Positions 1 through 64,000 of a DNA stretch of 64,000 nt are shown piece after piece. The notes below the pieces were generated by a model that was not told where the DNA came from, made no database searches, and worked only from the letters and a program-made list of their open reading frames with translations. The position numbers were made by a program, and so were the translations under genes. The stretch spans positions 3,286,001 through 3,350,000 of the forward strand of contig NZ_CP032317.1 of assembly GCF_003574965.1 (NCBI RefSeq). The letters run 5' to 3'. This DNA is from Hymenobacter oligotrophus. GTDB lineage: Bacteria > Bacteroidota > Bacteroidia > Cytophagales > Hymenobacteraceae. Within the stretch, counting starts at the first letter, position 1, and each line of letters begins with the position of its first letter.

Positions 1-108
1 CGCACCCAAGCCGACGCGCCGCTGCCTGCGCCGCCAGTAGCCGGGCACACGCTCACCTCGCACGGCATCGAAACGCCGCCCGAAGCTTCCGGCCGTATAA
101 CCACCTAG
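1..108 (+). CDS. C-terminal tail of an upstream gene (partial)
   Basis: An open frame runs from the first base to a TAG stop at 106-108 and encodes 35 residues rich in Pro, Ala and Thr. The stop codon lies inside a CCTAGG hexamer. A low-complexity tail before cdsA would fit the end of an ftsH-like gene, since ftsH often sits near cdsA in this phylum, but no diagnostic residue is visible. The identity is a guess; the frame itself is reasonably supported by ending cleanly before the next gene. Confidence 0.45.
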   Translation, partial: RTQADAPLPAPPVAGHTLTSHGIETPPEASGRITT

Positions 109-215
109 GGCCGTCGCCACTGCATTTTCCCGCCATCAGCACCTTTGCACTTTTGATTACCTCCGCAACTCCGTCGTCGCCCGCCAACTCGCCCGAAGCT
201 GCTAAGCCGCCTGGC

Positions 216-1067
216 ATGTCGAACATGTGGCAACGCATTATTTCCGGCGCCATCGGGGCCGTAGCGCTGCTGGGCTGCATTTGGTACAGCGGCTGGACGT
301 TCGGCTTGTTTTTCGGCATCGTGCAGGCCCGCATGCTGTGGGAGTTTTACCGCATGATGCGCGTGGCCGGCTACCGGCCCGCCGCCATCATCGGCACGGG
401 CACCAGCTTGGTGGTCTTCGGCCTGCTCTACGTACTCGGCGACGTGGATGCCCGCCCCTACGAAACCACCGAGCCGGTGCTGATCACGCTAGCCTCGCTA
501 ATTCTAATTGTGCCCTTGGTGTTTCTGCTGCGCGAAATGGTTCGCTGGAACGACACCAACGAGCACCAACCCTTCGCCAACCTAGGCGTGGCCATGGGCG
601 GCTTGTTCTACGTGAGCCTGCCCATGAGCCTGTTGTGCCTTATCGGTTTCACGGAAGACGGCTATGACTACCGCCGCATTTTTGGCTTGCTCTTTCTGGT
701 GTGGGCGGCCGATACCGGAGCCTACATTGCCGGCAAAAACTTTGGCAAACACAAGCTGGCACCCGGCATCTCGCCCGGCAAAACCTGGGAAGGCTGGGTG
801 GGCGGCACGTTGCTGACCCTAGGGGTAGGTTGGGGCCTGGGCTACCTGCTGCCCGATATGCCCCTGGCGCACCGCTTGGTGGCGGCCGCGGTGGTAGCGG
901 TGTTCGGTGTGCTCGGCGATTTGGCCGAATCGATGCTGAAGCGCAGCGTAGGCGTAAAAGATTCGGGCCGCATATTGCCCGGCCACGGCGGTTTGCTCGA
1001 CCGGTTCGACGCCTTCTTGTTCATCGTGCCGGTGCTGGTGGTGCTGCTGCTGCTGTTCGATTTGTAA
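216..1067 (+). CDS. cdsA: Phosphatidate cytidylyltransferase CdsA
   Basis: Makes CDP-diacylglycerol from phosphatidic acid and CTP in the inner membrane, the entry to phospholipid synthesis. The product is about 283 residues and strongly hydrophobic, with several membrane segments. The family signature lies near residues 238-265: S-M-L-K-R, then K-D-S-G, then P-G-H-G-G and D-R-F-D. The frame stays open upstream to a TTG at 153, but ATG 216 (or 225) removes a polar non-conserved leader and gives the usual length. psd, encoding a later step of the same pathway, lies downstream beyond gdhA. Confidence 0.93.
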   Translation: MSNMWQRIISGAIGAVALLGCIWYSGWTFGLFFGIVQARMLWEFYRMMRVAGYRPAAIIGTGTSLVVFGLLYVLGDVDARPYETTEPVLITLASLILIVPLVFLLREMVRWNDTNEHQPFANLGVAMGGLFYVSLPMSLLCLIGFTEDGYDYRRIFGLLFLVWAADTGAYIAGKNFGKHKLAPGISPGKTWEGWVGGTLLTLGVGWGLGYLLPDMPLAHRLVAAAVVAVFGVLGDLAESMLKRSVGVKDSGRILPGHGGLLDRFDAFLFIVPVLVVLLLLFDL

Positions 1068-1138
1068 GCGGCACCTAGGGCCCTCGGCTCGCCAACGCTA
1101 GTCCTTTTAGCCTTTTTATGCGTATTGGGGAATCCTAG

Positions 1139-1146
1139 TACCTTTG
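1139..1146 (+). promoter_or_regulatory. Putative -7 box (TACCTTTG) of gdhA
   Basis: Matches the Bacteroidota -7 consensus TAnnTTTG about 104 bases before the gdhA ATG. T-rich sequence around 1104-1116 could serve as the -33 region. The assignment is by pattern only. Confidence 0.5.
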
Positions 1147-1249
1147 GCGCGTCATTTTTCCGCCCGCTTGCTGGCTGCTCGGCCGGCCTCGGGCGGCCGC
1201 TGTTTTTTGCATTCCCCCATTCTTCAACCCCACTTACCCGACCAACAGC

Positions 1250-2536
1250 ATGGCCACTACGGTGTATAAAGAGCCGGCCCCTAAGGTGGACCGCGAGAAC
1301 CCCCTCGAATCCATGATGTCGCGTTTCAACGTTGCCGCCGATATTCTCGGCCTCGACGACGCGACGTACAACGTGCTGAAAGCGCCCGACAAGCAAGTCA
1401 TCGTGCACATCCCCGTGACGATGGACAACGGCCAAGTACGCGTTTTCGAGGGCTACCGCGTGGTTCATAACACGGTGCTCGGCCCGTCGAAAGGCGGCAT
1501 TCGCTACGATAAAAACGTGCACCTGGACGAGGTGAAAGCCTTGGCTGCCTGGATGACCTGGAAGTGCGCCGTGGTGGACATTCCGTACGGCGGTGCCAAA
1601 GGCGGCATCATCTGCGACCCCACCACCATGAGCCCCGGCGAAATTGAGCGCCTCACCCGCGCCTACACGCTGGCCATGAAGGACGTATTCGGCCCCGACA
1701 AGGACATTCCGGCCCCCGACATGGGCACCGGCCCGCGCGAAATGGCGTGGCTGATGGACGAATTCTCCAAGACGGTAGGCATGACGTCGCCGGCCGTGGT
1801 TACGGGCAAGCCGCTGGTAATGGGCGGTTCGCTGGGCCGCACCGAGGCTACCGGCCGCGGGGTAATGGTATCGGCGCTGGCGGCTATGCGCAAGCTGGGC
1901 ATGGACCCTAAGGGGGCTTCGGCCGCTGTGCAGGGCTTTGGCAACGTGGGCTCGTGGGCAGCTAAGCTGCTTTGCGAGCAGGGCGTGAAAATCAAAGCCG
2001 TGAGCGACGTTTCGGGCGCTTACTGGAACGAGAACGGCATCAACGTGGACGAGGCCATTGCCTACAAGAACGCCCACAACGGCCGCCTCGATGGCTACAC
2101 CGGCGCTACGCTGATGGAAAATGCCGAAGACCTGCTCACCTCGCCCGTGGATGTGTTGGTGCCCGCCGCCGTGGAAGACGTGATTACCGAGCACAACGCC
2201 CACGACATCAAGGCTCGCCTGATTGTGGAAGGTGCCAACGGCCCCACTTCGGCTTCGGCCGACTCCATCATCAACGAGAAGGGCATTATGGTGGTGCCCG
2301 ATATTCTGGCCAACTCGGGCGGTGTAACGGTGTCGTACTTCGAGTGGGTACAAAACCGCCAAGGTTTTAAGTGGTCGGAAGAAATGGTAACCGAGCGCGC
2401 CGACCGCATCATGAACGATGCCTTCGAAAAGGTGTACGCCACGAGCCAGAAGTACAACATCCCGATGCGCATTGCTGCCTACGTGGTGGCCATCGATAAA
2501 GTAGCCCAGACCTACAAGTTCCGCGGCAGCTTCTAA
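1250..2536 (+). CDS. gdhA: Glu/Leu/Phe/Val-family dehydrogenase (glutamate dehydrogenase)
   Basis: Reversible oxidative deamination of glutamate to 2-oxoglutarate and ammonia in the cytoplasm. The 428-residue length is normal for the hexameric family. The substrate-binding region contains GPSKGG and, near residues 111-118, PYGGAKGG with the catalytic-region lysine. PAPDMGTG follows, and a Rossmann motif GFGNVG sits near residue 228 for the nucleotide. The ATG at 1250 gives a normal N-terminus. It has its own putative promoter and a hairpin after the stop, so it is probably a single-gene unit although it lies between cdsA and psd. NAD versus NADP preference cannot be read confidently. Confidence 0.94.
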   Translation: MATTVYKEPAPKVDRENPLESMMSRFNVAADILGLDDATYNVLKAPDKQVIVHIPVTMDNGQVRVFEGYRVVHNTVLGPSKGGIRYDKNVHLDEVKALAAWMTWKCAVVDIPYGGAKGGIICDPTTMSPGEIERLTRAYTLAMKDVFGPDKDIPAPDMGTGPREMAWLMDEFSKTVGMTSPAVVTGKPLVMGGSLGRTEATGRGVMVSALAAMRKLGMDPKGASAAVQGFGNVGSWAAKLLCEQGVKIKAVSDVSGAYWNENGINVDEAIAYKNAHNGRLDGYTGATLMENAEDLLTSPVDVLVPAAVEDVITEHNAHDIKARLIVEGANGPTSASADSIINEKGIMVVPDILANSGGVTVSYFEWVQNRQGFKWSEEMVTERADRIMNDAFEKVYATSQKYNIPMRIAAYVVAIDKVAQTYKFRGSF

Positions 2537-2609
2537 GCCCCGCTCCTGACTGGCGCCGGCCCGCAGGCAACCTAGGGCTGGCCGCCAACGTCAGGGTTCT
2601 GCATAAAGT

Positions 2610-2637
2610 ATAGCCCGGACCGCGAGGTCCGGGCTAT
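2610..2637 (+). terminator. Hairpin after gdhA
   Basis: Perfect 12-base arms (2610-2621 and 2626-2637) with a 4-base loop. The 3' arm overlaps the TATCTTTG box proposed for psd and no clean T-run follows, so termination could be coupled to or influenced by initiation of psd. Confidence 0.55.
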
Positions 2638-2642
2638 CTTTG
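2635..2642 (+). promoter_or_regulatory. Putative -7 box (TATCTTTG) of psd
   Basis: Exact TAnnTTTG match 112 bases before the psd ATG. The first three bases belong to the gdhA hairpin. Confidence 0.45.
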
Positions 2643-2753
2643 TAACCGCGTTCCGCCCCGCTACCGCATTCCCGCTTCGTTTGCCGCTCGGTTGTTTTGC
2701 CTGATTGCCCTCAGCATCAGCTGCATACCGCAATCAGCGCTAATCTGCGATTT

Positions 2754-3434
2754 ATGAAAATCCACAAAGAAGGTCGCCGTATTCTCTTCTTCACGCTGCT
2801 AATCCTGCTTGCCCTCAACTTGTTGCTATACCAGTTCAACGAGCAGGCCGAAGGGTTCAACCGCGTGTTTTCGGCAGTTTCGGTTATTGCCTTCTTGCTG
2901 CTGCTGCAATTTTTCCGCAGCCCCTTTCGCAACCTGCTCACCCACGAGGACCTGGTAATTGCCCCGGCCGACGGCAAAGTGGTGGTAATTGAGGACGTGC
3001 ACGAGCCCGAGTTCTTCGGCGACGTGCGCAAGCAGATCAGCATTTTCATGTCGCCGATCAACGTGCACATCACCCGCAACCCGGTGTCGGGCACGGTAAA
3101 GTACTTCAAGTATCACCCCGGCAAATACCTGGTGGCCTGGCACCCCAAGAGCAGCACCAAAAACGAGCGCACCACGGTGGTGGTAGAGTCCGAAGCCGGC
3201 CCGCTGGTATTGTTCCGGCAGATTGCCGGCGCCATGGCCCGCCGCATTGTGTGGTACGTAAACGAAGGCGACGAAGTAAGCCAGGGCGAGGAGTTCGGCT
3301 TCATCAAGTTCGGCTCGCGCGTCGACATCTTCGTGCCCGTCGACACCGAAATGAAGGTGCAGATCGGCGAAAAAGTTAAAGGCGGCCAAACGGTTATTGC
3401 CCAACTGAAAACCCAGTCGTCGGGCTTGTTCTAA
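2754..3434 (+). CDS. psd: Phosphatidylserine decarboxylase proenzyme (short form)
   Basis: Converts phosphatidylserine to phosphatidylethanolamine at the membrane using a pyruvoyl group made by self-cleavage. The 226-residue product has two N-terminal hydrophobic segments (about residues 9-26 and 39-54), a conserved NVHITRNP stretch, and the maturation motif F-G-S near residues 186-188, where cleavage before Ser188 would create the pyruvoyl subunit. A TTG at 2697 would add 19 atypical residues, so ATG 2754 was chosen. A strong terminator follows. The small size is that of the short PSD form common in Bacteroidota. Confidence 0.93.
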   Translation: MKIHKEGRRILFFTLLILLALNLLLYQFNEQAEGFNRVFSAVSVIAFLLLLQFFRSPFRNLLTHEDLVIAPADGKVVVIEDVHEPEFFGDVRKQISIFMSPINVHITRNPVSGTVKYFKYHPGKYLVAWHPKSSTKNERTTVVVESEAGPLVLFRQIAGAMARRIVWYVNEGDEVSQGEEFGFIKFGSRVDIFVPVDTEMKVQIGEKVKGGQTVIAQLKTQSSGLF

Positions 3435-3454
3435 GCTTGATTTACTGCATAACG

Positions 3455-3492
3455 AAAGGCCCGCTGCTCCCAGAGCAGCGGGCCTTTTTCTT
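3455..3492 (+). terminator. Rho-independent terminator after psd
   Basis: Perfect 15-base arms (3455-3469 and 3473-3487), 3-base loop, followed by a run of T. Confidence 0.85.
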
Positions 3493-3509
3493 TACCTAGG
3501 GCTTAGTAG

Positions 3510-3885
3510 TGTCATCCTGACGAAGGAAGGACCTTACCACGCCTGAATTTTACGTGACCTCTGCGCCCGAAGAATGTTCGATGCGCATTTACCCAAAGAG
3601 TGAAAGCGTGTATGCTACTTAACCCACGTTGCGGCGGGCCCGCGTGTAGCGCTGAGTGTTACTCGGCGCGGCGGCCCACAGCCGCCATTCGTAACCGCGC
3701 GGATTTATGCCATATGGCGCGGTGCCGGATTGGCGCCTTTGGCGCCAGCGCCGAGTAACACTCAGCGCTACACGCGGGCCCGCCGCAACTCAGCGTCAGC
3801 GCGCGTGGTAAGGTCCTTCCTGCGTCAGGATGACAATGCCATCGGACGTCAGCACGCGAGATGCCTCGACGGGGCTCGACATGAC
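3510..3885. repeat. Nested palindromic intergenic element
   Basis: This fills most of the 456-base gap between psd and the next gene; I see no coding frame in it. The outer arms of 33 bases (3510-3542 and 3803-3835) match with one mismatch and begin TGTCATCCTGACG. Inside them is a perfect 42-base inverted repeat (3628-3669 and 3748-3789) with a 78-base loop. Directly after the right outer arm, 3843-3885 carries a second repeat unit (GACGTCAGCACGCGAGATG, then CTCGACGGGGCTCGAC). The same two units recur side by side at 17785-17860. It has the features of a non-autonomous MITE or REP-like element. Confidence 0.75.
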
Positions 3886-3890
3886 ACGAC

Positions 3891-5063
3891 CTAGCTTACC
3901 ACGTGCGGCACAAACTCCGAAAGGTTGGTAATGATGCCGTTGGCCCGGCGGAAGCCTAGGGCACAGGCCTCGCCGGCCCAAAACACGCCGGCTTGGTAGC
4001 GGCGGCCTTGCGCATCGGCGGGCAGCTCGAGCCAGCGTTGGCGCACTTGCGGCTGCTGGTCGTAATCGCCCGGCTCGGCGTGCTGCACACGGCCATCCTG
4101 CACCTCTGCAAGGCTCTGGCCTTCGCGGCCAAATAGGGGCTTGCGTACGTAATGGCCGCCTAGGTCCTGCATCGAGGCCTCGGCCAGCAGGGGGTGGTGC
4201 GGAAACACTTGCCACAGCCAAGCCAGCATGGCTTTGCTCTGAAACAGCAGCGTGTACGCCGGGTTGGCAATAATCAGGTCGCGGCTTTGCAGCAGCTGGG
4301 TCAGGTCGGCAGTAAGCTCGGGTTCCTCTTCGGCCAGAATCTCCCACGGCACCAACTTGAACACAAACGGGAAGCGCTGCCACTCGCCAGCAGCTACTTC
4401 GGCCCAGGCGCCCCGCTCTTCTCCCAGCACCGAAACCTGCATCGCATCGACGGGGCACACGTGCACCGTGGCAAAGCCGGCCTCGCGGGCGGCTTCGGCA
4501 ATTACCTGGCAGTTGGTTTCGTCTTCCTGGCTATCGGGCAAATGCACAAGCAGCAAATTGGGCTCCAGGTCGGCGTTCAGGCCCAGCCACTCCCGCAGTT
4601 GCAGTTCCAAGCCTTCGAAGAGCCCGTTGGCTTGCTGCTGATCGTCGGGGCGGCCAGCGGCCATGAGGCTGGCCCACTGCACCACGGCGGTTTCGGGAAT
4701 GCTCGTAGCCGTATCGGCGTTAAACTCCACTAGCTTGACGCCTTCGGGGGTGCTGGCCAGGTCGAAACGGCCGTAGAGGTGCCAGTGCCGTTCGTCGTTC
4801 CAGGAGTGCCGCACGGCCTGCCACAAGTTGGTGGGTATGCCCAGCAACTGCAGAAAATCGTCGGGGATAGGGTCGGGTACGGCCTGTACCAGCATCTCGT
4901 AGAGCGTATCGGCCGCCTGCAGCAGTTCTTCGGCTTGCGGTTCGCTAAGCTCTATGGCCTCGGTAGCCAAGTAGGTAGCGCAGGCATCCTCCACGGCCCA
5001 GTCCCAACCCAAGCGCCGAATGGCCGGAGTAACATCGCCCGTTAGCGGAAGGAGACGAATCAT
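3891..5063 (-). CDS. Glutathionylspermidine synthase family protein (YgiC/YjfC-like)
   Basis: ATP-grasp-type ligase of the glutathionylspermidine synthase C-terminal family; the actual substrates of stand-alone members are not settled. The 390-residue protein carries family features such as the VEFNADTATSIPE stretch near residues 122-134, a downstream FKLVPWE and a C-terminal KPLFGREGQ stretch. ATG 5063 was chosen because the frame upstream is translated inverted-repeat sequence. The gene immediately upstream on the same strand encodes a YgiB-like lipoprotein, matching the E. coli ygiB-ygiC order. That pairing suggests an envelope-associated modification role (inference). Confidence 0.88.
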   Translation of the reverse strand: MIRLLPLTGDVTPAIRRLGWDWAVEDACATYLATEAIELSEPQAEELLQAADTLYEMLVQAVPDPIPDDFLQLLGIPTNLWQAVRHSWNDERHWHLYGRFDLASTPEGVKLVEFNADTATSIPETAVVQWASLMAAGRPDDQQQANGLFEGLELQLREWLGLNADLEPNLLLVHLPDSQEDETNCQVIAEAAREAGFATVHVCPVDAMQVSVLGEERGAWAEVAAGEWQRFPFVFKLVPWEILAEEEPELTADLTQLLQSRDLIIANPAYTLLFQSKAMLAWLWQVFPHHPLLAEASMQDLGGHYVRKPLFGREGQSLAEVQDGRVQHAEPGDYDQQPQVRQRWLELPADAQGRRYQAGVFWAGEACALGFRRANGIITNLSEFVPHVVS

Positions 5064-5065
5064 AA

Positions 5066-5169
5066 GTAAGGAAGAAGGACGAATGAGGAAGGAAGATGGC
5101 AGTGAAGGAAGAGCTGAATTCGCACTTGGCGCCACGCGTCTTCCTTCCTCATTCTTCTTTCCTCCTTAA
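5066..5169. repeat. Purine-rich inverted repeat between the ygiC-like and ygiB-like genes
   Basis: Arms of 30 bases (about 5066-5095 and 5140-5169) agree at 27 positions and read TAAGGA..GAATGAGGAAGGA. They belong to the family also seen at 42997-43504 and 55920-55986. Nothing coding is visible inside. Confidence 0.65.
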
Positions 5170-5175
5170 TAACTA

Positions 5176-5862
5176 TTACCCGCCAAAGCCGCGCGAGCTG
5201 CTGCGGGTGCCAAAGCCGCTGCTGCGGCCGTAGCTCGGGGCCGAGCTGCGGTACGTGCCGGTGCGGTAAGCACTGCGCGAAAACGAGGGGCTTTCCTGAA
5301 TACCGGCCGTGCGCGAGCTACGGCCCCCGTAGAAGCCACGGCCATAAAAGCCGCGGCCTTGGTTTTCACGCTCGCGGGCAATGTTTTGGCGCCAGCCGTA
5401 GTTCTGTTGCATTAAGCCGGGGTTGGCATAAAATCCCGGGTTAGGCGTGAGGAAGCGGCCGGCCATGTAGCCGATGCCGCTCCACATCAGCACATCCATG
5501 AGGCCGGTGCTGCCCACGCGGTTTTCGGGGTATTGGCGGGCGTAATCCTGCATTTGCCGCTGCAAAGCCTGGCCCTGCAGGGTATCCACCTTGCCATCAA
5601 AGTGGCGCAAAATGGCGGCTACTTCTTCTTTGCCGGCGGGGCGCTCAGCCGTGATTTTCCACTGGCCGGGCTGCACTTCCGTCATTTCGGTAATTACACC
5701 CTGGCTGAAGGTTTCGCCGCTCCAGTCGCCGGTGGCTTCGGTTTCGGGGCGGCTGTTGTTGGAGGTGCAGGCCGGCAGCACCGACAGCCCGAGGCTGGTG
5801 GCCGCGGCTACAAGCAGCAGGTTGCGGCGCCAGTCGCCGAGCCGGTATAAGGGTTTGTTCAT
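5176..5862 (-). CDS. YgiB-like lipoprotein, Ser/Gly-rich C-terminus
   Basis: A 228-residue predicted lipoprotein with a hydrophobic leader ending at a lipobox-like LPAC (Cys near residue 32). A hydrophobic IGYMAGRFL stretch lies near residues 130-138, and the C-terminal quarter is rich in Ser, Arg, Gly and Tyr, ending GFGG. E. coli YgiB (DUF1190) has the same order: lipobox, central GYMMGRL-type segment and a Ser/Gly tail ending MGG. With the ygiC-like ligase downstream, I infer a functional counterpart of YgiB, perhaps a diverged homologue. The middle region could not be matched by eye. Its biochemical role is unknown. Confidence 0.65.
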   Translation of the reverse strand: MNKPLYRLGDWRRNLLLVAAATSLGLSVLPACTSNNSRPETEATGDWSGETFSQGVITEMTEVQPGQWKITAERPAGKEEVAAILRHFDGKVDTLQGQALQRQMQDYARQYPENRVGSTGLMDVLMWSGIGYMAGRFLTPNPGFYANPGLMQQNYGWRQNIARERENQGRGFYGRGFYGGRSSRTAGIQESPSFSRSAYRTGTYRSSAPSYGRSSGFGTRSSSRGFGG

Positions 5863-5973
5863 GGCAGTTAATGGCTTGAGCGGCCGGTGGGAGGAGGGGT
5901 GATGCGTACGCGAGGAAAGCGGCCCTAGGTGCGGAGGCCCGCATGGGTCTCGGCACCTAGGGCTTTGTAAAAC

Positions 5974-6456
5974 TTAGAACCACTGCGCCATGCGCTGGCA
6001 CAACTGCTCCAAGTACTGCTGGTCGGTTTCGTTGAAATCGTTGAGTTGGTCGCTGTCTACGTCGAGCACGGCTACCACGCTGCCGTTTTTGATGATGGGC
6101 ACTACTATTTCGGATTTCGAAAGCGAGCTGCAGGCAATGTGCCCCGGAAACTGCTCGACATCGGGCACTAGCAAGGTGCGCGCCTGCGCCCACGAGCTGC
6201 CGCAAACGCCTTTGCCGTGGCGGATGCGCGTGCAGGCCACCGGCCCCTGAAACGGACCTAGCACCAGCTCGTCATTCTTCACCACGTACACGCCCACCCA
6301 GAAAAACCCGAACGTCTCTTTCAGGGCGGCCATGGCGTTGGCCAGGTTGGCTACTTGATCGGGTTCGCCCGTGGTCAGGGCTTCGATCTGGGGCAGGAGG
6401 GATTGGTATTGATTGGCTTTGGAAAGCGTACGGTCGATAAGAAGATCTTCGGCCAT
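5974..6456 (-). CDS. msrC: Free methionine-(R)-sulfoxide reductase, GAF domain
   Basis: Reduces free methionine-R-sulfoxide in the cytoplasm (fRMsr, YebR type). The 160-residue protein is a single GAF domain with the three family cysteines at 75 (ACTRI), 85 (GVCG) and 109 (IACSS), plus the conserved VLDVDSD stretch near the end. ATG 6456 gives the usual length; an in-frame start further upstream would add 17 residues of poor quality. A TAnnTTTG box on the same strand lies about 50 bases upstream. It appears to be a single-gene unit. Confidence 0.92.
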   Translation of the reverse strand: MAEDLLIDRTLSKANQYQSLLPQIEALTTGEPDQVANLANAMAALKETFGFFWVGVYVVKNDELVLGPFQGPVACTRIRHGKGVCGSSWAQARTLLVPDVEQFPGHIACSSLSKSEIVVPIIKNGSVVAVLDVDSDQLNDFNETDQQYLEQLCQRMAQWF

Positions 6457-6504
6457 CTGTATGGAGGTGACAGGTAATACGTGACAAGTAACACGTTGGC
6501 AACG

Positions 6505-6512
6505 CAAAAGTA
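6505..6512 (-). promoter_or_regulatory. Putative -7 box (TACTTTTG) of the fRMsr gene
   Basis: TAnnTTTG match on the minus strand about 50 bases ahead of the ATG at 6456. Confidence 0.4.
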
Positions 6513-6559
6513 ACCCGATGGGTGCAACCCCCGCTGCAAAGACCAGTTCATCCTAACTC

Positions 6560-7615
6560 CTAGTAAAACACAAACAGTTCGTCGGCACCTAGGGCGCGAT
6601 GCTCGCGCAGACCCGTAAGGTTAAGCGACGGCGCCACCACGCCGCCTGCGCCAATGCGCACGTGCAGGCTGCGGAGCACGCGTATTTCATCCCACAGGCC
6701 AGCTTGCAACAGCAGGTTGTGCAGGGCCGGGCCGCCTTCCACCAACACCGATTGCACGCGCCGGGCATTCAGGTCGTCGAGGATAGCGGGCAGCAGGTCT
6801 TGGCTGGGCGGCACCGTCACGAAGCTCAGGTTGTCGGCATCGGGCTGCTCGCGGTTGGTGTAAACCACCGTGGGCTGCGAGCCATCGAGCAAGTGGTGCC
6901 CAGCGGGCAGCGAAAGGTTGCGGTCGATAACCAAACGCAGCGGATCGGGGCCGGGCCACTCGCGCACGTTCAGCTGGGGGTTGTCGTTCAGGGCCGTGCG
7001 CGTGCCTACCATAATGGCTTGCTCCTCGGCGCGCCACCGGTGCACCAGCATGCGCGAGGTAGGGCAGCTGATGGCTACCGGCTGCCCGCCCGCGCCGGCC
7101 ACAAACCCATCTTTCGATTCGGCCCATTTCAGAATCATGTACGGTCGGCCCAACTCCTGCACCGCAAAAAAGCGGCGGTTGAGGCGGCGGCCCTCGGCCT
7201 CGAGCAAGCCCGTGCGCACCCGAATGCCGGCTTCGCGCAGCTTGGTAAAACCGCGGCCGGCTACCAGCGGGTTGGGGTCGGCGTTGCACACCACCACGTC
7301 GCGCACGCCGCGGGCAATCAGCAGGTCGGCGCAGGGCGGCGTTTTGCCGAAGTGCGAGCAGGGCTCCAGCGTTACGTACACGCGGCATTCGGCTAGGTCG
7401 GTTTCGGGCGGCACGGCAGCCAAGGCATTTACCTCGGCGTGCGGGCCGCCATACTGCCGGTGCCACCCTTCGCCCACAATGCGCCCTTGGGCATCGGCTA
7501 CTACGCAGCCCACCATGGGGTTGGGGCGGGCCGTAAACTGACCCAGCAGGGCTAAGTCGAGGGCCCGGCGCATCAGCAGTTCGTCGTGGGCGGTGAAGTC
7601 GGAAGGCGCGGTCAT
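6560..7615 (-). CDS. ribD: Bifunctional riboflavin biosynthesis protein RibD
   Basis: Deaminates and then reduces the pyrimidine intermediate of riboflavin synthesis. The N-terminal zinc deaminase carries the HAEVNAL motif near residue 59 and PCSHFGKTPPCADLL near residues 84-98, supplying the His/Cys/Cys zinc ligands. From about residue 140 the C-terminal reductase domain contains KWAESKDGF and the VLVEGGPAL stretch. ATG 7615 is preferred to an upstream TTG at 7624. It is divergent from prmC across a 59-base gap, so both promoters must overlap there. The length (351 residues) is normal for a fused RibD. Confidence 0.95.
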   Translation of the reverse strand: MTAPSDFTAHDELLMRRALDLALLGQFTARPNPMVGCVVADAQGRIVGEGWHRQYGGPHAEVNALAAVPPETDLAECRVYVTLEPCSHFGKTPPCADLLIARGVRDVVVCNADPNPLVAGRGFTKLREAGIRVRTGLLEAEGRRLNRRFFAVQELGRPYMILKWAESKDGFVAGAGGQPVAISCPTSRMLVHRWRAEEQAIMVGTRTALNDNPQLNVREWPGPDPLRLVIDRNLSLPAGHHLLDGSQPTVVYTNREQPDADNLSFVTVPPSQDLLPAILDDLNARRVQSVLVEGGPALHNLLLQAGLWDEIRVLRSLHVRIGAGGVVAPSLNLTGLREHRALGADELFVFY

Positions 7616-7638
7616 GAGGGGCAACGAAGCGGGTGGTG

Positions 7639-7646
7639 TAGCTTTG
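7639..7646 (+). promoter_or_regulatory. Putative -7 box (TAGCTTTG) of prmC
   Basis: TAnnTTTG match 28 bases before the GTG start of prmC, in the ribD-prmC divergent gap. Confidence 0.5.
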
Positions 7647-7674
7647 CCCCGACAAGATACAGCCCTGCCCGAAC

Positions 7675-8535
7675 GTGACCATTAGCCAGCTTACCGACCA
7701 GCTCACCCAGGCGTTGCTGCCTTTGTACCCGGCCCCCGAAGCCAGCAGCATCGCGGGCATAGTGGTAGAGCACATGTTGCATCTTTCGCCGCTGCAGCGC
7801 CGCGTGCAAGCCGCCGATGCCGTGCCGGCCGATGCGCAGGCAAGTGCCCAGGCAGCCCTAGGCCGGTTGCTGCAGCACGAGCCCGTGCAGTACGTGCTGG
7901 GCGTGGCGCCGTTCCTCGATATGGAGCTGCTGGTAACACCGGCCACGCTCATTCCTAGGTCCGAAACCGAGGAGCTGGTGCAGCTGATTGTGCAGGAACA
8001 GGCAAGTAAGCAGGGCCTGCGCGTGCTCGATGTGGGCACTGGTTCGGGCTGTATCCCAATTGGTTTGGCGCGCCAGCTACCTACAAGCCAGGTGTGGGGG
8101 CTCGATATTTCGGCCGAAGCCTTAGCGGTTGCCCAGCAAAACGGACAGCGCTACGCCCCGCAGGTGCAGTGGCTGCAAGCCGATATTTTGCAAGCCGATC
8201 CGCCCGGCCTCGAAGCCCGCAGCCTCGATGTGCTCGTGAGCAACCCGCCCTACGTGCGCGAGTCGGAGCAGGCCCTGATGCGGCCCAACGTGCTGCAGTA
8301 CGAGCCGCATACTGCCCTGTTCGTGCCCGACAACGACCCTCTCGTATTCTACCGTCGCCTGACCAACCTAGGGAGGCAATTGCTCAAAGCGGGAGGAGCT
8401 ATCTACTTCGAAATCAACGAGGCGCTGCCGCACGAAACCGTGGCCCTGCTCGAGCAAGCAGGCTACCAGCAAGCCCGCGCCCTGCCCGACCTCACGGGCC
8501 GCGCGCGCATGGTGCGGGCTACGTGGCTTGGCTGA
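7675..8535 (+). CDS. prmC: Release factor glutamine methyltransferase PrmC
   Basis: Methylates the glutamine of the GGQ motif in peptide release factors. The 286-residue product has an N-terminal helical domain, the AdoMet motif VLDVGTGSGCIPIGLA near residue 117, and the diagnostic catalytic NPPY (VSNPPYV) near residue 190. The start is GTG at 7675, since no ATG is available before the conserved N-terminal region. A putative -7 box sits just upstream. It is divergently paired with ribD and probably transcribed independently of the sugar genes that follow, because a new TACCTTTG box appears after its stop. Confidence 0.94.
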   Translation: MTISQLTDQLTQALLPLYPAPEASSIAGIVVEHMLHLSPLQRRVQAADAVPADAQASAQAALGRLLQHEPVQYVLGVAPFLDMELLVTPATLIPRSETEELVQLIVQEQASKQGLRVLDVGTGSGCIPIGLARQLPTSQVWGLDISAEALAVAQQNGQRYAPQVQWLQADILQADPPGLEARSLDVLVSNPPYVRESEQALMRPNVLQYEPHTALFVPDNDPLVFYRRLTNLGRQLLKAGGAIYFEINEALPHETVALLEQAGYQQARALPDLTGRARMVRATWLG

Positions 8536-8576
8536 AGGCGCGGCGTTTAAGCCAATGACGTCTAAGCGAAAAGGCC

Positions 8577-8584
8577 TACCTTTG
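8577..8584 (+). promoter_or_regulatory. Putative -7 box (TACCTTTG) of the nucleotide-sugar cluster
   Basis: TAnnTTTG match 32 bases before the first gene of the cluster at 8616. Confidence 0.5.
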
Positions 8585-8615
8585 CCCGCCGAAAACAACT
8601 GCTGCTGGCTGGCCC

Positions 8616-9212
8616 ATGACCCAAACTGCCCCCGACTACTTTGCGCACCCCACCGCCGTTCTCGACGAGGGTTGCCGCATTGGTGCCGGTACGCGCATTT
8701 GGCATTTTTGCCACGTGAGCAGCGGCGCTGAGTTGGGCGAAGGCTGCTCGTTGGGCCAAAATGTGTTTGTGGCCGATGGAGTACGCCTGGGTAGTAACGT
8801 AAAGGTGCAGAACAATGTGAGCCTTTACTCCGGCGTGGTGTGCCACGACGACGTGTTCATCGGGCCATCGGCCGTGTTCACCAACGTGCGCAACCCTCGG
8901 GCTGCGGTGCCCCGCCGTCACCAGTATCAGGCCACTGTGTTGGAGCAGGGCGTGAGCATTGGGGCCAACAGCACCATCGTGTGCGGCGTGCACCTAGGGG
9001 CCTACGCTTTTGTGGGTGCCGGCTCAGTGGTGACCAAAAATGTGTTGCCCTACGCCTTGGTGTACGGCAACCCGGCCCGCCAGCACGGCTGGGTAAGCCA
9101 GCACGGCCACAGGCTGCAGTTTGATGCGGCCGGTGCCGGGGCCTGCCCCGAAAGCGGCTGGCAATACCAATTAACCGGCCAGCGCGTTTCGCGTATGAGC
9201 GCCGAGCAATAA
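8616..9212 (+). CDS. Left-handed beta-helix acyltransferase, WbpD/WlbB-like
   Basis: Probable acetyl-CoA-dependent N-acetyltransferase acting on a UDP-amino-sugar. The 198-residue protein consists largely of hexapeptide repeats (for example IGAGTRIWHF, LGQNVFVADGV, IGANSTIVCGV, VGAGSVVTKNV) forming a left-handed beta-helix and ends near a GNPAR motif typical of sugar O/N-acetyltransferases. The IWHFCHV and TNVRNPRA segments resemble WbpD/WlbB enzymes that acetylate UDP-3-amino-hexuronates. It begins the sugar gene run and sits 40 bases before the UDP-sugar dehydrogenase. The exact acceptor is inferred; no 3-aminotransferase is present here. Confidence 0.85.
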   Translation: MTQTAPDYFAHPTAVLDEGCRIGAGTRIWHFCHVSSGAELGEGCSLGQNVFVADGVRLGSNVKVQNNVSLYSGVVCHDDVFIGPSAVFTNVRNPRAAVPRRHQYQATVLEQGVSIGANSTIVCGVHLGAYAFVGAGSVVTKNVLPYALVYGNPARQHGWVSQHGHRLQFDAAGAGACPESGWQYQLTGQRVSRMSAEQ

Positions 9213-9252
9213 TCTGAATATCCAAGCTCCCGTTTCCAAGTTTCTTCGACCC

Positions 9253-10548
9253 GTGTACGAGCAGTTACTGAATAAAGAGGCCAAGCTGGCCGTTATCGGC
9301 CTAGGCTATGTGGGCCTGCCTATTGCCCTGGAGTTTGCCCGCAAAATCAGCGTCATCGGCTTCGATATCAACGCCCAGCGCGTGGAGATGATGCGCAACA
9401 ACCAAGACCCCAGCGGCGAACTGGAGGCCGAGGCATTCGAAGGCTGCAACATCACGTTCACCGATTCGCTGGATGTGCTGCGCGAAGCGCGCTTTTTCGT
9501 GGTGGCCGTGCCTACGCCCATCGACGAGCACGCCATGCCCGACCTCAAGCCGCTGATTGGCGCCTCCACTACCGTAGGCAAAGTGCTGAAAAAGGGCGAC
9601 TACGTAGTGTACGAATCGACCGTGTACCCGGGCTGCACCGAAGAGGACTGCATTCCGATTTTGGAGCGCGAGTCGGGCCTGAAGTTTCCCGCTGACTTTA
9701 AAGTAGGCTACTCGCCCGAACGCATCAACCCCGGCGACAAAGAGCACACCCTGGCCACGATCGTAAAAGTGGTATCGGGCTGCGATGCCGAGTCGCTCGA
9801 GGAAATTGCCAAAACGTACGAGCTGGTAGTAACCGCAGGCGTACACCGCGCTTCTTCGATCAAAGTGGCCGAAGCCGCTAAAATAATCGAAAACACCCAG
9901 CGCGACGTCAACATTGCGCTGATGAACGAGCTGTCGATGATTTTCGACCGTATGCGCATTAACACTTACGAAGTGCTCGAGGCTGCTGGTACAAAGTGGA
10001 ACTTCCTGAAGTTTAGCCCCGGCTTGGTGGGCGGCCACTGCATCGGCGTCGATCCGTACTACCTCACCTACAAAGCTAAAGAACTCGGTTACGACGCCAA
10101 GGTCATTCTCTCGGGCCGGACCACCAACGACGGCATGGGCGCTTACATCGCGCGCAAAACCGTGCAGATGATGATCAAGCAGGGCAAGGACGTGGCCAAA
10201 TCGAAGGTGCTCGTGATGGGCGCTACTTTTAAGGAAAACGTGGAGGACATCCGCAACTCCAAAGTAGCCGACGTTATCAACGAGTTGCGCAACTTCTCGG
10301 TCAACGTCGACATCGTCGATCCGCACGCCGACTCCCAAGAGCTGAACCACGAATACGGTTTCAGCCTGATTCCGGAAAGCCAGATTGGCAACGACTACGA
10401 TGCCGTGGTGGTGGCCGTAAGCCACAAACCTTACACGCAACTCGACGAAGAGTACTTTAAATCGATTACGGCTCCTAAAGCTGTCCTGGTCGATATTAAG
10501 GGCTTGTTCCGCGAGAAAATCAACGAATTGCAGTACTGGAGCCTGTAA
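9253..10548 (+). CDS. UDP-N-acetylhexosamine 6-dehydrogenase (WbpO/TviB-like)
   Basis: NAD-dependent oxidation of UDP-GalNAc or UDP-GlcNAc to the uronic acid. The 431-residue protein has an N-terminal Rossmann motif GLGYVGLP, the YESTVYPGCTEE segment, the SPERINPGD stretch shared by WbpO/TviB types, and the catalytic-cysteine region GLVGGHCIGVDPYYL. A second nucleotide-binding half follows (VLVMGATFKENVEDIRNSK). The start is GTG at 9253. With the WbpP-like epimerase at 12859 it could make UDP-GalNAcA. Which epimer it accepts is inference. Confidence 0.9.
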   Translation: MYEQLLNKEAKLAVIGLGYVGLPIALEFARKISVIGFDINAQRVEMMRNNQDPSGELEAEAFEGCNITFTDSLDVLREARFFVVAVPTPIDEHAMPDLKPLIGASTTVGKVLKKGDYVVYESTVYPGCTEEDCIPILERESGLKFPADFKVGYSPERINPGDKEHTLATIVKVVSGCDAESLEEIAKTYELVVTAGVHRASSIKVAEAAKIIENTQRDVNIALMNELSMIFDRMRINTYEVLEAAGTKWNFLKFSPGLVGGHCIGVDPYYLTYKAKELGYDAKVILSGRTTNDGMGAYIARKTVQMMIKQGKDVAKSKVLVMGATFKENVEDIRNSKVADVINELRNFSVNVDIVDPHADSQELNHEYGFSLIPESQIGNDYDAVVVAVSHKPYTQLDEEYFKSITAPKAVLVDIKGLFREKINELQYWSL

Positions 10549-10556
10549 TTATTGGG

Positions 10557-10639
10557 TGAGCAGATAAAGGGATGAATAAATGAGTAGGTAAAAGCTCGTT
10601 GTTCATCTATTCATCTGCTCATTTATTCCTTCTTTCATT
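10557..10639. repeat. Imperfect inverted repeat before galE
   Basis: A/T- and G-rich arms facing each other (GAATAAATGAGTAG against its near-complement in 10609-10631) fill the gap ending at the galE ATG. It is one of several low-complexity inverted repeats between genes in this window. Confidence 0.5.
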
Positions 10640-11668
10640 ATGAAAAAGATTCTTGTTACGGGCGGCGCTGGCTACATCGGTTCGCACACCGTGGTTGCGC
10701 TGAAGGAAGCAGGCTTCACGCCTATCATTGTCGATAACTTTTCCAACTCGAAAGACACGGCGCTGGAAGGTATTCGGAGCATCCTAGGTGCCGACGTAAA
10801 GTGTTACCACACCGACTGCGCCGATAAGGTGGCTTTCCGGGAAGTGTTCGAAGCTGAAACAGACCTAGCAGGCGTTATCCATTTCGCGGCCTACAAAGCT
10901 GTGGGCGAGTCGGTAGAGAAACCGCTTGCTTACTTCCAGAACAACGTGGGCTCGTTGCTGGTGCTGCTGGAACTGATGCAAGAGTTTAAGGTCAACAACC
11001 TTGTTTTCTCCTCGTCGTGCACCGTGTACGGTGTGCCTGATCAGCTGCCGGTAACCGAGCAAACGCCCACCAAAGCGGCTAGTTCGCCGTACGGCCGCAC
11101 CAAGCAAATGTGCGAAGACATCCTGCGCGACTTGTCGCAGGCGCCAGGCAACGAAGTAAAAAGCATCTTGCTGCGCTATTTTAACCCCATCGGCGCGCAC
11201 CCATCGGGGAAGATCGGCGAGCTGCCCCTAGGTGTACCCAACAACCTGGTGCCCTTCGTAACGCAAACCGCCGCTGGCTGGCGCGACCAGTTAACGGTGT
11301 ACGGCGTGGATTACGATACACCCGACGGCTCGTGCATCCGCGACTACATCTACGTAGGCGACCTAGCCCGTGCCCACGTAGTGGCGGTGCAGCGCCAGCT
11401 CGATGGCAAAGCCGAAACCGTGGAAGTGTTCAACGTAGGTACCGGCCACGGCAACTCGGTACTAGAGGTGGTAAAAGCCTTCGAAAAAGTAACCGGGCAG
11501 CCGCTGAGATACCGCACCGGCCCGCGCCGCGTCGGCGATGTGCCTGCCATTTATGCCGACGCTACCAAGGGAGCCAACGTACTTGGTTTCCGTACCGAAG
11601 TAGGGCTGGAGGAAGCCTTGGCCACTGCTTGGCGCTGGCAGCAAAACCTAGGTGCCAAGCCCGAATAA
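10640..11668 (+). CDS. galE: UDP-glucose 4-epimerase
   Basis: Interconverts UDP-glucose and UDP-galactose with bound NAD. The 342-residue extended SDR starts with the dinucleotide motif TGGAGYIGSH and has the catalytic serine segment SSSCTVYG and the YxxxK motif YGRTK. The RYFNPIGAHPSG stretch and the GTGHGNSV segment are typical of GalE. It begins immediately after an inverted repeat and precedes rfbB by 27 bases, so galE and rfbB are probably co-transcribed. Confidence 0.94.
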   Translation: MKKILVTGGAGYIGSHTVVALKEAGFTPIIVDNFSNSKDTALEGIRSILGADVKCYHTDCADKVAFREVFEAETDLAGVIHFAAYKAVGESVEKPLAYFQNNVGSLLVLLELMQEFKVNNLVFSSSCTVYGVPDQLPVTEQTPTKAASSPYGRTKQMCEDILRDLSQAPGNEVKSILLRYFNPIGAHPSGKIGELPLGVPNNLVPFVTQTAAGWRDQLTVYGVDYDTPDGSCIRDYIYVGDLARAHVVAVQRQLDGKAETVEVFNVGTGHGNSVLEVVKAFEKVTGQPLRYRTGPRRVGDVPAIYADATKGANVLGFRTEVGLEEALATAWRWQQNLGAKPE

Positions 11669-11695
11669 CTCTCAACACGACTTCTGCTCCCGATC

Positions 11696-12751
11696 ATGAA
11701 AATCCTTATTACCGGCGGCGCTGGTTTCATTGGCTCGCACGTAGTGCGGTTGTTCGTAACGAAGTACCCCGAGTATCAGATCCTGAACCTGGATGCGCTA
11801 ACCTACGCGGGTAACCTAGAGAACCTGCGCGACATCGAGGACCGGCCGAACTACCGTTTCATCAAAGGCGACCTGACCGACCAGGCTTTTGTTGACCAGC
11901 TGTTTGCCACCGAGCAGCCCGATTCGGTGATTCACCTGGCGGCGGAATCGCACGTCGACCGCTCGATTACCGACCCGCTGGCGTTCGTAAAGACAAACGT
12001 ACTGGGTACGGTTCACTTGCTGAACGCGGCCCGGCACCTGTGGCAGCCCAACGGCTACGAGGGCCACGTGTTTTACCACGTGAGCACCGACGAGGTATAC
12101 GGATCCTTGGAAATGGACGGCGGCATGTTCACCGAAGACACGCCCTACGACCCTCGCTCGCCCTACTCGGCCTCCAAGGCGTCGTCGGATCACTTCGTGC
12201 GGGCTTGGTTTCACACGTACCACATGCCGGTGAAAATCAGCAACTGCTCGAACAACTACGGTCCGAACCACTTCCCCGAGAAGCTGATTCCGTTGGCGCT
12301 GCACCGCATTCAGAAGGGCGAAGCCATTCCGGTGTACGGCCGCGGCGAAAACGTGCGCGACTGGCTGTTCGTGAAAGACCACGCCACGGCCATCGACGCG
12401 GTTTTCCACAGCGGCAAAGTTGGCGAGACCTACAACATCGGTGGTGTGAACGAATGGAAGAACATCGACCTTATTCACTTGCTCTGCGACGTGATGGACG
12501 AGAAGTTGGGCAAAGCCCAAGGTGCTTCGCGTCAGCTAATTAAGTTTGTGACCGACCGCGCCGGCCACGATTTGCGCTACGCTATCGACTCGAGCAAGAT
12601 CATGAACGATCTGGGCTGGAAACCTTCGGTAACCTTCGAGCAGGGCCTGCGCCAAACGGTAGATTGGTACTTCGAAAATCAGGAGTGGCTGGAGCGCGTA
12701 ACCAGCGGCGCCTACCAGGATTACTACCGCCAGCAATACGCCGCGCGCTGA
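11696..12751 (+). CDS. rfbB: dTDP-glucose 4,6-dehydratase
   Basis: Converts dTDP-glucose to dTDP-4-keto-6-deoxyglucose, the branch point for rhamnose and many amino-deoxy sugars. The 351-residue extended SDR has TGGAGFIGSHV at the N-terminus, the STDEVYGSL catalytic stretch typical of RmlB, YSASKASSD carrying the YxxxK pair, and the NNYGPNHFPEKLIPL segment. The partner rfbA lies in the same cluster at 14014, whereas rmlC and rmlD are not in the window, so the end product may be a sugar other than rhamnose or the missing genes are elsewhere. Confidence 0.95.
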   Translation: MKILITGGAGFIGSHVVRLFVTKYPEYQILNLDALTYAGNLENLRDIEDRPNYRFIKGDLTDQAFVDQLFATEQPDSVIHLAAESHVDRSITDPLAFVKTNVLGTVHLLNAARHLWQPNGYEGHVFYHVSTDEVYGSLEMDGGMFTEDTPYDPRSPYSASKASSDHFVRAWFHTYHMPVKISNCSNNYGPNHFPEKLIPLALHRIQKGEAIPVYGRGENVRDWLFVKDHATAIDAVFHSGKVGETYNIGGVNEWKNIDLIHLLCDVMDEKLGKAQGASRQLIKFVTDRAGHDLRYAIDSSKIMNDLGWKPSVTFEQGLRQTVDWYFENQEWLERVTSGAYQDYYRQQYAAR

Positions 12752-12759
12752 TACGCTTG

Positions 12760-12852
12760 CAATGAACAATTGTCAATGAGCAATGAACAATGCTCTTGAT
12801 GCCTAAAGGCCAAAAGCAGCATTGTTCATTGCTCATTGTTCATTGATAATTG
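12760..12852. repeat. AATGAGCAATGAACAATG-type inverted repeat
   Basis: The 34-base arms (12760-12793 and 12819-12852) share 20 perfect inner bases and weaker outer matches. They end 6 bases before the ATG at 12859. The same sequence type recurs at 14896-14987. Confidence 0.65.
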
Positions 12853-12858
12853 ACTTTC

Positions 12859-13866
12859 ATGTACGAACAGCCCTTTCACGAGCAGCCGCTCGATAATCTT
12901 ACTTTCCTCGTCACCGGCGGGGCAGGCTTTATCGGTTCCAACATCGTAGAGTACCTGCTGAAGCACGGGGTGAAGAAGGTGCGCACCTTCGACAACTACT
13001 CCAACGGTTTCCGCAAAAACCTACGCTTATTTGAGGGCAACCCGGCGCTAGAAATTCTCGACGGCGACATTCGCGACCCGCAAGCGTGCCGCGCAGCCTG
13101 CGAAGGCGCTGATGTGGTGTTGCACCAAGCCGCCCTAGGTTCGGTACCACGTTCCATTAACGACCCCATCACCTCGAACGACGTGAACGTGGGCGGTTTC
13201 GTGAACATGCTGGTAGCCGCCAAGAATGCCGGCGTGAAGCGCTTCGTGTACGCAGCTTCCAGCAGCACTTACGGCGACTCGCCGCACTTGCCCAAGATCG
13301 AGGACCGCATCGGCAAGCCCCTGTCGCCCTATGCGGTAACGAAGTACGCCAACGAGCTATACGCCGACGTGTTTGGCAAAACGTACGGCATGGAAATCAT
13401 CGGCCTGCGCTACTTCAACATCTTCGGACCGCGGCAAGACCCAAATGGGGCGTATGCGGCGGTGATTCCGCTGTTTATCGACGCGGTGCTTAAGGGCAAA
13501 GCGCCTCGCATCAACGGCGACGGCGGCCAAACGCGCGACTTCACGTTTGTGGAGAACTGCGTGCAAGCCAACATTCGGGCGGCTTTGGTGCAAAACCCCG
13601 AGGCCGTGAACCAGGTGTACAACATTGCCGTGGCCGACCGCACCTCGCTCAACGACCTGTTCAATATTCTAAAGGAAGAGGCCGGCGTGGATATTACGCC
13701 CGAGTACGGCCCCAACCGCGCCGGCGACATCCGCGATTCGTTGGCCGATATAAGCAAGGCGGAGCGTCTGCTGGGCTATAATCCGCAGGTGCGTATCCGC
13801 GAAGGCCTGAAGCGTACGCTCGAGTGGTTCCGGGCCAACGAGGCATTTATTCAAGAACGCGGTTAA
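12859..13866 (+). CDS. NAD-dependent epimerase, WbpP-like (UDP-HexNAc 4-epimerase)
   Basis: Extended SDR likely converting UDP-GlcNAc and UDP-GalNAc. The 335-residue protein has TGGAGFIGSN near residue 18, the LGSVPRSINDP segment characteristic of WbpP/Gne-like enzymes, AASSSTYGDSP with the catalytic serine, YAVTKYANE with the YxxxK pair and RYFNIFGPRQDPNG. ATG 12859 is chosen over a TTG at 12850, which lies within or beside the preceding inverted repeat. Together with the dehydrogenase at 9253 it forms a plausible UDP-GalNAcA route (inference). Confidence 0.88.
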   Translation: MYEQPFHEQPLDNLTFLVTGGAGFIGSNIVEYLLKHGVKKVRTFDNYSNGFRKNLRLFEGNPALEILDGDIRDPQACRAACEGADVVLHQAALGSVPRSINDPITSNDVNVGGFVNMLVAAKNAGVKRFVYAASSSTYGDSPHLPKIEDRIGKPLSPYAVTKYANELYADVFGKTYGMEIIGLRYFNIFGPRQDPNGAYAAVIPLFIDAVLKGKAPRINGDGGQTRDFTFVENCVQANIRAALVQNPEAVNQVYNIAVADRTSLNDLFNILKEEAGVDITPEYGPNRAGDIRDSLADISKAERLLGYNPQVRIREGLKRTLEWFRANEAFIQERG

Positions 13867-13880
13867 CAGCAAGGAGCCCA

Positions 13881-13998
13881 GAACGTCATGTCGAGCTTGC
13901 CGAGACATCTCGCTCGGGTGGTAATCTTCTCGTTAAACCAAGAAGTCACTCTCAGACGTCAGCACGCGAGATGTCCCGGCAAGCTCGACATGACGTTC
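13881..13998. repeat. Palindromic element between the wbpP-like gene and rfbA
   Basis: 33-base arms (13881-13913 and 13966-13998) agree except for one base and carry GTCATGTCGAGCTTGCCGAG and its complement. The right side has the GACGTCAGCACGCGAGATG unit also found at 3843 and 17817. It fills most of the 147-base gap. Confidence 0.75.
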
Positions 13999-14013
13999 TC
14001 ATAACTCTACTCC

Positions 14014-14886
14014 ATGAAAGGCATTATCCTCGCCGGCGGTTCCGGCACCCGTTTGCACCCGCTGACGCTGGCCGTGAGCAAGCAGCTCATGCCGGTTTAC
14101 GACAAGCCGATGATCTACTATCCGTTGTCGGTGCTAATGATGGCCGGCATCCGTGATATCCTGATCATTACCACGCCTCACGACCAAGCGCAGTTCCAGC
14201 GCCTGTTGGGCGACGGCCAGAACCTCGGTTGCAACTTCCAGTACGCCGTGCAGGAGGTGCCCAACGGCCTGGCGCAGGCTTTTGTGATTGGCGAAGAGTT
14301 TATCGGCGGCGACAAAGTGGCCCTGGTGCTCGGCGACAACATTTTCTATGGCGCGGGCATGGAAGAGCTGCTGCAAAGCAACAACAACCCCGACGGCGGC
14401 GTGGTGTACGCCTACCACGTGCATGACCCCGAGCGCTACGGTGTGGTGGAGTTCGACGAGAACCTGCAGGCCCTCAGCATCGAGGAAAAGCCCAAGAAGC
14501 CCAAAAGCAACTACGCCGTGCCGGGCTTGTACTTCTACGACAACGAGGTGGTGAGCATTGCCAAAGCCCTGAAGCCCAGTGCCCGCGGCGAATACGAAAT
14601 TACCGACGTGAACCAGGAATACCTGCGCCGCGGCAAGCTGAAGGTGGGCATCCTAGGTCGGGGCACGGCTTGGCTCGACACGGGCACTTTCGAGTCGCTG
14701 ATGCAAGCCAGCGAGTTTGTGCGCGTAATTGAGCAGCGCCAGGGCCTGAAGGTGGGCTCGATTGAGGAAGTGGCCTACCGCCAAGGCTTCATCGACGCCG
14801 ATCAGCTGCGCAAAATCGCCGAACCGCTGCGCAAAAGCGGCTACGGTGACTACCTGCTGCACTTGCCCGAGCAACTGGTATTCTAG
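14014..14886 (+). CDS. rfbA: Glucose-1-phosphate thymidylyltransferase
   Basis: Makes dTDP-glucose from dTTP and glucose-1-phosphate, feeding RfbB. The 290-residue protein has the nucleotidyltransferase motif [11 protein letters not shown] near the N-terminus, [16 protein letters not shown], the GDNIFYG segment, [19 protein letters not shown] and [13 protein letters not shown] near the C-terminus. The length and motifs match RmlA. It follows a palindromic element rather than a tight operon junction and is followed by a hairpin with T-rich sequence. Confidence 0.95.
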
Positions 14887-14895
14887 TAATGGGGG

Positions 14896-14987
14896 ATTAA
14901 CAATGAGCAATGCCCGGTACCCCTAGGTGCCGGGCATTTGTTTTGCGCCGGGCACCTAGGCAGCACTGGCCATTGCTCATTATTAAT
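14896..14987. repeat. Low-complexity inverted repeat flanking the rfbA terminator
   Basis: 17-base arms ATTAACAATGAGCAATG (14896-14912) and its complement (14971-14987) differ at one position. The terminator hairpin and two CCTAGG motifs lie between them. Confidence 0.55.
14911..14944 (+). terminator. Hairpin terminator after rfbA
   Basis: Arms TGCCCGGTACC and GGTGCCGGGCA (one mismatch) enclose part of a CCTAGG motif and are followed by TTTGTTTT. Confidence 0.6.
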
Positions 14988-15021
14988 TGTTCATTGATCA
15001 TTATCAATTAACACCGGCCCC

Positions 15022-16242
15022 CTAGGGCAGCAACGCGCCGGCCAGCAGAGCGCCCAGCACCAGCACGTAGGAGGGAATCCGGTCCCACAGCAGCACCAGA
15101 AACGTAGCGCCCACCAACACCGGGTTTAGCGGCAGATCGACGCCGTAACGGCCCGGCCAGTGCCACACCACGCCATAGGGCAAGGGGTGGTACAGCAGAA
15201 ACGTGGCCGCCACTACCAAGCCAGCACTTACAGCGTTGATGCCCTCAAGCGACGCTTTAACCACGCGGTACTGCTTGAGCTGATCCCAGAAACGGATCAA
15301 AAAAAATATTAGCAGTGTGCCGGGCATAAAAATGCCGGCCGCCGCCACCAATGCGCCCACCAGTTGCCCGCCAATGCCGTACTCGCGCATGGCCAGGGCG
15401 CCGATGTAGGAGCTGAACGCAAAATTGGGCCCGGGCAATGCCTGTGTGAGGCCGTAGCCCGACAAAAACTCGGTGCTGCTGAGGTAGCCTTTGAATTCCA
15501 CAAACTCGGCGTAGAGCAGGGGCGCCAGCACTTGCCCGCCGCCAAACACCAGCGAGCCGTTGCGGTAAAAGTTCTCGAACAATCGCACCGGCAGCAAGCG
15601 CGTGTAGTGGCCCAGCAAGGCCGCCACCAGCGCCACCCCCAGCCACAGCACAAAATTCGACCACTCGATGCGGAGGGGCTCTTTTACCTCAATTTTCGGG
15701 AGCTTGCGGTAGCGGAAGGTGGTAATCAGGCCACCGCCCAAGAGCAGCAGCGGCAGTACCCAAGGCAGCTGGAAGAAATACGCAATCAGGGCCGAGGCCA
15801 CCAGCAGCGCCACCGAGGTTTTGGTATGAATTACCTTCTCGGCGATTTTATAGGCCGAGTACGCCACAAACCCCACCGCCACGGGCTGCACAAAGCGCAC
15901 CAGCCGCGCCACGAGGTCTTTATCCAGGTAGCTGATCGACAGACCGGCAATGGTCATGAGGCACACGGCGGGCAGCATCCAAACGAGCAGCGTAAGGTAA
16001 GCCAGATTAGGCCCGCCCAACCGAAACCCGATGGCGGTGATGGTTTGGGTGGAGGTAGGGCCGGGCAGCACCTGGCAAAGCGCCATCAGCTCGAGCAACT
16101 CGGCCGACGTGAGGTAGCGCCGCTTGTCCACCAACAAGCGCAGCATCATGGCGGTGTGGGCCTGCGGGCCCCCAAATGCTGTGAGGGCTAGCACAGCCAC
16201 GTCCTTCAGGAAGATGATGCCGCGTACGCGCTTGGCGTGCAT
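15022..16242 (-). CDS. chrA: Chromate transporter, two-domain (ChrA)
   Basis: Inner-membrane transporter of the CHR family, which exports chromate; physiological substrates of many homologues are untested. The roughly 406-residue protein has two homologous halves. The first half carries AFGGPQAH, then LPGPTSTQ in the GPTSTQTITAIGF region. The second has the matching VFGGGQVLAPLL and LPGPNFAFSSYIGAL. About ten membrane segments are visible. ATG 16242 matches the usual family N-terminus; a GTG at 16293 would add 17 residues. The stop lies in a CCTAGG motif. No regulator is adjacent. Confidence 0.92.
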   Translation of the reverse strand: MHAKRVRGIIFLKDVAVLALTAFGGPQAHTAMMLRLLVDKRRYLTSAELLELMALCQVLPGPTSTQTITAIGFRLGGPNLAYLTLLVWMLPAVCLMTIAGLSISYLDKDLVARLVRFVQPVAVGFVAYSAYKIAEKVIHTKTSVALLVASALIAYFFQLPWVLPLLLLGGGLITTFRYRKLPKIEVKEPLRIEWSNFVLWLGVALVAALLGHYTRLLPVRLFENFYRNGSLVFGGGQVLAPLLYAEFVEFKGYLSSTEFLSGYGLTQALPGPNFAFSSYIGALAMREYGIGGQLVGALVAAAGIFMPGTLLIFFLIRFWDQLKQYRVVKASLEGINAVSAGLVVAATFLLYHPLPYGVVWHWPGRYGVDLPLNPVLVGATFLVLLWDRIPSYVLVLGALLAGALLP

Positions 16243-16436
16243 GCGCCTGGGAGGAGGCGCCAGCTTTACTTCGGCGGGTTCCGGGAGCTGCACGGGCTAA
16301 GGGGTGGGTGGCAACAGTAAAGAAGCACAATCTGGCCCGAACGGCAAGCAAAGTAATGCAGGCTTTGGCCGGGTTGCCGGGGCAAGGCAGCGGGCCCTAG
16401 GTGCCGCCAGGCCAAGCGGGCACCTAGGGCCAAAAG

Positions 16437-16472
16437 GCAAGGGCTACCACTCCGCGGAGTGGTAGCCCTTGC
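16437..16472 (-). terminator. Perfect 36-base palindrome after the 2OG oxygenase gene
   Basis: Two 18-base arms meet without a loop and read GCAAGGGCTACCACTCCG on the left. TTTT lies just beyond it in the minus-strand direction. It probably terminates the gene ending at 16495. Confidence 0.6.
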
Positions 16473-16494
16473 CAGCCTGCCTTTCGGCAAGCAA

Positions 16495-17484
16495 TTACAT
16501 CGTCGATTTGCCCTTTTTCAGGCCCAGCTCCACGAGGCGCTCGTCGAGGAACGCGCCGGCCGTGATGTCGGGCTGCTGCTTGGGGTTGTCGGCGGTTACG
16601 CAGTTCTCCAGGGCCGCGAGGCTCATTTCTGAGCGCGGGTGCATGAAGAACGGAATCGAGTAGCGCGAAGAGTTCATCTTCTCGCGGGGCGGGTTCACCA
16701 CGCGGTGGATGGTGCTCTTGAGCACGCCGTTGGTGAGGCGCTGCAGCATGTCGCCTACGTTCACCACAATTTGGTCGGGCAGGGCCGTGATACCGATCCA
16801 CTTGCCGTCGCGGCGCAGTACCTGCAGGCCATCGGCCGAGGCGCCCATCAGCAAAGTAATCAGATTGATGTCGCCGTGCTCGGCAGCGCGCACGGCATCG
16901 GCCGGTACGCTGTCGGGGTTTTCGATGGGATAGTAGTGAATGGGGCGCAGGATGGAGTTGCCGTTGCGCACCTTGTCGTCGAAGTAGTTCTCGGGCAGGC
17001 TCAGGTACAGCGCAATAGCGCGCAGCACGTCTTTGCCGGCGGCCTCCAGCGTTTTGTAAGTGCGCAGGGTGCTTTCCTGAAAGCGCGACACCTCTTCGGG
17101 GAAGATGTTGTCGGGGTACTCCTTGGCGATGGGGTCGTTGGGGTCGTCAACCTCCTGGCCCACGTGGAAGAACTCCTTCAGGTCGCCGGTGTTGCGGCCT
17201 TTTGCGTGCTCCTTGCCTTTGCCGGTGTAGCCGCGTTGGCCCGCCAGCTCGGGGTTTTCGTACTTCTGCTTCACCTCGTCGGGCAAGGCGAAGAACTCTT
17301 TAACGTCAGCGTACAGCTGTTCGGTTTGCTCGTCGGTGAGGCCGTGGTTTTTGAGGGCCACGAAGCCGATGTTCTGGTAAGCCTCGCCCAGTTGCTGCAC
17401 AAATTTGGCTTTGCGCTCAGGGTCGCCCGAGCGGAAATCGGCCAGGTCAAGCGACGGAATTTCGTCCAACAATTTTTCGCTCAT
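16495..17484 (-). CDS. Isopenicillin N synthase-like 2OG-Fe(II) oxygenase
   Basis: Non-heme iron oxygenase of the IPNS/2-oxoglutarate family; the substrate is unknown. The 329-residue protein has an N-terminal DIOX_N-type region (PSLDLADF, FVALKNHGL) and a C-terminal jelly roll. Iron ligands are visible as His203 and Asp205 (HGD) and His260 (IHRVV), with Arg274 in RYS as the likely 2-oxoglutarate carboxylate ligand. ATG 17484 is chosen; the frame extends 37 further codons upstream but that stretch has no family-like sequence. It is a single gene with a terminator palindrome on one side and a repeat-rich gap on the other. Confidence 0.9.
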   Translation of the reverse strand: MSEKLLDEIPSLDLADFRSGDPERKAKFVQQLGEAYQNIGFVALKNHGLTDEQTEQLYADVKEFFALPDEVKQKYENPELAGQRGYTGKGKEHAKGRNTGDLKEFFHVGQEVDDPNDPIAKEYPDNIFPEEVSRFQESTLRTYKTLEAAGKDVLRAIALYLSLPENYFDDKVRNGNSILRPIHYYPIENPDSVPADAVRAAEHGDINLITLLMGASADGLQVLRRDGKWIGITALPDQIVVNVGDMLQRLTNGVLKSTIHRVVNPPREKMNSSRYSIPFFMHPRSEMSLAALENCVTADNPKQQPDITAGAFLDERLVELGLKKGKSTM

Positions 17485-18135
17485 AGCGAATTCGCAATAT
17501 ACTTTTGGAAAACCTTTCGTACGCGGCAAGGTACTCAAAAAAACGTTTGCACAGGTAGTTGCCGGGCTGCCCGTGCTGGTAGCGCGGGCCCGCACCTGGG
17601 GCGCAGCGGCCGCACCTTAGGTGCGGACTTTGGTAGCGTGGCGTAAATAAGAGCGTCACCTCTTGACTGTCATGTCGAGCCCCGTCGAGACATCTGGGGT
17701 GCTGACGCCCGATAGCATACACTCCCCCTCTCTTTGTGAGAGGGGGCCGTGCCCCGCAGGGGTCCCGTGAGGTTCATATGTAATAAGGTCCTTCCTTCGT
17801 CAGGATGACAATACTCTCGGACGTCAGCACGCGAGATGTCTCGACGGGGCTCGACGTGACGACCGATTAGTTTAGGGTTACCATCTTTCGGCGCGGGAAC
17901 AATACATCGGCTGCCCGCGCCGTTGCCAACCTAGGCCGGTGGGTGCGCAAGCAGCAGGGCGCAGGAGGCGTCGCATTATCGTGTGGTGGCGCCTTTGGCC
18001 AAGAGGCGGTAATTTTGGGGCGCTTTTCGTCTCAACCGAAACTCGAACCCACTTACGGACGTCTTTGGGTAACTGTCGACTTTAACGCACCGCTCGGTCG
18101 CCTTCACCTGGGCTTTCTGATTTGCTAGCAACCGT
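17485..18135. other. 651-base non-coding gap rich in repeats
   Basis: No convincing gene was found. The gap holds the inverted repeat pair at 17669-17860, an inner short hairpin (CCCCCTCTCTTTGTGAGAGG, about 17723) and a CCTAGG motif near 17931. A short open frame at 17943-18128 has no recognisable features and is taken as chance. The stretch just before 18136 should contain the promoter of the PD40/OmpA gene, but I could not pick a clear -7 box. Confidence 0.55.
17669..17860. repeat. Inverted pair of the CTCGACGGGGCTCGAC repeat
   Basis: A reversed copy at about 17669-17717 faces a forward copy at 17817-17860. Between them, 17785-17810 is a copy of the TGTCATCCTGACG-type arm of the element at 3510. 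Thus the right half (17785-17860) repeats the arrangement at 3803-3885 with few differences. Confidence 0.7.
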
Positions 18136-20178
18136 ATGAGCATACGTACATTCATCCTGACGTTTGGTGCATTAATAGGAATAAGTAGCGCGGCCAGCGC
18201 GCAACACGCGGTGTGGGCCTCCAAAGTAGTGGAGGTGTCGTCGCAAAAAGCCGAAGGCAAAGAGGCCTTTTCGCCCGAAAAAGTACTCGGCGAACCCGAT
18301 GCCTTGCCCCTAGGTCAGATCAGCAACAACGGCTGGATTCCGAAAAAAGAGGGGCCCAAGGAGTTTATCGAGGTGAAGTTTGCCAAGTCGGTGGTGGCCC
18401 GCCAGGTTACCATCGTCGAAAACTTCAACCCGGGCGCCATCACCAAAATCGAGCTGGTAGATACGCGCAACGAGCGGCACCAAGTGTACGAAAACCCCAA
18501 CCCCGGGCCGTTGCCCGAGGTGTTCCGGACGCTGCAGGTAACCTTTGGGCCAGCCGCTTACCGCACCATTGGCGTGGTGGTAACCCTGAATACGGCCAAA
18601 GTGAACGGCGTAAACCAGATCGACGCCATTGGCGTGGCCGATGTAACGGACGTGATGGTGAAGAAGGACTTCCGGGCGGCGCCCACCGAGAGCATATCCT
18701 TCGATTCGGCTATGGTGAACCTAGGGCCCAACGTGAACACCAAGTTCACGGAGGTGCGCCCGGTAATTGCCCCCGACGGCCGCACGCTGTTTTTTGCGCG
18801 GCAAGGCAGCCCCCAAAACAACGGCGGCGCCCGCGACCCGCAAGATGTGTGGTTTGCCACGCTCAGCAACGCCAAAACCAAAGCCTGGAGCCCGGCCAAA
18901 AACATTGGCGCGCCCATCAACACGCCGTGGGGCAACGGCGTGGCTTCCGTGTCGGCCGACGGCAACACGGCGGTGCTCATCAGCATTTACAAGCCCGATG
19001 GCTCCTTCGACCCCAAAGGCGCCAGCATTACCCGCCGCACGCGCAACGGCTGGACGGCACCCGAAAAGCTGAACATTCAGGATTTTTACAACGACGACCC
19101 CGAGAACGTCGACTTTTTCCTGACTACCTCGGGCAAGCAGCTGCTGATGGCTGTGGACCGCAAAGACGGCAAGGGCCAGCAGGATTTGTACATCAGCTTC
19201 CGGCAAGACGACGGCTCGTTTAGCCGCCCCACCAACCTCGGGTCCGGCATCAACACCAAGGCCGCCGAGTTTGCCCCGTTTCTGGCCCCCGACGGCAAAA
19301 CCCTCTACTTCGCCTCCGAGGGGCTGCAGGGCTACGGCAAAAGCGATATTTTTTACGCCAAGCGCCTCGATAACTCCTGGACGAACTGGAGCAAGCCGCG
19401 CAACCTAGGGCCGAGCATCAACTCGCCCGCGGCCGATGCCTACTTTACCCTTTCGGCCGCCGGCGACGACGCCTACCTGGTATCGGACCGCAACGGCACC
19501 GACAACTCGCGCGACATCTTCCGCATTAGCCTGGCTCCCAAAAACAAGCCCGAAGTGGTGGCGCTGGTACGCGGCCGCGTGCTCGATGCCGTAACGCGCA
19601 AACCCGTAACGGCCACCGTGCGCTACGAAAACCTGATTACGGGCGAGGAAATCGGCGTGGTTGAGACCAACCCCACCGATGGCTCTTACACCATTGTGCT
19701 GCCTGCAGGCTCGCACTACGGCTACCGCGCCGATGCCAAGGGCTACCTCTCCGAAGACCAGAACCTCGACGTAACGGACCGCCAGAAGTACTCCGAGCAA
19801 ACCCAGGACTTATTTCTGATTCCGTTTGAAGTCGGCCAAACCATTCGCCTCAACAACATCTTCTTCGCCCAAAGCAAGTACTACCTGCGCGAAAGCTCCT
19901 ACCCCGAGCTGATGCGCCTGGTGCGCATCATGAAGGATTACCCGCAGATGGAAATTCGGGTGGACGGCCACACCGACAACCAAGGCGACCCGGCCCTGAA
20001 CATGAAGCTCTCCGTCGACCGTGTGAACGAGGTGAAAAAGTACCTCGTGTCGAAGGGCATACCGGGCAACCGCATTACCACCCAAGGCTACGGCGACACC
20101 AAGCCCATTGCCTCGAACGAGCAGGAAGAAACCCGCAAGCTCAATCGCCGCGTAGAGTTTGTGATTACCAAGAAGTAA
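18136..20178 (+). CDS. PD40/OmpA-family outer-envelope protein with discoidin-like N-domain
   Basis: Probably a periplasmic/outer-membrane protein anchoring to peptidoglycan. A signal peptide (about residues 1-22, ending ASAQ) is followed by a roughly 150-residue beta-rich region resembling a discoidin/sugar-binding fold. WD40-like PD40 repeats then run from about 190 to 470, with recurring PDGRTLFFAR and PDGKTLYFAS motifs. A carboxypeptidase-regulatory-like domain (about 475-560) precedes a C-terminal OmpA domain with VDGHTDNQGD. The last three domains resemble the order in the T9SS protein PorE, but no TPR region is present. I infer an envelope structural or gliding/secretion-related role without firm assignment. 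Confidence 0.82.
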   Translation: MSIRTFILTFGALIGISSAASAQHAVWASKVVEVSSQKAEGKEAFSPEKVLGEPDALPLGQISNNGWIPKKEGPKEFIEVKFAKSVVARQVTIVENFNPGAITKIELVDTRNERHQVYENPNPGPLPEVFRTLQVTFGPAAYRTIGVVVTLNTAKVNGVNQIDAIGVADVTDVMVKKDFRAAPTESISFDSAMVNLGPNVNTKFTEVRPVIAPDGRTLFFARQGSPQNNGGARDPQDVWFATLSNAKTKAWSPAKNIGAPINTPWGNGVASVSADGNTAVLISIYKPDGSFDPKGASITRRTRNGWTAPEKLNIQDFYNDDPENVDFFLTTSGKQLLMAVDRKDGKGQQDLYISFRQDDGSFSRPTNLGSGINTKAAEFAPFLAPDGKTLYFASEGLQGYGKSDIFYAKRLDNSWTNWSKPRNLGPSINSPAADAYFTLSAAGDDAYLVSDRNGTDNSRDIFRISLAPKNKPEVVALVRGRVLDAVTRKPVTATVRYENLITGEEIGVVETNPTDGSYTIVLPAGSHYGYRADAKGYLSEDQNLDVTDRQKYSEQTQDLFLIPFEVGQTIRLNNIFFAQSKYYLRESSYPELMRLVRIMKDYPQMEIRVDGHTDNQGDPALNMKLSVDRVNEVKKYLVSKGIPGNRITTQGYGDTKPIASNEQEETRKLNRRVEFVITKK

Positions 20179-20194
20179 CGCCCATACCCCCAGC

Positions 20195-20223
20195 TGTCAT
20201 TGCGAGCCCAGCGAAGCAATCGG
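20195..20223 (+). repeat. Single copy of a TGTCATTGCGAGC-type dispersed repeat
   Basis: The sequence TGTCATTGCGAGCCCAGCGA followed by AGCAATCGG resembles widespread short palindromic repeats in bacterial intergenic DNA. Only one copy is seen here. Confidence 0.45.
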
Positions 20224-20276
20224 TCCTGAGCAGGGAAGCACCGCCCTCCTGGCAGCAACCGAATACGCTTGGCCCA

Positions 20277-20328
20277 AAAACCACAACCGCCCGAACCCTG
20301 CTACCAGGGTTCGGGCGGTTGTGGTTTT
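20277..20328 (+). terminator. Long hairpin terminator after the PD40/OmpA gene
   Basis: Perfect 24-base arms with a 4-base loop; T on the 3' side and A on the 5' side allow use on either strand. Confidence 0.8.
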
Positions 20329-20456
20329 GTTGGTGCGGTAACTTTAGCGCATTGCTAGGTGAATGCTGGTGCCCAACCTAGGATTGGTTAACGCCGCTCG
20401 ATGCGCGGCATGTCGTGCCTCCTCTTAATGGCCGCGGCTGCGGGCACCTAGGGGCG

Positions 20457-21446
20457 TTACACGTTCGGGCTGGGCTTGGTGTTGCTGCTGCCGCCGGGGT
20501 TGGCTATGGAGTCGCGCATATCGGTGTCGGCCTGGATGTTGCGCATCTTGTAGTAGTCCATAATCCCTAGGTTGCCGCTGCGGAAAGCTTCCGCAATGGC
20601 CTTCGGAATTTCGGCTTCGGCTTCTACCACGCGGGCTTTGGCTTCTTGGGTTTTGGCGCGGTTTTCCTGCTCCATGGCCACGGCCATGGCGCGGCGCTCT
20701 TCGGCGCGGGCTTCGGCCACGCGCAAGTCGGCCGAGGCTTGGTCGGTTTGCAGCTTGGCGCCGATGTTTTCTCCGATGTCTACGTCGGCAATGTCGATGG
20801 ACAAAATTTGGAAAGCCGTACCGGCGTCGAGGCCTTTTTGCAGCACCAGCTTCGAAATCTTGTCGGGGTTTTCGAGCACCTCTTTATGCGAGATGGACGA
20901 GCCGATGCTGGTTACGATGCCTTCGCCCACGCGGGCCAGAATGGTTTCCTCGCCGGCGCCGCCCACCAGTTGCGAGATGTTGGCGCGCACCGTTACGCGG
21001 GCTTTGGCGATGAGCTGGATGCCATCTTGCGCAACGGCCGCCACGTTGGGCGTGTTGATGACCTTGGGATTTACGGACGTGGTAACGGCCTCGAACACAT
21101 CACGTCCGGCCAGGTCGATGGCGGTGGCTTGCTTGAAATCGAGCGGGATGTTGGCTTTGTCGGCCGAAATCAGCGCCTTGATTACCGTGGGCACGTTGCC
21201 GCCGGCGAGGTAGTGCGTTTCGAGGTCGTTGGCCGTGATGTTGAGGCCGGCTTTGGTGGCCGTGATCAGCGAGTTCACGATCAGCGAAGGCGGTACTTTG
21301 CGCACGCGCATCAGCACCAGTTGAAACAGCCCTACCCGCACGCCCGAGAAGATGGCCGTAATCCAGAGGCTAATCGGGAAGAAGTACAGGAACACCAGCA
21401 GCACAACGGCCGCCAGCACAATCGGAATAATCGGAAACTCGTTCAT
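20457..21446 (-). CDS. floA: Flotillin-like protein FloA
   Basis: Membrane-microdomain scaffold protein. The 329-residue product has an N-terminal hydrophobic hairpin (about residues 5-42), a band-7/SPFH-like region with [12 protein letters not shown], and an Ala/Glu-rich coiled-coil segment (about 235-290, many EARAEERR-like repeats). This matches the length and order of the UPF0365 (YqfA/FloA) family. The nfeD-like gene lies directly upstream on the same strand with a 49-base gap, the usual partnership. Confidence 0.95.
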
Positions 21447-21495
21447 GGCCAGAAAAATTGCTGGCCGTAGTTAGCGCATTTCCCTGACAAACCAG

Positions 21496-21963
21496 CTACG
21501 CCGCCGCTACCACAATGCGGTTTTGCTCGATGCCCAGCACGCGCACGGCTGCGCCCGCCGCCAAAAACTCGCCGCGCGTGGTGGCTTCGCGGCGCTCGTC
21601 GCCGAACAGCACCGTGCCGGCCGGCCGCATGGCCGATAGCGCCCGGCCTACTTGCCCCGGCTCAACACCCGCGGCGCGGCGCACATCATCCACGCGGGCG
21701 GTGTTGCGCTCGGTAAGCGCGAACTTATTGACGGACTGCGGCCTGAGCCCGTACCACACCACCACCACCGTAAGCACCAACGAAGCGCCAAGGATGATGT
21801 GGCCCGTAGTGGAACCTAGGTCGCGGTAGCTCAGCCAGATGCCTACCGTGAGCAGAATGAACCCGGCCAACCCCACGATGGTGGTGCCCGGAATGAGCAA
21901 CACTTCGGCGGCCAGAAATGCAGCGCCGAACACAAGCAAAACAACGATCAGAAACCAATCCAT
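21496..21963 (-). CDS. NfeD family membrane protein
   Basis: The 155-residue partner of FloA. Three to four hydrophobic segments span about residues 3-70 and a C-terminal OB-fold-like domain follows (GRALSAMRPAGTVLFGDERREA through the VRVLGIEQNRIVV stretch). This is the short, protease-less NfeD type; the usual role is to bind or assist the flotillin. Its gene precedes floA and probably shares its transcript. TATCTTCC, one variant of the -7 pattern, is present upstream on the minus strand near 21987. Confidence 0.9.
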   Translation of the reverse strand: MDWFLIVVLLVFGAAFLAAEVLLIPGTTIVGLAGFILLTVGIWLSYRDLGSTTGHIILGASLVLTVVVVWYGLRPQSVNKFALTERNTARVDDVRRAAGVEPGQVGRALSAMRPAGTVLFGDERREATTRGEFLAAGAAVRVLGIEQNRIVVAAA

Positions 21964-22064
21964 GGGAGCGGGGTGAGATGCCTACCGGAAGATACGCACA
22001 AAGCACCTAGGCAGGCCTAGTTAGCTATTCTTCCGTAGCTTTTCGCGCAGCTCAGCGTGTTTTT

Positions 22065-22616
22065 ATGTTAGCCGAAGCCCTAGGTCAAGTCCCGTATTTT
22101 GGTGCCCGCGAGGTAGAGGCGCTGGTGGCGGCTTGGAACAAGCCCATTACGCTGCGCCGCGGCGAGAACCTGGTGCAGCACGGGCAGGTAGAGCGCAACC
22201 TGTACTTCGTGAAAAGCGGCTTGCTGCGCATTTACTACCCTACCGAAACCGAGGAAATTTGCGTGGGCTTTGCCTACGCGCCCAATGTGGTATGCTCGTT
22301 CCCGTCTTTTGTGCACGGCACGCCTTCGGAGTATTGCATTCAGGCGCTGCGGCAAAGCGAGCTGCTGGGCATCAGCAAAAACGACTTTACGGCCCTATTG
22401 GAGCTGCTGCCCAACATTGCCCGCTTTTGGCGCGAAGAGCTGGAGAAGGTGCTCGTGGGCCGCATCGATCGGGAAATTGATTTACTGCTGGCCGAGCCCG
22501 AACGCCGCCTGGAAAGATTGCTGCGCCGCAGCCCGCACCTCTTTCAGTTGGTGCCTAAAAAGTACATTGCCTCGTACCTGCGCATGACACCCGAAACGCT
22601 CAGCCGGCTGCGCTAA
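22065..22616 (+). CDS. Crp/Fnr family regulator (short form)
   Basis: A 183-residue protein with an N-terminal cyclic-nucleotide-binding-like beta roll (about residues 15-115; GENLVQHGQVERNLYFVKSGLLRIYY) and a C-terminal short HTH (KYIASYLRMTPETLSRLR) ending with the recognition helix. Such short regulators are common in Bacteroidota. The ligand is unknown, and the pocket residues for cAMP were not identified by eye. The next gene on the same strand, a DinB-like protein, starts 64 bases later after a CACCTTTG near-consensus -7 box, so co-transcription is uncertain. Confidence 0.88.
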   Translation: MLAEALGQVPYFGAREVEALVAAWNKPITLRRGENLVQHGQVERNLYFVKSGLLRIYYPTETEEICVGFAYAPNVVCSFPSFVHGTPSEYCIQALRQSELLGISKNDFTALLELLPNIARFWREELEKVLVGRIDREIDLLLAEPERRLERLLRRSPHLFQLVPKKYIASYLRMTPETLSRLR

Positions 22617-22680
22617 ATCTTGCGTTCAATCAAGGTTTTGGGGCAGGAGGGAAGGCCACCTTTGCACAAACGCAAAAGCC

Positions 22681-23253
22681 ATGAACGCCAACACCTTTCT
22701 TCAGCAACTGCAAGCCGCGGTGCGCCGCCTGCAGCAAACCACCGAAGCCGAACTAGCGCCGCTTTCGAGCGAAGCGCTTAACCACAAGAGCAACGCCCAA
22801 AGTTGGAGCGTGCTCGAGTGCTTGGAGCACCTCAACCGCTACAGCCGCTACTACCTGCCGGCTTTCGAGCAGGCCATGCAGCACCCGCGGCGGCCCGGCG
22901 CCACTGCCGAAGTGGGCTACAGCTGGCTGGGCAAGAAGTCGCTGGAAGTGGTGCGGCCCGGCAACGGCAAAGCCAGCAAAACCGTGAAGCACATGAACCC
23001 CGCGGGCAGCCAACTAAGCCGCGGCGTGCTCGAGGAGTTTTTGCAGCATCAATCGCGCCTGCTGGCCGTGCTGGCCGCCGCCCACACCGCCGACCTCAAC
23101 CGCAAAGCCGTGCCCGTGGAGTTTTTCCGGCTGTTGAAGCTGCGTTTGGGTGAGGCGTTGGAGTTTGTAGTGCTGCACGAGGAGCGCCACGTGCAGCAAG
23201 CCCAGCGTGCTGCCAAGCAAGCCCAAGCCGCCGCACCAGCCTTGGTGGTGTAG
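22681..23253 (+). CDS. DinB-like domain protein
   Basis: A 190-residue four-helix-bundle protein of the DinB/YfiT superfamily. Candidate metal-binding histidines appear in the family positions: His in ECLEHLNRY (about residue 49) and two in VVLHEERHVQQ (about residues 163-167). Enzymatic function is unknown; several family members are thiol-dependent transferases. It follows a Crp-type regulator. The C-terminus is Ala/Gln-rich. The ATG at 22681 is preceded by the box CACCTTTG at about 22658. Confidence 0.85.
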   Translation: MNANTFLQQLQAAVRRLQQTTEAELAPLSSEALNHKSNAQSWSVLECLEHLNRYSRYYLPAFEQAMQHPRRPGATAEVGYSWLGKKSLEVVRPGNGKASKTVKHMNPAGSQLSRGVLEEFLQHQSRLLAVLAAAHTADLNRKAVPVEFFRLLKLRLGEALEFVVLHEERHVQQAQRAAKQAQAAAPALVV

Positions 23254-23306
23254 GTGCTGGCACCACGTGGCCAACCCAGCACCTAGGGCCCTGCGTAAGC
23301 GGCAGC

Positions 23307-23552
23307 ATGATGCAACAACGCGAAGTAACCGACCAAGACAACACCACCTGGACGTGCGTGCAAGCTTACGCCGGCGTGGATAGCCAAGCCGCCGCCGAAG
23401 CTACCGAGCGCTCCGCAACCGATGAGGGCGCCGTGCCCGTGGTGTGCACGCCTAGCGGCGGCGCCCAAACCGTGCGCCTCGAGCTGCAAAAAGACTGGCT
23501 CGAAAACCTTTCCGACGAAGAACTGGTAGCGGCCATTGCTGCCGAACGCTAA
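23307..23552 (+). CDS. Small acidic protein of unknown function
   Basis: An 81-residue soluble acidic protein, with no signal peptide or membrane segment. It contains a TTWTCVQAYAG stretch, a TPSGGAQTVRLEL stretch and a WLENLSDEELVAAI helix at the end. Two Met codons stand at the start (23307 and 23310). The coding look (balanced amino acids, good codon use, position on the strand of its neighbours) supports a real gene. I recognise no family; I suspect a lineage-restricted protein. Confidence 0.65.
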   Translation: MMQQREVTDQDNTTWTCVQAYAGVDSQAAAEATERSATDEGAVPVVCTPSGGAQTVRLELQKDWLENLSDEELVAAIAAER

Positions 23553-23581
23553 GCCACCCTCGAGTACCTAGGGAAAAACAG

Positions 23582-23616
23582 AACGGCGCCCCTGCTACCG
23601 AAGCAGGAGCGCCGTT
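23582..23616 (-). terminator. Terminator of proS
   Basis: 15-base arms with one mismatch; in the minus-strand direction they are followed by TTTTT. Confidence 0.75.
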
Positions 23617-23637
23617 GCCGTTGGTAAGCACATAGGG

Positions 23638-25113
23638 CTAGTACGCGCGGGCAAAGTGGGCGCGGCGCGTCGAGGGCTTGCCGGTTACAATGCACACGCC
23701 TTCTTCGTCGGGCTCGGCCAGGGCCAGGCACCGGATGGTGGCCTTGGTTTCTTCCTTGATGCGCTCTTCGGTTTCGGAGGTGCCGTCGTAGTGGGCCAGT
23801 ACGAAGCCGCCTTTGCCGTCGAGCACCTGCTTGAACTCCTCGTAGCTTTCCACACGGGTGGTGTGCTCTTCGCGGAAGCGCAAGGCCCGGCGGTAAATGT
23901 TCTGCTGAATGTCCTGCAGCAGCTGGTCGATGCTGCTCACGATGTCGGCCAGCGGCAGGTTCATCTTCTCCTTGGTGTCGCGGCGAGCTACCTCCACGGT
24001 GCCGTTGTCCAAGTCGCGGGCACCTACGGCCAGGCGCACGGGTACGCCTTTCAGCTCCCACTCGGCAAACTTAAAGCCCGGGCGCTCGGTGTCGCGGTCG
24101 TCTACTTTCACCGAGATGCCGCGCGCAATCAGGCCCATCTGAATGGGGCGGATGCGCTCCAGCAGCTCGTCGAGTTGGCCGGTTTTGTAAATCGGCACAA
24201 TCACTACCTGAATCGGCGCCAGCTTGGGCGGCAGCACCAGGCCTTCGTCGTCGGAGTGCGCCATTACCAGGGCACCCATCAGGCGCGTGCTCACGCCCCA
24301 CGACGTACCCCACACGTGCTCGAGGCCGCCTTCTTTCGTCTGAAACTTCACGTCGAACGCCTTCGCGAAGTTCTGACCCAAGAAGTGCGAAGTGCCGGCT
24401 TGCAGTGCCTTGCCATCCTGCATCAACCCCTCGATGCAGTAGGTTTCTACGGCACCGGCGAAGCGTTCATTCTCTGTCTTCACGCCCTTTACCACGGGCA
24501 GCGCCAGGTGCTCTTCGGCAAACTCGGCGTACACGTCCAGCATTTGGCGGGTTTCGGCCAGGGCTTCGGCGTCGGTGGCGTGGGCGGTGTGGCCTTCCTG
24601 CCACAGGAACTCGGCCGTGCGCAGAAACAGGCGCGTGCGCATTTCCCAGCGTACCACGTTGGCCCACTGGTTGATGAGCAGCGGCAGGTCGCGGTAGCTC
24701 TGAATCCAGCCTTTGTACGTGCTCCAGATGATGGCCTCCGAGGTGGGGCGCACCACCAGCTCTTCCTCCAGCTTGGCGTTCGGGTCGACGCGCAGTTTAC
24801 CCGCGTTGTCGGGGTCGGTTTGCAGGCGGTAGTGCGTCACTACGGCGCACTCTTTGGCAAAACCCTCGGCGTTTTTCTCCTCGGCTTCAAACAAGCTTTT
24901 GGGTACGAAGAGCGGGAAGTAAGCATTCTGGTGGCCGGTGCGCTTGAACATGTCGTCCAGGGTGCGCTGCATTTTTTCCCAGATGGCGTAGCCGTAGGGC
25001 TTGATGACCATGCATCCCCGCACGGCGGAGTTTTCGGCAAGGCCGGCGCGCTTCACCAACTCGTTGTACCACAGGGAATAATCTTCGCTGCGCTTGGGCA
25101 ACTGTTTGCTCAT
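23638..25113 (-). CDS. proS: Prolyl-tRNA synthetase (short, eukaryote/archaeal-like type)
   Basis: Charges tRNA-Pro. The 491-residue length and lack of the bacterial editing insert identify the archaeal/eukaryote-like class. Visible class II features are the [16 protein letters not shown] stretch with the motif-2 region [24 protein letters not shown], and [14 protein letters not shown] near the active site. The C-terminal anticodon-binding domain contains [13 protein letters not shown] 25113 starts [14 protein letters not shown] strong terminator lies after the stop. A TATTTTTG box is present 80 bases upstream on the same strand. Confidence 0.96.
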
Positions 25114-25193
25114 ATCGGAGTATCTTAGAGAAGGAGAATAGTTACCGGTTTTGGTACAAGATTTGAGAGTAAAAACCGGGCACCGTTTCGGCC

Positions 25194-25201
25194 CAAAAAT
25201 A
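25194..25201 (-). promoter_or_regulatory. Putative -7 box (TATTTTTG) of proS
   Basis: Consensus match on the minus strand, 80 bases before the proS ATG. Confidence 0.45.
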
Positions 25202-25311
25202 CGTTATTAAAACGGAGCATTCCGCTCTCCCACGGGCGCGTCGGCGCAAACAAGCCAACCCCACGCTCGTTCTTTTACTTACCGGTCCTTACCTTTTCTG
25301 CGCACGCTGCC

Positions 25312-26604
25312 ATGAAACATATTCCTGCAAACCTAGTGCCCGCCTTGGCTCTGCTTACGCTAGGTGGCTGCACGGTCGTACGAACGACCACTACCACCGA
25401 GCCGGACGGGGTATATTATTCATCGAAGGACCGGACCACCGAAATCGTTACTGCCTCGACGGAAACCGGGCCTGCCGACCTAGGAGCTGCAACCTCCTCC
25501 GACGACCCCAACGCTATAGCCAACCCGGAGTACCGCGACGGCACCGCCCGCCCCCGCGGCGGCGCCTCCAGCGAGTATTACGCCGATGACTACGACTATT
25601 CGTACTCGGCCCGCATCCGGCGCTTTCATCAGCCCAGCTACCGCGGCCTGGGCTTGGGTTATTACGATTACGCTTATACCGATTATTACTGGTACAACCC
25701 CAGCCCGTTTTACTATGGCTACGACATTTACGGCCGGCCTTGGGGCTACGACCCCTTTTGGGGGCCTAGCTGGTCGGCGTGGGGCGGGCCCGCCGTCAGC
25801 ATCAACCTAGGGTGGGGCAACCCTTGGGGCGGCTACTACAACCCGTACCGCCCGTGGGGCTGGGGCGGAGGCTACAACCGCGGTTTCTACGACGGCTATT
25901 ACTCCGGCTACTACGGCAACAACTGGGGCTGGCGCAACTACCGCAACAGCCGAAACTGGGGCGGCTTCGACAACGACGACCGCAACGTAAACCGCGGCCC
26001 GCGCCGCGACCGGGCCGTGGAAGCTATTAACGCGGGCAACTCGGGCACGGGTCGGCCGCGGGTAGATGGCCCCACCGGCGGCCGCATGGCCAACACCGGC
26101 ACCGTTGCCTCGCCCAGCGTTACGCCGCGGGCACGGGGCCGCGTGGAAGATGCCCCCGAAACCGGCAACGCGCCTACCGGCACCACCAATACCACCACCG
26201 TTCCGCAGCCGGGCCGTGGCCGCTTGTACCGCATTGTGGAGGGCGGCTCGGTGCCGACCGATGGCAGTGGCCGCACCGCACCGGGCACCACCGCCGACCA
26301 GCCTGCTAACACCGGGTACGATCGGCGCCGGAACCGCATCGACGAAGGCGGCAGCCCCGCCAGCGAGCCGCAGCGCGATGCTGATTACGCCCCGCAGCCG
26401 CGCCCGCGCCGCGAACGGGCCGCCGACTACAGCTCGCCCGCACCCGAGCGCCCACGCAGCTACGACGCGCCCCAACGTTCGTACGAGGCGCCGCAGCGTT
26501 CTTACGAAGCACCCACGCGCTCGTACGACCGGGGCAACAGCAGCAGTGGCGGTTCTAACAGCGGCAGCAGCGGGGGCGGCCGTAGCCGCGGCCGGGTAGA
26601 GTAA
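25312..26604 (+). CDS. Gly/Tyr/Trp-rich lipoprotein with low-complexity tail
   Basis: A 430-residue predicted lipoprotein. The leader ends at a lipobox LGGC (Cys near residue 20). Residues about 90-220 are extremely rich in Gly, Tyr, Trp and Asn (for example GLGLGYYDYAYTDYYWYNP). The remainder is Arg/Pro/Thr/Gly-rich, with four near-identical SYDAPQR/SYEAPQR-type repeats around residues 382-405 and a Ser/Gly terminal run. It is likely surface- or outer-membrane-attached; function unknown. It precedes an outer-membrane beta-barrel gene by 50 bases and may share its transcript. Confidence 0.75.
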   Translation: MKHIPANLVPALALLTLGGCTVVRTTTTTEPDGVYYSSKDRTTEIVTASTETGPADLGAATSSDDPNAIANPEYRDGTARPRGGASSEYYADDYDYSYSARIRRFHQPSYRGLGLGYYDYAYTDYYWYNPSPFYYGYDIYGRPWGYDPFWGPSWSAWGGPAVSINLGWGNPWGGYYNPYRPWGWGGGYNRGFYDGYYSGYYGNNWGWRNYRNSRNWGGFDNDDRNVNRGPRRDRAVEAINAGNSGTGRPRVDGPTGGRMANTGTVASPSVTPRARGRVEDAPETGNAPTGTTNTTTVPQPGRGRLYRIVEGGSVPTDGSGRTAPGTTADQPANTGYDRRRNRIDEGGSPASEPQRDADYAPQPRPRRERAADYSSPAPERPRSYDAPQRSYEAPQRSYEAPTRSYDRGNSSSGGSNSGSSGGGRSRGRVE

Positions 26605-26654
26605 CCAACGCCTCCTGCCTTTTTGCACACGCTCTCGGAGTTCTTCCTTCAGCT

Positions 26655-28220
26655 ATGAAACAATACTTTGTGGGGCTGGCCTTGCTGGGCTTGGCCAGCC
26701 CTCTTTTTGCCCAATCCGAAGCCGACGCCCTGCGCTACTCGCGGCTGCAATTTGGCGGCACGGCCCGTACGCAGGCCATTGGCGGAGCCAACGTGGCCGT
26801 GGGCGCCGATCTGAACAGCCTCAGCAGCAACCCGGCCGGCCTGGGGTTGTACCAACGCTCGGAGTTTACTTTTTCGCCCGGCTTGGGCATTGGCAACGCC
26901 AACGCACAGGTTACCAACGCCCAGGGCGCACCTAGCCTTTCCGACGGGCGCAACAGCGTGCACGTGGCCAACGCTGGCCTGGCCTTTGTAAACCGCCGGC
27001 CCGACAGCGACAACAACGACTGGCGCGGCGGTACGCTGGCCTTCGGCTTCACACGCATCAACGATTTCAACGCCAGTTTCCGCTACCGCAGCAACGTGGC
27101 CGACAACCGCTCTTTGTTTCAGCGCTTCCGCGAACCTAGGGCCGGCGCGGGCCAGAGCTTGGGCGATGTGTACGACGATGTGGATCAGCAGTTTGCCGAC
27201 AACCAATACGCCACCTTGGATGGCTTGGCCTACGGCGCGTACCTGGTAAACTACGACCGCACCGCCAACGGCAACTACGTGGTGAGCACGCCTTCGGACC
27301 TGCGCCGCTCGGTGGTGCGGCAAGAGGAGACCGTGCTGAACACCGGCTCGCAAACCCAGTTCGACGTGGGCTACGGCGGCAGTTACCGCGACAAGCTGTA
27401 CGTGGGCGGTGCGCTGGGCATCGTGAGCACGCGCTTTAACTCAGTGCGCGAGCTGCGCGAAGTCGATGAAGTAGGCGGCAGCCGCTCGTTTGGCTCGTTG
27501 CTGCTGCGCAACGAACTGGAAACGCGGGGCAGCGGGTTCAACGTGCGCTTGGGGGTAATTTACCGCCCCCTCGGCTGGTTGCGCGTGGGCGCTTCGGCGC
27601 AGTCGCCCACGGCTTTTCAGCTCGACGATACCGACGAAACCTCCCTCGACGTGCAGTTTAAGCAACCCATCCGCGTCGATGGCCAGAACATCAGCTCCGT
27701 ATCGGTGGCTACCGAGCCCGACCTAGGGCGCTACAGCTACCGTCTTAGCACGCCGTGGCGCCTGAACACCGGCGCGGCGGCAATCATCGGCAAGTACGGC
27801 TTTGTATCAGCCGACGTGGAAATGGTGGACTACGGCCAGGCGCGCCTGCGCAGCGACACCAGCTTGGAGTACGGTTTCAACTACAGCTTCGGGCCCGAAA
27901 ACGACGCCATTCGCAACGATTACCAGCGCACCTTCAACGTGCGCGTGGGCGGCGAGGCCCGCCTCGATGCCTTCCGGCTGCGCCTCGGCTACGCCAACTA
28001 CGGCGACCCGTACCGCCGCAGTGACTTTGACCGCACCCAGCAGTTTTTTACCGGCGGTGTGGGCTTGCGGCAGAAAAACCTAAGCCTCGACTTGGCCGGT
28101 GTGTACAGCCTTGCCGACCGCTACTACTCGCCCTACACCCTCTCCGATAGCTCGCAGCCGGTGGTGCAGGTGGAGGGCAACCGCCTCAGCACCACGCTCA
28201 CCCTAGGTTTGCAATTTTAG
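26655..28220 (+). CDS. FadL/OmpP1-like outer-membrane beta-barrel protein
   Basis: A 521-residue outer-membrane protein with a signal peptide (ending near residue 20, PLFAQ). The following segment FGGTARTQAIGGANVAVGADLNSLSSNPAGL is the characteristic N-terminal part of the FadL/OmpP1/TodX and PorV-like family (NPAGL motif). The rest is beta-rich with alternating aromatic and polar residues and ends in a phenylalanine, as barrel proteins do. The substrate is unknown: hydrophobic compound uptake is the FadL role, secretion-shuttle function the PorV role. I cannot separate these from sequence alone. Confidence 0.8.
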   Translation: MKQYFVGLALLGLASPLFAQSEADALRYSRLQFGGTARTQAIGGANVAVGADLNSLSSNPAGLGLYQRSEFTFSPGLGIGNANAQVTNAQGAPSLSDGRNSVHVANAGLAFVNRRPDSDNNDWRGGTLAFGFTRINDFNASFRYRSNVADNRSLFQRFREPRAGAGQSLGDVYDDVDQQFADNQYATLDGLAYGAYLVNYDRTANGNYVVSTPSDLRRSVVRQEETVLNTGSQTQFDVGYGGSYRDKLYVGGALGIVSTRFNSVRELREVDEVGGSRSFGSLLLRNELETRGSGFNVRLGVIYRPLGWLRVGASAQSPTAFQLDDTDETSLDVQFKQPIRVDGQNISSVSVATEPDLGRYSYRLSTPWRLNTGAAAIIGKYGFVSADVEMVDYGQARLRSDTSLEYGFNYSFGPENDAIRNDYQRTFNVRVGGEARLDAFRLRLGYANYGDPYRRSDFDRTQQFFTGGVGLRQKNLSLDLAGVYSLADRYYSPYTLSDSSQPVVQVEGNRLSTTLTLGLQF

Positions 28221-28237
28221 TTTGTACCTAGGGGCCA

Positions 28238-28290
28238 AACAAATGCACAAGGGGCAGCGCCACTGCGGCGCTGCCCCTTGTGCATTTGTT
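28238..28290. terminator. Bidirectional terminator between convergent genes
   Basis: Perfect 24-base arms with a 5-base loop between the barrel gene (+) and the lipoprotein gene (-). Confidence 0.8.
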
Positions 28291-28298
28291 CCTGATTT

Positions 28299-29222
28299 TC
28301 AGCGAATCACTTTCACATCCAGCACCAGCGCAACGGGGCTGGTGGTGCCTACGTCGCGCACGAGCAACAGGCCGTCTTTGTTGTCGGCGGTCCGGAAAGC
28401 CAGCACTTGGTCTTTTTGCACGCGCAAGGAGCCCACGCGGTTGCCGGCGGCGGCCACGGCGGCGGTAATGGCCACATCGGAGTTGATTTGGCCAAAGCCC
28501 GTGGGCGTGAGGGCCGTAAGCTGCAAGCCTGTGTTGCGGCGCGTGGCCCAGCCGCGCACCTTTAAATTGGGAGCCGTTTCGGCTGCGGCCGCGCCGGGCG
28601 CGGCCAGCGTGGGGCCGGTTCCGTTGGGTACGTACACTAGGTCAATGAGCTCCTGAAACCCGCGGGCATCGGCGGCGTGGGCGGGCAGTACCAAGCCGCG
28701 CGGGGTAGCCAAGGCTGCGAGGCTGGTGCGCCGCACCGAGGGCTCGAGGCGGGCCGAGTAGCTAAGCCACGTCCGGATGGAGTCGGGCTGGCGCACGGTA
28801 AGCACATAGCTACGCCGGGTGGTTTGGCCATCGGCGTCCTCCACGGCATACGTCCAAGTTTCGCGGCCCGATATGTTGCTTGCTTTGAGGCGGTTGGTAA
28901 ACAAAAAGAAGTCGCGGCCGCTGATGAGTGTATCGAGGTACAGGCGCTCGGGTTCTTCTACGCGTGCCTCCTGGTTGTTCAGCCGAACCGAGTACTGCAC
29001 CCCAATGGTGAAGCGCCGCAACTTGGGGCTGCGCGCCGCGTCGCGCACTTCGCTGAAGGCGCGCGTGCGAAACGTGTCGCTGGGGGTGGCGGCGCGGGTG
29101 TTCGTCAGCAGCGCGCCTTCCGACAAGAAATCGAGGTAAGGCGCCGGCGACGGATCGGCCCCGCAACTGCCGAGCAGGGCGGGGGCAAGCAGAAGCAAAA
29201 GGGAAACGAGGCGAAAACGCAT
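28299..29222 (-). CDS. Predicted lipoprotein of unknown function
   Basis: A 307-residue protein with a hydrophobic leader and lipobox LGSC (Cys near residue 20). The body is beta-rich, with segments RRFTIGVQYSVRL and SGRETWTYAVEDADGQT suggesting Ig-like or lipocalin-like strands, and no catalytic motif that I recognise. ATG 29222 was chosen since the longer frame would place 49 non-signal residues ahead of the leader. GACCTTTG, close to the -7 consensus, lies about 10 bases upstream. Convergent with the barrel gene; divergent from the DPP-IV gene. Confidence 0.7.
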   Translation of the reverse strand: MRFRLVSLLLLLAPALLGSCGADPSPAPYLDFLSEGALLTNTRAATPSDTFRTRAFSEVRDAARSPKLRRFTIGVQYSVRLNNQEARVEEPERLYLDTLISGRDFFLFTNRLKASNISGRETWTYAVEDADGQTTRRSYVLTVRQPDSIRTWLSYSARLEPSVRRTSLAALATPRGLVLPAHAADARGFQELIDLVYVPNGTGPTLAAPGAAAAETAPNLKVRGWATRRNTGLQLTALTPTGFGQINSDVAITAAVAAAGNRVGSLRVQKDQVLAFRTADNKDGLLLVRDVGTTSPVALVLDVKVIR

Positions 29223-29360
29223 AGCTGAAACCAAAGGTCGGGGAAAGCGGCCAATTTGCGCACCTAGGGCCGTAAGCCGGCCGCCGGCAAGCCCAACGGT
29301 GGCACGCTGGGCGGAGGGCGGTGTTTGTGTACCTTTAACGCTGCTACTGAGTTTTCTTAC

Positions 29361-31583
29361 ATGACCCACCGATTCAAGACCTTCGGCCTCGCGGCTGGCC
29401 TGCTGCTAAGCAGCGCGCCCGTGGCTGTGCTGGTGCCCGCGGCACCAGCGGTGGCGCAGCAGCGCCAGTCCATTACCCTCGAGGATATCTGGGCCAAGGG
29501 CACCTTTGCTGCCAAGCAGGTGCAGGGCTTCAACTGGATGCGCGACGGCCGCTACTACTCCTCGCTCGACAAAGGCGAAGTAGTGCAGCACGACGTAACT
29601 ACCGGCCAGGCCACGCAAACCCTGGTATCGGCCCAGCAACTGCGCCCGGCCGGCTCGCAGCAACCCATTGCCGTGGAGGGCTACGAGTTCAACGCCGACG
29701 AGCAGAAGATGCTCTTCAGCACCGATGTGGAGCCGATTTACCGCCGCTCCAGCAAGGCCAACTACTACGTGTACGACCGCGCCGGCCAAAAGCTGGTGCC
29801 GCTAAGTGCCGGAGGCAAGCAAAGCTACGCCACCTTCTCGCCCGATGGCCGCCGCGTGGCTTTCATGCGCAACAACAACCTGTTTGTGGTTGACCTGCAA
29901 ACCATGCAGGAAACCCCCATCACCACCGATGGGCAAGTGAACAAGCTCATTCACGGCGGCGGCGACTGGGTGTACGAGGAAGAGTTTGAGGTGTCAAAGG
30001 CCTTTCAATGGTCGCCTGACTCCAAGCAGGTAGCCTTCATCAGCTTCGATGAAAGCCGCGTGCCCGAGTACAACATGCAGGAGTGGGGCCCGCTCTACCC
30101 CAAAGATTACCGCTACAAGTACCCCAAAGCCGGCGAGCCGAACTCGGTGGTTTCGGTTTCGGTGTACGACGTAGCCGCCGGCCGCACGGCCAAAATGGAC
30201 ATCGGCCCGGAAACCGATCAGTACATTCCGCGCATCCTCTGGACGCAGACGCCCAACCTGCTGAGCATCCAGCGCATGAACCGCCTGCAGAACAAGCTCG
30301 AGATTCTGCACGCCGATGCCACCACAGGCAAAAGCTCGGTAGCTTGGGCGGACACCGACAAGGCCTACGTGGAAGTAACCGACGATTTGCGCTACCTGAA
30401 AAACGGCAAGCAGTTCATCATCAGCTCGGAGCGCAACGGCTACCGCCACCTTTACCTTTTCGATATGAAGGGCAAGCTGGTGAAGCAGCTAACCCAAGGC
30501 AACTGGGATGTATCGGAGTTTTTGGGCATCGATGAAGCCAAAGGACTGGCTTATTACCTCTCGGCCGAGGCCTCGCCCTTCGAGCGCCACCTCTACCGCG
30601 TAGACCTGAAAGGCAAAGGCAAGCAGCGCCTAGGCGAATCGGGCGGCGGCACCGATGTGGTGAACATGAGCCCCGACTTCCGCTACTACCTCAACTACCA
30701 CACCGCCGCCAACGAGCCCGTAACCGTAAGCCTGCGCACCGCCCAGGACGGCAAAGCCGTGAAGGTGCTCGAAGACAACGCCGCCCTGAAGCAGCGCATG
30801 AAGGACTATGGATTTGTGCCGCAGGAGTTCTTCTCGTTCAAGACCTCGGAGGGTGTGCAGCTGAACGGCACCACCATTAAGCCCGCCAACATGGAGGCCG
30901 GCAAAAAGTACCCGGTGCTGATGTTCCTGTACGGTGGCCCCGGTTCGCAGAAGGTGCTCGATAAGTGGAACAGCGTCGACTACTACACCTGGTTCCAGAT
31001 GCTGGCGCAGCAAGGCTACGTGGTGGCCATTGTAGATAACCGCGGCACTGGTGGCCGCGGCGCGGCTTTCAAGAAGGCTACCTACGGTCAGTTGGGCAAG
31101 CTCGAAACCATCGACCAGGGCGAGGCCGCCAAGTACCTGGGTGCCCAGCCCTGGGCCGACAAGGCGCGCATTGGCATCTTCGGCTGGAGCTTCGGCGGCT
31201 ACCTCTCGGCTTTGGCCGTCACCAAAAACGCCGACTTGTTTAAAGTGGGCATTTCGGTGGCGCCCGTAACCACTTGGCGTTACTACGACTCCATCTACAC
31301 CGAGCGTTTCCTGAAAACCCCGCAGGAAAACCCTTCGGGCTACGACGACAACTCGCCTGTGCAGTTTGCTAACCAGCTGAAGGGCAAGCTGCTGCTGGTG
31401 CACGGTACCGGCGACGACAACGTGCACTTCCAGAACTCCGTGGCTTTTACCGATGCCCTCGTGAAGGCCAACAAGGACTTCCAGCAGCTGTATTACCCCA
31501 ACCGCAACCACAGCATTTACGGAGGCAACACGCGCCTGCACCTGTTCCGGCAAATGACAAATTTCCTGCAGCAGAACCTGTAA
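29361..31583 (+). CDS. Dipeptidyl peptidase IV-like S9 serine peptidase
   Basis: Secreted or periplasmic exopeptidase removing N-terminal dipeptides, often after Pro. The 740-residue protein has a signal peptide, an N-terminal beta-propeller and an alpha/beta hydrolase domain from about residue 490. The nucleophile is Ser610 in GWSFGGY; acid in HGTGDDNVH (Asp685/686); His717 in NRNHSIYGG. The YEEEFEV segment near residues 204-210 matches the Glu-Glu pair that binds the substrate amino terminus in DPP-IV. The conserved NRGTGGRG stretch is also present. ATG 29361 starts just ahead of the signal peptide. It is divergent from the lipoprotein gene at 28299. Confidence 0.93.
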   Translation: MTHRFKTFGLAAGLLLSSAPVAVLVPAAPAVAQQRQSITLEDIWAKGTFAAKQVQGFNWMRDGRYYSSLDKGEVVQHDVTTGQATQTLVSAQQLRPAGSQQPIAVEGYEFNADEQKMLFSTDVEPIYRRSSKANYYVYDRAGQKLVPLSAGGKQSYATFSPDGRRVAFMRNNNLFVVDLQTMQETPITTDGQVNKLIHGGGDWVYEEEFEVSKAFQWSPDSKQVAFISFDESRVPEYNMQEWGPLYPKDYRYKYPKAGEPNSVVSVSVYDVAAGRTAKMDIGPETDQYIPRILWTQTPNLLSIQRMNRLQNKLEILHADATTGKSSVAWADTDKAYVEVTDDLRYLKNGKQFIISSERNGYRHLYLFDMKGKLVKQLTQGNWDVSEFLGIDEAKGLAYYLSAEASPFERHLYRVDLKGKGKQRLGESGGGTDVVNMSPDFRYYLNYHTAANEPVTVSLRTAQDGKAVKVLEDNAALKQRMKDYGFVPQEFFSFKTSEGVQLNGTTIKPANMEAGKKYPVLMFLYGGPGSQKVLDKWNSVDYYTWFQMLAQQGYVVAIVDNRGTGGRGAAFKKATYGQLGKLETIDQGEAAKYLGAQPWADKARIGIFGWSFGGYLSALAVTKNADLFKVGISVAPVTTWRYYDSIYTERFLKTPQENPSGYDDNSPVQFANQLKGKLLLVHGTGDDNVHFQNSVAFTDALVKANKDFQQLYYPNRNHSIYGGNTRLHLFRQMTNFLQQNL

Positions 31584-31752
31584 AGAGTAAAAATTTCCAA
31601 TAAAAAGTCCTTCTTTTGAGCTGAGCCCTAGGTCGCGCGTGCCCCCGGCACCGCAGCCAACGTGCTCGGTCAAGAGGAGGATTTTTTATTTTCCGTAAGA
31701 AAACCTGCCCCCGGCCGTTTCCCTACAGGTGAATTTTGCGTACAACCCCGCC

Positions 31753-33225
31753 ATGCGTATGCTTACACTGAAAACGGCACTGGTAGGAGCAACCCTTGGG
31801 GTGTGGGTGCTTGGCAGCTGCCAACGCGAACCGGCCGCCAAAGCCGAGGCTGCCGCGGCGCGCCAAACCGATGCCCTGGATGCCGATGCCGCCCTAGGTG
31901 CCGACACCGCCGCGCAGCAGGCCACGCAAGTAACCTGGCACCGGCTGCAGCAAGCCACCAGCCGCAAAGCACCGCTCATTCGCTACGCCGCCGTACGCCG
32001 GCCCGCCGCGCTCGATACCGCCGCGCCGCCGCCCAGCGAAGCGCGCCTGTTCGACCTGACCTTAAAACCGAGCGAGTTTTTCCGCATCGACCCCACGCAG
32101 CCCGCCGAAGTGCGCGGCCGCGAGGGCACCGTGGTGCGCATACCGGCCAATGCCTTGGTTGATGCGCGCCAGCAAACACCTAGGGGCGCGGTGTGGGTAG
32201 AGCTGAAAGAATGCTACTCGCTTACCGATTTGCTGCTCTCGAACTGCGTGAGCATGAGCGTGAGCGGCGATGCGCTGCAGGCCAGCGGCATGCTGCTGGT
32301 GCGCGCCACCACCGCCCGCGGGCAGCAATTGCGGTTGGCCGAAGGCCGCGCGCTTGAACTGGTGGTACCCAGCGAACAGCGCCACCCGGGGCTGCAGTTG
32401 TACCACAGCTCCGGCCGCACGCCCAAACGCTGGGCCGCCGCCCCCGTACCCGCCGACGAAGAGCAGGTACTCACCGAGGCCCAAACCATGCCCAGCTACG
32501 GCAGCGGCCCCGAGGCCCTGAGCCGCTTGGTGCGCTACCCTGCCTCGGCCGCCGAGCGCAAAACCGAAGGCTTTGTGTTTGCCTCGTTTGTGGTTGATGA
32601 AGCCGGCCGCGTGCAAAGCCCCAAGGTATTGCGCGGCCTGGGCGACGGCTGCGACGAAGAAGCCCTGCGCGTGCTGCAGCAATCGTCGGGGCACTGGCTG
32701 CCGGGCCGGCAAGGCAGCCAAGCCGTGAAAGTGAAAATGGTAGTGCCCATCCGCTTCACGATGAACGATGCCGTGGTGGCTTCGGCTGAAAGCACGGCAG
32801 TGGCTGCTGCACCTGCCGCCAGCGAGTTTCCGGCCGCGCCCGCTGCTCCTGCCGAACCCGCACCCGAGCCCGGCTCGATGTTCCGGAGCGGGCGCCTAGG
32901 TTGGCTTACCTGCCTGCGCCCTTGGCGCACGGCCTCGCAAACTACGTCCTTCACCGTAGCTGCCGATGTGGATGAGCACACCACCGTGCGCTTGGTGTAC
33001 CCCGATTCGCCCGTGATTCTGGAAGGCGAGCCGCAAGCCGATGGCTATTCGTTTGCGCAAGTACCGGCGCAGCAACGAGCCGTGCTGGTGGGCCTGCGCT
33101 ACTTCAACGGCAGCCCCTACATAGCCATGCGCGAGGTGGTGCCCGGCAGTGGCCCCGTAGCGCCGCTCGAGTTCAAAGAAAGTACCCTCGGCGACTTGGA
33201 ACAACTGCTGGAGCGCTTGCGCTAG
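31753..33225 (+). CDS. Predicted lipoprotein with an internal TonB C-terminal-type domain
   Basis: A 490-residue protein beginning with a hydrophobic leader and lipobox VLGSC (Cys near residue 23). Residues about 100-220 form a beta-rich domain common in Bacteroidota (RIPANALVD, WVELKECYSLTDLLLSN). Residues about 255-340 match a TonB C-terminal domain: YPASAAERKTEGFVFASFVV, DEAGRVQSPKVLRG, DEEALRVLQQSSGHWLPGRQ, VKVKMVVPIRF. An Ala/Pro-rich linker and another beta-rich region follow. Unlike TonB there is no single inner-membrane anchor and the domain is not terminal, so a different role is likely. ATG 31753 (or 31759) is the start. Confidence 0.75.
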   Translation: MRMLTLKTALVGATLGVWVLGSCQREPAAKAEAAAARQTDALDADAALGADTAAQQATQVTWHRLQQATSRKAPLIRYAAVRRPAALDTAAPPPSEARLFDLTLKPSEFFRIDPTQPAEVRGREGTVVRIPANALVDARQQTPRGAVWVELKECYSLTDLLLSNCVSMSVSGDALQASGMLLVRATTARGQQLRLAEGRALELVVPSEQRHPGLQLYHSSGRTPKRWAAAPVPADEEQVLTEAQTMPSYGSGPEALSRLVRYPASAAERKTEGFVFASFVVDEAGRVQSPKVLRGLGDGCDEEALRVLQQSSGHWLPGRQGSQAVKVKMVVPIRFTMNDAVVASAESTAVAAAPAASEFPAAPAAPAEPAPEPGSMFRSGRLGWLTCLRPWRTASQTTSFTVAADVDEHTTVRLVYPDSPVILEGEPQADGYSFAQVPAQQRAVLVGLRYFNGSPYIAMREVVPGSGPVAPLEFKESTLGDLEQLLERLR

Positions 33226-33234
33226 CCTGCCAAC

Positions 33235-34749
33235 CTAGGGCTGCTTGCGCGCGAGCAGGCGCACGGTTTTGCACGAGTCGGTTTGCAGGAGCACTTGCGT
33301 TTCGTACTGTTGCAGCCAATGGCGAGCGGCCCGGTCGCCGCAGGTAACGATAATTTTGCCGGGGTAGCCTTTGTCGGTTTGCCACGAGGCCAGGCGCTCT
33401 ACTTGGTGGCCGTATTGCATTTCAGCGGCTGTGCGATAAAACTCCGGGCTGTCGTTGAAAATGGCCTCGGTTACCAGCGTGTACTGGCGCAGCTCGGGTA
33501 GCTTGGCCGCTTGCGCCTGAATGTGCCGGCCGTACAAGAGCTGCGACCAATCGAGGCGGTGCTTGTGCAGCATGCGGATGTGCTGCCACTGGGCCAGGTA
33601 CGGAAAAGCGGCTACGGCCAGCACGCCACCTAGGCGCAGCAGCTCTTTCGGCTGCCGCCCGAAGTGGGCGGCCAGGGCGCGGCCCGTCCAGACCAAGCCC
33701 GCCGCCGCCTGCAACGCCAGCAGCGGGTATACCTGGGCATCGTACCACTCGAGGCGCGTTTGCACCAGCGAAATACTCAGCAAAAAGCTAACCGCTACGG
33801 CGGCCGTAAAGCGGCTAAGCCACCAACCGGGGCTGTGCTGCGGTTGCCAAAACCCGATCAGCCAACCCAATAGGGCAGCCAATAGCCAAGCCGTGAACTT
33901 GCGTTCGGCCAGCAGGCTGAGGTACCATTCGAAGGGGTGGTAATGCTCCTCGAGCTGCTCGCCGGCCGGGCCGCCCACTTCGTAAGCCCATACGCCCGCG
34001 AGGTAGCCGGGCGCCGCCAACTCGCGCACGGTGTACCAGCCAACGGCGGTAATCAGCACCAAGCCGGCGGCCAGCCAGGGCACCGGGTGGCGCAGGCGCT
34101 GCCACTGCTTGGTAAGCGCCACGGCCACCAGCAGCCCCGGGCCGAACAGCACGCCGGCAATGCCCTTGGTAAACAGCGCCAGCGCAAACGCTGCCCCCGT
34201 AAGCCAGGCCCAGCGGGCAGTGCCCGTGCGCAGGTAAGCCAGCCAGCTGAGCGCCCCAGCCGTGGCCCAAAAGGTGAGCAGCGTGTCGTAGTCGCCGGTG
34301 CGAGTAACGTGCAGCGTTACATAGCCTTGGCTAGTGAGCAGCACCAGGCCCGCCAGCAGGCCGGCGCGGCGGCTGCCCAGCCAGTGGTGGCCGGCGCGGT
34401 ATACCAGCAGCACGGTAGCCAAGGCTACCAAAGCCGCGGGCAAACGCAAACCGAGTTCGTTCGGGCCAAATACCCGAAAGCTGAGGGCCAGCAGCCAGGG
34501 CCAAAGCGGCGGCTTGCCGTTCCACAAATCAGGCTCGCCTAGGTGGCGCAGCACAATCCAGTCGTGGTGCAGCCAAATGCCGAGGCCGTTTAGGCCCGTG
34601 CGGGCTTCGTCCCACTGCTGCACCGGCAAACTGCTCAGCAGCCAAAACAGCGGAATAAACGAAAGGCCCAGCAACAACAGCAACGGCAACCACCGCCGCC
34701 AATCCGACTTAGCCGAAACAGGAGAAGAAACCGGCACGAAACGCTTCAA
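33235..34749 (-). CDS. GT39-like integral-membrane glycosyltransferase (PMT_2/ArnT-like)
   Basis: Transfers a sugar from a polyprenyl-phosphate donor to lipid or protein on the outer face of the inner membrane. The 504-residue protein has about ten to eleven hydrophobic helices. QQWDEAR near residue 45 supplies the acidic catalytic-loop residues typical of this GT-C family, and NGKPPLWPWLLALSFRVFG follows, as in PMT_2 proteins. The C-terminal soluble part is about 120 residues. The start is a TTG at 34749, because no ATG or GTG lies before the first membrane segment. Acceptor and donor are unknown. Confidence 0.86.
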   Translation of the reverse strand: MKRFVPVSSPVSAKSDWRRWLPLLLLLGLSFIPLFWLLSSLPVQQWDEARTGLNGLGIWLHHDWIVLRHLGEPDLWNGKPPLWPWLLALSFRVFGPNELGLRLPAALVALATVLLVYRAGHHWLGSRRAGLLAGLVLLTSQGYVTLHVTRTGDYDTLLTFWATAGALSWLAYLRTGTARWAWLTGAAFALALFTKGIAGVLFGPGLLVAVALTKQWQRLRHPVPWLAAGLVLITAVGWYTVRELAAPGYLAGVWAYEVGGPAGEQLEEHYHPFEWYLSLLAERKFTAWLLAALLGWLIGFWQPQHSPGWWLSRFTAAVAVSFLLSISLVQTRLEWYDAQVYPLLALQAAAGLVWTGRALAAHFGRQPKELLRLGGVLAVAAFPYLAQWQHIRMLHKHRLDWSQLLYGRHIQAQAAKLPELRQYTLVTEAIFNDSPEFYRTAAEMQYGHQVERLASWQTDKGYPGKIIVTCGDRAARHWLQQYETQVLLQTDSCKTVRLLARKQP

Positions 34750-34806
34750 GAACTTAACACAGAAGCAGCAAGCTACGAAAGCATACGCCTAGGTGCCTGC
34801 GGCTCG

Positions 34807-36249
34807 TTACAGCTTAACGGTAATGCTTTGGGGCTCGGTGAAAAAGCGCAACGCTTCCAAGCCGCCTTCGCGCCCCACGCCCGAGTTTTTCATGCCGCCG
34901 AAGGGCGTGCGCAGGTCGCGGTGCAGCCAGGTGTTCACCCACACAATGCCCGTTTCCAGCGCGTGCGCCACGCGGTGGGCCCGCTGCAGGTCGCGCGTCC
35001 AGAGGGTGGCGGCCAGGCCGTACTCGGTGCCGTTGGCCCAGCGCAGCACCTCCTCTTCGGTGTCGAAGGGCGTGAGGGTGACTACCGGACCAAACACCTC
35101 CTCGCGGTTGACGCGGCACTCCGGACCTAGGCCCTCGAACACGGTAGGTTGCAAAAAGTAGCCGCCGGCGCAGCGGCCACCTAGGTGCACGCGCTGCCCG
35201 CCGGCCAGCAGGGTGCCGCCTTCGTGGTGCGCCAGTTCGATGTAGCTCAGCACTTTTTGCAGGTGCGGCTCGCTTACCAGCGCGCCTTGGCGGCTGCCCT
35301 CTTCCAGCGGGTCGCCAACATTAAGCATGGCCACGCGCTCCAGAAATGCCGCCTTAAATTGCTCGTACACGGGCCGCTCCACGAAAATGCGCGAGCCGCA
35401 CAGGCAAATCTGGCCTTGGTTGGCAAAGCTCGACTGCACGCTGGTATTCACGGCCGCTTCAAAGTCGCAGTCGGCGAAGACGATGTTGGGGTTTTTGCCG
35501 CCCAGCTCCAACGACAGTTTTTTGAACATGGGGGCGGCCGTGCGGGCAATATGCTCGCCCGTTTTGGTGCCGCCCGTAAAGCTGATGGCCTTGATGTGCG
35601 GATGCTCCACCATGGCTTGGCCGGCGCCGGGGCCGGTGCCGTGCACAATGTTCAGCACGCCCGCTGGCAAGCCCGCCTCCTGGCACAGCTCGCTCAGCAG
35701 GTAAGCCGTCATGGGCGTTACTTCCGAGGGTTTGGCCACCACGCAGTTGCCGGCGGCCAGTGCGGGCGCAATCTTCCAGGTGAAGAGGTACAGCGGCAGG
35801 TTCCAGGGCGAAATGCAGCCCACCACACCTAGGGGGTGGCGCACCGTGTAGTTCAGGGCTACGCCGTCCTGCATGTGCGTTTCGGAGGCAAAATGCTGCG
35901 CCGCCGTACCGAAGAAAGAGAAGTTGCTGGCAGCCCTAGGTATATCCACGGTGCGGGCCAGCTTCAGCGGTTTGCCGTTGTCGATGCTTTCGGCGCGGGC
36001 CAGCCGCTCCAGGTCGCGCTCAATCAGCTCGCTGATGCGCACCAGCAGCTTGCCCCGCTGCTCAGCCGGAGTAGCGCGCCACGCCGGCCACGCTGCCTGC
36101 GCTGCTTCCACGGCCCGTTGTACGTCCTGCGCATCCGAATCGGGAACTTGGCTGTACACCTGGCCGGTAGCCGGTTCGATGTTGGGCAAGTAGCGGCCGG
36201 CGGCCGGCGCTACCAATTGCCCGCCGATGTAGTTGCGAAGCTGAAGCAT
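34807..36249 (-). CDS. Aldehyde dehydrogenase, probable 2-aminomuconate semialdehyde dehydrogenase
   Basis: NAD(P)-dependent oxidation of an aldehyde in the cytoplasm. The 480-residue length is normal. Family marks are the PWNLPLYLF stretch, ELGGKNPNIVFADCD with the catalytic glutamate, the nucleophile Cys282 in GQICLC, and EEVFGPVV near residue 384. Its overall look resembles the hydroxymuconate/aminomuconate semialdehyde type (AMSDH), and HAAO, ACMSD, kynureninase and kynurenine monooxygenase lie within 20 kb. On that basis I infer the step following ACMSD in kynurenine degradation. ATG 36249 is chosen; a TAGCTTTG box sits 22 bases upstream on the same strand. Confidence 0.87.
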   Translation of the reverse strand: MLQLRNYIGGQLVAPAAGRYLPNIEPATGQVYSQVPDSDAQDVQRAVEAAQAAWPAWRATPAEQRGKLLVRISELIERDLERLARAESIDNGKPLKLARTVDIPRAASNFSFFGTAAQHFASETHMQDGVALNYTVRHPLGVVGCISPWNLPLYLFTWKIAPALAAGNCVVAKPSEVTPMTAYLLSELCQEAGLPAGVLNIVHGTGPGAGQAMVEHPHIKAISFTGGTKTGEHIARTAAPMFKKLSLELGGKNPNIVFADCDFEAAVNTSVQSSFANQGQICLCGSRIFVERPVYEQFKAAFLERVAMLNVGDPLEEGSRQGALVSEPHLQKVLSYIELAHHEGGTLLAGGQRVHLGGRCAGGYFLQPTVFEGLGPECRVNREEVFGPVVTLTPFDTEEEVLRWANGTEYGLAATLWTRDLQRAHRVAHALETGIVWVNTWLHRDLRTPFGGMKNSGVGREGGLEALRFFTEPQSITVKL

Positions 36250-36270
36250 AAAGCAGGAGGTGTAAGCAGC

Positions 36271-36278
36271 CAAAGCTA
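36271..36278 (-). promoter_or_regulatory. Putative -7 box (TAGCTTTG) of the aldehyde dehydrogenase gene
   Basis: Consensus match on the minus strand 22 bases before ATG 36249. Confidence 0.5.
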
Positions 36279-36349
36279 CCAAAACTGCCCGGCGTTTCGG
36301 CCAGCCCTAGGTGCCCAAAAGCGTTGGCACAAGCAGGAGCCGCCAACGG

Positions 36350-36382
36350 CAACGCCCCGCTCCGGGGCAGAGCGGGGCGTTG
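36350..36382 (-). terminator. Terminator-like hairpin after the glycosyltransferase gene
   Basis: Perfect arms CAACGCCCCGCT and AGCGGGGCGTTG; it lies 21 bases past the stop of the gene ending at 36404. Confidence 0.6.
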
Positions 36383-36403
36383 ACAAACCTCGGAACGCGG
36401 CGC

Positions 36404-37369
36404 TTACGGATGCGTTGAGGACGACAACGCCTGCGGGTTTAGCTCCACCGGAATGTTGGTGTCGGAAATAATGTAGAGCGGGCGGCGGCGCACGTTGTTG
36501 TTGAGGCGAGCTAGGTACTCGCCAATCACGCCCACGGCAATCAGCTGCACGCCCCCCAAGAACAGGATGCTAACCATGAGCGAAGGCCAGCCGGGTTCGT
36601 ATTCCTGCGCGATGAAGCGGGCGTATAGCGTGTAGAGCAGCACCAAAAAGGCCACACCCGATACCGTAAAGCCCATTATCGTAGCGGCTTTTAGGGGCAC
36701 GTCGGAAAACGCCGTGATGCCGTCCAGAGCCAGCCGGAACATCTTGCGGTAGGTGTAGCCGGTTTCGCCGCCGGCGCGCTGGGCCCGGTCGTACTCGATG
36801 TAGGTTTGCCGGTAGCCGATCCACGATATCTGCCCGCGCAAAAACTTGTTCTGCTCGGGCATCAACTTAAGCGCCTCCACCACCTTGCGCGAAATGATGC
36901 GGAAGTCGCCGGTATCAACCGGAATGGAAACGTTAGTAATGTTGGCCAGAATGCGGTAGAACATCTTGGCCGTAAACAGCTTCATGGCGCTTTCGCCCTG
37001 GCGGCGGCGGCGCTTGGCGTACACCACTTCGTAGCCCTCGCGCATGCGCTGGTACAGCTCCGGAATCAACTCGGGCGGGTCCTGCAGGTCGGCATCGATA
37101 ATCACCACCGCCTCGCCCTGCGACAAATCGAGGCCCGCCGTTACGGCAATTTGGTGGCCGAAATTGCGGCTGAAATTGATGTAGCGCACATCGGCGTGCT
37201 GGGCCGCCAGCTCATGAATCAGCGCCAACGAACGGTCGCGCGAGCCATCGTTGATGAAGATGTACTCGCACTGCAGCTGCATCGGGTCGATTACACCGCG
37301 CAGGCGCTGATACAGCGTCGGGATGTTCGCTTCCTCGTTGTAGATAGGAATGATAACGGAGAGGTCCAC
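36404..37369 (-). CDS. GT2 glycosyltransferase with C-terminal membrane segments (GtrB/DPM-like)
   Basis: Likely makes a polyprenyl-phosphate sugar donor on the cytoplasmic face of the membrane. The 321-residue protein opens with IIPIYNEEANIP, carries the nucleotide/metal motif VIIDADLQDPPE and DTGDFRIISRKVVEAL, then two hydrophobic segments (about residues 232-256 and 265-290). Start is GTG at 37369. It is the last gene of a minus-strand run with the methyltransferase and the 775-residue membrane protein, with a 48-base gap. The sugar is not predictable. The flipped lipid-linked sugar could feed a GT-C enzyme. Confidence 0.9.
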   Translation of the reverse strand: MDLSVIIPIYNEEANIPTLYQRLRGVIDPMQLQCEYIFINDGSRDRSLALIHELAAQHADVRYINFSRNFGHQIAVTAGLDLSQGEAVVIIDADLQDPPELIPELYQRMREGYEVVYAKRRRRQGESAMKLFTAKMFYRILANITNVSIPVDTGDFRIISRKVVEALKLMPEQNKFLRGQISWIGYRQTYIEYDRAQRAGGETGYTYRKMFRLALDGITAFSDVPLKAATIMGFTVSGVAFLVLLYTLYARFIAQEYEPGWPSLMVSILFLGGVQLIAVGVIGEYLARLNNNVRRRPLYIISDTNIPVELNPQALSSSTHP

Positions 37370-37417
37370 AGCGGGCAGGTATGTGGGTGGGGTAGGGCTA
37401 AAAACCGGGCTGCAAAA

Positions 37418-38188
37418 TTAGGCTGCGGGGCAGCTGGGCTTGTGCGCCACGGCAAACACACTCATGCCCACCGGAAAGTTAAGGCGGTTGAGCACGGCGT
37501 TTTCGAGCCGTAGCAAACCGAGGAGGGTGCTGTTCAGCGGTTTGGGCAGGGCTGCTAGGTCGCCGCTGGCGTTGGTGGCTTGGCTTTGCGCTTTGCTGGG
37601 CTGCAGCAGCCGCTGTAGGCTGCGCACCAGCAGGGCGGGCGCAAACAAGGCCCCGTTCCAGTACGAGCTGCGGCTCACCCCGAACGCGCTGGTGCGCAAC
37701 GCGGCCAACAGCGTTTCGCGCGTGTAGCGCCTAAAGTGGTGATTCACCACGTCGTGCTGGCTCCAGAGCACCGGAAAAGCAGGTACAAACACAAGCAGCC
37801 GCCCGCCGGGCTTCAGCACGCGGTGCCACTCGCGCAAGGCCTGGGCCTCGTCCTCGATGTGCTCGAGCACGTCGGAAGCAATGATCAGATCGAACTTTTC
37901 GTCCTCAAAATCGAGGTGCGCCGCGTCCATCACCGAGGTGCTGGGCAAGCCCCGTTGCTGGGCCAGGGCAATGGCACGCGGGCTAATGTCGATGCCCGTA
38001 AGGTTGCTAAAGCCTTTGTCGCGCATGCGCAACATCAGCGGACCGCCCGAGCACCCGATTTCAAGAATCGAAGCCGTAGGCGCAAGGCCCAGCTGCTGAA
38101 CCAAGGAAAAGACAAAATCGCGGCGCCCTTCAAACCACCAGTGTTTTTCTTCCAGCAGGTGGTATTGCGCTTCGTAACGTATATCCAT
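37418..38188 (-). CDS. Class I SAM-dependent methyltransferase
   Basis: A 256-residue protein with an AdoMet fold: ILEIGCSGGPLML (motif I, residues about 40-52), GIDISPRAIALAQ, FDLIIASDVLEHIED and LKPGGRLLVFVPAFP (post-motifs). The rest of the C-terminus is less conserved, with a hydrophobic stretch. Substrate unknown; neighbours suggest a lipid-linked or cell-surface glycan. Its ATG follows the stop of the membrane-protein gene with no gap (stop 38189-38191), so translation is probably coupled. Confidence 0.86.
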   Translation of the reverse strand: MDIRYEAQYHLLEEKHWWFEGRRDFVFSLVQQLGLAPTASILEIGCSGGPLMLRMRDKGFSNLTGIDISPRAIALAQQRGLPSTSVMDAAHLDFEDEKFDLIIASDVLEHIEDEAQALREWHRVLKPGGRLLVFVPAFPVLWSQHDVVNHHFRRYTRETLLAALRTSAFGVSRSSYWNGALFAPALLVRSLQRLLQPSKAQSQATNASGDLAALPKPLNSTLLGLLRLENAVLNRLNFPVGMSVFAVAHKPSCPAA

Positions 38189-40516
38189 TTAAAGTCGGGG
38201 CAGGTTACCAATGGGGTAACCGTTTTTGGCTATTTGCTTGTGGGGGCCTAGGTTGCTGATGGTGTAAACATCGGTATCGAGCGGCCGGATCAGCAGCTCA
38301 TCGGCAATCAGGTCGTCGTTTTCGTACAGCACCTCCAGGCGGGTGGTGGCCGGCGTGGCGTGCACCACCACGGCGCTGCGCACCCAATCGCCGCTGATTT
38401 CGGTGGAGCGCCGCGTGTCGTTTACTACGTGCTCCAGCAAGTTGCCCTGCTTGTCGTACAGCTTGGCCTGAATGTGCCCGATGCCGTACTGGCTGCGCGC
38501 GTCAATCCATACCGATACCTCGTAGCGGCCCGTATCGGCGGGGGCGGGCAGGGGGCCATCGTACAAGGTAGCAAAGCCTTTGGGCGAGGTAAAAGCCCCC
38601 GGCCGCAGAAACGCGCGCTCCGAAGCGCGGCCGGCGTACGACTCGAGCAGCACACCCCGCGGCGTGGTGGCGTACACCTGCTGCGGATGCGCCGTGAGCT
38701 GCAACCGGTGCTCCTGAAAATATTGCAGCGCAGCGGCTCGGTCGGTGGCGGCCAAGGCTGCCACCGGCAACTCGTACAAGCTGAACCTAGGGGTGCTGAC
38801 CAACGGCTTGCCCAGCGCCACGATGCGCTTTTCGAAGGCGGCTAGCTCGTCGGGCGTTACCAGCAGCAAAAACGGTTTGCCGTTGGGCAGCTGGCGCAGC
38901 AAGGGCTTATCAACCAGCGGGCTGCCCAAAATCTCCGTCAGGCGCAGCGTTTGGCCGATGGAGGTGCGTGCCATGGCAGCCGAGAGCAACGGCAGTTTGG
39001 TATCGAGCGAGGCCCGAAAGCTCTCGTAACGGGCGCGGTCGGGCGCATCGAACTGCAGCTTGTCGGTGCCGAAACGAGCGTAGGGCAGCGGCAAAATGGC
39101 CTGAAAATCTTCGGGTTGGCGCCCAATGCCCCGCAGTGCTTCGCGGTAGTTGCCTTGGCCCGCCTGCAAGTCGGCGGCGTTGGCACGGTCGCGCAGCGGG
39201 CGGGCTTGCGCCTGCCAGTTCACCAACGCCTCGAAGCCGGCTACCGCCCCCGCCACCAACAGCACCGAAACGCCGAAGCGCTGGGCCCGGCGCTGCTTGA
39301 GGTAGCGATACAGCTGGTAAAAGTAGTAGGCGACGTAAACGGTGTAGACGTAATAGAAATACCAGGCAAAACGCCCCAACGCGCGCAATTGCTTAACAGG
39401 ACCTAGGAACGGCAGCAGCAGCTCGCCGCCCGGCGCACGCAGCGGCAGCGCCATGGCCCACAGCAGCAGCAGCACCGAGGCCCACAAAGCGGCCCGCAGC
39501 CCTTGCGGCAGCGCTGGGCGCAGCACCAGGCGGGCATGGCCACGCATTACGTAGCGCACCAGCCGCACAGCCGCCACCACCAGCACCAGCAAGCCCAACG
39601 CGCCCACGTACGATTCGCCCTCCCAGGCGTACGGGTTCGGCAGCCACGGGAATATGTGTCGGAGCGCATCGCGCACGGGGTTAATTACCGGCAGAAATAC
39701 GCTGGCGAAGTTGGCGTAGTAATGCATGAGCCCCCACGGGTTGGGCGGGCGGTCGGTTACCGCATCGGTAAGCAGCAGCCACACGCGGTACACCACCAAA
39801 GGCGTTATAGCCGCCGTAAGCAGGCGCAGCAGCCAAGCGTAGTGTTGCTGGCGCTGCCGCCATTGCTGCGCCAAAAACACCCCGCCGAACGTGATGGTGA
39901 TGATGGAGCCCATCAGCAGGAAGTAGGGGTGCAGCAGCCCCGAAAGCAAGGCCGTAAGGGCGTAAGCCAGGTACCAACGCCAGCGGCGCGGCTCGTCTTT
40001 GCTGCGCAACAACCAGTACCACAGCAGCGGCAACACGGCCGGGTGCGCCATGGAGGCGTGCGAATCGAGGCGCGCCATTTGCGGCGACAAAAACGCGATG
40101 ATAAGCGCCGCCGGAACGGCATACCAATTGGGCAGGCCCAAGCGGCGGCACACGCCCAGCACCGCTACCGGCGTAAGCCCAATCGAAGCCAAGCTGATGA
40201 TATTCAGCACGCCCAGGATGCGCTCGTCGAAGGGCAAAAGGTGCTGGTTGACCCAGGCCAGCGGGTACGACACCAGCGGCTGCATATCGTTGTAGTTGAT
40301 ATGCTCGCCGTAGGGGTACTGCATGCCGCTAAAGTGCGTGCCGAAGTTGTAGCGGATGTAATAGGCTATTGAGTAGTAGCCCCGAACGCCGTCGCCGGCG
40401 GAGTTGAACAGGTATTGGTTGGGGTGAAATAACACCGGCCCGTATACAACAGCCATCAATCCCAACGTGATCAGCAGAATCAGAAAATAAGGCCAGCGTG
40501 AGGAATGCTGCTGCAT
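38189..40516 (-). CDS. Large polytopic membrane protein, GT-C-like
   Basis: A 775-residue protein with roughly ten to twelve hydrophobic helices in the first 450 residues and a large C-terminal soluble beta-rich domain (about 500-770). The extracytoplasmic loop after the first helix contains NSAGDGVRGYYS, with an acidic residue placed as in GT-C enzymes, and QYPYGEHINYND. It resembles YfhO-like and unnamed glycan membrane proteins, but I cannot name a family firmly. Together with the GT2 and methyltransferase genes it probably belongs to a cell-surface sugar pathway (inference). Confidence 0.7.
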   Translation of the reverse strand: MQQHSSRWPYFLILLITLGLMAVVYGPVLFHPNQYLFNSAGDGVRGYYSIAYYIRYNFGTHFSGMQYPYGEHINYNDMQPLVSYPLAWVNQHLLPFDERILGVLNIISLASIGLTPVAVLGVCRRLGLPNWYAVPAALIIAFLSPQMARLDSHASMAHPAVLPLLWYWLLRSKDEPRRWRWYLAYALTALLSGLLHPYFLLMGSIITITFGGVFLAQQWRQRQQHYAWLLRLLTAAITPLVVYRVWLLLTDAVTDRPPNPWGLMHYYANFASVFLPVINPVRDALRHIFPWLPNPYAWEGESYVGALGLLVLVVAAVRLVRYVMRGHARLVLRPALPQGLRAALWASVLLLLWAMALPLRAPGGELLLPFLGPVKQLRALGRFAWYFYYVYTVYVAYYFYQLYRYLKQRRAQRFGVSVLLVAGAVAGFEALVNWQAQARPLRDRANAADLQAGQGNYREALRGIGRQPEDFQAILPLPYARFGTDKLQFDAPDRARYESFRASLDTKLPLLSAAMARTSIGQTLRLTEILGSPLVDKPLLRQLPNGKPFLLLVTPDELAAFEKRIVALGKPLVSTPRFSLYELPVAALAATDRAAALQYFQEHRLQLTAHPQQVYATTPRGVLLESYAGRASERAFLRPGAFTSPKGFATLYDGPLPAPADTGRYEVSVWIDARSQYGIGHIQAKLYDKQGNLLEHVVNDTRRSTEISGDWVRSAVVVHATPATTRLEVLYENDDLIADELLIRPLDTDVYTISNLGPHKQIAKNGYPIGNLPRL

Positions 40517-40719
40517 CGGATGCGCCTGGGCAGGCTAAAGAAAATCAGACTAGTGTTGAACCCGCAAGTTACGCGTTCGGGCTTAAAGCAGGGCTAGGAG
40601 TTGGCGCGTAGGCCCGGCCGCCGCAGTGCTGCCTTTGGCCTAGGTGCCACGAGGCTGGCCGCGGCCTAGGAGCCTTGGCGGGGCGTGGGGGTTGTATGCC
40701 CGCGCCTGAAATTCGGAGC

Positions 40720-41466
40720 TTACCGGAACAAGCCGTACCGCGCAATGCACCACAGGGCCCACAGGCCGTCGCGCCAGTTAATTTTTTTGCCCTCGGCGTA
40801 GGTGCGCCCGTAGTAGCCCACGCCCACTTCGTAAATGCGTACGCCCGGCACGCGGGCCATTTTGGCCGTTACCTCGGGCTCGAAGCCGAACCGTTTTTCG
40901 CGCAGCACCAGGCCTTGTAGCAACTCGCGCCGGAACAGCTTGGCGCCGGTTTCCATGTCGGTCAGGTTCAGGTCGTTAAAAGCGTTCGATAGAAACGTAA
41001 GCAGCTTGTTGCCGATGCTGTGCCAGAAGAACAGAATGCGGTGCGGCTCGCCGCCCACAAACCGCGAGCCGTACACCACATCGGCGTTGGCCTTGAACAC
41101 GGGTTGCAACAGCTTGGCGTAGTCGGCTGGGTCGTATTCCAGGTCGGCGTCTTGCACCACAATGTATTCGCCGGTGGCGGCGGCAATGCCGGTGTGCAAC
41201 GCGGCGCCTTTGCCTTGGTTGTGGGCATGGCGCAACAGCCGCACACCTAGGGCGGGGCGGGCGGCGGCGTAGGCGGCCACCACGTCGGCCGATCCATCGG
41301 CCGAGCCGTCATCAATTACCACTACCTCGCGCGCCACGCCGGGCGGCAGCGGCGCCGCGTACACGGCATCGAGCACGCGCCCAATGGTGGCGGCTTCGTT
41401 GTAGAGCGGGATGATTACCGAGAGCAGGCCAATGCGCGGGGCTGGGTCGGGAAGGCTGGTAGGCAA
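40720..41466 (-). CDS. GT2 glycosyltransferase, dolichol-phosphate-mannose-synthase-like
   Basis: A 248-residue cytoplasmic GT2 enzyme without C-terminal membrane helices. It shows SVIIPLYNEAATIGRVL, VIDDGSADGSADVV, QGKGAALHTGIAAATGEYIVVQDADLEYDPADY (with the metal-binding DAD) and a late ETGAKLFRR. This is the DPM1-like type which charges a polyprenyl phosphate with a sugar. It lies 7 bases after the SDR gene on the same strand, suggesting co-transcription, although the SDR probably belongs to another pathway. The 203-base gap before the 775-residue membrane protein has two CCTAGG motifs and no gene. Confidence 0.9.
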   Translation of the reverse strand: MPTSLPDPAPRIGLLSVIIPLYNEAATIGRVLDAVYAAPLPPGVAREVVVIDDGSADGSADVVAAYAAARPALGVRLLRHAHNQGKGAALHTGIAAATGEYIVVQDADLEYDPADYAKLLQPVFKANADVVYGSRFVGGEPHRILFFWHSIGNKLLTFLSNAFNDLNLTDMETGAKLFRRELLQGLVLREKRFGFEPEVTAKMARVPGVRIYEVGVGYYGRTYAEGKKINWRDGLWALWCIARYGLFR

Positions 41467-41473
41467 AGCGGAG

Positions 41474-42265
41474 TTATAAACTGCTGGTGCGGCCGCCGTC
41501 TACGGGTACGTTGATGCCGTTGATGTAGCCCGCCGCCGGCGAAGCCAGGAAAGCCACGGCCGCTGCCACTTCCTCCGAGTGCCCAAACCGCCCGGCCGGA
41601 ATCAGGCGCAGCATGTTGGCTTCGAGCGCCTCCACGGGTTGGCCCGTACTGGCGCTGCGTGCTTCGAGCAAGCTGTGGTGGCGCTGGGTAAGGGTGGCGC
41701 CGGGCAGCACGTTATTTACCGTAATGCCGTGTGGGCCCAGCTCGGTGGCCAGGGTTTTGGCCCAATTGGCTACGGCCCCCCGAATGGTGTTCGATACCCC
41801 TAGGTTAGGCAGCGGCTGCTTCACCGATGTGCTGATAATGTTGACGATGCGCCCGTACCCAGCTGCTTTCATGCCCGGCACCAGGGCTTGGGCCAGCAAG
41901 TGGTTGCAGATAACGTGCTGCTCGAAGGCAGCGCGCAAGGCATCCACGGCGGCGTCGAGCAAGGGGCCGCCGGCGGGGCCGCCGGTGTTGTTCACCAAAA
42001 TGTGGGTGGCAGGATGACGGGCCACGTGGCTGGCTATCTGGGCGGCCACGTCGAGGGGGTGGGCAAAATCGGCCACCAGCCAATCGTGCTGTTGCCCTAG
42101 GTGCGCAGGCAGCGCGGCAGCGGCCTCGCGCAGGCGGGCTTCGTTGCGGGCCACGAGCGTAACGGCGGCGCCTTGCGCCGCCAGCGCCTCGGCCACGGCG
42201 CGGCCTATCCCTTGCGTGCTGCCGCACACCACGGCGCGGCGCCCCGAGAGTTGTTCTGAAAGCAT
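41474..42265 (-). CDS. Short-chain dehydrogenase/reductase
   Basis: A 263-residue classical SDR: cofactor motif GSTQGIGRAVAE at about residues 15-26, NNTGGPAGG, a serine-bearing NIISTSVKQPL segment and C-terminal INVPVDGG. In place of the usual YxxxK the corresponding stretch reads LGVSNTIRGAVANWAKTLA, so the tyrosine and lysine are not in the canonical spacing. Such variants are often seen in the 3-oxoacyl-ACP-reductase-like group found beside HAAO. Divergent from HAAO across a 197-base gap, it may act in kynurenine degradation (inference). ATG 42265 gives the standard length; the longer open frame is not family-like. Confidence 0.83.
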   Translation of the reverse strand: MLSEQLSGRRAVVCGSTQGIGRAVAEALAAQGAAVTLVARNEARLREAAAALPAHLGQQHDWLVADFAHPLDVAAQIASHVARHPATHILVNNTGGPAGGPLLDAAVDALRAAFEQHVICNHLLAQALVPGMKAAGYGRIVNIISTSVKQPLPNLGVSNTIRGAVANWAKTLATELGPHGITVNNVLPGATLTQRHHSLLEARSASTGQPVEALEANMLRLIPAGRFGHSEEVAAAVAFLASPAAGYINGINVPVDGGRTSSL

Positions 42266-42462
42266 AAGCTCGAAAGTAGACAAACGGCGGCTCATTGGCA
42301 CCAAATGGGGCGTTTTGCGTAAGTTGGGCAGAGGAATTGCACCTCTGCCTAGGTGGTTTTGGCGCGGTGCTGCGCGGCCAGCCCAAGGCCCCGGCGCTGT
42401 TGCCGCGTACCCTAGGTGCCGGGCAGCAAGTTCCCTCACTTCACCACCCAACACTCCCGCCC

Positions 42463-42999
42463 ATGCCCGTTACCCGCCCTTTCAATTTTCAGCAGTGGAT
42501 TGATGAACACCGCCATTTGCTGAAGCCACCCGTGGGCAACCAGCAGGTATTTAAAGGCAACGACGACTTTATTGTAATGGTAGTGGGCGGGCCCAACGCC
42601 CGCAAGGATTACCACGTCGACGACAGCGAGGAGTTTTTCTTTCAGCTCGAAGGCGACATGACGCTGAAGATCATCGAGGACGGCCAGCCGGTGGACGTGC
42701 CCATTCGGGCCGGCGAAATCTTTTTGCTGCCAGCCGGCGTGCCGCACTCGCCGCAGCGCCCGGCCAACACGGTGGGCCTGGTGGTGGAGCGCTACCGCAA
42801 GCCCGGTGAACTGGACGGCTTTCAGTGGTACTGCGAAAACTGCGGCACCAAGCTGCACGAGGAGTTTGCCGAAGTAACCGACATCGTAAAGCAACTGCCC
42901 GTCATCATGAACAACTTCTGGCAAAACGAGGAGCGCCGCACCTGCCGTAGCTGTGGCACCGTAATGCAGCCCCCGGCGCCAGCTGCGGCCAAGGAATAA
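42463..42999 (+). CDS. 3-hydroxyanthranilate 3,4-dioxygenase
   Basis: Cupin dioxygenase opening the ring of 3-hydroxyanthranilate to 2-amino-3-carboxymuconate semialdehyde. The 178-residue protein has iron ligands His51, Glu57 (YHVDDSEEFF) and His95 (GVPHSPQ), and the bacterial-type C-terminal rubredoxin-like site with Cys124/127 (CENC) and Cys161/164 (CRSC). ATG 42463 was selected; the longer open frame upstream is mostly intergenic. The stop TAA at 42997 is the first triplet of a purine-rich repeat arm. ACMSD and kynureninase follow on the same strand. Confidence 0.94.
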   Translation: MPVTRPFNFQQWIDEHRHLLKPPVGNQQVFKGNDDFIVMVVGGPNARKDYHVDDSEEFFFQLEGDMTLKIIEDGQPVDVPIRAGEIFLLPAGVPHSPQRPANTVGLVVERYRKPGELDGFQWYCENCGTKLHEEFAEVTDIVKQLPVIMNNFWQNEERRTCRSCGTVMQPPAPAAAKE

Positions 43000-43504
43000 G
43001 GAAGAATGACGAAGGATGATGCCGCAGGCTCGCAAGTGCGCAGCAATGTGCTGCTAGATAAGTCCTTCGCGTTTGCGGTGCGCATTGTTCGGCTGAGCCG
43101 GTATTTGCGCGAGCAACGTTGCGAAGCCGAGCTGGTGCGCCAACTGCTGCGCAGCGGTACTGCAATCGGAGCCAACGCCGAAGAAGCAGCCGGCGGCATC
43201 TCTAAAGCCGAGTTTTCGCAGAAAATCGGTATAGCTTACAAAGAAGCGCGCGAAACCTCCTATTGGCTTCGGCTCTTGCGCGAAGTAGGCTCGCTGGAGC
43301 CAGCTGCTTACGAAAGCCTGCAAGCCGATTGTGACGAGCTGTGCCGCATCAGCCGCGCCATCCTCAACTCAACGCGCGAAAACCGTCGTGCTGCCTCCTG
43401 ACGCCCCTGCCAAAGTTGCGAAAGAGGATACGGCTTACCCACCCATGATCCAGTCTGCTGCCCACCCCAATCAGTCCTCCTTGGTCCTTCCTCCTTCCTC
43501 CTTA
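42997..43504. mobile_element. Putative inverted-repeat cassette carrying a four-helix-bundle gene
   Basis: A purine-rich arm (42997-43020, TAAGGAAGAATGACGAAGG) faces a complementary arm (about 43471-43504). About 20 bases at the outer ends match with three to four mismatches. The cassette separates HAAO from ACMSD. No transposase or target-site duplication is apparent, so mobility is inferred only from the arrangement and from similar arms at 5066-5169 and 55920-55986. Confidence 0.45.
43006..43401 (+). CDS. Four-helix-bundle protein (S23/IVS-like)
   Basis: A 131-residue all-helical basic/acidic protein resembling the 23S rRNA intervening-sequence-encoded family. Characteristic stretches are [12 protein letters not shown], the central [15 protein letters not shown] and [13 protein letters not shown] near residues 75-95. 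The first codons lie in the left purine-rich arm. It sits 6 bases after HAAO and 43 bases before ACMSD, in the middle of a pathway to which it has no obvious link. Function is unknown; these proteins form pentamers in solved examples of the family. Presence inside inverted arms suggests an inserted cassette. Confidence 0.85.
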
Positions 43505-44545
43505 ACGGTAGACATCCACACCCACATCCTGCCCAAGCAGTGGCCCGATTTGCGCGAGCGATACGGCTACGGCGGCTTCATTCGGTTGGAGCACCACAAG
43601 CCCTGCTGCGCCCGCATGATGCAGGACGACAAGTTCTTCCGCGAAATCCAGGACAACTGCTGGGACCCCGCCGTGCGCCTGCGCGAGTGCCAGCACTTTG
43701 GGGTGGATGTGCAGGTACTGAGCACGGTACCCGTGATGTTCAGCTATTGGGCCAAGCCCCACGATGCCCTCGACCTGAGCCGCCTGCTCAACGACCACCT
43801 GGCCGGCGTGGTGGCCGACTACCCCGACCGCTTTGCTGGCCTGGGCACCATTCCGATGCAAGCGCCCGAGCTGGCCGTTAAGGAGCTGGAGCGCTGTGTA
43901 AAAGAACTCGGGCTGATCGGCGTGCAAATCGGTTCGCACGTCAACGACTGGAACCTCGATGCCCCCGAACTGTTCGAGGTGTTTGCGGCGGCCGAGGAGT
44001 TGGGCGCGGCCGTGTTTGTGCACCCCTGGGACATGATGGCCCAGCAAAAAATGCCCAAGTATTGGCTGCCGTGGCTGGTGGGCATGCCCGCCGAAAGCAC
44101 CCTAGCGCTCTGCTCGCTGGTGTTTGGCGGGGTGCTGGAGCGCTTGCCCAAGCTGCGCGTGGCCGTAGCGCACGGCGGCGGCACCTTTGCGGCCACCATC
44201 GGGCGCATCGAGCACGGCTTTCAGGTACGCCCCGACCTCTGCGCCATCGATAACCCCGTGAACCCGCGCGAGTACCTAGGGCGCTTTTGGGTTGATTCGC
44301 TGGTGCACGACCCGATGATGCTTGATTACCTGGTAAAAACCGTAGGCCCCGAAAAAATCGTGCTCGGTACCGATTACCCTTTCCCGCTCGGCGAGCTGGA
44401 GCCCGGCCAGCTAATTCGCTCCATGCCCTACGCCGACGACGTGAAGGCCCGCATGCTCGGCCAAAACGCCCTGGACTGGATGGGCATGCCGGCCGAGCAT
44501 TTCAGCAAGCACCTGCTGGGCCGTGCCAGTGCCCGGCGCGGCTAA
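43445..44545 (+). CDS. 2-amino-3-carboxymuconate-6-semialdehyde decarboxylase (ACMSD)
   Basis: Zinc amidohydrolase-fold decarboxylase diverting the HAAO product away from quinolinate toward 2-aminomuconate semialdehyde. The 366-residue protein shows the metal motif DIHTHILP near residues 21-28, [18 protein letters not shown] and [10 protein letters not shown] (Asp ligand). Family proteins usually begin just before the DIHTH motif; here about 20 extra residues (including [12 protein letters not shown]) are encoded by the right repeat arm. Either ATG 43445 or a TTG at about 43481 lies in repeat-derived DNA. The catalytic domain looks intact. Confidence 0.93.
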
Positions 44546-44748
44546 AGCAGGGGGCTGGCGCAGCCGCGCCGCGTCGCTTCGCGGGTGCGGCCAGGCATCG
44601 GGCCAAGCCATCGGCAGCCCAGCGCTTGCTAAAGTACCGCAGGGCGGTGGTAACTTGCCCGGCCCGTGGCGGCGCCTGCCCAGCCTGCCTCGCCACGGGT
44701 TTGCACAACAGCCGCTCCCGTTCGGTCGCGCGGCTTCAACCTGGTTTC

Positions 44749-46035
44749 ATGACGTTTCAGAACACCCATAGTTTCGCCCTCCAACTCGATGCGGCCGACC
44801 CGCTCCGCGCGTTTCGGGAGCGGTTTCACATTCCTGCCGGGCCCAACGGCCAGCCGGCTATTTACTGCTGCGGCAACTCGCTGGGGCTGCTGCCCAAAAA
44901 CGCCCGCGCGGCCGTGGAGCAGGAGTTCCGGAGCTGGGAGGAGCGCGCTGTAGAGGGCCACTTTCATGGCACCTCGCCCTGGATGCACTACCACGAAACC
45001 CTCACCGACGCCACCGCGCGGGTAGTTGGGGCCAAACCCCTGGAAGTGGTGGTGATGAACAACCTCACCACCAACCTGCACCTGCTGCTGATCTCGTTTT
45101 ACCGCCCCGCCGGCAAGCGCTACAAAGTGCTGATGGAGGGCGGCGCGTTTCCTTCGGATCAGTACGCCCTGGAAAGCCAGGTGAAGCTGCACGGCTACGC
45201 CCCCGACGACGCCATTGTAGAGCTGGTGCCCCGCCCGGGCGAGCATACCCTGCGCACCCAGGACATTGAAGCGCGCATCGCGGAGTTGGGCGAAGAGCTG
45301 GCCTTGGTGCTCCTAGGTGGCGTAAACTACTACACCGGCCAGGCCTTCGACATGGCCGCCATTACGCGCGCCGGCCACGCCGCCGGGGCCGTGGTAGGGT
45401 TCGACCTGGCCCACGCGGCCGGTAACCTGGTGCTGCACCTGCACGATTGGGACGTTGACTTTGCTTGCTGGTGCACCTACAAGTACCTGAATTCGGGCCC
45501 GGGCGGCACTTCCGGCGTATTCGTGCACGAGCGGTTTGCCCACCAACCCGATTTGCCGCGCCTGGCCGGCTGGTGGGGCCACGACCCCGCCGACCGTTTC
45601 CAGATGAAAAAAGGCTTCCGGCCGATGCCCGGGGCAGCGGGTTGGCAGCTTTCCAACGGGCAAATATTCCCGATGGCCATTCATCGCGCCGCGCTGGCGG
45701 TGGTTGAGGAAGCCGGCGGCATGCCGGCGCTGCGTAGCAAAAGCGAGCAGCTGACGGGCTACCTCGCGTTTGTGCTGCGCGAAGCCGGCCTGCCGGCCAA
45801 CGAGCTGGAAATCATTACGCCCGAAAATCCGGCCGAGCGCGGCTGCCAGCTTTCGGTGCTGGTGCACCGCGAGGGCCGCGCTTTGTTCGACTACCTGGCC
45901 GCGCAAGGCATTGTGGCCGATTGGCGCGAGCCGAACGTTATCCGGCTGGCGCCCGTGCCGCTCTACAACTCGTTCGAGGAGGTGTGGCGCATTGGGCAAG
46001 CGTTTGCGCAGTGGGCCAACCGATCGGCGCGCTAA
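44749..46035 (+). CDS. kynU: Kynureninase
   Basis: PLP enzyme cleaving kynurenine or 3-hydroxykynurenine to (hydroxy)anthranilate and alanine. The 428-residue protein carries CCGNSLGLLPK, WMHYHETL, the PLP-binding DLAHAAGN segment and the lysine in WCTYKYLNSGPGG (Lys245), followed by GWWGHDP and LSNGQIFPMA. ATG 44749 gives the usual N-terminus; the frame runs further upstream without family sequence. A 203-base gap with no visible gene separates it from ACMSD, so a separate promoter is possible. A hairpin follows the stop. Confidence 0.95.
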   Translation: MTFQNTHSFALQLDAADPLRAFRERFHIPAGPNGQPAIYCCGNSLGLLPKNARAAVEQEFRSWEERAVEGHFHGTSPWMHYHETLTDATARVVGAKPLEVVVMNNLTTNLHLLLISFYRPAGKRYKVLMEGGAFPSDQYALESQVKLHGYAPDDAIVELVPRPGEHTLRTQDIEARIAELGEELALVLLGGVNYYTGQAFDMAAITRAGHAAGAVVGFDLAHAAGNLVLHLHDWDVDFACWCTYKYLNSGPGGTSGVFVHERFAHQPDLPRLAGWWGHDPADRFQMKKGFRPMPGAAGWQLSNGQIFPMAIHRAALAVVEEAGGMPALRSKSEQLTGYLAFVLREAGLPANELEIITPENPAERGCQLSVLVHREGRALFDYLAAQGIVADWREPNVIRLAPVPLYNSFEEVWRIGQAFAQWANRSAR

Positions 46036-46109
46036 ACGGTTTACTACCGTGGGCAGTGCTGCAAACCTAAGCTACCCAAGGCCCTAGGTTTCTCGTACTA
46101 TTACACCGG

Positions 46110-46140
46110 CAGGCCGCCCACTCTCGGGCGGGCCTGGTTT
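46110..46140 (+). terminator. Terminator-like hairpin after kynU
   Basis: CAGGCCGCCC pairs with GGGCGGGCCTG (one bulge), followed by GTTTTC. Confidence 0.5.
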
Positions 46141-46153
46141 TCGCCTTTGCATT

Positions 46154-46813
46154 ATGGAAGATTACGCCGCCAAAATGGTCGGCAAAACCGACGCCGAGCT
46201 TCTGCTGTACGTGGAGCGCCGCAACGAATACCGCGAGCAGGCTGTGCTGGCAGCGGTAAACGAATTGGAGCGCCGGGGCCATGCCATCGATAACGTGGCT
46301 GCGCTGCGAAGCGAGCTGCAGGCTTCGTTTGTGGAGTCGGAGGCGGAGGCCCTGCGCAACCCCGCGCCCGAACCGGCCTGGATGACCAGGCCCGCCACTC
46401 CCGAAGAACCCGAACAGGTTGCCCCGGATGCGCCGGCCCTGTACTCGCCCACCACGGTGGTGGTGTTTTCGGTATTCTCTTTTCTGATTGGCGGCGTGTT
46501 GATGCTGCTAAACTTGCTGCGCCTGCGCCGCTACGGCGGCGCGGCCTTGCTAGTAGCATTGGTGGTGCTGGGCATCAGCGGATTAGGCTGGATATCGAAG
46601 CTGGTGGCAGTGCGGCCCGAATACATTTTTCTGGCCATCAACGTGGTGCTGGCGGCGCTTTATGTGTACGTGCTGTGGCCCAACTTTATCGGGGCCCAAA
46701 CCTACCGGCCCCGCGGCTGGCTAATGCCGCTGCTCATCATCTTCGCCCTCAATATGCTGTTTATGGTATTGCTGCGCTACGCCGGCGTGGCCATACCGGG
46801 CCTCGGCCAGTAA
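46154..46813 (+). CDS. Membrane protein of unknown function
   Basis: A 219-residue protein. An N-terminal soluble region of about 95 residues is helical and acidic (KTDAELLLYVERRNEYREQAV). Four hydrophobic segments follow between about residues 100 and 210. The N-terminal pattern (a short repeat about a 'reading'/'repair' of residue positions seen in many Bacteroidota membrane proteins) is familiar but I cannot give it a family name. The AlkB-like gene begins 15 bases downstream, so the two are likely co-transcribed. Confidence 0.7.
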   Translation: MEDYAAKMVGKTDAELLLYVERRNEYREQAVLAAVNELERRGHAIDNVAALRSELQASFVESEAEALRNPAPEPAWMTRPATPEEPEQVAPDAPALYSPTTVVVFSVFSFLIGGVLMLLNLLRLRRYGGAALLVALVVLGISGLGWISKLVAVRPEYIFLAINVVLAALYVYVLWPNFIGAQTYRPRGWLMPLLIIFALNMLFMVLLRYAGVAIPGLGQ

Positions 46814-46827
46814 CCCAGCGCCTAGGT

Positions 46828-47424
46828 ATGCCGCTGCTGCCGCTTGCCATGCCCCGCGCCGACGTGCGCTTCCAAAACGACTTTCTGCCCCCCAACGAAG
46901 CCGCGGCCTTGTTTCTGGAGCTGACCAACGGCATTGCGTGGCGGCAAGAAGCAATTCACCTGTTTGGCCGCGCGGTGCCGCAGCCCCGCCTTATTGCCTG
47001 GCACGGCGACGCCGGCGCTACTTACCGCTACTCGGGCTTGCAGCTGCAGCCCGAGCCGCTCACGCCTGTGCTGCATGCCTTGCGCCTGCGCCTGCAGCAA
47101 GCCACCGGTGCCGCGTACAACAGCGTGCTGCTCAACCTCTACCGCCACGGGCAAGACAGCATGGGCTGGCACGCCGACGACGAGTCCGAACTTGGTCCCG
47201 CTCCCGTTATTGCTTCGCTGAGCCTAGGTGCCACGCGGCGCTTTCGGTTTCGGCCGCGTAGCGGGGCCGGTTTCGAAGCGGCGCCCGTGTCGCTCGAGTT
47301 GCCCGGCGGCAGCCTGCTGCTGATGCAAGGCCCCACGCAGCACAACTGGCAGCATGCCCTGCCTAAAACGGCCCGCTCAGTGGGTCCGCGTATCAACCTC
47401 ACGTTTCGTCGCATCGTGGCCTAG
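46828..47424 (+). CDS. AlkB-like 2OG-Fe(II) oxygenase
   Basis: A 198-residue protein of the AlkB family, which repairs alkylated nucleobases or demethylates other substrates. Iron ligands appear in WHADDE (His, Asp) and in the later HNWQHALPK stretch; the 2-oxoglutarate-binding arginines lie in RINLTFRR near the C-terminus. LNLYRHGQDSMGWHADDE and SLSLGATRRFRFR are typical. ATG 46828 (or the Met seven residues later) is the start. It follows a membrane-protein gene by 15 bases and ends in a CCTAGG motif that provides the stop codon. Strong terminator downstream. Confidence 0.9.
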   Translation: MPLLPLAMPRADVRFQNDFLPPNEAAALFLELTNGIAWRQEAIHLFGRAVPQPRLIAWHGDAGATYRYSGLQLQPEPLTPVLHALRLRLQQATGAAYNSVLLNLYRHGQDSMGWHADDESELGPAPVIASLSLGATRRFRFRPRSGAGFEAAPVSLELPGGSLLLMQGPTQHNWQHALPKTARSVGPRINLTFRRIVA

Positions 47425-47451
47425 GTGGCGGCGGGCGCAACGGCGCGCACG

Positions 47452-47486
47452 AAAAAGCCGGCCCCGCACTGCGGGGCCGGCTTTTT
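47452..47486. terminator. Bidirectional terminator between alkB-like and TonB receptor genes
   Basis: Perfect 16-base arms with 3-base loop, A-rich on one side and T-rich on the other, between convergent genes. Confidence 0.85.
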
Positions 47487-47507
47487 TGTGCGGTGGTAAT
47501 GGCGTGC

Positions 47508-50276
47508 TTACTTCAGCTCGATAAGCAAGCCTAGGTAAGCTAGGCGGCCGATGCCGGGGCCACCGTATACCTGCACGTTGTTGTTGTTGAGCAGGTTGGA
47601 AGCACCCAGTTGCAGCGTGGTGCCCAGCTTGGGCAGCGTGTAGCCGGCCGAAGCATCAAGCGTGCTGTAGTCGCTAACGGTGCCGGTGGCAAAGGGCATT
47701 TCCTGCAAGTGGCGCTCCACCCAGCGGTAGTTTACGTTGTAGTGGAAGTGCTGGCCCACCTGGCCTTCGGCGCCCACGTTATACTTGTGCTTGGGCGTGT
47801 TGAAGAACGTTACGAAACCTTGGGGCAGGTTGTCGCGGTCGAGCACGTTCAGCGAGTAGTTGGCCGAGAGGTGCAGGGCCTGAGCGGCGTAGTACGTAAG
47901 GCCCACGGCGCCGCCGCGCGTGTGCACCTCCTGCTCGTTGTTGTTGTACACAAACAGGTAGCGCGTGGGCTGGCCCGGCCCAAAGTTGGCGCGCTGGGCC
48001 GTTTGCAGCTGCTGCTGCGTGGGGCGCGTGCCATCGGTGTTGCCCACAAAGTAAGTGGCCCCGATGAAGTCGTTGTAGCGGCTGGTGTAGAAGTTTACAT
48101 CGGCGTACAGCTTGGGCAGAATAACGCCTTTGTAACCCACCTCCAAGGTGTTTACGCGCTCCAGACCTAAGGGCTTCACGTTCAGCTCGAAGGTGCTGAG
48201 CGGCGCCGTGCCAAGCGGCTGGCCCTGGCTGTTCACGAGGCTGTAGCCCTGGTAGCCGTTGCCGATGTTGCCTTGGTACACACGCCCGATAATATCCACC
48301 TGCGTGTATTGCTCCAGCTGCGCCGGGCTGCGGAAGGCCGAGCCAAAGCTGCTGCGGAAGCTGTGCTGCTTTTCGGCACCAAACGAATACACGGCCGACA
48401 CCCGCGGCGACACAGCCGCCTTAAAGTTCTTGAACTCATCGACGCGGACTGCGGCGGCCAGCTTCAGGTGGTCGTCGAGCAGGGTTTGGGTAGCCTGGGC
48501 GTAGGCGCCATACTCGTGGTTGCGGACGCGGTTGCCCGGCGTATCGGCAAAAATGCGGCCGCCCGAGCCTAAGCGGTACGCGCGGTAAGCGGCGCCCACG
48601 GTCAACTGCGTAGCCTCGGCCAGCTTAAACTGGCGCTGGCCGCTCACGTCGTGCAAGTACGAGTCGAGGTTCATCTTGGCGCCCCGGTTCACCGGGTCGT
48701 CGTTGCCTATGAGTTGCTGGCGCAAAGTGGCAAAGCGCGGATCGGTGCTCTTCAGCATGGTGCGCGCGGCCTCCGCCTGCGCCATAGCCAGGGCCTGCTC
48801 CACGGTGCGGTTGGCGCCGCGGGCCTGCTTGTACACGGCGTTGTAAGTGCCAATGTATTGGTCGGCGTAGCTTACCGTGGCGCCTTCCTGAGCCGGGGCA
48901 ACGGTCAAGAACGAGCCCAACAGGTTCAGCTCGTACGAGTCGCCGCTGAAATCCTTGGTGGTGTAGGCCCGCAAAAAGCCCTTCGAGCTTTTCAGCTCTA
49001 GGCGGTATTGGTTGATGCCTAGGTCCTTGATGCGGAAACGGCTCAGGTTTTGGTACGTGGCCGTGCCGGCGGCGCGGCGGGCGCTCAACGTCAGCTTCAA
49101 GTCGTCGCGCAGCAAGTACGCGAGGGTACCTTCCACCCGGTACGAGCGGGTCTTGTTGTCGTCGGCAATAAGCTCCTGCTCGGTGTAGCCAGGGGCGTAC
49201 AGGCGCCGGCCGTACAGCTCGGGGCTGGTGCCGCCGGGCAACTGCTGCTGGGGCGTAAAGGTGTAGCTCAGGTCGCCGTAGCGGTTCACGGCGTCGTAAC
49301 CCAGGGGCGAGCCTTCGGCGTTGGCCGAGGTGGCGTTGGCCTCGTAGTTGCGGGCTATCCAGTCGTTGGCCGTGAGGTAGCTGCCCGTTACTTTAAAGGC
49401 CAGCTTATCGGTAATGCGGCGGGCGTAGCGCAGTTGCCCATCGAGGAAGTTGCGCTGGCCGCCGCGCAGCCGCATCGTCAGCCCTTCGTACACAAACGGG
49501 TCCTTCGAGTTAAACAGCACCACGCCGTTGAAGGCGTTAGCGCCGTACAGCGCCGAAGCCGGGCCGTGCACAATCTCGATGCTTTCCATGTCGACCTCCG
49601 GAATGCCCACCAGGTTACCGGGGCTGAGGTTGAGCGAAGGCAGCTGCGAGTCGGCGTAGTCGTAGAGCTGAATTACGCGCTCCGATTTGGCCGTGTTGAA
49701 GCCGCGCGTGCTGATGGAGGTAAACAGCATCGAGGCCGAGTTCACGTCGACGCCCTTAAACTGGCCCAAACCAGCCAAAATTTCGGGCGTCGAAACGCGC
49801 TCGATCTGGCGGCCGGTAATCTTTTCGACCGTTACCGGAGCGCGCATAATTTGTTCCTCCACGCGCGAGGCCGATACCACGGTTTCGTTTAGTTGCTGCG
49901 GGCTAGCCGACAGGCCCACGCTCAGTTGGTTATCGGGCAAGCGCAGCTCCAGCTCCTGGGTTTGGTAGCCCACGTACGAAACCACGAGCACCACCGGCTG
50001 GCTGCCAAAGGGCGCCTCGAGCCGGAACTTACCGAACTGGTCGGTGCTGGTACCGATAAATGTGCCTTTCACGAACACGGTAGCGCCCGGCAGCGGCATG
50101 CCTTCGTCGGTCCGCACCACGCCACCTAGGGCCTGCAGGGCGTTGTCGGCAGCAGAGCGGGGTGGTTGCGCGGCCGGTCCTTTATTGCCCGCCGGGTTGT
50201 CGGTTTGGGCCATGGCAACCGGGGTAGCCTGCGTAAGCAAAAGCCCCGATAACATCAGGGGGTAACAGTACTTCAT
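47508..50276 (-). CDS. TonB-dependent receptor (first of a tandem pair)
   Basis: A 922-residue outer-membrane active-uptake receptor. A signal peptide (about 1-24, ending PVAMAQ) is followed by a carboxypeptidase-regulatory-like domain (about 45-130, PGATVFVKGTFIGT), the plug (VSASRVEEQIMRAPVTVEKI to IEIVHGPASALYGANAFNGVV) and a large beta-barrel ending near an aromatic-free LLIELK. No SusD partner is adjacent. It is the downstream paralogue of the receptor at 50533. Substrate unknown; a siderophore or metal complex is typical of stand-alone receptors. ATG 50276 precedes the signal peptide. Confidence 0.92.
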   Translation of the reverse strand: MKYCYPLMLSGLLLTQATPVAMAQTDNPAGNKGPAAQPPRSAADNALQALGGVVRTDEGMPLPGATVFVKGTFIGTSTDQFGKFRLEAPFGSQPVVLVVSYVGYQTQELELRLPDNQLSVGLSASPQQLNETVVSASRVEEQIMRAPVTVEKITGRQIERVSTPEILAGLGQFKGVDVNSASMLFTSISTRGFNTAKSERVIQLYDYADSQLPSLNLSPGNLVGIPEVDMESIEIVHGPASALYGANAFNGVVLFNSKDPFVYEGLTMRLRGGQRNFLDGQLRYARRITDKLAFKVTGSYLTANDWIARNYEANATSANAEGSPLGYDAVNRYGDLSYTFTPQQQLPGGTSPELYGRRLYAPGYTEQELIADDNKTRSYRVEGTLAYLLRDDLKLTLSARRAAGTATYQNLSRFRIKDLGINQYRLELKSSKGFLRAYTTKDFSGDSYELNLLGSFLTVAPAQEGATVSYADQYIGTYNAVYKQARGANRTVEQALAMAQAEAARTMLKSTDPRFATLRQQLIGNDDPVNRGAKMNLDSYLHDVSGQRQFKLAEATQLTVGAAYRAYRLGSGGRIFADTPGNRVRNHEYGAYAQATQTLLDDHLKLAAAVRVDEFKNFKAAVSPRVSAVYSFGAEKQHSFRSSFGSAFRSPAQLEQYTQVDIIGRVYQGNIGNGYQGYSLVNSQGQPLGTAPLSTFELNVKPLGLERVNTLEVGYKGVILPKLYADVNFYTSRYNDFIGATYFVGNTDGTRPTQQQLQTAQRANFGPGQPTRYLFVYNNNEQEVHTRGGAVGLTYYAAQALHLSANYSLNVLDRDNLPQGFVTFFNTPKHKYNVGAEGQVGQHFHYNVNYRWVERHLQEMPFATGTVSDYSTLDASAGYTLPKLGTTLQLGASNLLNNNNVQVYGGPGIGRLAYLGLLIELK

Positions 50277-50460
50277 TGCAAAGGGTGTGTGGGGAAATTT
50301 GGAAACGGATGTCAAGCTTACTCACGCGCGGCGCAGCACAAGGCTCCAACTCGCCCAACAAGCCGAAATCATAGCCGAATACCGTTGGGCTTTAGCTGGG
50401 CAATTGGCCTTAGGTGCCCACAGGCACCAAGCGCGCTCAGGAGCAGCTAGGGCCAAAAGC

Positions 50461-50506
50461 CAACCGCCCGGCACCGCTGCCGAGGAGGCAGGGTACCGGG
50501 CGGTTG
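50461..50506 (-). terminator. Terminator-like hairpin after the second receptor
   Basis: Imperfect arms CAACCGCCCGG and CCGGGCGGTTG with internal pairing; on the minus strand TTTT follows. Confidence 0.55.
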
Positions 50507-50532
50507 GCGCCTGGTAGCGGCTAACGCAGCTG

Positions 50533-53217
50533 CTACTTAATGTCGACGAGCAGGCCCACGTAGGCCAAGCGGCCAATCTGCGGACCGCCGTAAATCTGCA
50601 CGTTGCGGCTGTCGAGTACGTTCGAGGCCCCTACTTGCAGCGTGCTCGAGTACTTGGGCAGGGCGTAGCCTACGTAAGCATCCAGGGCGCTGTAATCGCT
50701 CAGCTCGCCAACGGCAAACGGCGTTTCGTAGAGGTGGCCTTGGGCCCAGCGGTAGTTCAGCGAGTAGCTAAACTGGCCAGCGGCACCGTTGGCACCCACG
50801 TTGTACTTGTGCTTGGGCGTGTTGAAGAACGTCTGGAACTCGGGGTCGGCAATGTTGTCGCGGTCGAGCACGTTCAGCGAGTAGTTGGCCGTCAGGTTCA
50901 GGGGTTTAGCCACGTTGTAGCTTAGGCCAATGGCCGCACCTTGGGTGCGCACCTCCTGATCGGCGTTCGTCCATACCTGCAGCACGCGGGTGGGCAGGGC
51001 CTTGTTCTGGAACTGCGCGGGCGCGGCGGCCTGCAACTCCTGCGGCGTGGGGCGCGTGCCGTTGGTGTTGCCGATAAAGCGGCGGCCACCAATAAAGTCG
51101 TTGTACTGGCTGCGGAAGTAGTTGATGTCGACGCTCAGCTTGTTGGCAAATACGCCACGGTAGCCGCCTTCGTAGGTGCTCAGGCGCTCCAGTTTCAGCG
51201 GGGCCAAGTTGATAGCGCTGCCCACGCCTTGCGCCGTGAGGGCGTAGCCTTGGTAGCCGTTGCCCACGTTGCCAAGCAGCAATACTTGGCCTACATCGAG
51301 GCGGATGTACTGATCGAGCTGGGTGGGCGAGCGGAAGGCGCGGCCGTAGCTGGCCCGGAAGCTGTGTTGCTTGTTGGCACCGGCCGAGTATACAACCGAG
51401 GCCCGCGGCGACACAGCCGGGTCGAAGTTCTTGAAATCATCCACGCGCACGGCCAGCGCCAGCTTCAGGCGGTCGTCGAGCAGTTGGTGCGCCAGCTGGG
51501 TGTAGGCACCCATTTCGTGGTTCTGGATGCGCTCGTTGTCGTCCGAAAACAGGTTGCCGTTCGAGCCCAAACGGAATTTGCGGTACGCCGCACCCAAAAT
51601 CAGGTCGGTTTTGCCACCCAGGCGGAAGTTGTACTGCGCGTTGCCTTCGTTCAGCAGCGAGCTGGCGTTCAGGCGCGCGCCGCGGCCAGGCGTTGCGTCC
51701 TTGATAATGGCCGCGCGCAGCTGGCTGAACCGCTCGCTGTTCGGGTCGAGTTGCTGCTTGTTGGCCTCGCGCTGGGCCACCTGCAGGGCTTGTTCGGCCG
51801 GAAGGCCGGCTGCACGAGCTTGCTTGTAAGCAAAATTGTAGGTGCCGAAATATTGCTGCGCGTACGACGGAGCGTTGGCACCCTCGGAAGTTGGAGAGGT
51901 CTGAAGAAACGAACCTAGGAAACCTAGGTCGTAGCTGCTGTTGCCGAAGTCCTGGGTGGAGGAGCCGCGCAAAAACCATTGCTCGCCCTTCAGTTCGCCG
52001 CGGTACTGGTTGGTGCCGAAGTTGCGTAGGCGGTAGCGGCTCGAGCTTTGGTAACTGGCAGTGCCGCGGGCCAGGCTGGCGCTTACGGTGGCCTTCAGCT
52101 TATCGGTAAGCAGGTACGATACCGTGGGCACTACCTTAAACGACCGGGCTTTGTCGTCGTCGGCCACGAGCGTTTGCTCGCTAAAGCCCGGCATGAACAC
52201 CGTTTTGCCCACCAGCTCGGGGCTAACGCCCGTTGGGAAAGGCTGGCCGGTCCGGAAGGTGTTCGACACGTCGCCGTAGCGGTTCACGGCGTCGTAGCCC
52301 AAGGGCGAGTTGGCGTCGTTGTTGGTCGGCACCACGCGCTTGCTGGTCGGGTCGAAGTTGTTGGCCAACCAGTCCTGACCGGTGAGGTAGCTGCCTACCA
52401 CCTTAAGGGCGAGTTTGTTGCCAAACTTCTTGGCGTAGCGCAGCTGCCCGTCGAGGTACGTCCGTTCGCCGCCGCGCACGCGGGCGCTCAGCCCTTCGGT
52501 CACAAACGGGTCTTTCGAGTTTAGCAGCACCACACCGTTGAAGGCGTTGGCGCCGTACAGCGCCGAAGCCGGACCGTGAATCACTTCAATGCTGGCAATA
52601 TCCAACTCCGGAATGCCCGTGAGGTTGCCCGAGTTAACGTTGAGCGAAGGCGACTGGGTATCGAAGTAATCGACCAGCTGAATTACGCGCTCCGATTTAG
52701 GAGAGTTAAAGCCGCGGGTGCTGAGGCTGCTCATCACCATGCTGCTCGAGTTCACGTCGATGCCTTTGTAGTTGTTCAGGCTGGCCAGCACATCGGGCGG
52801 AGGCACGCGCATAATCTGCTGCGCGCCTACTTTCTCAATGGTTACGGGTGCCTGTTGCAACGATTCTTCCACGCGCGAGGCCGCCACTACCACTTCGTTC
52901 AGGGTTACGGCTTCGTTCAGCGTAACCACCACATCGGGAGTGGGCTTAGTCAGTTCCAACTCGCGGGTTTCGTAGCCCACAAACGAGATGGAGATAACCA
53001 CGGGCCCGCGGCTGAAATCGGCGGGCAGCGAAAACTGCCCTAGGTAGTTGGTGCCGGTACCGATAAGGGTGCCTTTCAAGAAAACAGTAGCGCCGGGTAT
53101 AGGCTCGCCAGCATCGTTGCGTACGACGCCGCTAACACCGGCTTCCGACTGGGCAAGCGCAGGAGCTGCTAACAGCGCGCCGCCCAAAGCAAGCAGGCAG
53201 GGGTATAGTTGCCGCAT
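50533..53217 (-). CDS. TonB-dependent receptor (second of a tandem pair)
   Basis: An 894-residue paralogue of the receptor at 47508, with the same order: signal peptide ending ALAQS, carboxypeptidase-regulatory-like domain, plug (ASRVEESLQQAPVTIEKV; IEVIHGPASALYGANAFNG) and barrel ending LLVDIK. Long identical stretches (for example KSERVIQL and SPLGYDAVNRYGD) indicate duplication followed by divergence. ATG 53217 starts the signal peptide. A 256-base gap with a hairpin separates the two genes, so each may have its own promoter; GATCTTTG lies upstream near 53298 on the minus strand. It belongs to no visible SusCD pair. Confidence 0.92.
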   Translation of the reverse strand: MRQLYPCLLALGGALLAAPALAQSEAGVSGVVRNDAGEPIPGATVFLKGTLIGTGTNYLGQFSLPADFSRGPVVISISFVGYETRELELTKPTPDVVVTLNEAVTLNEVVVAASRVEESLQQAPVTIEKVGAQQIMRVPPPDVLASLNNYKGIDVNSSSMVMSSLSTRGFNSPKSERVIQLVDYFDTQSPSLNVNSGNLTGIPELDIASIEVIHGPASALYGANAFNGVVLLNSKDPFVTEGLSARVRGGERTYLDGQLRYAKKFGNKLALKVVGSYLTGQDWLANNFDPTSKRVVPTNNDANSPLGYDAVNRYGDVSNTFRTGQPFPTGVSPELVGKTVFMPGFSEQTLVADDDKARSFKVVPTVSYLLTDKLKATVSASLARGTASYQSSSRYRLRNFGTNQYRGELKGEQWFLRGSSTQDFGNSSYDLGFLGSFLQTSPTSEGANAPSYAQQYFGTYNFAYKQARAAGLPAEQALQVAQREANKQQLDPNSERFSQLRAAIIKDATPGRGARLNASSLLNEGNAQYNFRLGGKTDLILGAAYRKFRLGSNGNLFSDDNERIQNHEMGAYTQLAHQLLDDRLKLALAVRVDDFKNFDPAVSPRASVVYSAGANKQHSFRASYGRAFRSPTQLDQYIRLDVGQVLLLGNVGNGYQGYALTAQGVGSAINLAPLKLERLSTYEGGYRGVFANKLSVDINYFRSQYNDFIGGRRFIGNTNGTRPTPQELQAAAPAQFQNKALPTRVLQVWTNADQEVRTQGAAIGLSYNVAKPLNLTANYSLNVLDRDNIADPEFQTFFNTPKHKYNVGANGAAGQFSYSLNYRWAQGHLYETPFAVGELSDYSALDAYVGYALPKYSSTLQVGASNVLDSRNVQIYGGPQIGRLAYVGLLVDIK

Positions 53218-53835
53218 AAAAAAGGTGTGAAAAAGAAGAAAGAAAAAGCGGAGCGAAGAGTGCCGAAGATCATTCGGCAAACGTGCAAAGATCAGGAACT
53301 TTATAGAATTCTATATTCCTCGGAAAAGCACAGCAAGAAATATACAGCCGAGAAGTAATAGTCCAATTCATGATTTTTGTCATAAACCGGGCGGTGGCGC
53401 ATGCGCGCCGCGAGCCTGCGCTGCTATTGTAGGTTAGAGTAGCCTGAAAGCTGTGTTTCGTGCGAGCTTCCTGTTGCAAAGCCAGAGGTGCTCAATGGGT
53501 GGGCTAATAAAGCATCGGTTGGCATCTAAAAACAGGTGGCACAGCTCGGTACACCGGTGGTCGGCTTAGGTCCTTAGTAGGCGGCATCTGGTAATTGCGC
53601 CACAAATGCGGGCGCGCAGAAGTACACAAGGGCATACAAAGAACTAAGGAAGATTACGCGAATAGGGCGGTAGCGTAACTGGTTGGCTAGTAGTGCCCAA
53701 AGGTAAGCGCAGGCATTGCCGCGGCCAAACAAATGCGCTAATACGATGCTTTTCCGGGCTGAAGGCAGGAGTTTCCTATGTCAACCACCGTATCAAACCA
53801 CTAATTTGGCACGTTTGCCTGGCCTACCCGCACCC
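53218..53835. other. 618-base gap between the second receptor and kmo
   Basis: The gap separates divergent genes and should contain both promoters. I see A/T-rich sequence around 53300-53350, an imperfect -7-like box for the receptor and, for kmo, a possible TAATTTGG near 53806. No reliable gene or long repeat was found, and no CCTAGG motif. Confidence 0.5.
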
Positions 53836-55233
53836 ATGACCTCCAACGCTCCCCAACCTGCCGCATCACACAACCAAACTGAAAAAGAGCAGCTTACCGT
53901 AATGGGTGGCGGCTTGGTAGGCTCGTTGCTGAGCTTGTACTTGGCCCGGCACGGGCACCGGGTGCAAGTGTTCGAGCGGCGGCCCGATCCGCGCCGGGCT
54001 GGCGCCGACGGTGGCCGCTCCATCAATTTGGCGTTGTCGGACCGCGGGTGGCGCGCCCTAGAGGGCATTGGCATTGCCGAAGCCGTGCGCGAAGTGGCCA
54101 TTCCGATGTACGGCCGCGTGATGCACGACGCGCAGGGCAACCTCAGTTACCAACCCTACGGGCAGCCGGGGCAGGGCATTTACTCGGTGTCGCGCGGGGG
54201 GCTAAACCGTCGCCTGCTCGATTTGGCCGAGGCCGAGCCTAACATTCAGCTCAACTTCGGGCAGCAATGCCTCGAGGTGGATTTGCGCGGCCAACAGCTG
54301 CACCTGCGCGACGCCGCCACCGGCCAGGAAAAGCACCTAGGGTACCAGCGCCTGTTTGGCACCGACGGCGCCTTTTCGGCTGTGCGCGGCTCCATGCAGC
54401 GCACCGACCGCTTCGACTACGCGCAATCATACTTGGAATATGGCTACAAGGAGCTGACCATCGCGCCGGCCGCCGACGGTACCTGGCAGCTCGAAAAACA
54501 CGCCCTGCACATTTGGCCGCGCGGGCGCTACATGATGATTGCCTTGCCCAACCTCGACGGTACCTTCACGTGCACGCTGTTCTTTCCCTTCGAGGGCGAA
54601 GAATCGTTTGCTGCGTTGCGCACGCCCGAGCAGGTGCAGGCATTCTTCGAACGCGTATTTCCGGATGCCGTGCCGCTGATGCCTGAACTCACCGACGACT
54701 TTTTTGGCAACCCCACCGCGTCGCTCGTTACGGTAAAGTGCTTTCCGTGGGCGCACCAGGACGATGTGGTGCTGCTCGGCGACGCGGCCCACGCCATTGT
54801 GCCGTTTTACGGCCAGGGCATGAACGCCGGCTTCGAGGATTGCACCGTACTGGATGAGCTGCTGCGCCAGCACCCTGGCAATTGGCACGCCGTGTTTCAG
54901 GAGTTTCAGCGTGTGCGCAAGCCCAACGCCGACGCCATAGCCGATTTAGCGGTGTACAACTTCGTGGAGATGCGCGACAAGGTGGCCGATCCGAAGTTCT
55001 TGTTGCAGAAGAAAATAGAAAGCAAGATTGCCGCGCAGTACCCCGATCAGTGGTTGCCGCTGTATTCGCAGGTTACGTTCTCGCACCGCCCCTACGCCGA
55101 AGCCTGGGCCAACGGCCAGCGGCAAGACGCCATTATGGGCCGCCTGATGGCCCACATCCGCACCGAAGAAGACTACGACCGCTCTGAGGTGCAGCAACTG
55201 GTGCAGCAGGAAATGGCGCAGGTAGATAAGTAA
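53836..55233 (+). CDS. kmo: Kynurenine 3-monooxygenase
   Basis: FAD/NADPH hydroxylase converting kynurenine to 3-hydroxykynurenine. The 465-residue protein has the dinucleotide motif VMGGGLVGSLLSLYLARHG near residues 22-40, the INLALSDRGWRAL stretch, DGAFSAVRG and the second FAD motif GDAAHAIVPFYGQGMNAGFEDC. Further C-terminal residues (SHRPYAEA, YAEAWANGQRQD) match bacterial KMO. ATG 53836 is used; the open frame upstream is non-family sequence. It is distant from the other kynurenine genes by 7.8 kb (two TonB receptors and other genes), so the pathway genes are not one operon. Confidence 0.95.
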   Translation: MTSNAPQPAASHNQTEKEQLTVMGGGLVGSLLSLYLARHGHRVQVFERRPDPRRAGADGGRSINLALSDRGWRALEGIGIAEAVREVAIPMYGRVMHDAQGNLSYQPYGQPGQGIYSVSRGGLNRRLLDLAEAEPNIQLNFGQQCLEVDLRGQQLHLRDAATGQEKHLGYQRLFGTDGAFSAVRGSMQRTDRFDYAQSYLEYGYKELTIAPAADGTWQLEKHALHIWPRGRYMMIALPNLDGTFTCTLFFPFEGEESFAALRTPEQVQAFFERVFPDAVPLMPELTDDFFGNPTASLVTVKCFPWAHQDDVVLLGDAAHAIVPFYGQGMNAGFEDCTVLDELLRQHPGNWHAVFQEFQRVRKPNADAIADLAVYNFVEMRDKVADPKFLLQKKIESKIAAQYPDQWLPLYSQVTFSHRPYAEAWANGQRQDAIMGRLMAHIRTEEDYDRSEVQQLVQQEMAQVDK

Positions 55234-55287
55234 CAGGTTACAGGTAACACAGGACAGACGCCGCTGCCGCCGAGCACGGGCATCGGC

Positions 55288-55914
55288 CTACACTAGCCAG
55301 CCGGCACCTAGGGCCACTGCGGCCCCGAGGCCCAGCCCTGCAGCAACCTGCGCCGGCGTGTGCGCCCGCAACGCCAGGCGGGCCCAGCTCACGGCGGCTG
55401 CCACCCCGCCCGCGGCCAGCAGCCACCTAGGGCCACAGGAGCCGATGGGGTAGGGGCCCAGCACCAGCAGTAGCAGCAGGCCCAACGCACCGCCCATGCC
55501 GACGCCGTGCGCCGATATTTTCCAGCGCAGCGTGATGCCCAGCGTGAGCACAACGGCCAGCGTAATGCTGCCGAGCATTAGCAACAGCAGCGGGGCTCGG
55601 TAAGCTGCCGTGCTGCCCAACAGTGCCGTGGCCGCCCCGAAACCTAGGGCTGTAAGCAACAAGGGCACGGGGCGTTGGCGACGTTCGTATAGCTCAACCG
55701 AACTAATGCGCCCGGCGCGGTACAGCAGCCACGTGCCCAGGCCTGGCAGCCAAAACGTAAGCAGCCACACCCACAGCGTCAGTTGCCAGCGTGCCTCCGT
55801 TGCCAGGGGCAGCAGTGCCGTTGGCATACCATAGGCCAACATCAGCACCAGGTAAGTGGGCACCAGCAGCGGATGAAACACAGCCGACAGACCGAAGGCC
55901 AAGCGGTTTTTCAA
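55288..55914 (-). CDS. PAP2-like membrane protein
   Basis: A 208-residue polytopic protein (about six hydrophobic segments) related to the PAP2 phosphatase superfamily. The signature region reads KISAHGVGMGG and ARLALRAHTPAQVAAG, so the canonical PSGH and SRxxxxxH patterns are changed (PS absent, Ser to Ala before Arg) and activity is uncertain. TTG 55914 is taken as the start; a GTG at 55959 would add 15 residues encoded by a repeat arm. It is convergent with kmo and precedes the rpoN gene on the same strand only distantly. Confidence 0.72.
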   Translation of the reverse strand: MKNRLAFGLSAVFHPLLVPTYLVLMLAYGMPTALLPLATEARWQLTLWVWLLTFWLPGLGTWLLYRAGRISSVELYERRQRPVPLLLTALGFGAATALLGSTAAYRAPLLLLMLGSITLAVVLTLGITLRWKISAHGVGMGGALGLLLLLVLGPYPIGSCGPRWLLAAGGVAAAVSWARLALRAHTPAQVAAGLGLGAAVALGAGWLV

Positions 55915-55996
55915 TGAAAAAGGAAGAATGAAAAAGCAGAAACGAAGCGGACTGCCCACTTGGCTCGTCCTTTCTCATTCCTCCTTCGTCCTTAAC
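55915..55996. repeat. Purine-rich inverted repeat before the PAP2-like gene
   Basis: Arms 55920-55936 and 55970-55986 match at 15 of 17 positions and resemble the arms at 5066-5169 and 42997-43504. They lie in the gap between rpoN and the PAP2-like gene. Confidence 0.55.
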
Positions 55997-55999
55997 TTA

Positions 56000-57577
56000 T
56001 TATAGCTCTTTGCGCAAACGTGCTACCGGAATGTTCAGCTGTTCGCGGTATTTGGCCACGGTGCGGCGGGCAATGTTGTAGCCGCGGGTGTTCAGCATCT
56101 TTTCCAGCTTGTCGTCGGAGAGCGGGCGGCGCTTGTCTTCGGCCTCAATGATTTCTTTCAGAATGTGCTTCACCTCGCGGCTCGACGCGTCCTCGCCCGA
56201 GTCGGTAGCAATGCCCTCCGAGAAAAAGTACTTAAGAGGATAAATGCCAAACTCCGTCTGCACGGCTTTGGAGTTGGCCACGCGCGACACGGTGCTGATA
56301 TCCATGCCAATTTCCTGGGCTATGTCCTTCAGAATCATGGGCCGCAACTTGCTCTCGTCGCCTTCCAGGAAGAAATCTTTCTGGTAGCGCACAATGGAAT
56401 CCATGGTGCGCAGCAGGGTTTGCTGGCGCTGCTTGATGGCGTCGATAAACCACTTGGCCGCGTCGAGCTTCTGTTTCACAAAGGTCACGGCTTCCTTCAG
56501 CTTCTTGTCCTTCTTGGCGCCCTTGTCGTAGGCCTGAAACATTTCTTGGTAGTCGCGGCTCACGCGCAGGTCGGGCGCGTTGCGCGCGTTTAGCGTGAGG
56601 TGCAGCTCGCCGTTGTCGTTCGTCAGGATAAAGTCGGGGATGATGTACTGCACCCGGCCCCCGCCGGTAGGGTCGGAGCCGCCTGGCTTGGGGTTAAGTT
56701 TCAGAATCAGGCCGATAGCTTCCTTAATTTCCTCGTCGGTCAGGTCGAGGCGCTGCTGAATTTTGGGGTAGTGCTTCTTCGTGAACTCGTCGAAGGTTTC
56801 CTCCAGAATGCGCTGCGCGTGCTCCACCACGTCGTCGTGGGGGCGGCGGTCGAGCTGCAGCAGCAGGCACTCGCGCAAATCGCGCGCGCCAATGCCGGGC
56901 GGGTCAAACGTCTGAATTAAGCGCAAGGCCTGTTCAATTTCGGCCTCGGTGGCTTCGATGTTTTGCGAAAAAGCCAGGTCGTTGGCAATGGCTCCTAGGT
57001 CGCGGCGGATGTAACCGTCGGCATCAATGGAGCCAATGAGCTGGCGGCCAATGGCCTCGTGCTTTTCGTCGAGGTCCATAAAGCGCAACTGCTCGAACAG
57101 AGAATCGGTGAGCGTGCTGCCGGTGTCGGCCAGGGGCATGTCGCGTTCTTCCTCGTCGCCGCCGGTATCGCCCTGCATTTTGTAGCCGGCTATTTCGTCG
57201 TCGTTGAGGTAGTCTTCGAGGTTCAAGTCGTCCGAGTCCTTGGTTTCGCTGGTGTCCTCGTCGCGGGGCATTTCCAGCTCGGGCTCCGGCGTTTCGTCAA
57301 AGTCTTCGTCGAGAATATTCTCGTCGTTGTCGTACTCCTCGCCTTCGGCCGGGGTGTCGTCGGTATCGTCTTGGTCGTCGCCGAAATCGTCGTCGGCATC
57401 GTCATCGGCCATGTCGGCCTCTTCCGCATCGCCTTCTTCGAGCGCGGGGTTGGCTTCCAGCTCTTCTTTAATGCGCATCTCCAGCTCTGCGGTGGGTATC
57501 TGCAGCAGCTTGATGAACTGTATTTGTTGGGGCGACAGCTTCTGCGAGAGAAGCTGTTTCATGTCTAGTCGTTGCAT
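56000..57577 (-). CDS. rpoN: RNA polymerase sigma-54 factor
   Basis: Enhancer-dependent sigma factor. The 525-residue protein starts with the activator-interacting region (LSPQQIQFIKLLQIPTAELE) and has a very acidic stretch at about residues 47-130, where Asp and Glu dominate. The core-binding and DNA-binding domains follow, and it ends with ARRTVAKYREQLNIP, the RpoN box. ATG 57577 begins the canonical N-terminus. No activator gene is adjacent. A TATCTTTG box on the same strand lies about 48 bases upstream. Confidence 0.96.
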   Translation of the reverse strand: MQRLDMKQLLSQKLSPQQIQFIKLLQIPTAELEMRIKEELEANPALEEGDAEEADMADDDADDDFGDDQDDTDDTPAEGEEYDNDENILDEDFDETPEPELEMPRDEDTSETKDSDDLNLEDYLNDDEIAGYKMQGDTGGDEEERDMPLADTGSTLTDSLFEQLRFMDLDEKHEAIGRQLIGSIDADGYIRRDLGAIANDLAFSQNIEATEAEIEQALRLIQTFDPPGIGARDLRECLLLQLDRRPHDDVVEHAQRILEETFDEFTKKHYPKIQQRLDLTDEEIKEAIGLILKLNPKPGGSDPTGGGRVQYIIPDFILTNDNGELHLTLNARNAPDLRVSRDYQEMFQAYDKGAKKDKKLKEAVTFVKQKLDAAKWFIDAIKQRQQTLLRTMDSIVRYQKDFFLEGDESKLRPMILKDIAQEIGMDISTVSRVANSKAVQTEFGIYPLKYFFSEGIATDSGEDASSREVKHILKEIIEAEDKRRPLSDDKLEKMLNTRGYNIARRTVAKYREQLNIPVARLRKEL

Positions 57578-57624
57578 AACTCGGTACGCGTGCGTCGGCT
57601 GCCGTGGGAGGGCGCCGCTTCTGC

Positions 57625-57632
57625 CAAAGATA
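57625..57632 (-). promoter_or_regulatory. Putative -7 box (TATCTTTG) of rpoN
   Basis: TAnnTTTG match on the minus strand 48 bases before ATG 57577. Confidence 0.5.
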
Positions 57633-57699
57633 GCCTTTTGTGTACTTCGGTTTTAGGGCAAAGGTTGGTGCACGTAGGCTGTTTTGGCGCAGGTGGCTT

Positions 57700-57783
57700 T
57701 AGCCCGCAGAGGGCGCCGAGGCTTTCGCAGAAGGCGCCGAGCTTTGCGTCATCTGCGGAAGCCTCGGCGCCTTCTGCGGGCTA
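57700..57783. repeat. 31-base inverted repeat between rpoN and asnS
   Basis: Arms 57700-57730 and 57753-57783 match at 29 of 31 bases; they contain GGCGCCGAGGCTT, which is also partly repeated in the loop. It has no T-run of terminator type and lies between divergent promoters, with no gene within. Confidence 0.7.
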
Positions 57784-57825
57784 ACTAACGTCGGCGTAGT
57801 ATGGCGGGCTTACGACACTTACCGC

Positions 57826-57833
57826 TATTTTTG
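57826..57833 (+). promoter_or_regulatory. Putative -7 box (TATTTTTG) of asnS
   Basis: Consensus match 26 bases before the asnS ATG. Confidence 0.5.
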
Positions 57834-57858
57834 CCCGCTCATTCTCATTGCCAACACA

Positions 57859-59253
57859 ATGTCCGTCAGAAGATCAAGCGTAGAGGCGCTGCTGGCTAGC
57901 CAAGAGCTAGACCGCGAAGTGCTCGTGAAAGGTTGGGTACGCACCCGCCGCGGCAACAAATACGTGCAGTTTATCGCCGTAAACGACGGCTCCACGATCA
58001 ATAATCTGCAGGTAGTAGCCGACGCTGAGAAGTTTCCGGAGGAAACGCTGAAGGACGTGGCCACCGGCGCCTGCGTGGCCGTGCGCGGCACCTTGGTAGC
58101 CTCGCAGGGCAAGGGCCAATCGGTTGAGATTCAGGCCACGGAAATTGAGGTATTGGGCAAAGCCGACCCCGAAACGTACCCGCTCCAAAAGAAAGGCCAC
58201 TCGCTGGAGTTCCTGCGCGAAATTGCGCACCTGCGCCCCCGCACCAACACCTTTGGCGCGGTGCTGCGCCTGCGCCACGCGCTGGCGTTTGCCGTGCACC
58301 AGTACTTCAACGACCGCGGCTTTTTCTACGTGCACACGCCCATCATCACCGGCTCCGATGCCGAGGGTGCCGGGCAGATGTTTCGGGTAACCACGCTGCC
58401 CGAGCAAAACCCGCCGCTCAACGAGCAGGGCCAGGTAGATTACAAGGAAGACTTTTTCGGCAAGGCCACCAACCTCACCGTATCGGGCCAGCTCGAGGGC
58501 GAAGTAACTGCCATGGCCCTTGGTAAGGTGTACACCTTCGGTCCCACGTTCCGGGCCGAGAACAGCAACACGGCCCGGCACCTGGCCGAGTTCTGGATGA
58601 TTGAGCCGGAAATGGCGTTTTTCGACCTGCACGACAACATGGACCTGGCAGAGGACTTCCTGAAGTACCTCGTGCGCTACGCCCTGGAGAAGTGCCCCGC
58701 CGATCTGCAGTTCCTCAACGACCAGTACGACAAGGAACTCCTAGGTCGGTTGCAGTTCGTGATTGACAACGACTTCCAGCGCCTGACCTACACCGAGGCC
58801 GTGGAAATTCTGAAGTCGGCCAAGCAGAAATTCGAATTCCCCGTGGACTGGGGCACCGACCTGCAGTCGGAGCACGAGCGGTACTTGGTGGAGAAGCACT
58901 TCAAGAAGCCCGTAATCCTGACGAACTACCCGAAGGACATCAAGGCATTCTACATGAAGCTCGACGAGGACGGCCGCACCGTGCGCGCCATGGACGTGCT
59001 GTTCCCCGGCATCGGCGAAATCATCGGCGGCTCGCAGCGCGAGGAAGACCTAGGGAAATTGCAGCAGCGCATGCAGGAAATGCACGTGCCCGAAGAAGAC
59101 CTGTGGTGGTACCTCGACCTGCGCCGCTTTGGCTCGGCCCCGCATTCGGGCTTCGGTCTGGGCTTCGAGCGGCTGGTGCTGTTCGTGACGGGCATGACGA
59201 ACATTCGGGACGTAATTCCCTTCCCGCGCTTCCCGAAAAACGCGGAATTTTAA
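57859..59253 (+). CDS. asnS: Asparaginyl-tRNA synthetase
   Basis: Charges tRNA-Asn. The 464-residue class IIb enzyme has an N-terminal OB-fold anticodon-binding domain ([16 protein letters not shown]), motif-2 region around [25 protein letters not shown] and C-terminal motif 3 ([15 protein letters not shown]). The ARHLAEFWM stretch together with the RAENS motif supports Asn over Asp specificity. ATG 57859 gives a normal start with a -7 box upstream. The hairpin after the stop is shared with the converging gene at 59310. Confidence 0.96.
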
Positions 59254-59273
59254 GCGGCTCTAAACTTTACACG

Positions 59274-59305
59274 AAAAAGCCAGCACGCTGTAGCGCTGGC
59301 TTTTT
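59274..59305. terminator. Bidirectional terminator between asnS and the next gene
   Basis: Arms AAAAAGCCAGC and GCTGGCTTTTT with a 10-base loop between convergent genes. Confidence 0.7.
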
Positions 59306-59309
59306 CTGT

Positions 59310-59747
59310 TTACAAGAGTTTCAAAACCGCCTTTTCGTAGAAATTCGCGAACCGATCAGGCTTGTTGCGGGAGCAAATACTGGTGTACAAATAAGGACTG
59401 ACTTGCGGCCCCAGGTCGAGGATGCTTTGGGGTTTAACATCCCGAAGCCAACTGTAAATTAGGTAGTCGGTGTCTAGGTTAAAGCTGCTGCCGCAAGCGG
59501 CCGAACTGCCGCTGCTTTGCACCGAAAGCGTATCTGTTTGGGCCGAGCCTTTGTAAAGATGCTTTACCCGGAAAATATACCGCACCAGCCCGCCCACTTG
59601 CGTTTTGCTCACGAGAGTTCCCGCAAATATTACGTCGGCTTGCCGGTAGCTTTTGCGGATGCCAACCTCCACGCAGGAGCAGGCCATACTTGGGGCCGGC
59701 GTTGCTGCCAGCAGCGCTGCTACCAATAGCCCGTTGCTTGTGCGCAT
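59310..59747 (-). CDS. Secreted protein with TIMP/NTR-like N-terminus
   Basis: A 145-residue secreted protein. The signal peptide ends ...PSMA, and the mature part begins CSCVEVG, the Cys-x-Cys start typical of netrin/TIMP-like domains. Further cysteines occur near Ala-Ala-Cys-Gly and in SICSRNK, which could form disulfides. ADVIFAGTLV and the RYIFRVKHLYKG stretch fit bacterial TIMP-like proteins. Function is unknown. ATG 59747 gives the shorter, better signal peptide than the longer open frame. TATCTTCC, a variant -7 box, is upstream near 59774. Confidence 0.7.
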   Translation of the reverse strand: MRTSNGLLVAALLAATPAPSMACSCVEVGIRKSYRQADVIFAGTLVSKTQVGGLVRYIFRVKHLYKGSAQTDTLSVQSSGSSAACGSSFNLDTDYLIYSWLRDVKPQSILDLGPQVSPYLYTSICSRNKPDRFANFYEKAVLKLL

Positions 59748-59819
59748 GATGAATGACCTAGGGAATTTGTGCGGCGGAAGATACGCCTTAGCGCCAGTTA
59801 GCAACCTTCTCCAACAGGC

Positions 59820-60068
59820 TCAGCAGTAATTCCGCAGCTCCTTGTCGTCAACGGCTACTAGGTTGTCGAGCCGCACCTCGAAGCCATCATCCAAGCGCAG
59901 GTACTCCACTTTTTCGCGGATGTAGAGTTCCTTGATGATGCCCTCGTAGGTGCTGGGCGGCGTGTCGGGCTCGGTGCGGTAGGTGAGGGTGCAGCGCTGG
60001 CCGGTGGTGGCGCGGGCTTCCAGTTCGTCGTAAAACGAGCAGCTGATGGGGCGGTATTCGGTTGGCAT
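59820..60068 (-). CDS. Rof-like protein (Rho-binding antiterminator family)
   Basis: An 82-residue protein resembling Rof/YaeO, which binds Rho and blocks termination. Shared features by eye are the N-terminal Y-x-PI-x-C followed by YDELEAR, a middle beta region, and VEYLRLDDGFEVRLDNLVAV; E. coli Rof has the same PINCxxYDxLE and VEYL...RLDKI arrangement. Whether it binds Rho has not been shown. The protein starts at ATG 60068 after removal of 34 non-family residues. A CCTAGG motif lies upstream. Confidence 0.7.
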   Translation of the reverse strand: MPTEYRPISCSFYDELEARATTGQRCTLTYRTEPDTPPSTYEGIIKELYIREKVEYLRLDDGFEVRLDNLVAVDDKELRNYC

Positions 60069-60120
60069 GGCGCGGGGTGGCGGTTTAAGGTGCGGGTTGC
60101 TCCTAGGTACGTAAAGCAAA

Positions 60121-60150
60121 CAAGCCCCGCCTAGGTTTGGGCGGGGCTTG
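60121..60150 (-). terminator. Hairpin after the secreted protein gene at 60180
   Basis: Perfect arms CAAGCCCCGC and GCGGGGCTTG around a loop holding CCTAGG; TTG and TTT follow on the minus strand. Confidence 0.55.
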
Positions 60151-60179
60151 CTGCAAAAATCGAGAAGCAAAACAGCGGT

Positions 60180-60695
60180 TTAGTGCTTGCCTTTGCCGTG
60201 GCCCTTGCCGGGGTGGCCACCGCCGTGCTTGTTGCCACGGCCGCGGCCTTCGTTGTAATCGTCGTCGTAGCGGCCGCCGCCGGGTACGTTCACGATTACG
60301 CCGGGCTGCGCAGGGTAATTGCCGCGCATTTTTTTGGCCTGGCCGGGCGGCATGCCGTGGGGGTGGCCGTAGCGCGTGCGGTGCTGCGAGTACTGCGTCC
60401 AGGGTGTAGCGCCCACGTAATCAATTACCACGGGGTGGAAGTTGGCCGGGTTGTAGCCGTTGAGCGAGCGAAGGCGCGTCCATTTACCGCTGCGCTGCAC
60501 AATGTATTGCCGGTCGCGCACGTCGTAATAGCCGCCGTACTCGGGCACGTAGTAGTACTGGCGGCCGGCGGGCACAGCAGGCCCCCAGCTCGGCGGGTTG
60601 ACGTTGATGGTAACCTGGGCGTTGGCCTCGGTAAAGGCGCCGGCCGAGCTCAGCAAAAGCAAGGCGGCGAACAAGGTTTTGGAAAGGCGCTGCAT
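60180..60695 (-). CDS. Secreted protein with Gly/His-rich basic tail
   Basis: A 171-residue exported protein. The signal peptide ends near residue 27 (EANAQ). The mature body is Tyr/Pro-rich (QYYYVPEYGGYYDVRDRQYI), with a PVVIDYVG stretch, and the last 25 residues are Gly, His and Lys-rich (HGGGHPGKGHGKGKH), a possible metal- or surface-binding tail. ATG 60695 is preferred because it begins the signal peptide. I recognise no family. Confidence 0.65.
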   Translation of the reverse strand: MQRLSKTLFAALLLLSSAGAFTEANAQVTINVNPPSWGPAVPAGRQYYYVPEYGGYYDVRDRQYIVQRSGKWTRLRSLNGYNPANFHPVVIDYVGATPWTQYSQHRTRYGHPHGMPPGQAKKMRGNYPAQPGVIVNVPGGGRYDDDYNEGRGRGNKHGGGHPGKGHGKGKH

Positions 60696-60919
60696 AACGC
60701 GAAATGCTGGTGGTGAAGACAAGGCTAAGCCTTGGGCAAGAACAAGGCCAAACTGCCGGCCTGATTGTGCGTAGGCTCATTACGAAGATAACACCCGTGG
60801 CACCTAGGGCCCGAACGAAAAGCCCTAACACGCGGTTGAGTACTATTGCACCCGGCCGCTGTGGCTAAAGCCACTGGCAAATAAGCTATTCGGAGTAGCC
60901 AGCGGGCGGGCATTTCACG

Positions 60920-60927
60920 TATTTTTG
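60920..60927 (+). promoter_or_regulatory. Putative -7 box (TATTTTTG) of uvrA
   Basis: Consensus match 24 bases before the uvrA ATG; no LexA-type operator was recognised. Confidence 0.45.
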
Positions 60928-60950
60928 CGGGCTTATCTGCTACGCACTGC

Positions 60951-63900
60951 ATGGCTAAGAAAAAATCGGCGGCCTCGGCCGCTGCGGTTGCTCCGGCTTC
61001 GGCCCCCACGTTAGCGGCTACGGCGGCTGCGGATGTTTCTGTTGCAACGCCCGAGGCTGCCCTGCCGGTAGGTGCCAACGGCTCGGCTTACCACTCGTCG
61101 GCGGCTACCATCGAGGCGCCTTTCATTGAGGTGTACGGCGCGCGCGAGCACAACCTCAAGAACGTGTCGGTGCAAATACCGCGTGGCAAGCTGGTGGTGT
61201 TCACGGGCATTTCGGGCTCGGGCAAGTCGTCGTTGGCGTTCGATACCATTTACGCCGAGGGCCAGCGCCGCTACATGGAAACATTCTCGGCCTACGCCCG
61301 CTCGTTTATGGGCGGCCTGGAGCGCCCCGATGTCGACAAGATCGAAGGCTTGTCGCCGGTAATCAGCATCGAGCAGAAGACGACCTCGCGCAACCCACGC
61401 TCCACGGTGGGCACCATCACCGAGATCTACGACTTCCTGCGCCTGTTCTACGCCCGTACGGCCGAGGCCTTCAGCTACGTAACGGGCAAGAAGATGATCC
61501 GGCAGTCCGACGACCAGATCATCAACTACATCATCAAGCACTTCGACCAGCGCAAGCTGGTGGTGCTGGCGCCGGTGGTGAAAGGCCGCAAAGGCCACTA
61601 CCGCGAGCTGTTTCAGCAGGTGGCCAAGCTAGGCTTTACCAAAGTGCGCGTCGATGGCGAGCTGCTCGACATCACGCCCAAAATGCAGCTCGACCGCTAC
61701 AAGATTCACGACATCGAAATCGTGATTGACCGGCTGGTGGTGAAGGAGGACGACCGGTTTCGCTTGTCGGGCTCGATGCAATCGGCCCTTACGCACGGCA
61801 AAGGCACGGCACTAGTGCTCGATACCGAGGCCAACAAGACGCAGTTCTTCTCGCGCTTCCTCATGGACCCGGCCACCGGCATTGCTTACGACGACCCGGC
61901 GCCCAACACCTTCTCCTTCAACTCGCCCTATGGTGCGTGCCCCACTTGCAACGGCCTGGGCGAGATTCAGCGCATTACCGAGGAAACCGTGATGCCCGAC
62001 CCCAAGCTGAGCATCAGCCGCGGCGGCATTGCGCCCCTAGGTGAGTACCGCGACATCTGGATCTTTCAGCAACTGAACCTGATTCTGAAGAAGAACAAGG
62101 CTTCGCTGACCACGCCCATCGAGAAGCTGCCGCGCGAGCTGGTGGAACGCCTGCTCCACGGCGTGCCCGAAACCGAAGACGAGGACGACGACAAGAAAAA
62201 AGCCACGTACAGCGAGCCGTTCGAGGGCATTATCCCCTTCCTGCAGCGGCAGATGGATTCCGACTCGGAGAACATTCGGGAGTGGATTCAGCAGTACACC
62301 CAAGCTGTGGAGTGCCCCGAGTGCCACGGCCACCGCCTGAAAAAAGAATCGTTGCACTTCAAGATTGACGGCAAGCACATCGGCGAGCTGTCGATCATGG
62401 ATATTGGCGAGCTGAGCCGCTGGTTTGAGGGCCTGGAGGAACGCCTGTCGGAACGCCAGAACCTGATTGCCCGCGAGCTGCTGAAGGAAATTCGCAAGCG
62501 CATCGGCTTCTTGCTGGAGGTGGGTTTGGAGTACCTCAACCTGCACCGCTCGGTGCGCACGCTGTCGGGCGGCGAGTCGCAGCGCATTCGCTTGGCTACC
62601 CAAATCGGTACCCAATTGGTGGGCGTGCTCTACATCATGGACGAGCCCAGCATTGGCCTGCACCAGCGCGACAACGAACGCCTCATCAACGCCCTCAAGC
62701 ACCTGCGCGACCTAGGCAACTCGGTGATTGTGGTGGAACACGACAAGGACATGATCGTCCATGCCGACCACGTGCTCGACATCGGTCCCGGGGCCGGCAT
62801 ACACGGCGGGCACGTGGTAGCCGAAGGCGAGCCCGACGCTTTCTTGCGCAGCGGCTCGCTCACGGCGCAGTACCTCAGCGGCGAAAAGCACATCGAGCTG
62901 CGCAAAAAGAAGCGCGAGGGCGAAGGCAAGGATTTGGTGCTGAAAGGCGCCAAAGGCCACAACCTGAAGAACGTAACCCTGAAAGTGCCCCTGGGTAAGC
63001 TGGTGGCCGTTACGGGGGTGTCGGGCTCGGGCAAGTCGTCGCTCATCCACGATACCTTGTACCCCATCCTCAACCGTCACTTCTTCAACGCCAAGCGCGA
63101 GCCGCTGGCATTCGGCAGCATCGAGGGCCTGGAGCACATCGATAAGGTAATCGAGGTGGATCAGTCGCCGATTGGCCGCACGCCGCGCTCTAACCCGGCT
63201 ACGTACACCGGCGTGTTCACCGAAATCCGGCAGCTGTACTCCAACCTGCCCGAGGCCAAAATCCGGGGCTACGGGCCGGGCCGCTTCTCTTTCAACGTGA
63301 AGGGCGGCCGCTGCGAAACCTGCGAGGGCGCGGGCATGCGCACCATCGAGATGAACTTCTTGCCCGATGTGCACGTGCAGTGCGAAACCTGCAAGGGCCG
63401 CCGCTACAACCGCGAAACGCTGGAGGTGCGCTTTAAAGGCAAGAGCATCACCGATGTGCTCGACATGACCATTGAGAAGGCCGTGGAGTTCTTCGAGAAC
63501 CAGCCCCGTATTTTGCGCAAGATCAAGACCTTGGCCGATGTGGGCTTGGGCTACATCACCCTAGGTCAGCAGGCTACCACGCTGAGCGGGGGCGAGGCGC
63601 AGCGCGTAAAACTGGCCACCGAGCTGAGCAAAAAGGATACCGGCAAGACCTTCTACATCCTCGACGAGCCCACCACCGGCTTGCACTTCGAGGACATTCG
63701 TCACCTGTCGGATGTGCTGCAGAAGCTGGCCGACAAGGGCAACTCTGTACTCATCATCGAGCACAACCTCGACCTGATTAAGGTAGCCGACCACATCATC
63801 GACCTAGGACCCGAAGGCGGCGCCGGCGGCGGCATGATTGTGGCCCAAGGCACGCCCGAGCAAGTGGCCAAGGTGAAGAAAAGCCACACCGCACGCTTTT

Positions 63901-63968
63901 TGGCCGAAGAGCTGAAGGTGAGCAAGTACGCCGAGGAAAAACCCAAGGCAGCCGAAGAGGCCGCTTAG
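60951..63968 (+). CDS. uvrA: Excinuclease ABC subunit A
   Basis: DNA-damage recognition ATPase of nucleotide excision repair. The 1005-residue protein has two ABC modules with Walker A sites [16 protein letters not shown] (near residue 87) and [16 protein letters not shown] (near residue 690), signature motifs [12 protein letters not shown] and [12 protein letters not shown], and zinc-finger cysteine pairs CPTC/CPEC and CETC/CETC. Walker B regions are [11 protein letters not shown] and [11 protein letters not shown]. The first 57 residues form an Ala-rich extension ahead of the conserved start ([13 protein letters not shown]). ATG 60951 is used. A short Lys/Glu/Ala-rich tail ends the protein. 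Confidence 0.97.
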
Positions 63969-64000
63969 TTGCGCATAAGCCTAGAGCGTTGCCGCCCCGC

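Follow-up and report, generated by a model that had tools for sequence, protein, structure and literature searches.

Within a 64,000-nucleotide window of the Hymenobacter oligotrophus genome (the whole stretch of DNA that we analyzed), positions 3510–3885 hold a RAYT-type REPIN nested within a CGTC-type REP mosaic. We consider it very probable that two mobile repeats are nested here, an element of a family we call A followed by a lineage-specific REPIN of a second family, B, of the kind that RAYTs presumably recognize. Most likely the composite is selfish DNA that the gap between the two convergent genes tolerates.

The element sits between psd, the phosphatidylserine decarboxylase gene (+ strand, ending at 3434), and a GSP_synth-family gene (− strand, ending near 3891). 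A preliminary description had called the stretch a gene-free nested palindrome, and this holds: inner and outer inverted arms are both recovered from the sequence, and no plausible gene lies within 3510–3885, where the only overlapping frame is a mechanical ORF at 3796–4458. The outer arms (3510–3542 and 3803–3835) are complementary at 32 of 33 positions, with one mismatch and 260 nt between them. The inner arms (3628–3669 and 3748–3789) are complementary at all 42 positions around a 78-nt loop, and are themselves a portion of a longer, 73-nt inverted repeat (84%). Folded as single-stranded DNA, 3510–3885 reaches a minimum free energy of −150.5 kcal/mol, compared with −75.0 ± 4.0 for 100 shuffled sequences (z −18.8). 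None of the 100 shuffles folds as well, which places the palindrome far beyond chance. What had been noted as a second repeat unit is a beta unit of the A family, ending in ATGACA at 3886. The parts are:

3455–3487, + strand: terminator-like hairpin of psd, outside the element (15-nt perfect arms, then a T run)
3510–3541, + strand: left alpha unit of the A family, TGTC tag outward (59 strict alpha matches in the genome)
3542–3627, no strand: left part of the A spacer, whose final bases already belong to the longer B variant, at its left end (TTAACCCAC); placed by comparison with L041 and L042, A elements that lack B
3628–3789, no strand: long-arm variant of the B family, with perfect 42-nt arms and a 78-nt loop (from the sequence and other B copies)
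3646–3771, no strand: B REPIN proper, GTAG-CGCTGAGT(GTT)ACTCGGCG, spacer, and inverted copy ending in CTAC
3790–3802, no strand: right part of the A spacer, resuming at about GCGTCAGCGCGCG (from alignment with L042)
3803–3835, − strand: right alpha unit of the A family, inverted
3847–3886, − strand: beta unit of the A family (CGTCAGCACGCGAGATGCCTCGACGGGGCTCGACATGACA; 39 strict beta matches in the genome)

Searching the H. oligotrophus genome (G000, in which the window spans C1:3286001-3350000) with 3500–3900 gave 80 matches: the stretch is built of dispersed repeats, and the absence of any other copy, which would have refuted the preliminary description, was not observed. These matches fall into two sets, A and B.

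The B family has seven further dispersed copies, at 426, 697, 1981, 3369, 3874, 4044 and 4091 kb. They and the window copy carry GTAG-CGCTGAGT(NNN)ACTCGGCG and its inverse around a structured spacer, the 1981-kb copy in decayed form. B is a REPIN by its GT[AG]G at the hairpin foot, its two inverted copies (3646–3771) and its multiple dispersed extragenic copies. At up to 3 mismatches, the B REP matches the genome 13 times forward and 15 times in reverse, counts that include shifted overlapping matches and GTGG forms; a reversed-pattern control gave 0. Four copies (window, 697, 4044 and 4091 kb) have extra arm sequence in common beyond the tag. The extended arms were also considered as a separate third repeat and rejected: in G000 the pattern occurs only at three B copies, with 1 match for the reversed-pattern control.

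The genome encodes four Y1_Tnp genes. One, at 394.4–395.0 kb, scores 82 bits (cut-off 80) against NF047646, REP-associated tyrosine transposase, and also matches TnpArep 4er8; its neighbors are presumably menaquinone-pathway genes. REPINs that read GTGG-CGCGGAGT(GGY)ACTCCGCG lie on either side of this RAYT and of its orthologue in the congener G007, and the one upstream of the 394-kb RAYT is 71% identical to the B of the window over 128 nt. The B of the window combines the tag GTAG with a T.G stem pair, the RAYT-flanking REPs the tag GTGG with a G-C pair; in G007 both of these forms occur, along with intermediates such as GTGGCGCTGAGTGGCACTCGGCG. Among the RAYT loci scanned, none has a RAYT flanked by the exact GTAG-CGCTGAGT form, and the cognate enzyme of B is therefore assigned by likeness.

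Across 123 RAYT loci (80 and 30 from two sets plus 13 from the genus, with some duplicates), the GAGTG..ACTC core adjoins a RAYT only in L052/L194, L105/L195, L114, L196 and L197, which are the 394-kb RAYT, its orthologue and their closest relatives. Core matches at L120, L143 and L222 lie distant from their RAYT and are read as chance, and other RAYTs have other stems, such as CGCGAACT(TTGT)AGTTCGCG. One REP stem (GAGTG/ACTC) is tied to one RAYT clade in Hymenobacter-like bacteria. The earlier suggestion of an associated RAYT is thus borne out for the inner part of the stretch; for the outer family, A, no RAYT was found.

Around a second RAYT group (MSEKYK... proteins; L050, L097, L104), long inverted repeats with TGGCGCGAGTTTAGCGC-like ends flank the genes, and in L097 a terminator-like hairpin is repeated to either side of the RAYT. 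By eye, the flanks of one RAYT in the congener G004 (L100) read the same as those of Solirubrum puertoriconensis (L131).

B might instead have arisen or spread by template switching during replication, or by recombination between REP hairpins, with RAYT transposition playing no part. Such a process would suit arms that match perfectly over 42 nt although the best copies of the family are only 82–85% identical, and it would suit the 3369-kb copy (L032, G000:C1:3369369-3369501), where B occupies the place of a ~45-nt terminator-like hairpin that lies between the same two genes in G004 and G007. There the REPIN apparently takes the role of a terminator; L032 is the only other B copy with examined orthologues, and its site in G004 and G007 is not cleanly empty. 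Yet the dispersed B copies have a common spacer, which calls for copying of the whole unit, and a RAYT with B-like REPINs is present in the genome. We consider an origin by switching or recombination improbable and retain RAYT-type transposition as the proposed route for B.

The outer family is of another kind. Strict patterns find 59 alpha and 39 beta units in G000, with 0 for a reversed-pattern control, and alpha is present in 59 of 198 sampled Bacteroidota genomes, in 32 of 103 genera. Read towards ATGACA, alpha and beta have, by eye, a common scaffold of stem, TC, inner loop, TC, stem and ATGACA. Tags of the CGTC superfamily are found on 76 of 93 A units, reading TGTC (49), CGTC (26) or CCTC (1), where some of the units without a tag, including the beta of the window, are fuzzy-match offsets and a few units are counted twice. 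The beta unit has ATGTC/GACAT but an interrupted stem, and the alpha of the window has G.T instead of the outer A-T.

A units are combined as beta> <beta, alpha> <alpha, beta> alpha> <alpha <beta and other mosaics; like a BIME, A combines several REP motifs into a mosaic whose units are inverted relative to one another. In every multi-unit cluster with both orientations among the loci read, “>” units stand before “<” units. These loci comprise 29 from G000, the first 20 kb of the window and L108/L082 of G007, with L037 the same as window 17669 and L082 the same as L108. Among the matches listed (150 alpha matches in three congeners), at least 55 alpha pairs within 500 nt converge, while 0 diverge and 0 lie on the same strand. 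Strict alpha or beta units occur at none of 93 RAYT loci, and the both-orientation pattern at none of 43 (RAYT loci only). By eye, divergent beta-like units ~100–250 nt downstream of the L115 RAYT form an exception, and generic CGTC-like hairpins lie ~340–500 nt downstream of the RAYT in L166; at the density of such units both can be chance, and we rejected them as a link between A and RAYTs.

The window holds further A mosaics, beta> <beta at 13885–13994 and beta> <alpha <beta at 17669–17860. CCTAGG occurs 96 times in window positions 1–64000, against ~21 expected from base composition, making up most of the 149 CTAG sites, and some CCTAGG sites directly adjoin A elements.

Comparison of the psd site across congeners orders the two families in time. 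G004 has neither A nor B. G007 has alpha> spacer <beta, without B and without <alpha, and its A part thus differs from that of G000 too. G001 carries a beta-like unit, and G002 (L111) a different TGTCAT...ATGAC palindrome, TGTCATTGCGAGG...CTCGCAATGAC, possibly a third type of CGTC unit, built on a different stem; in the stretch read from G003, G005 and G006 there is no element. B REPs are at the site in none of the seven other congeners. Aligned with L042, the window agrees to the left and to the right of B, and B interrupts the match between ATGCTA and GCGTCAG, to within a few bases. Because G007 has A without B, the congeners lack B and the L042 spacer is collinear, A most likely preceded B at the psd site, B coming last; of the genomes compared, only this lineage has B there. 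Three congeneric states of one site set the order of events for a REPIN nested in a CGTC mosaic.

The perfect inner repeat had been taken as a sign of recent formation or active maintenance. Recent arrival fits the lack of B at this site in all seven congeners. Maintenance fared less well: across 13 B pairs, REPs differ by a mean of 2.15 mismatches within a pair and 2.47 between pairs, of 23, so that partners are not significantly more alike (shuffle P 0.08), and arm homogenization in B was set aside on this result.

We propose the following course of events. An A element, a REP mosaic with outward CGTC/TGTC tags, would have entered or formed in the gap between psd and the GSP_synth gene. A B REPIN would later have entered the A spacer beside ATGCTA, in this lineage only. 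A RAYT (TnpA-REP) is an HUH tyrosine nuclease thought to recognize the GTAG REP doublet as a single-strand hairpin, cut it at the tag and paste it. The 394-kb RAYT, or a lost sister of that RAYT, may have moved B.

A functional structured RNA, or a 3' regulatory hairpin serving psd or the GSP_synth gene, would account for the extreme fold stability and for a location downstream of two convergent genes. The preliminary description had raised a structured RNA, and nothing that we found supports one: the window has 0 Rfam matches at the gathering score, and a tRNA scan of it returned nothing. The terminator-like hairpin of psd precedes the element, which moreover is missing in G004 and different in G007, and the same repeats adjoin many unrelated genes. 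We regard such a function as very unlikely. A MITE-like element had also been suggested at first. Taken as a single transposon whose terminal inverted repeats are nested and which a DDE transposase moves, it is hardly credible despite the long inverted arms and an insertion-like pattern of presence and absence, since the stretch comprises two different REP-type families with GTAG and TGTC tags, B nested in A, whose parts occur separately throughout the genome with no second copy of the composite seen, and no target-site duplication was resolved at the orthologous site or in the alignment with L042. We keep to the nest of two mobile repeats.

Seven further orthologous sites with an A element in G000 were compared with G007. 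The element is conserved in line at L041/L249 and L265/L258, L047/L247 has the same architecture but other loops, and composition differs at the remaining four, L048, L058, L059 and L072. These sites were picked for their A hits and so are not a random sample, which leaves out the orthologue pairs L044/L241, L056/L238 and L060/L088; L041/L239 is a paralogous match. At L047/L247, the two alpha loop types seem to have changed places between G000 and G007, a pattern like that left by inversion of the element where it stands.

The two arms of A dimers resemble each other beyond expectation. Among the matches listed, alpha dimer loops are identical in 25 of 55 pairs; shuffling the right arms genome by genome gives an expectation of 5.9, and none of 20,000 shuffles reached the observed count. 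Beta dimer loops are identical in 22 of 38 pairs, against 7.5 expected. At the shortest spacings (62–65 nt for alpha, 52–57 nt for beta), 12 of 13 dimers are symmetric, compared with 35 of 80 others (Fisher P 0.002; alpha alone P 0.002, beta alone P 0.37). Symmetric loops come in at least 13 alpha types (by eye, among the matches listed) and 10 beta types. Either an element is copied whole, with its symmetry already in place, or one arm is the template for the other, and template switching is a known way for palindrome arms to be copied from each other, as described in the part of the source available to us (PMC8794818).

We tentatively suggest, as a possibility still on the doubtful side, that CGTC/TGTC REP mosaics may keep and remake their palindromes without a transposase, one arm of a dimer serving as template for the other where they stand, through template switching or hairpin-templated repair. 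Copying in place would explain the 13 alpha and 10 beta symmetric loop types and the near-complete symmetry at the shortest spacings, although the P values overstate the case for it, since the shuffles ignore common descent of elements. If it is true, a new loop sequence that arises in one arm would turn up in its partner as well. It becomes a testable question how the arms stay matched in REPs that have no known transposase.

A literature search, with most subscription journals outside its coverage, returned no report of such repeats in Hymenobacter, nor did one combining RAYT and Bacteroidetes; for GTCATCCTGA, the matches listed were unrelated work judging by title. REPINs, GTAG-tagged REP doublets with a RAYT, were reportedly described by Bertels and Rainey in 2011. 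The BIMEs of E. coli are Y/Z REP mosaics. In the portions of the sources available to us, GTAG-tagged REP doublets with a RAYT are covered by Di Nocera 2013 (PMC3733652), and GT[AG]G is the usual tag of RAYT REPs (PMC6006769). B is like known REPINs in its GTAG tag, its small-loop hairpin, its two inverted REPs with a spacer and its dispersed extragenic copies, and a RAYT flanked by like doublets is common to known REPINs and the 394-kb locus. The differences are that the REPs flanking the RAYT in this genome are the GTGG/CGCGGAGT variant, and that B stands apart in its long structured spacer and in the extra arm sequence outside the tag in four copies.

As far as the accessible text goes, REPs of the CGTC superfamily have an 8–9 bp stem with complementary AT at its first two positions and a 4–5 base loop, homodimers and heterodimers have already been described, and how these REPs are mobilized was left open (PMC3733652). 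A resembles them in its CGTC/TGTC tag and head-to-head dimers and, with RAYTs the only enzymes searched for here, in having no dedicated transposase; the beta stem is AT-first like theirs but interrupted; the superfamily is reported in Bacteroidetes (PMC3733652). Against that text, leaving its Figure 2 aside, A is distinguished by two unit types (alpha, beta) on one scaffold, by mosaics of up to four units and by the 2-nt TC/TC internal mismatches of its units. With E. coli BIMEs, as the consulted portions present them, A has in common mosaics of different REP types in inverted arrangement (PMC6006769, PMC2817692); unlike BIMEs, A has a strict polarity with all tags outward, and the loci read here show no long alternating arrays. 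GTAG REPINs with a RAYT and CGTC-tagged REPs without a known transposase are both already known kinds, and the stretch is therefore a new example, not a new kind: overall an ordinary, good case of nesting, in which arm symmetry is the one lead worth following.
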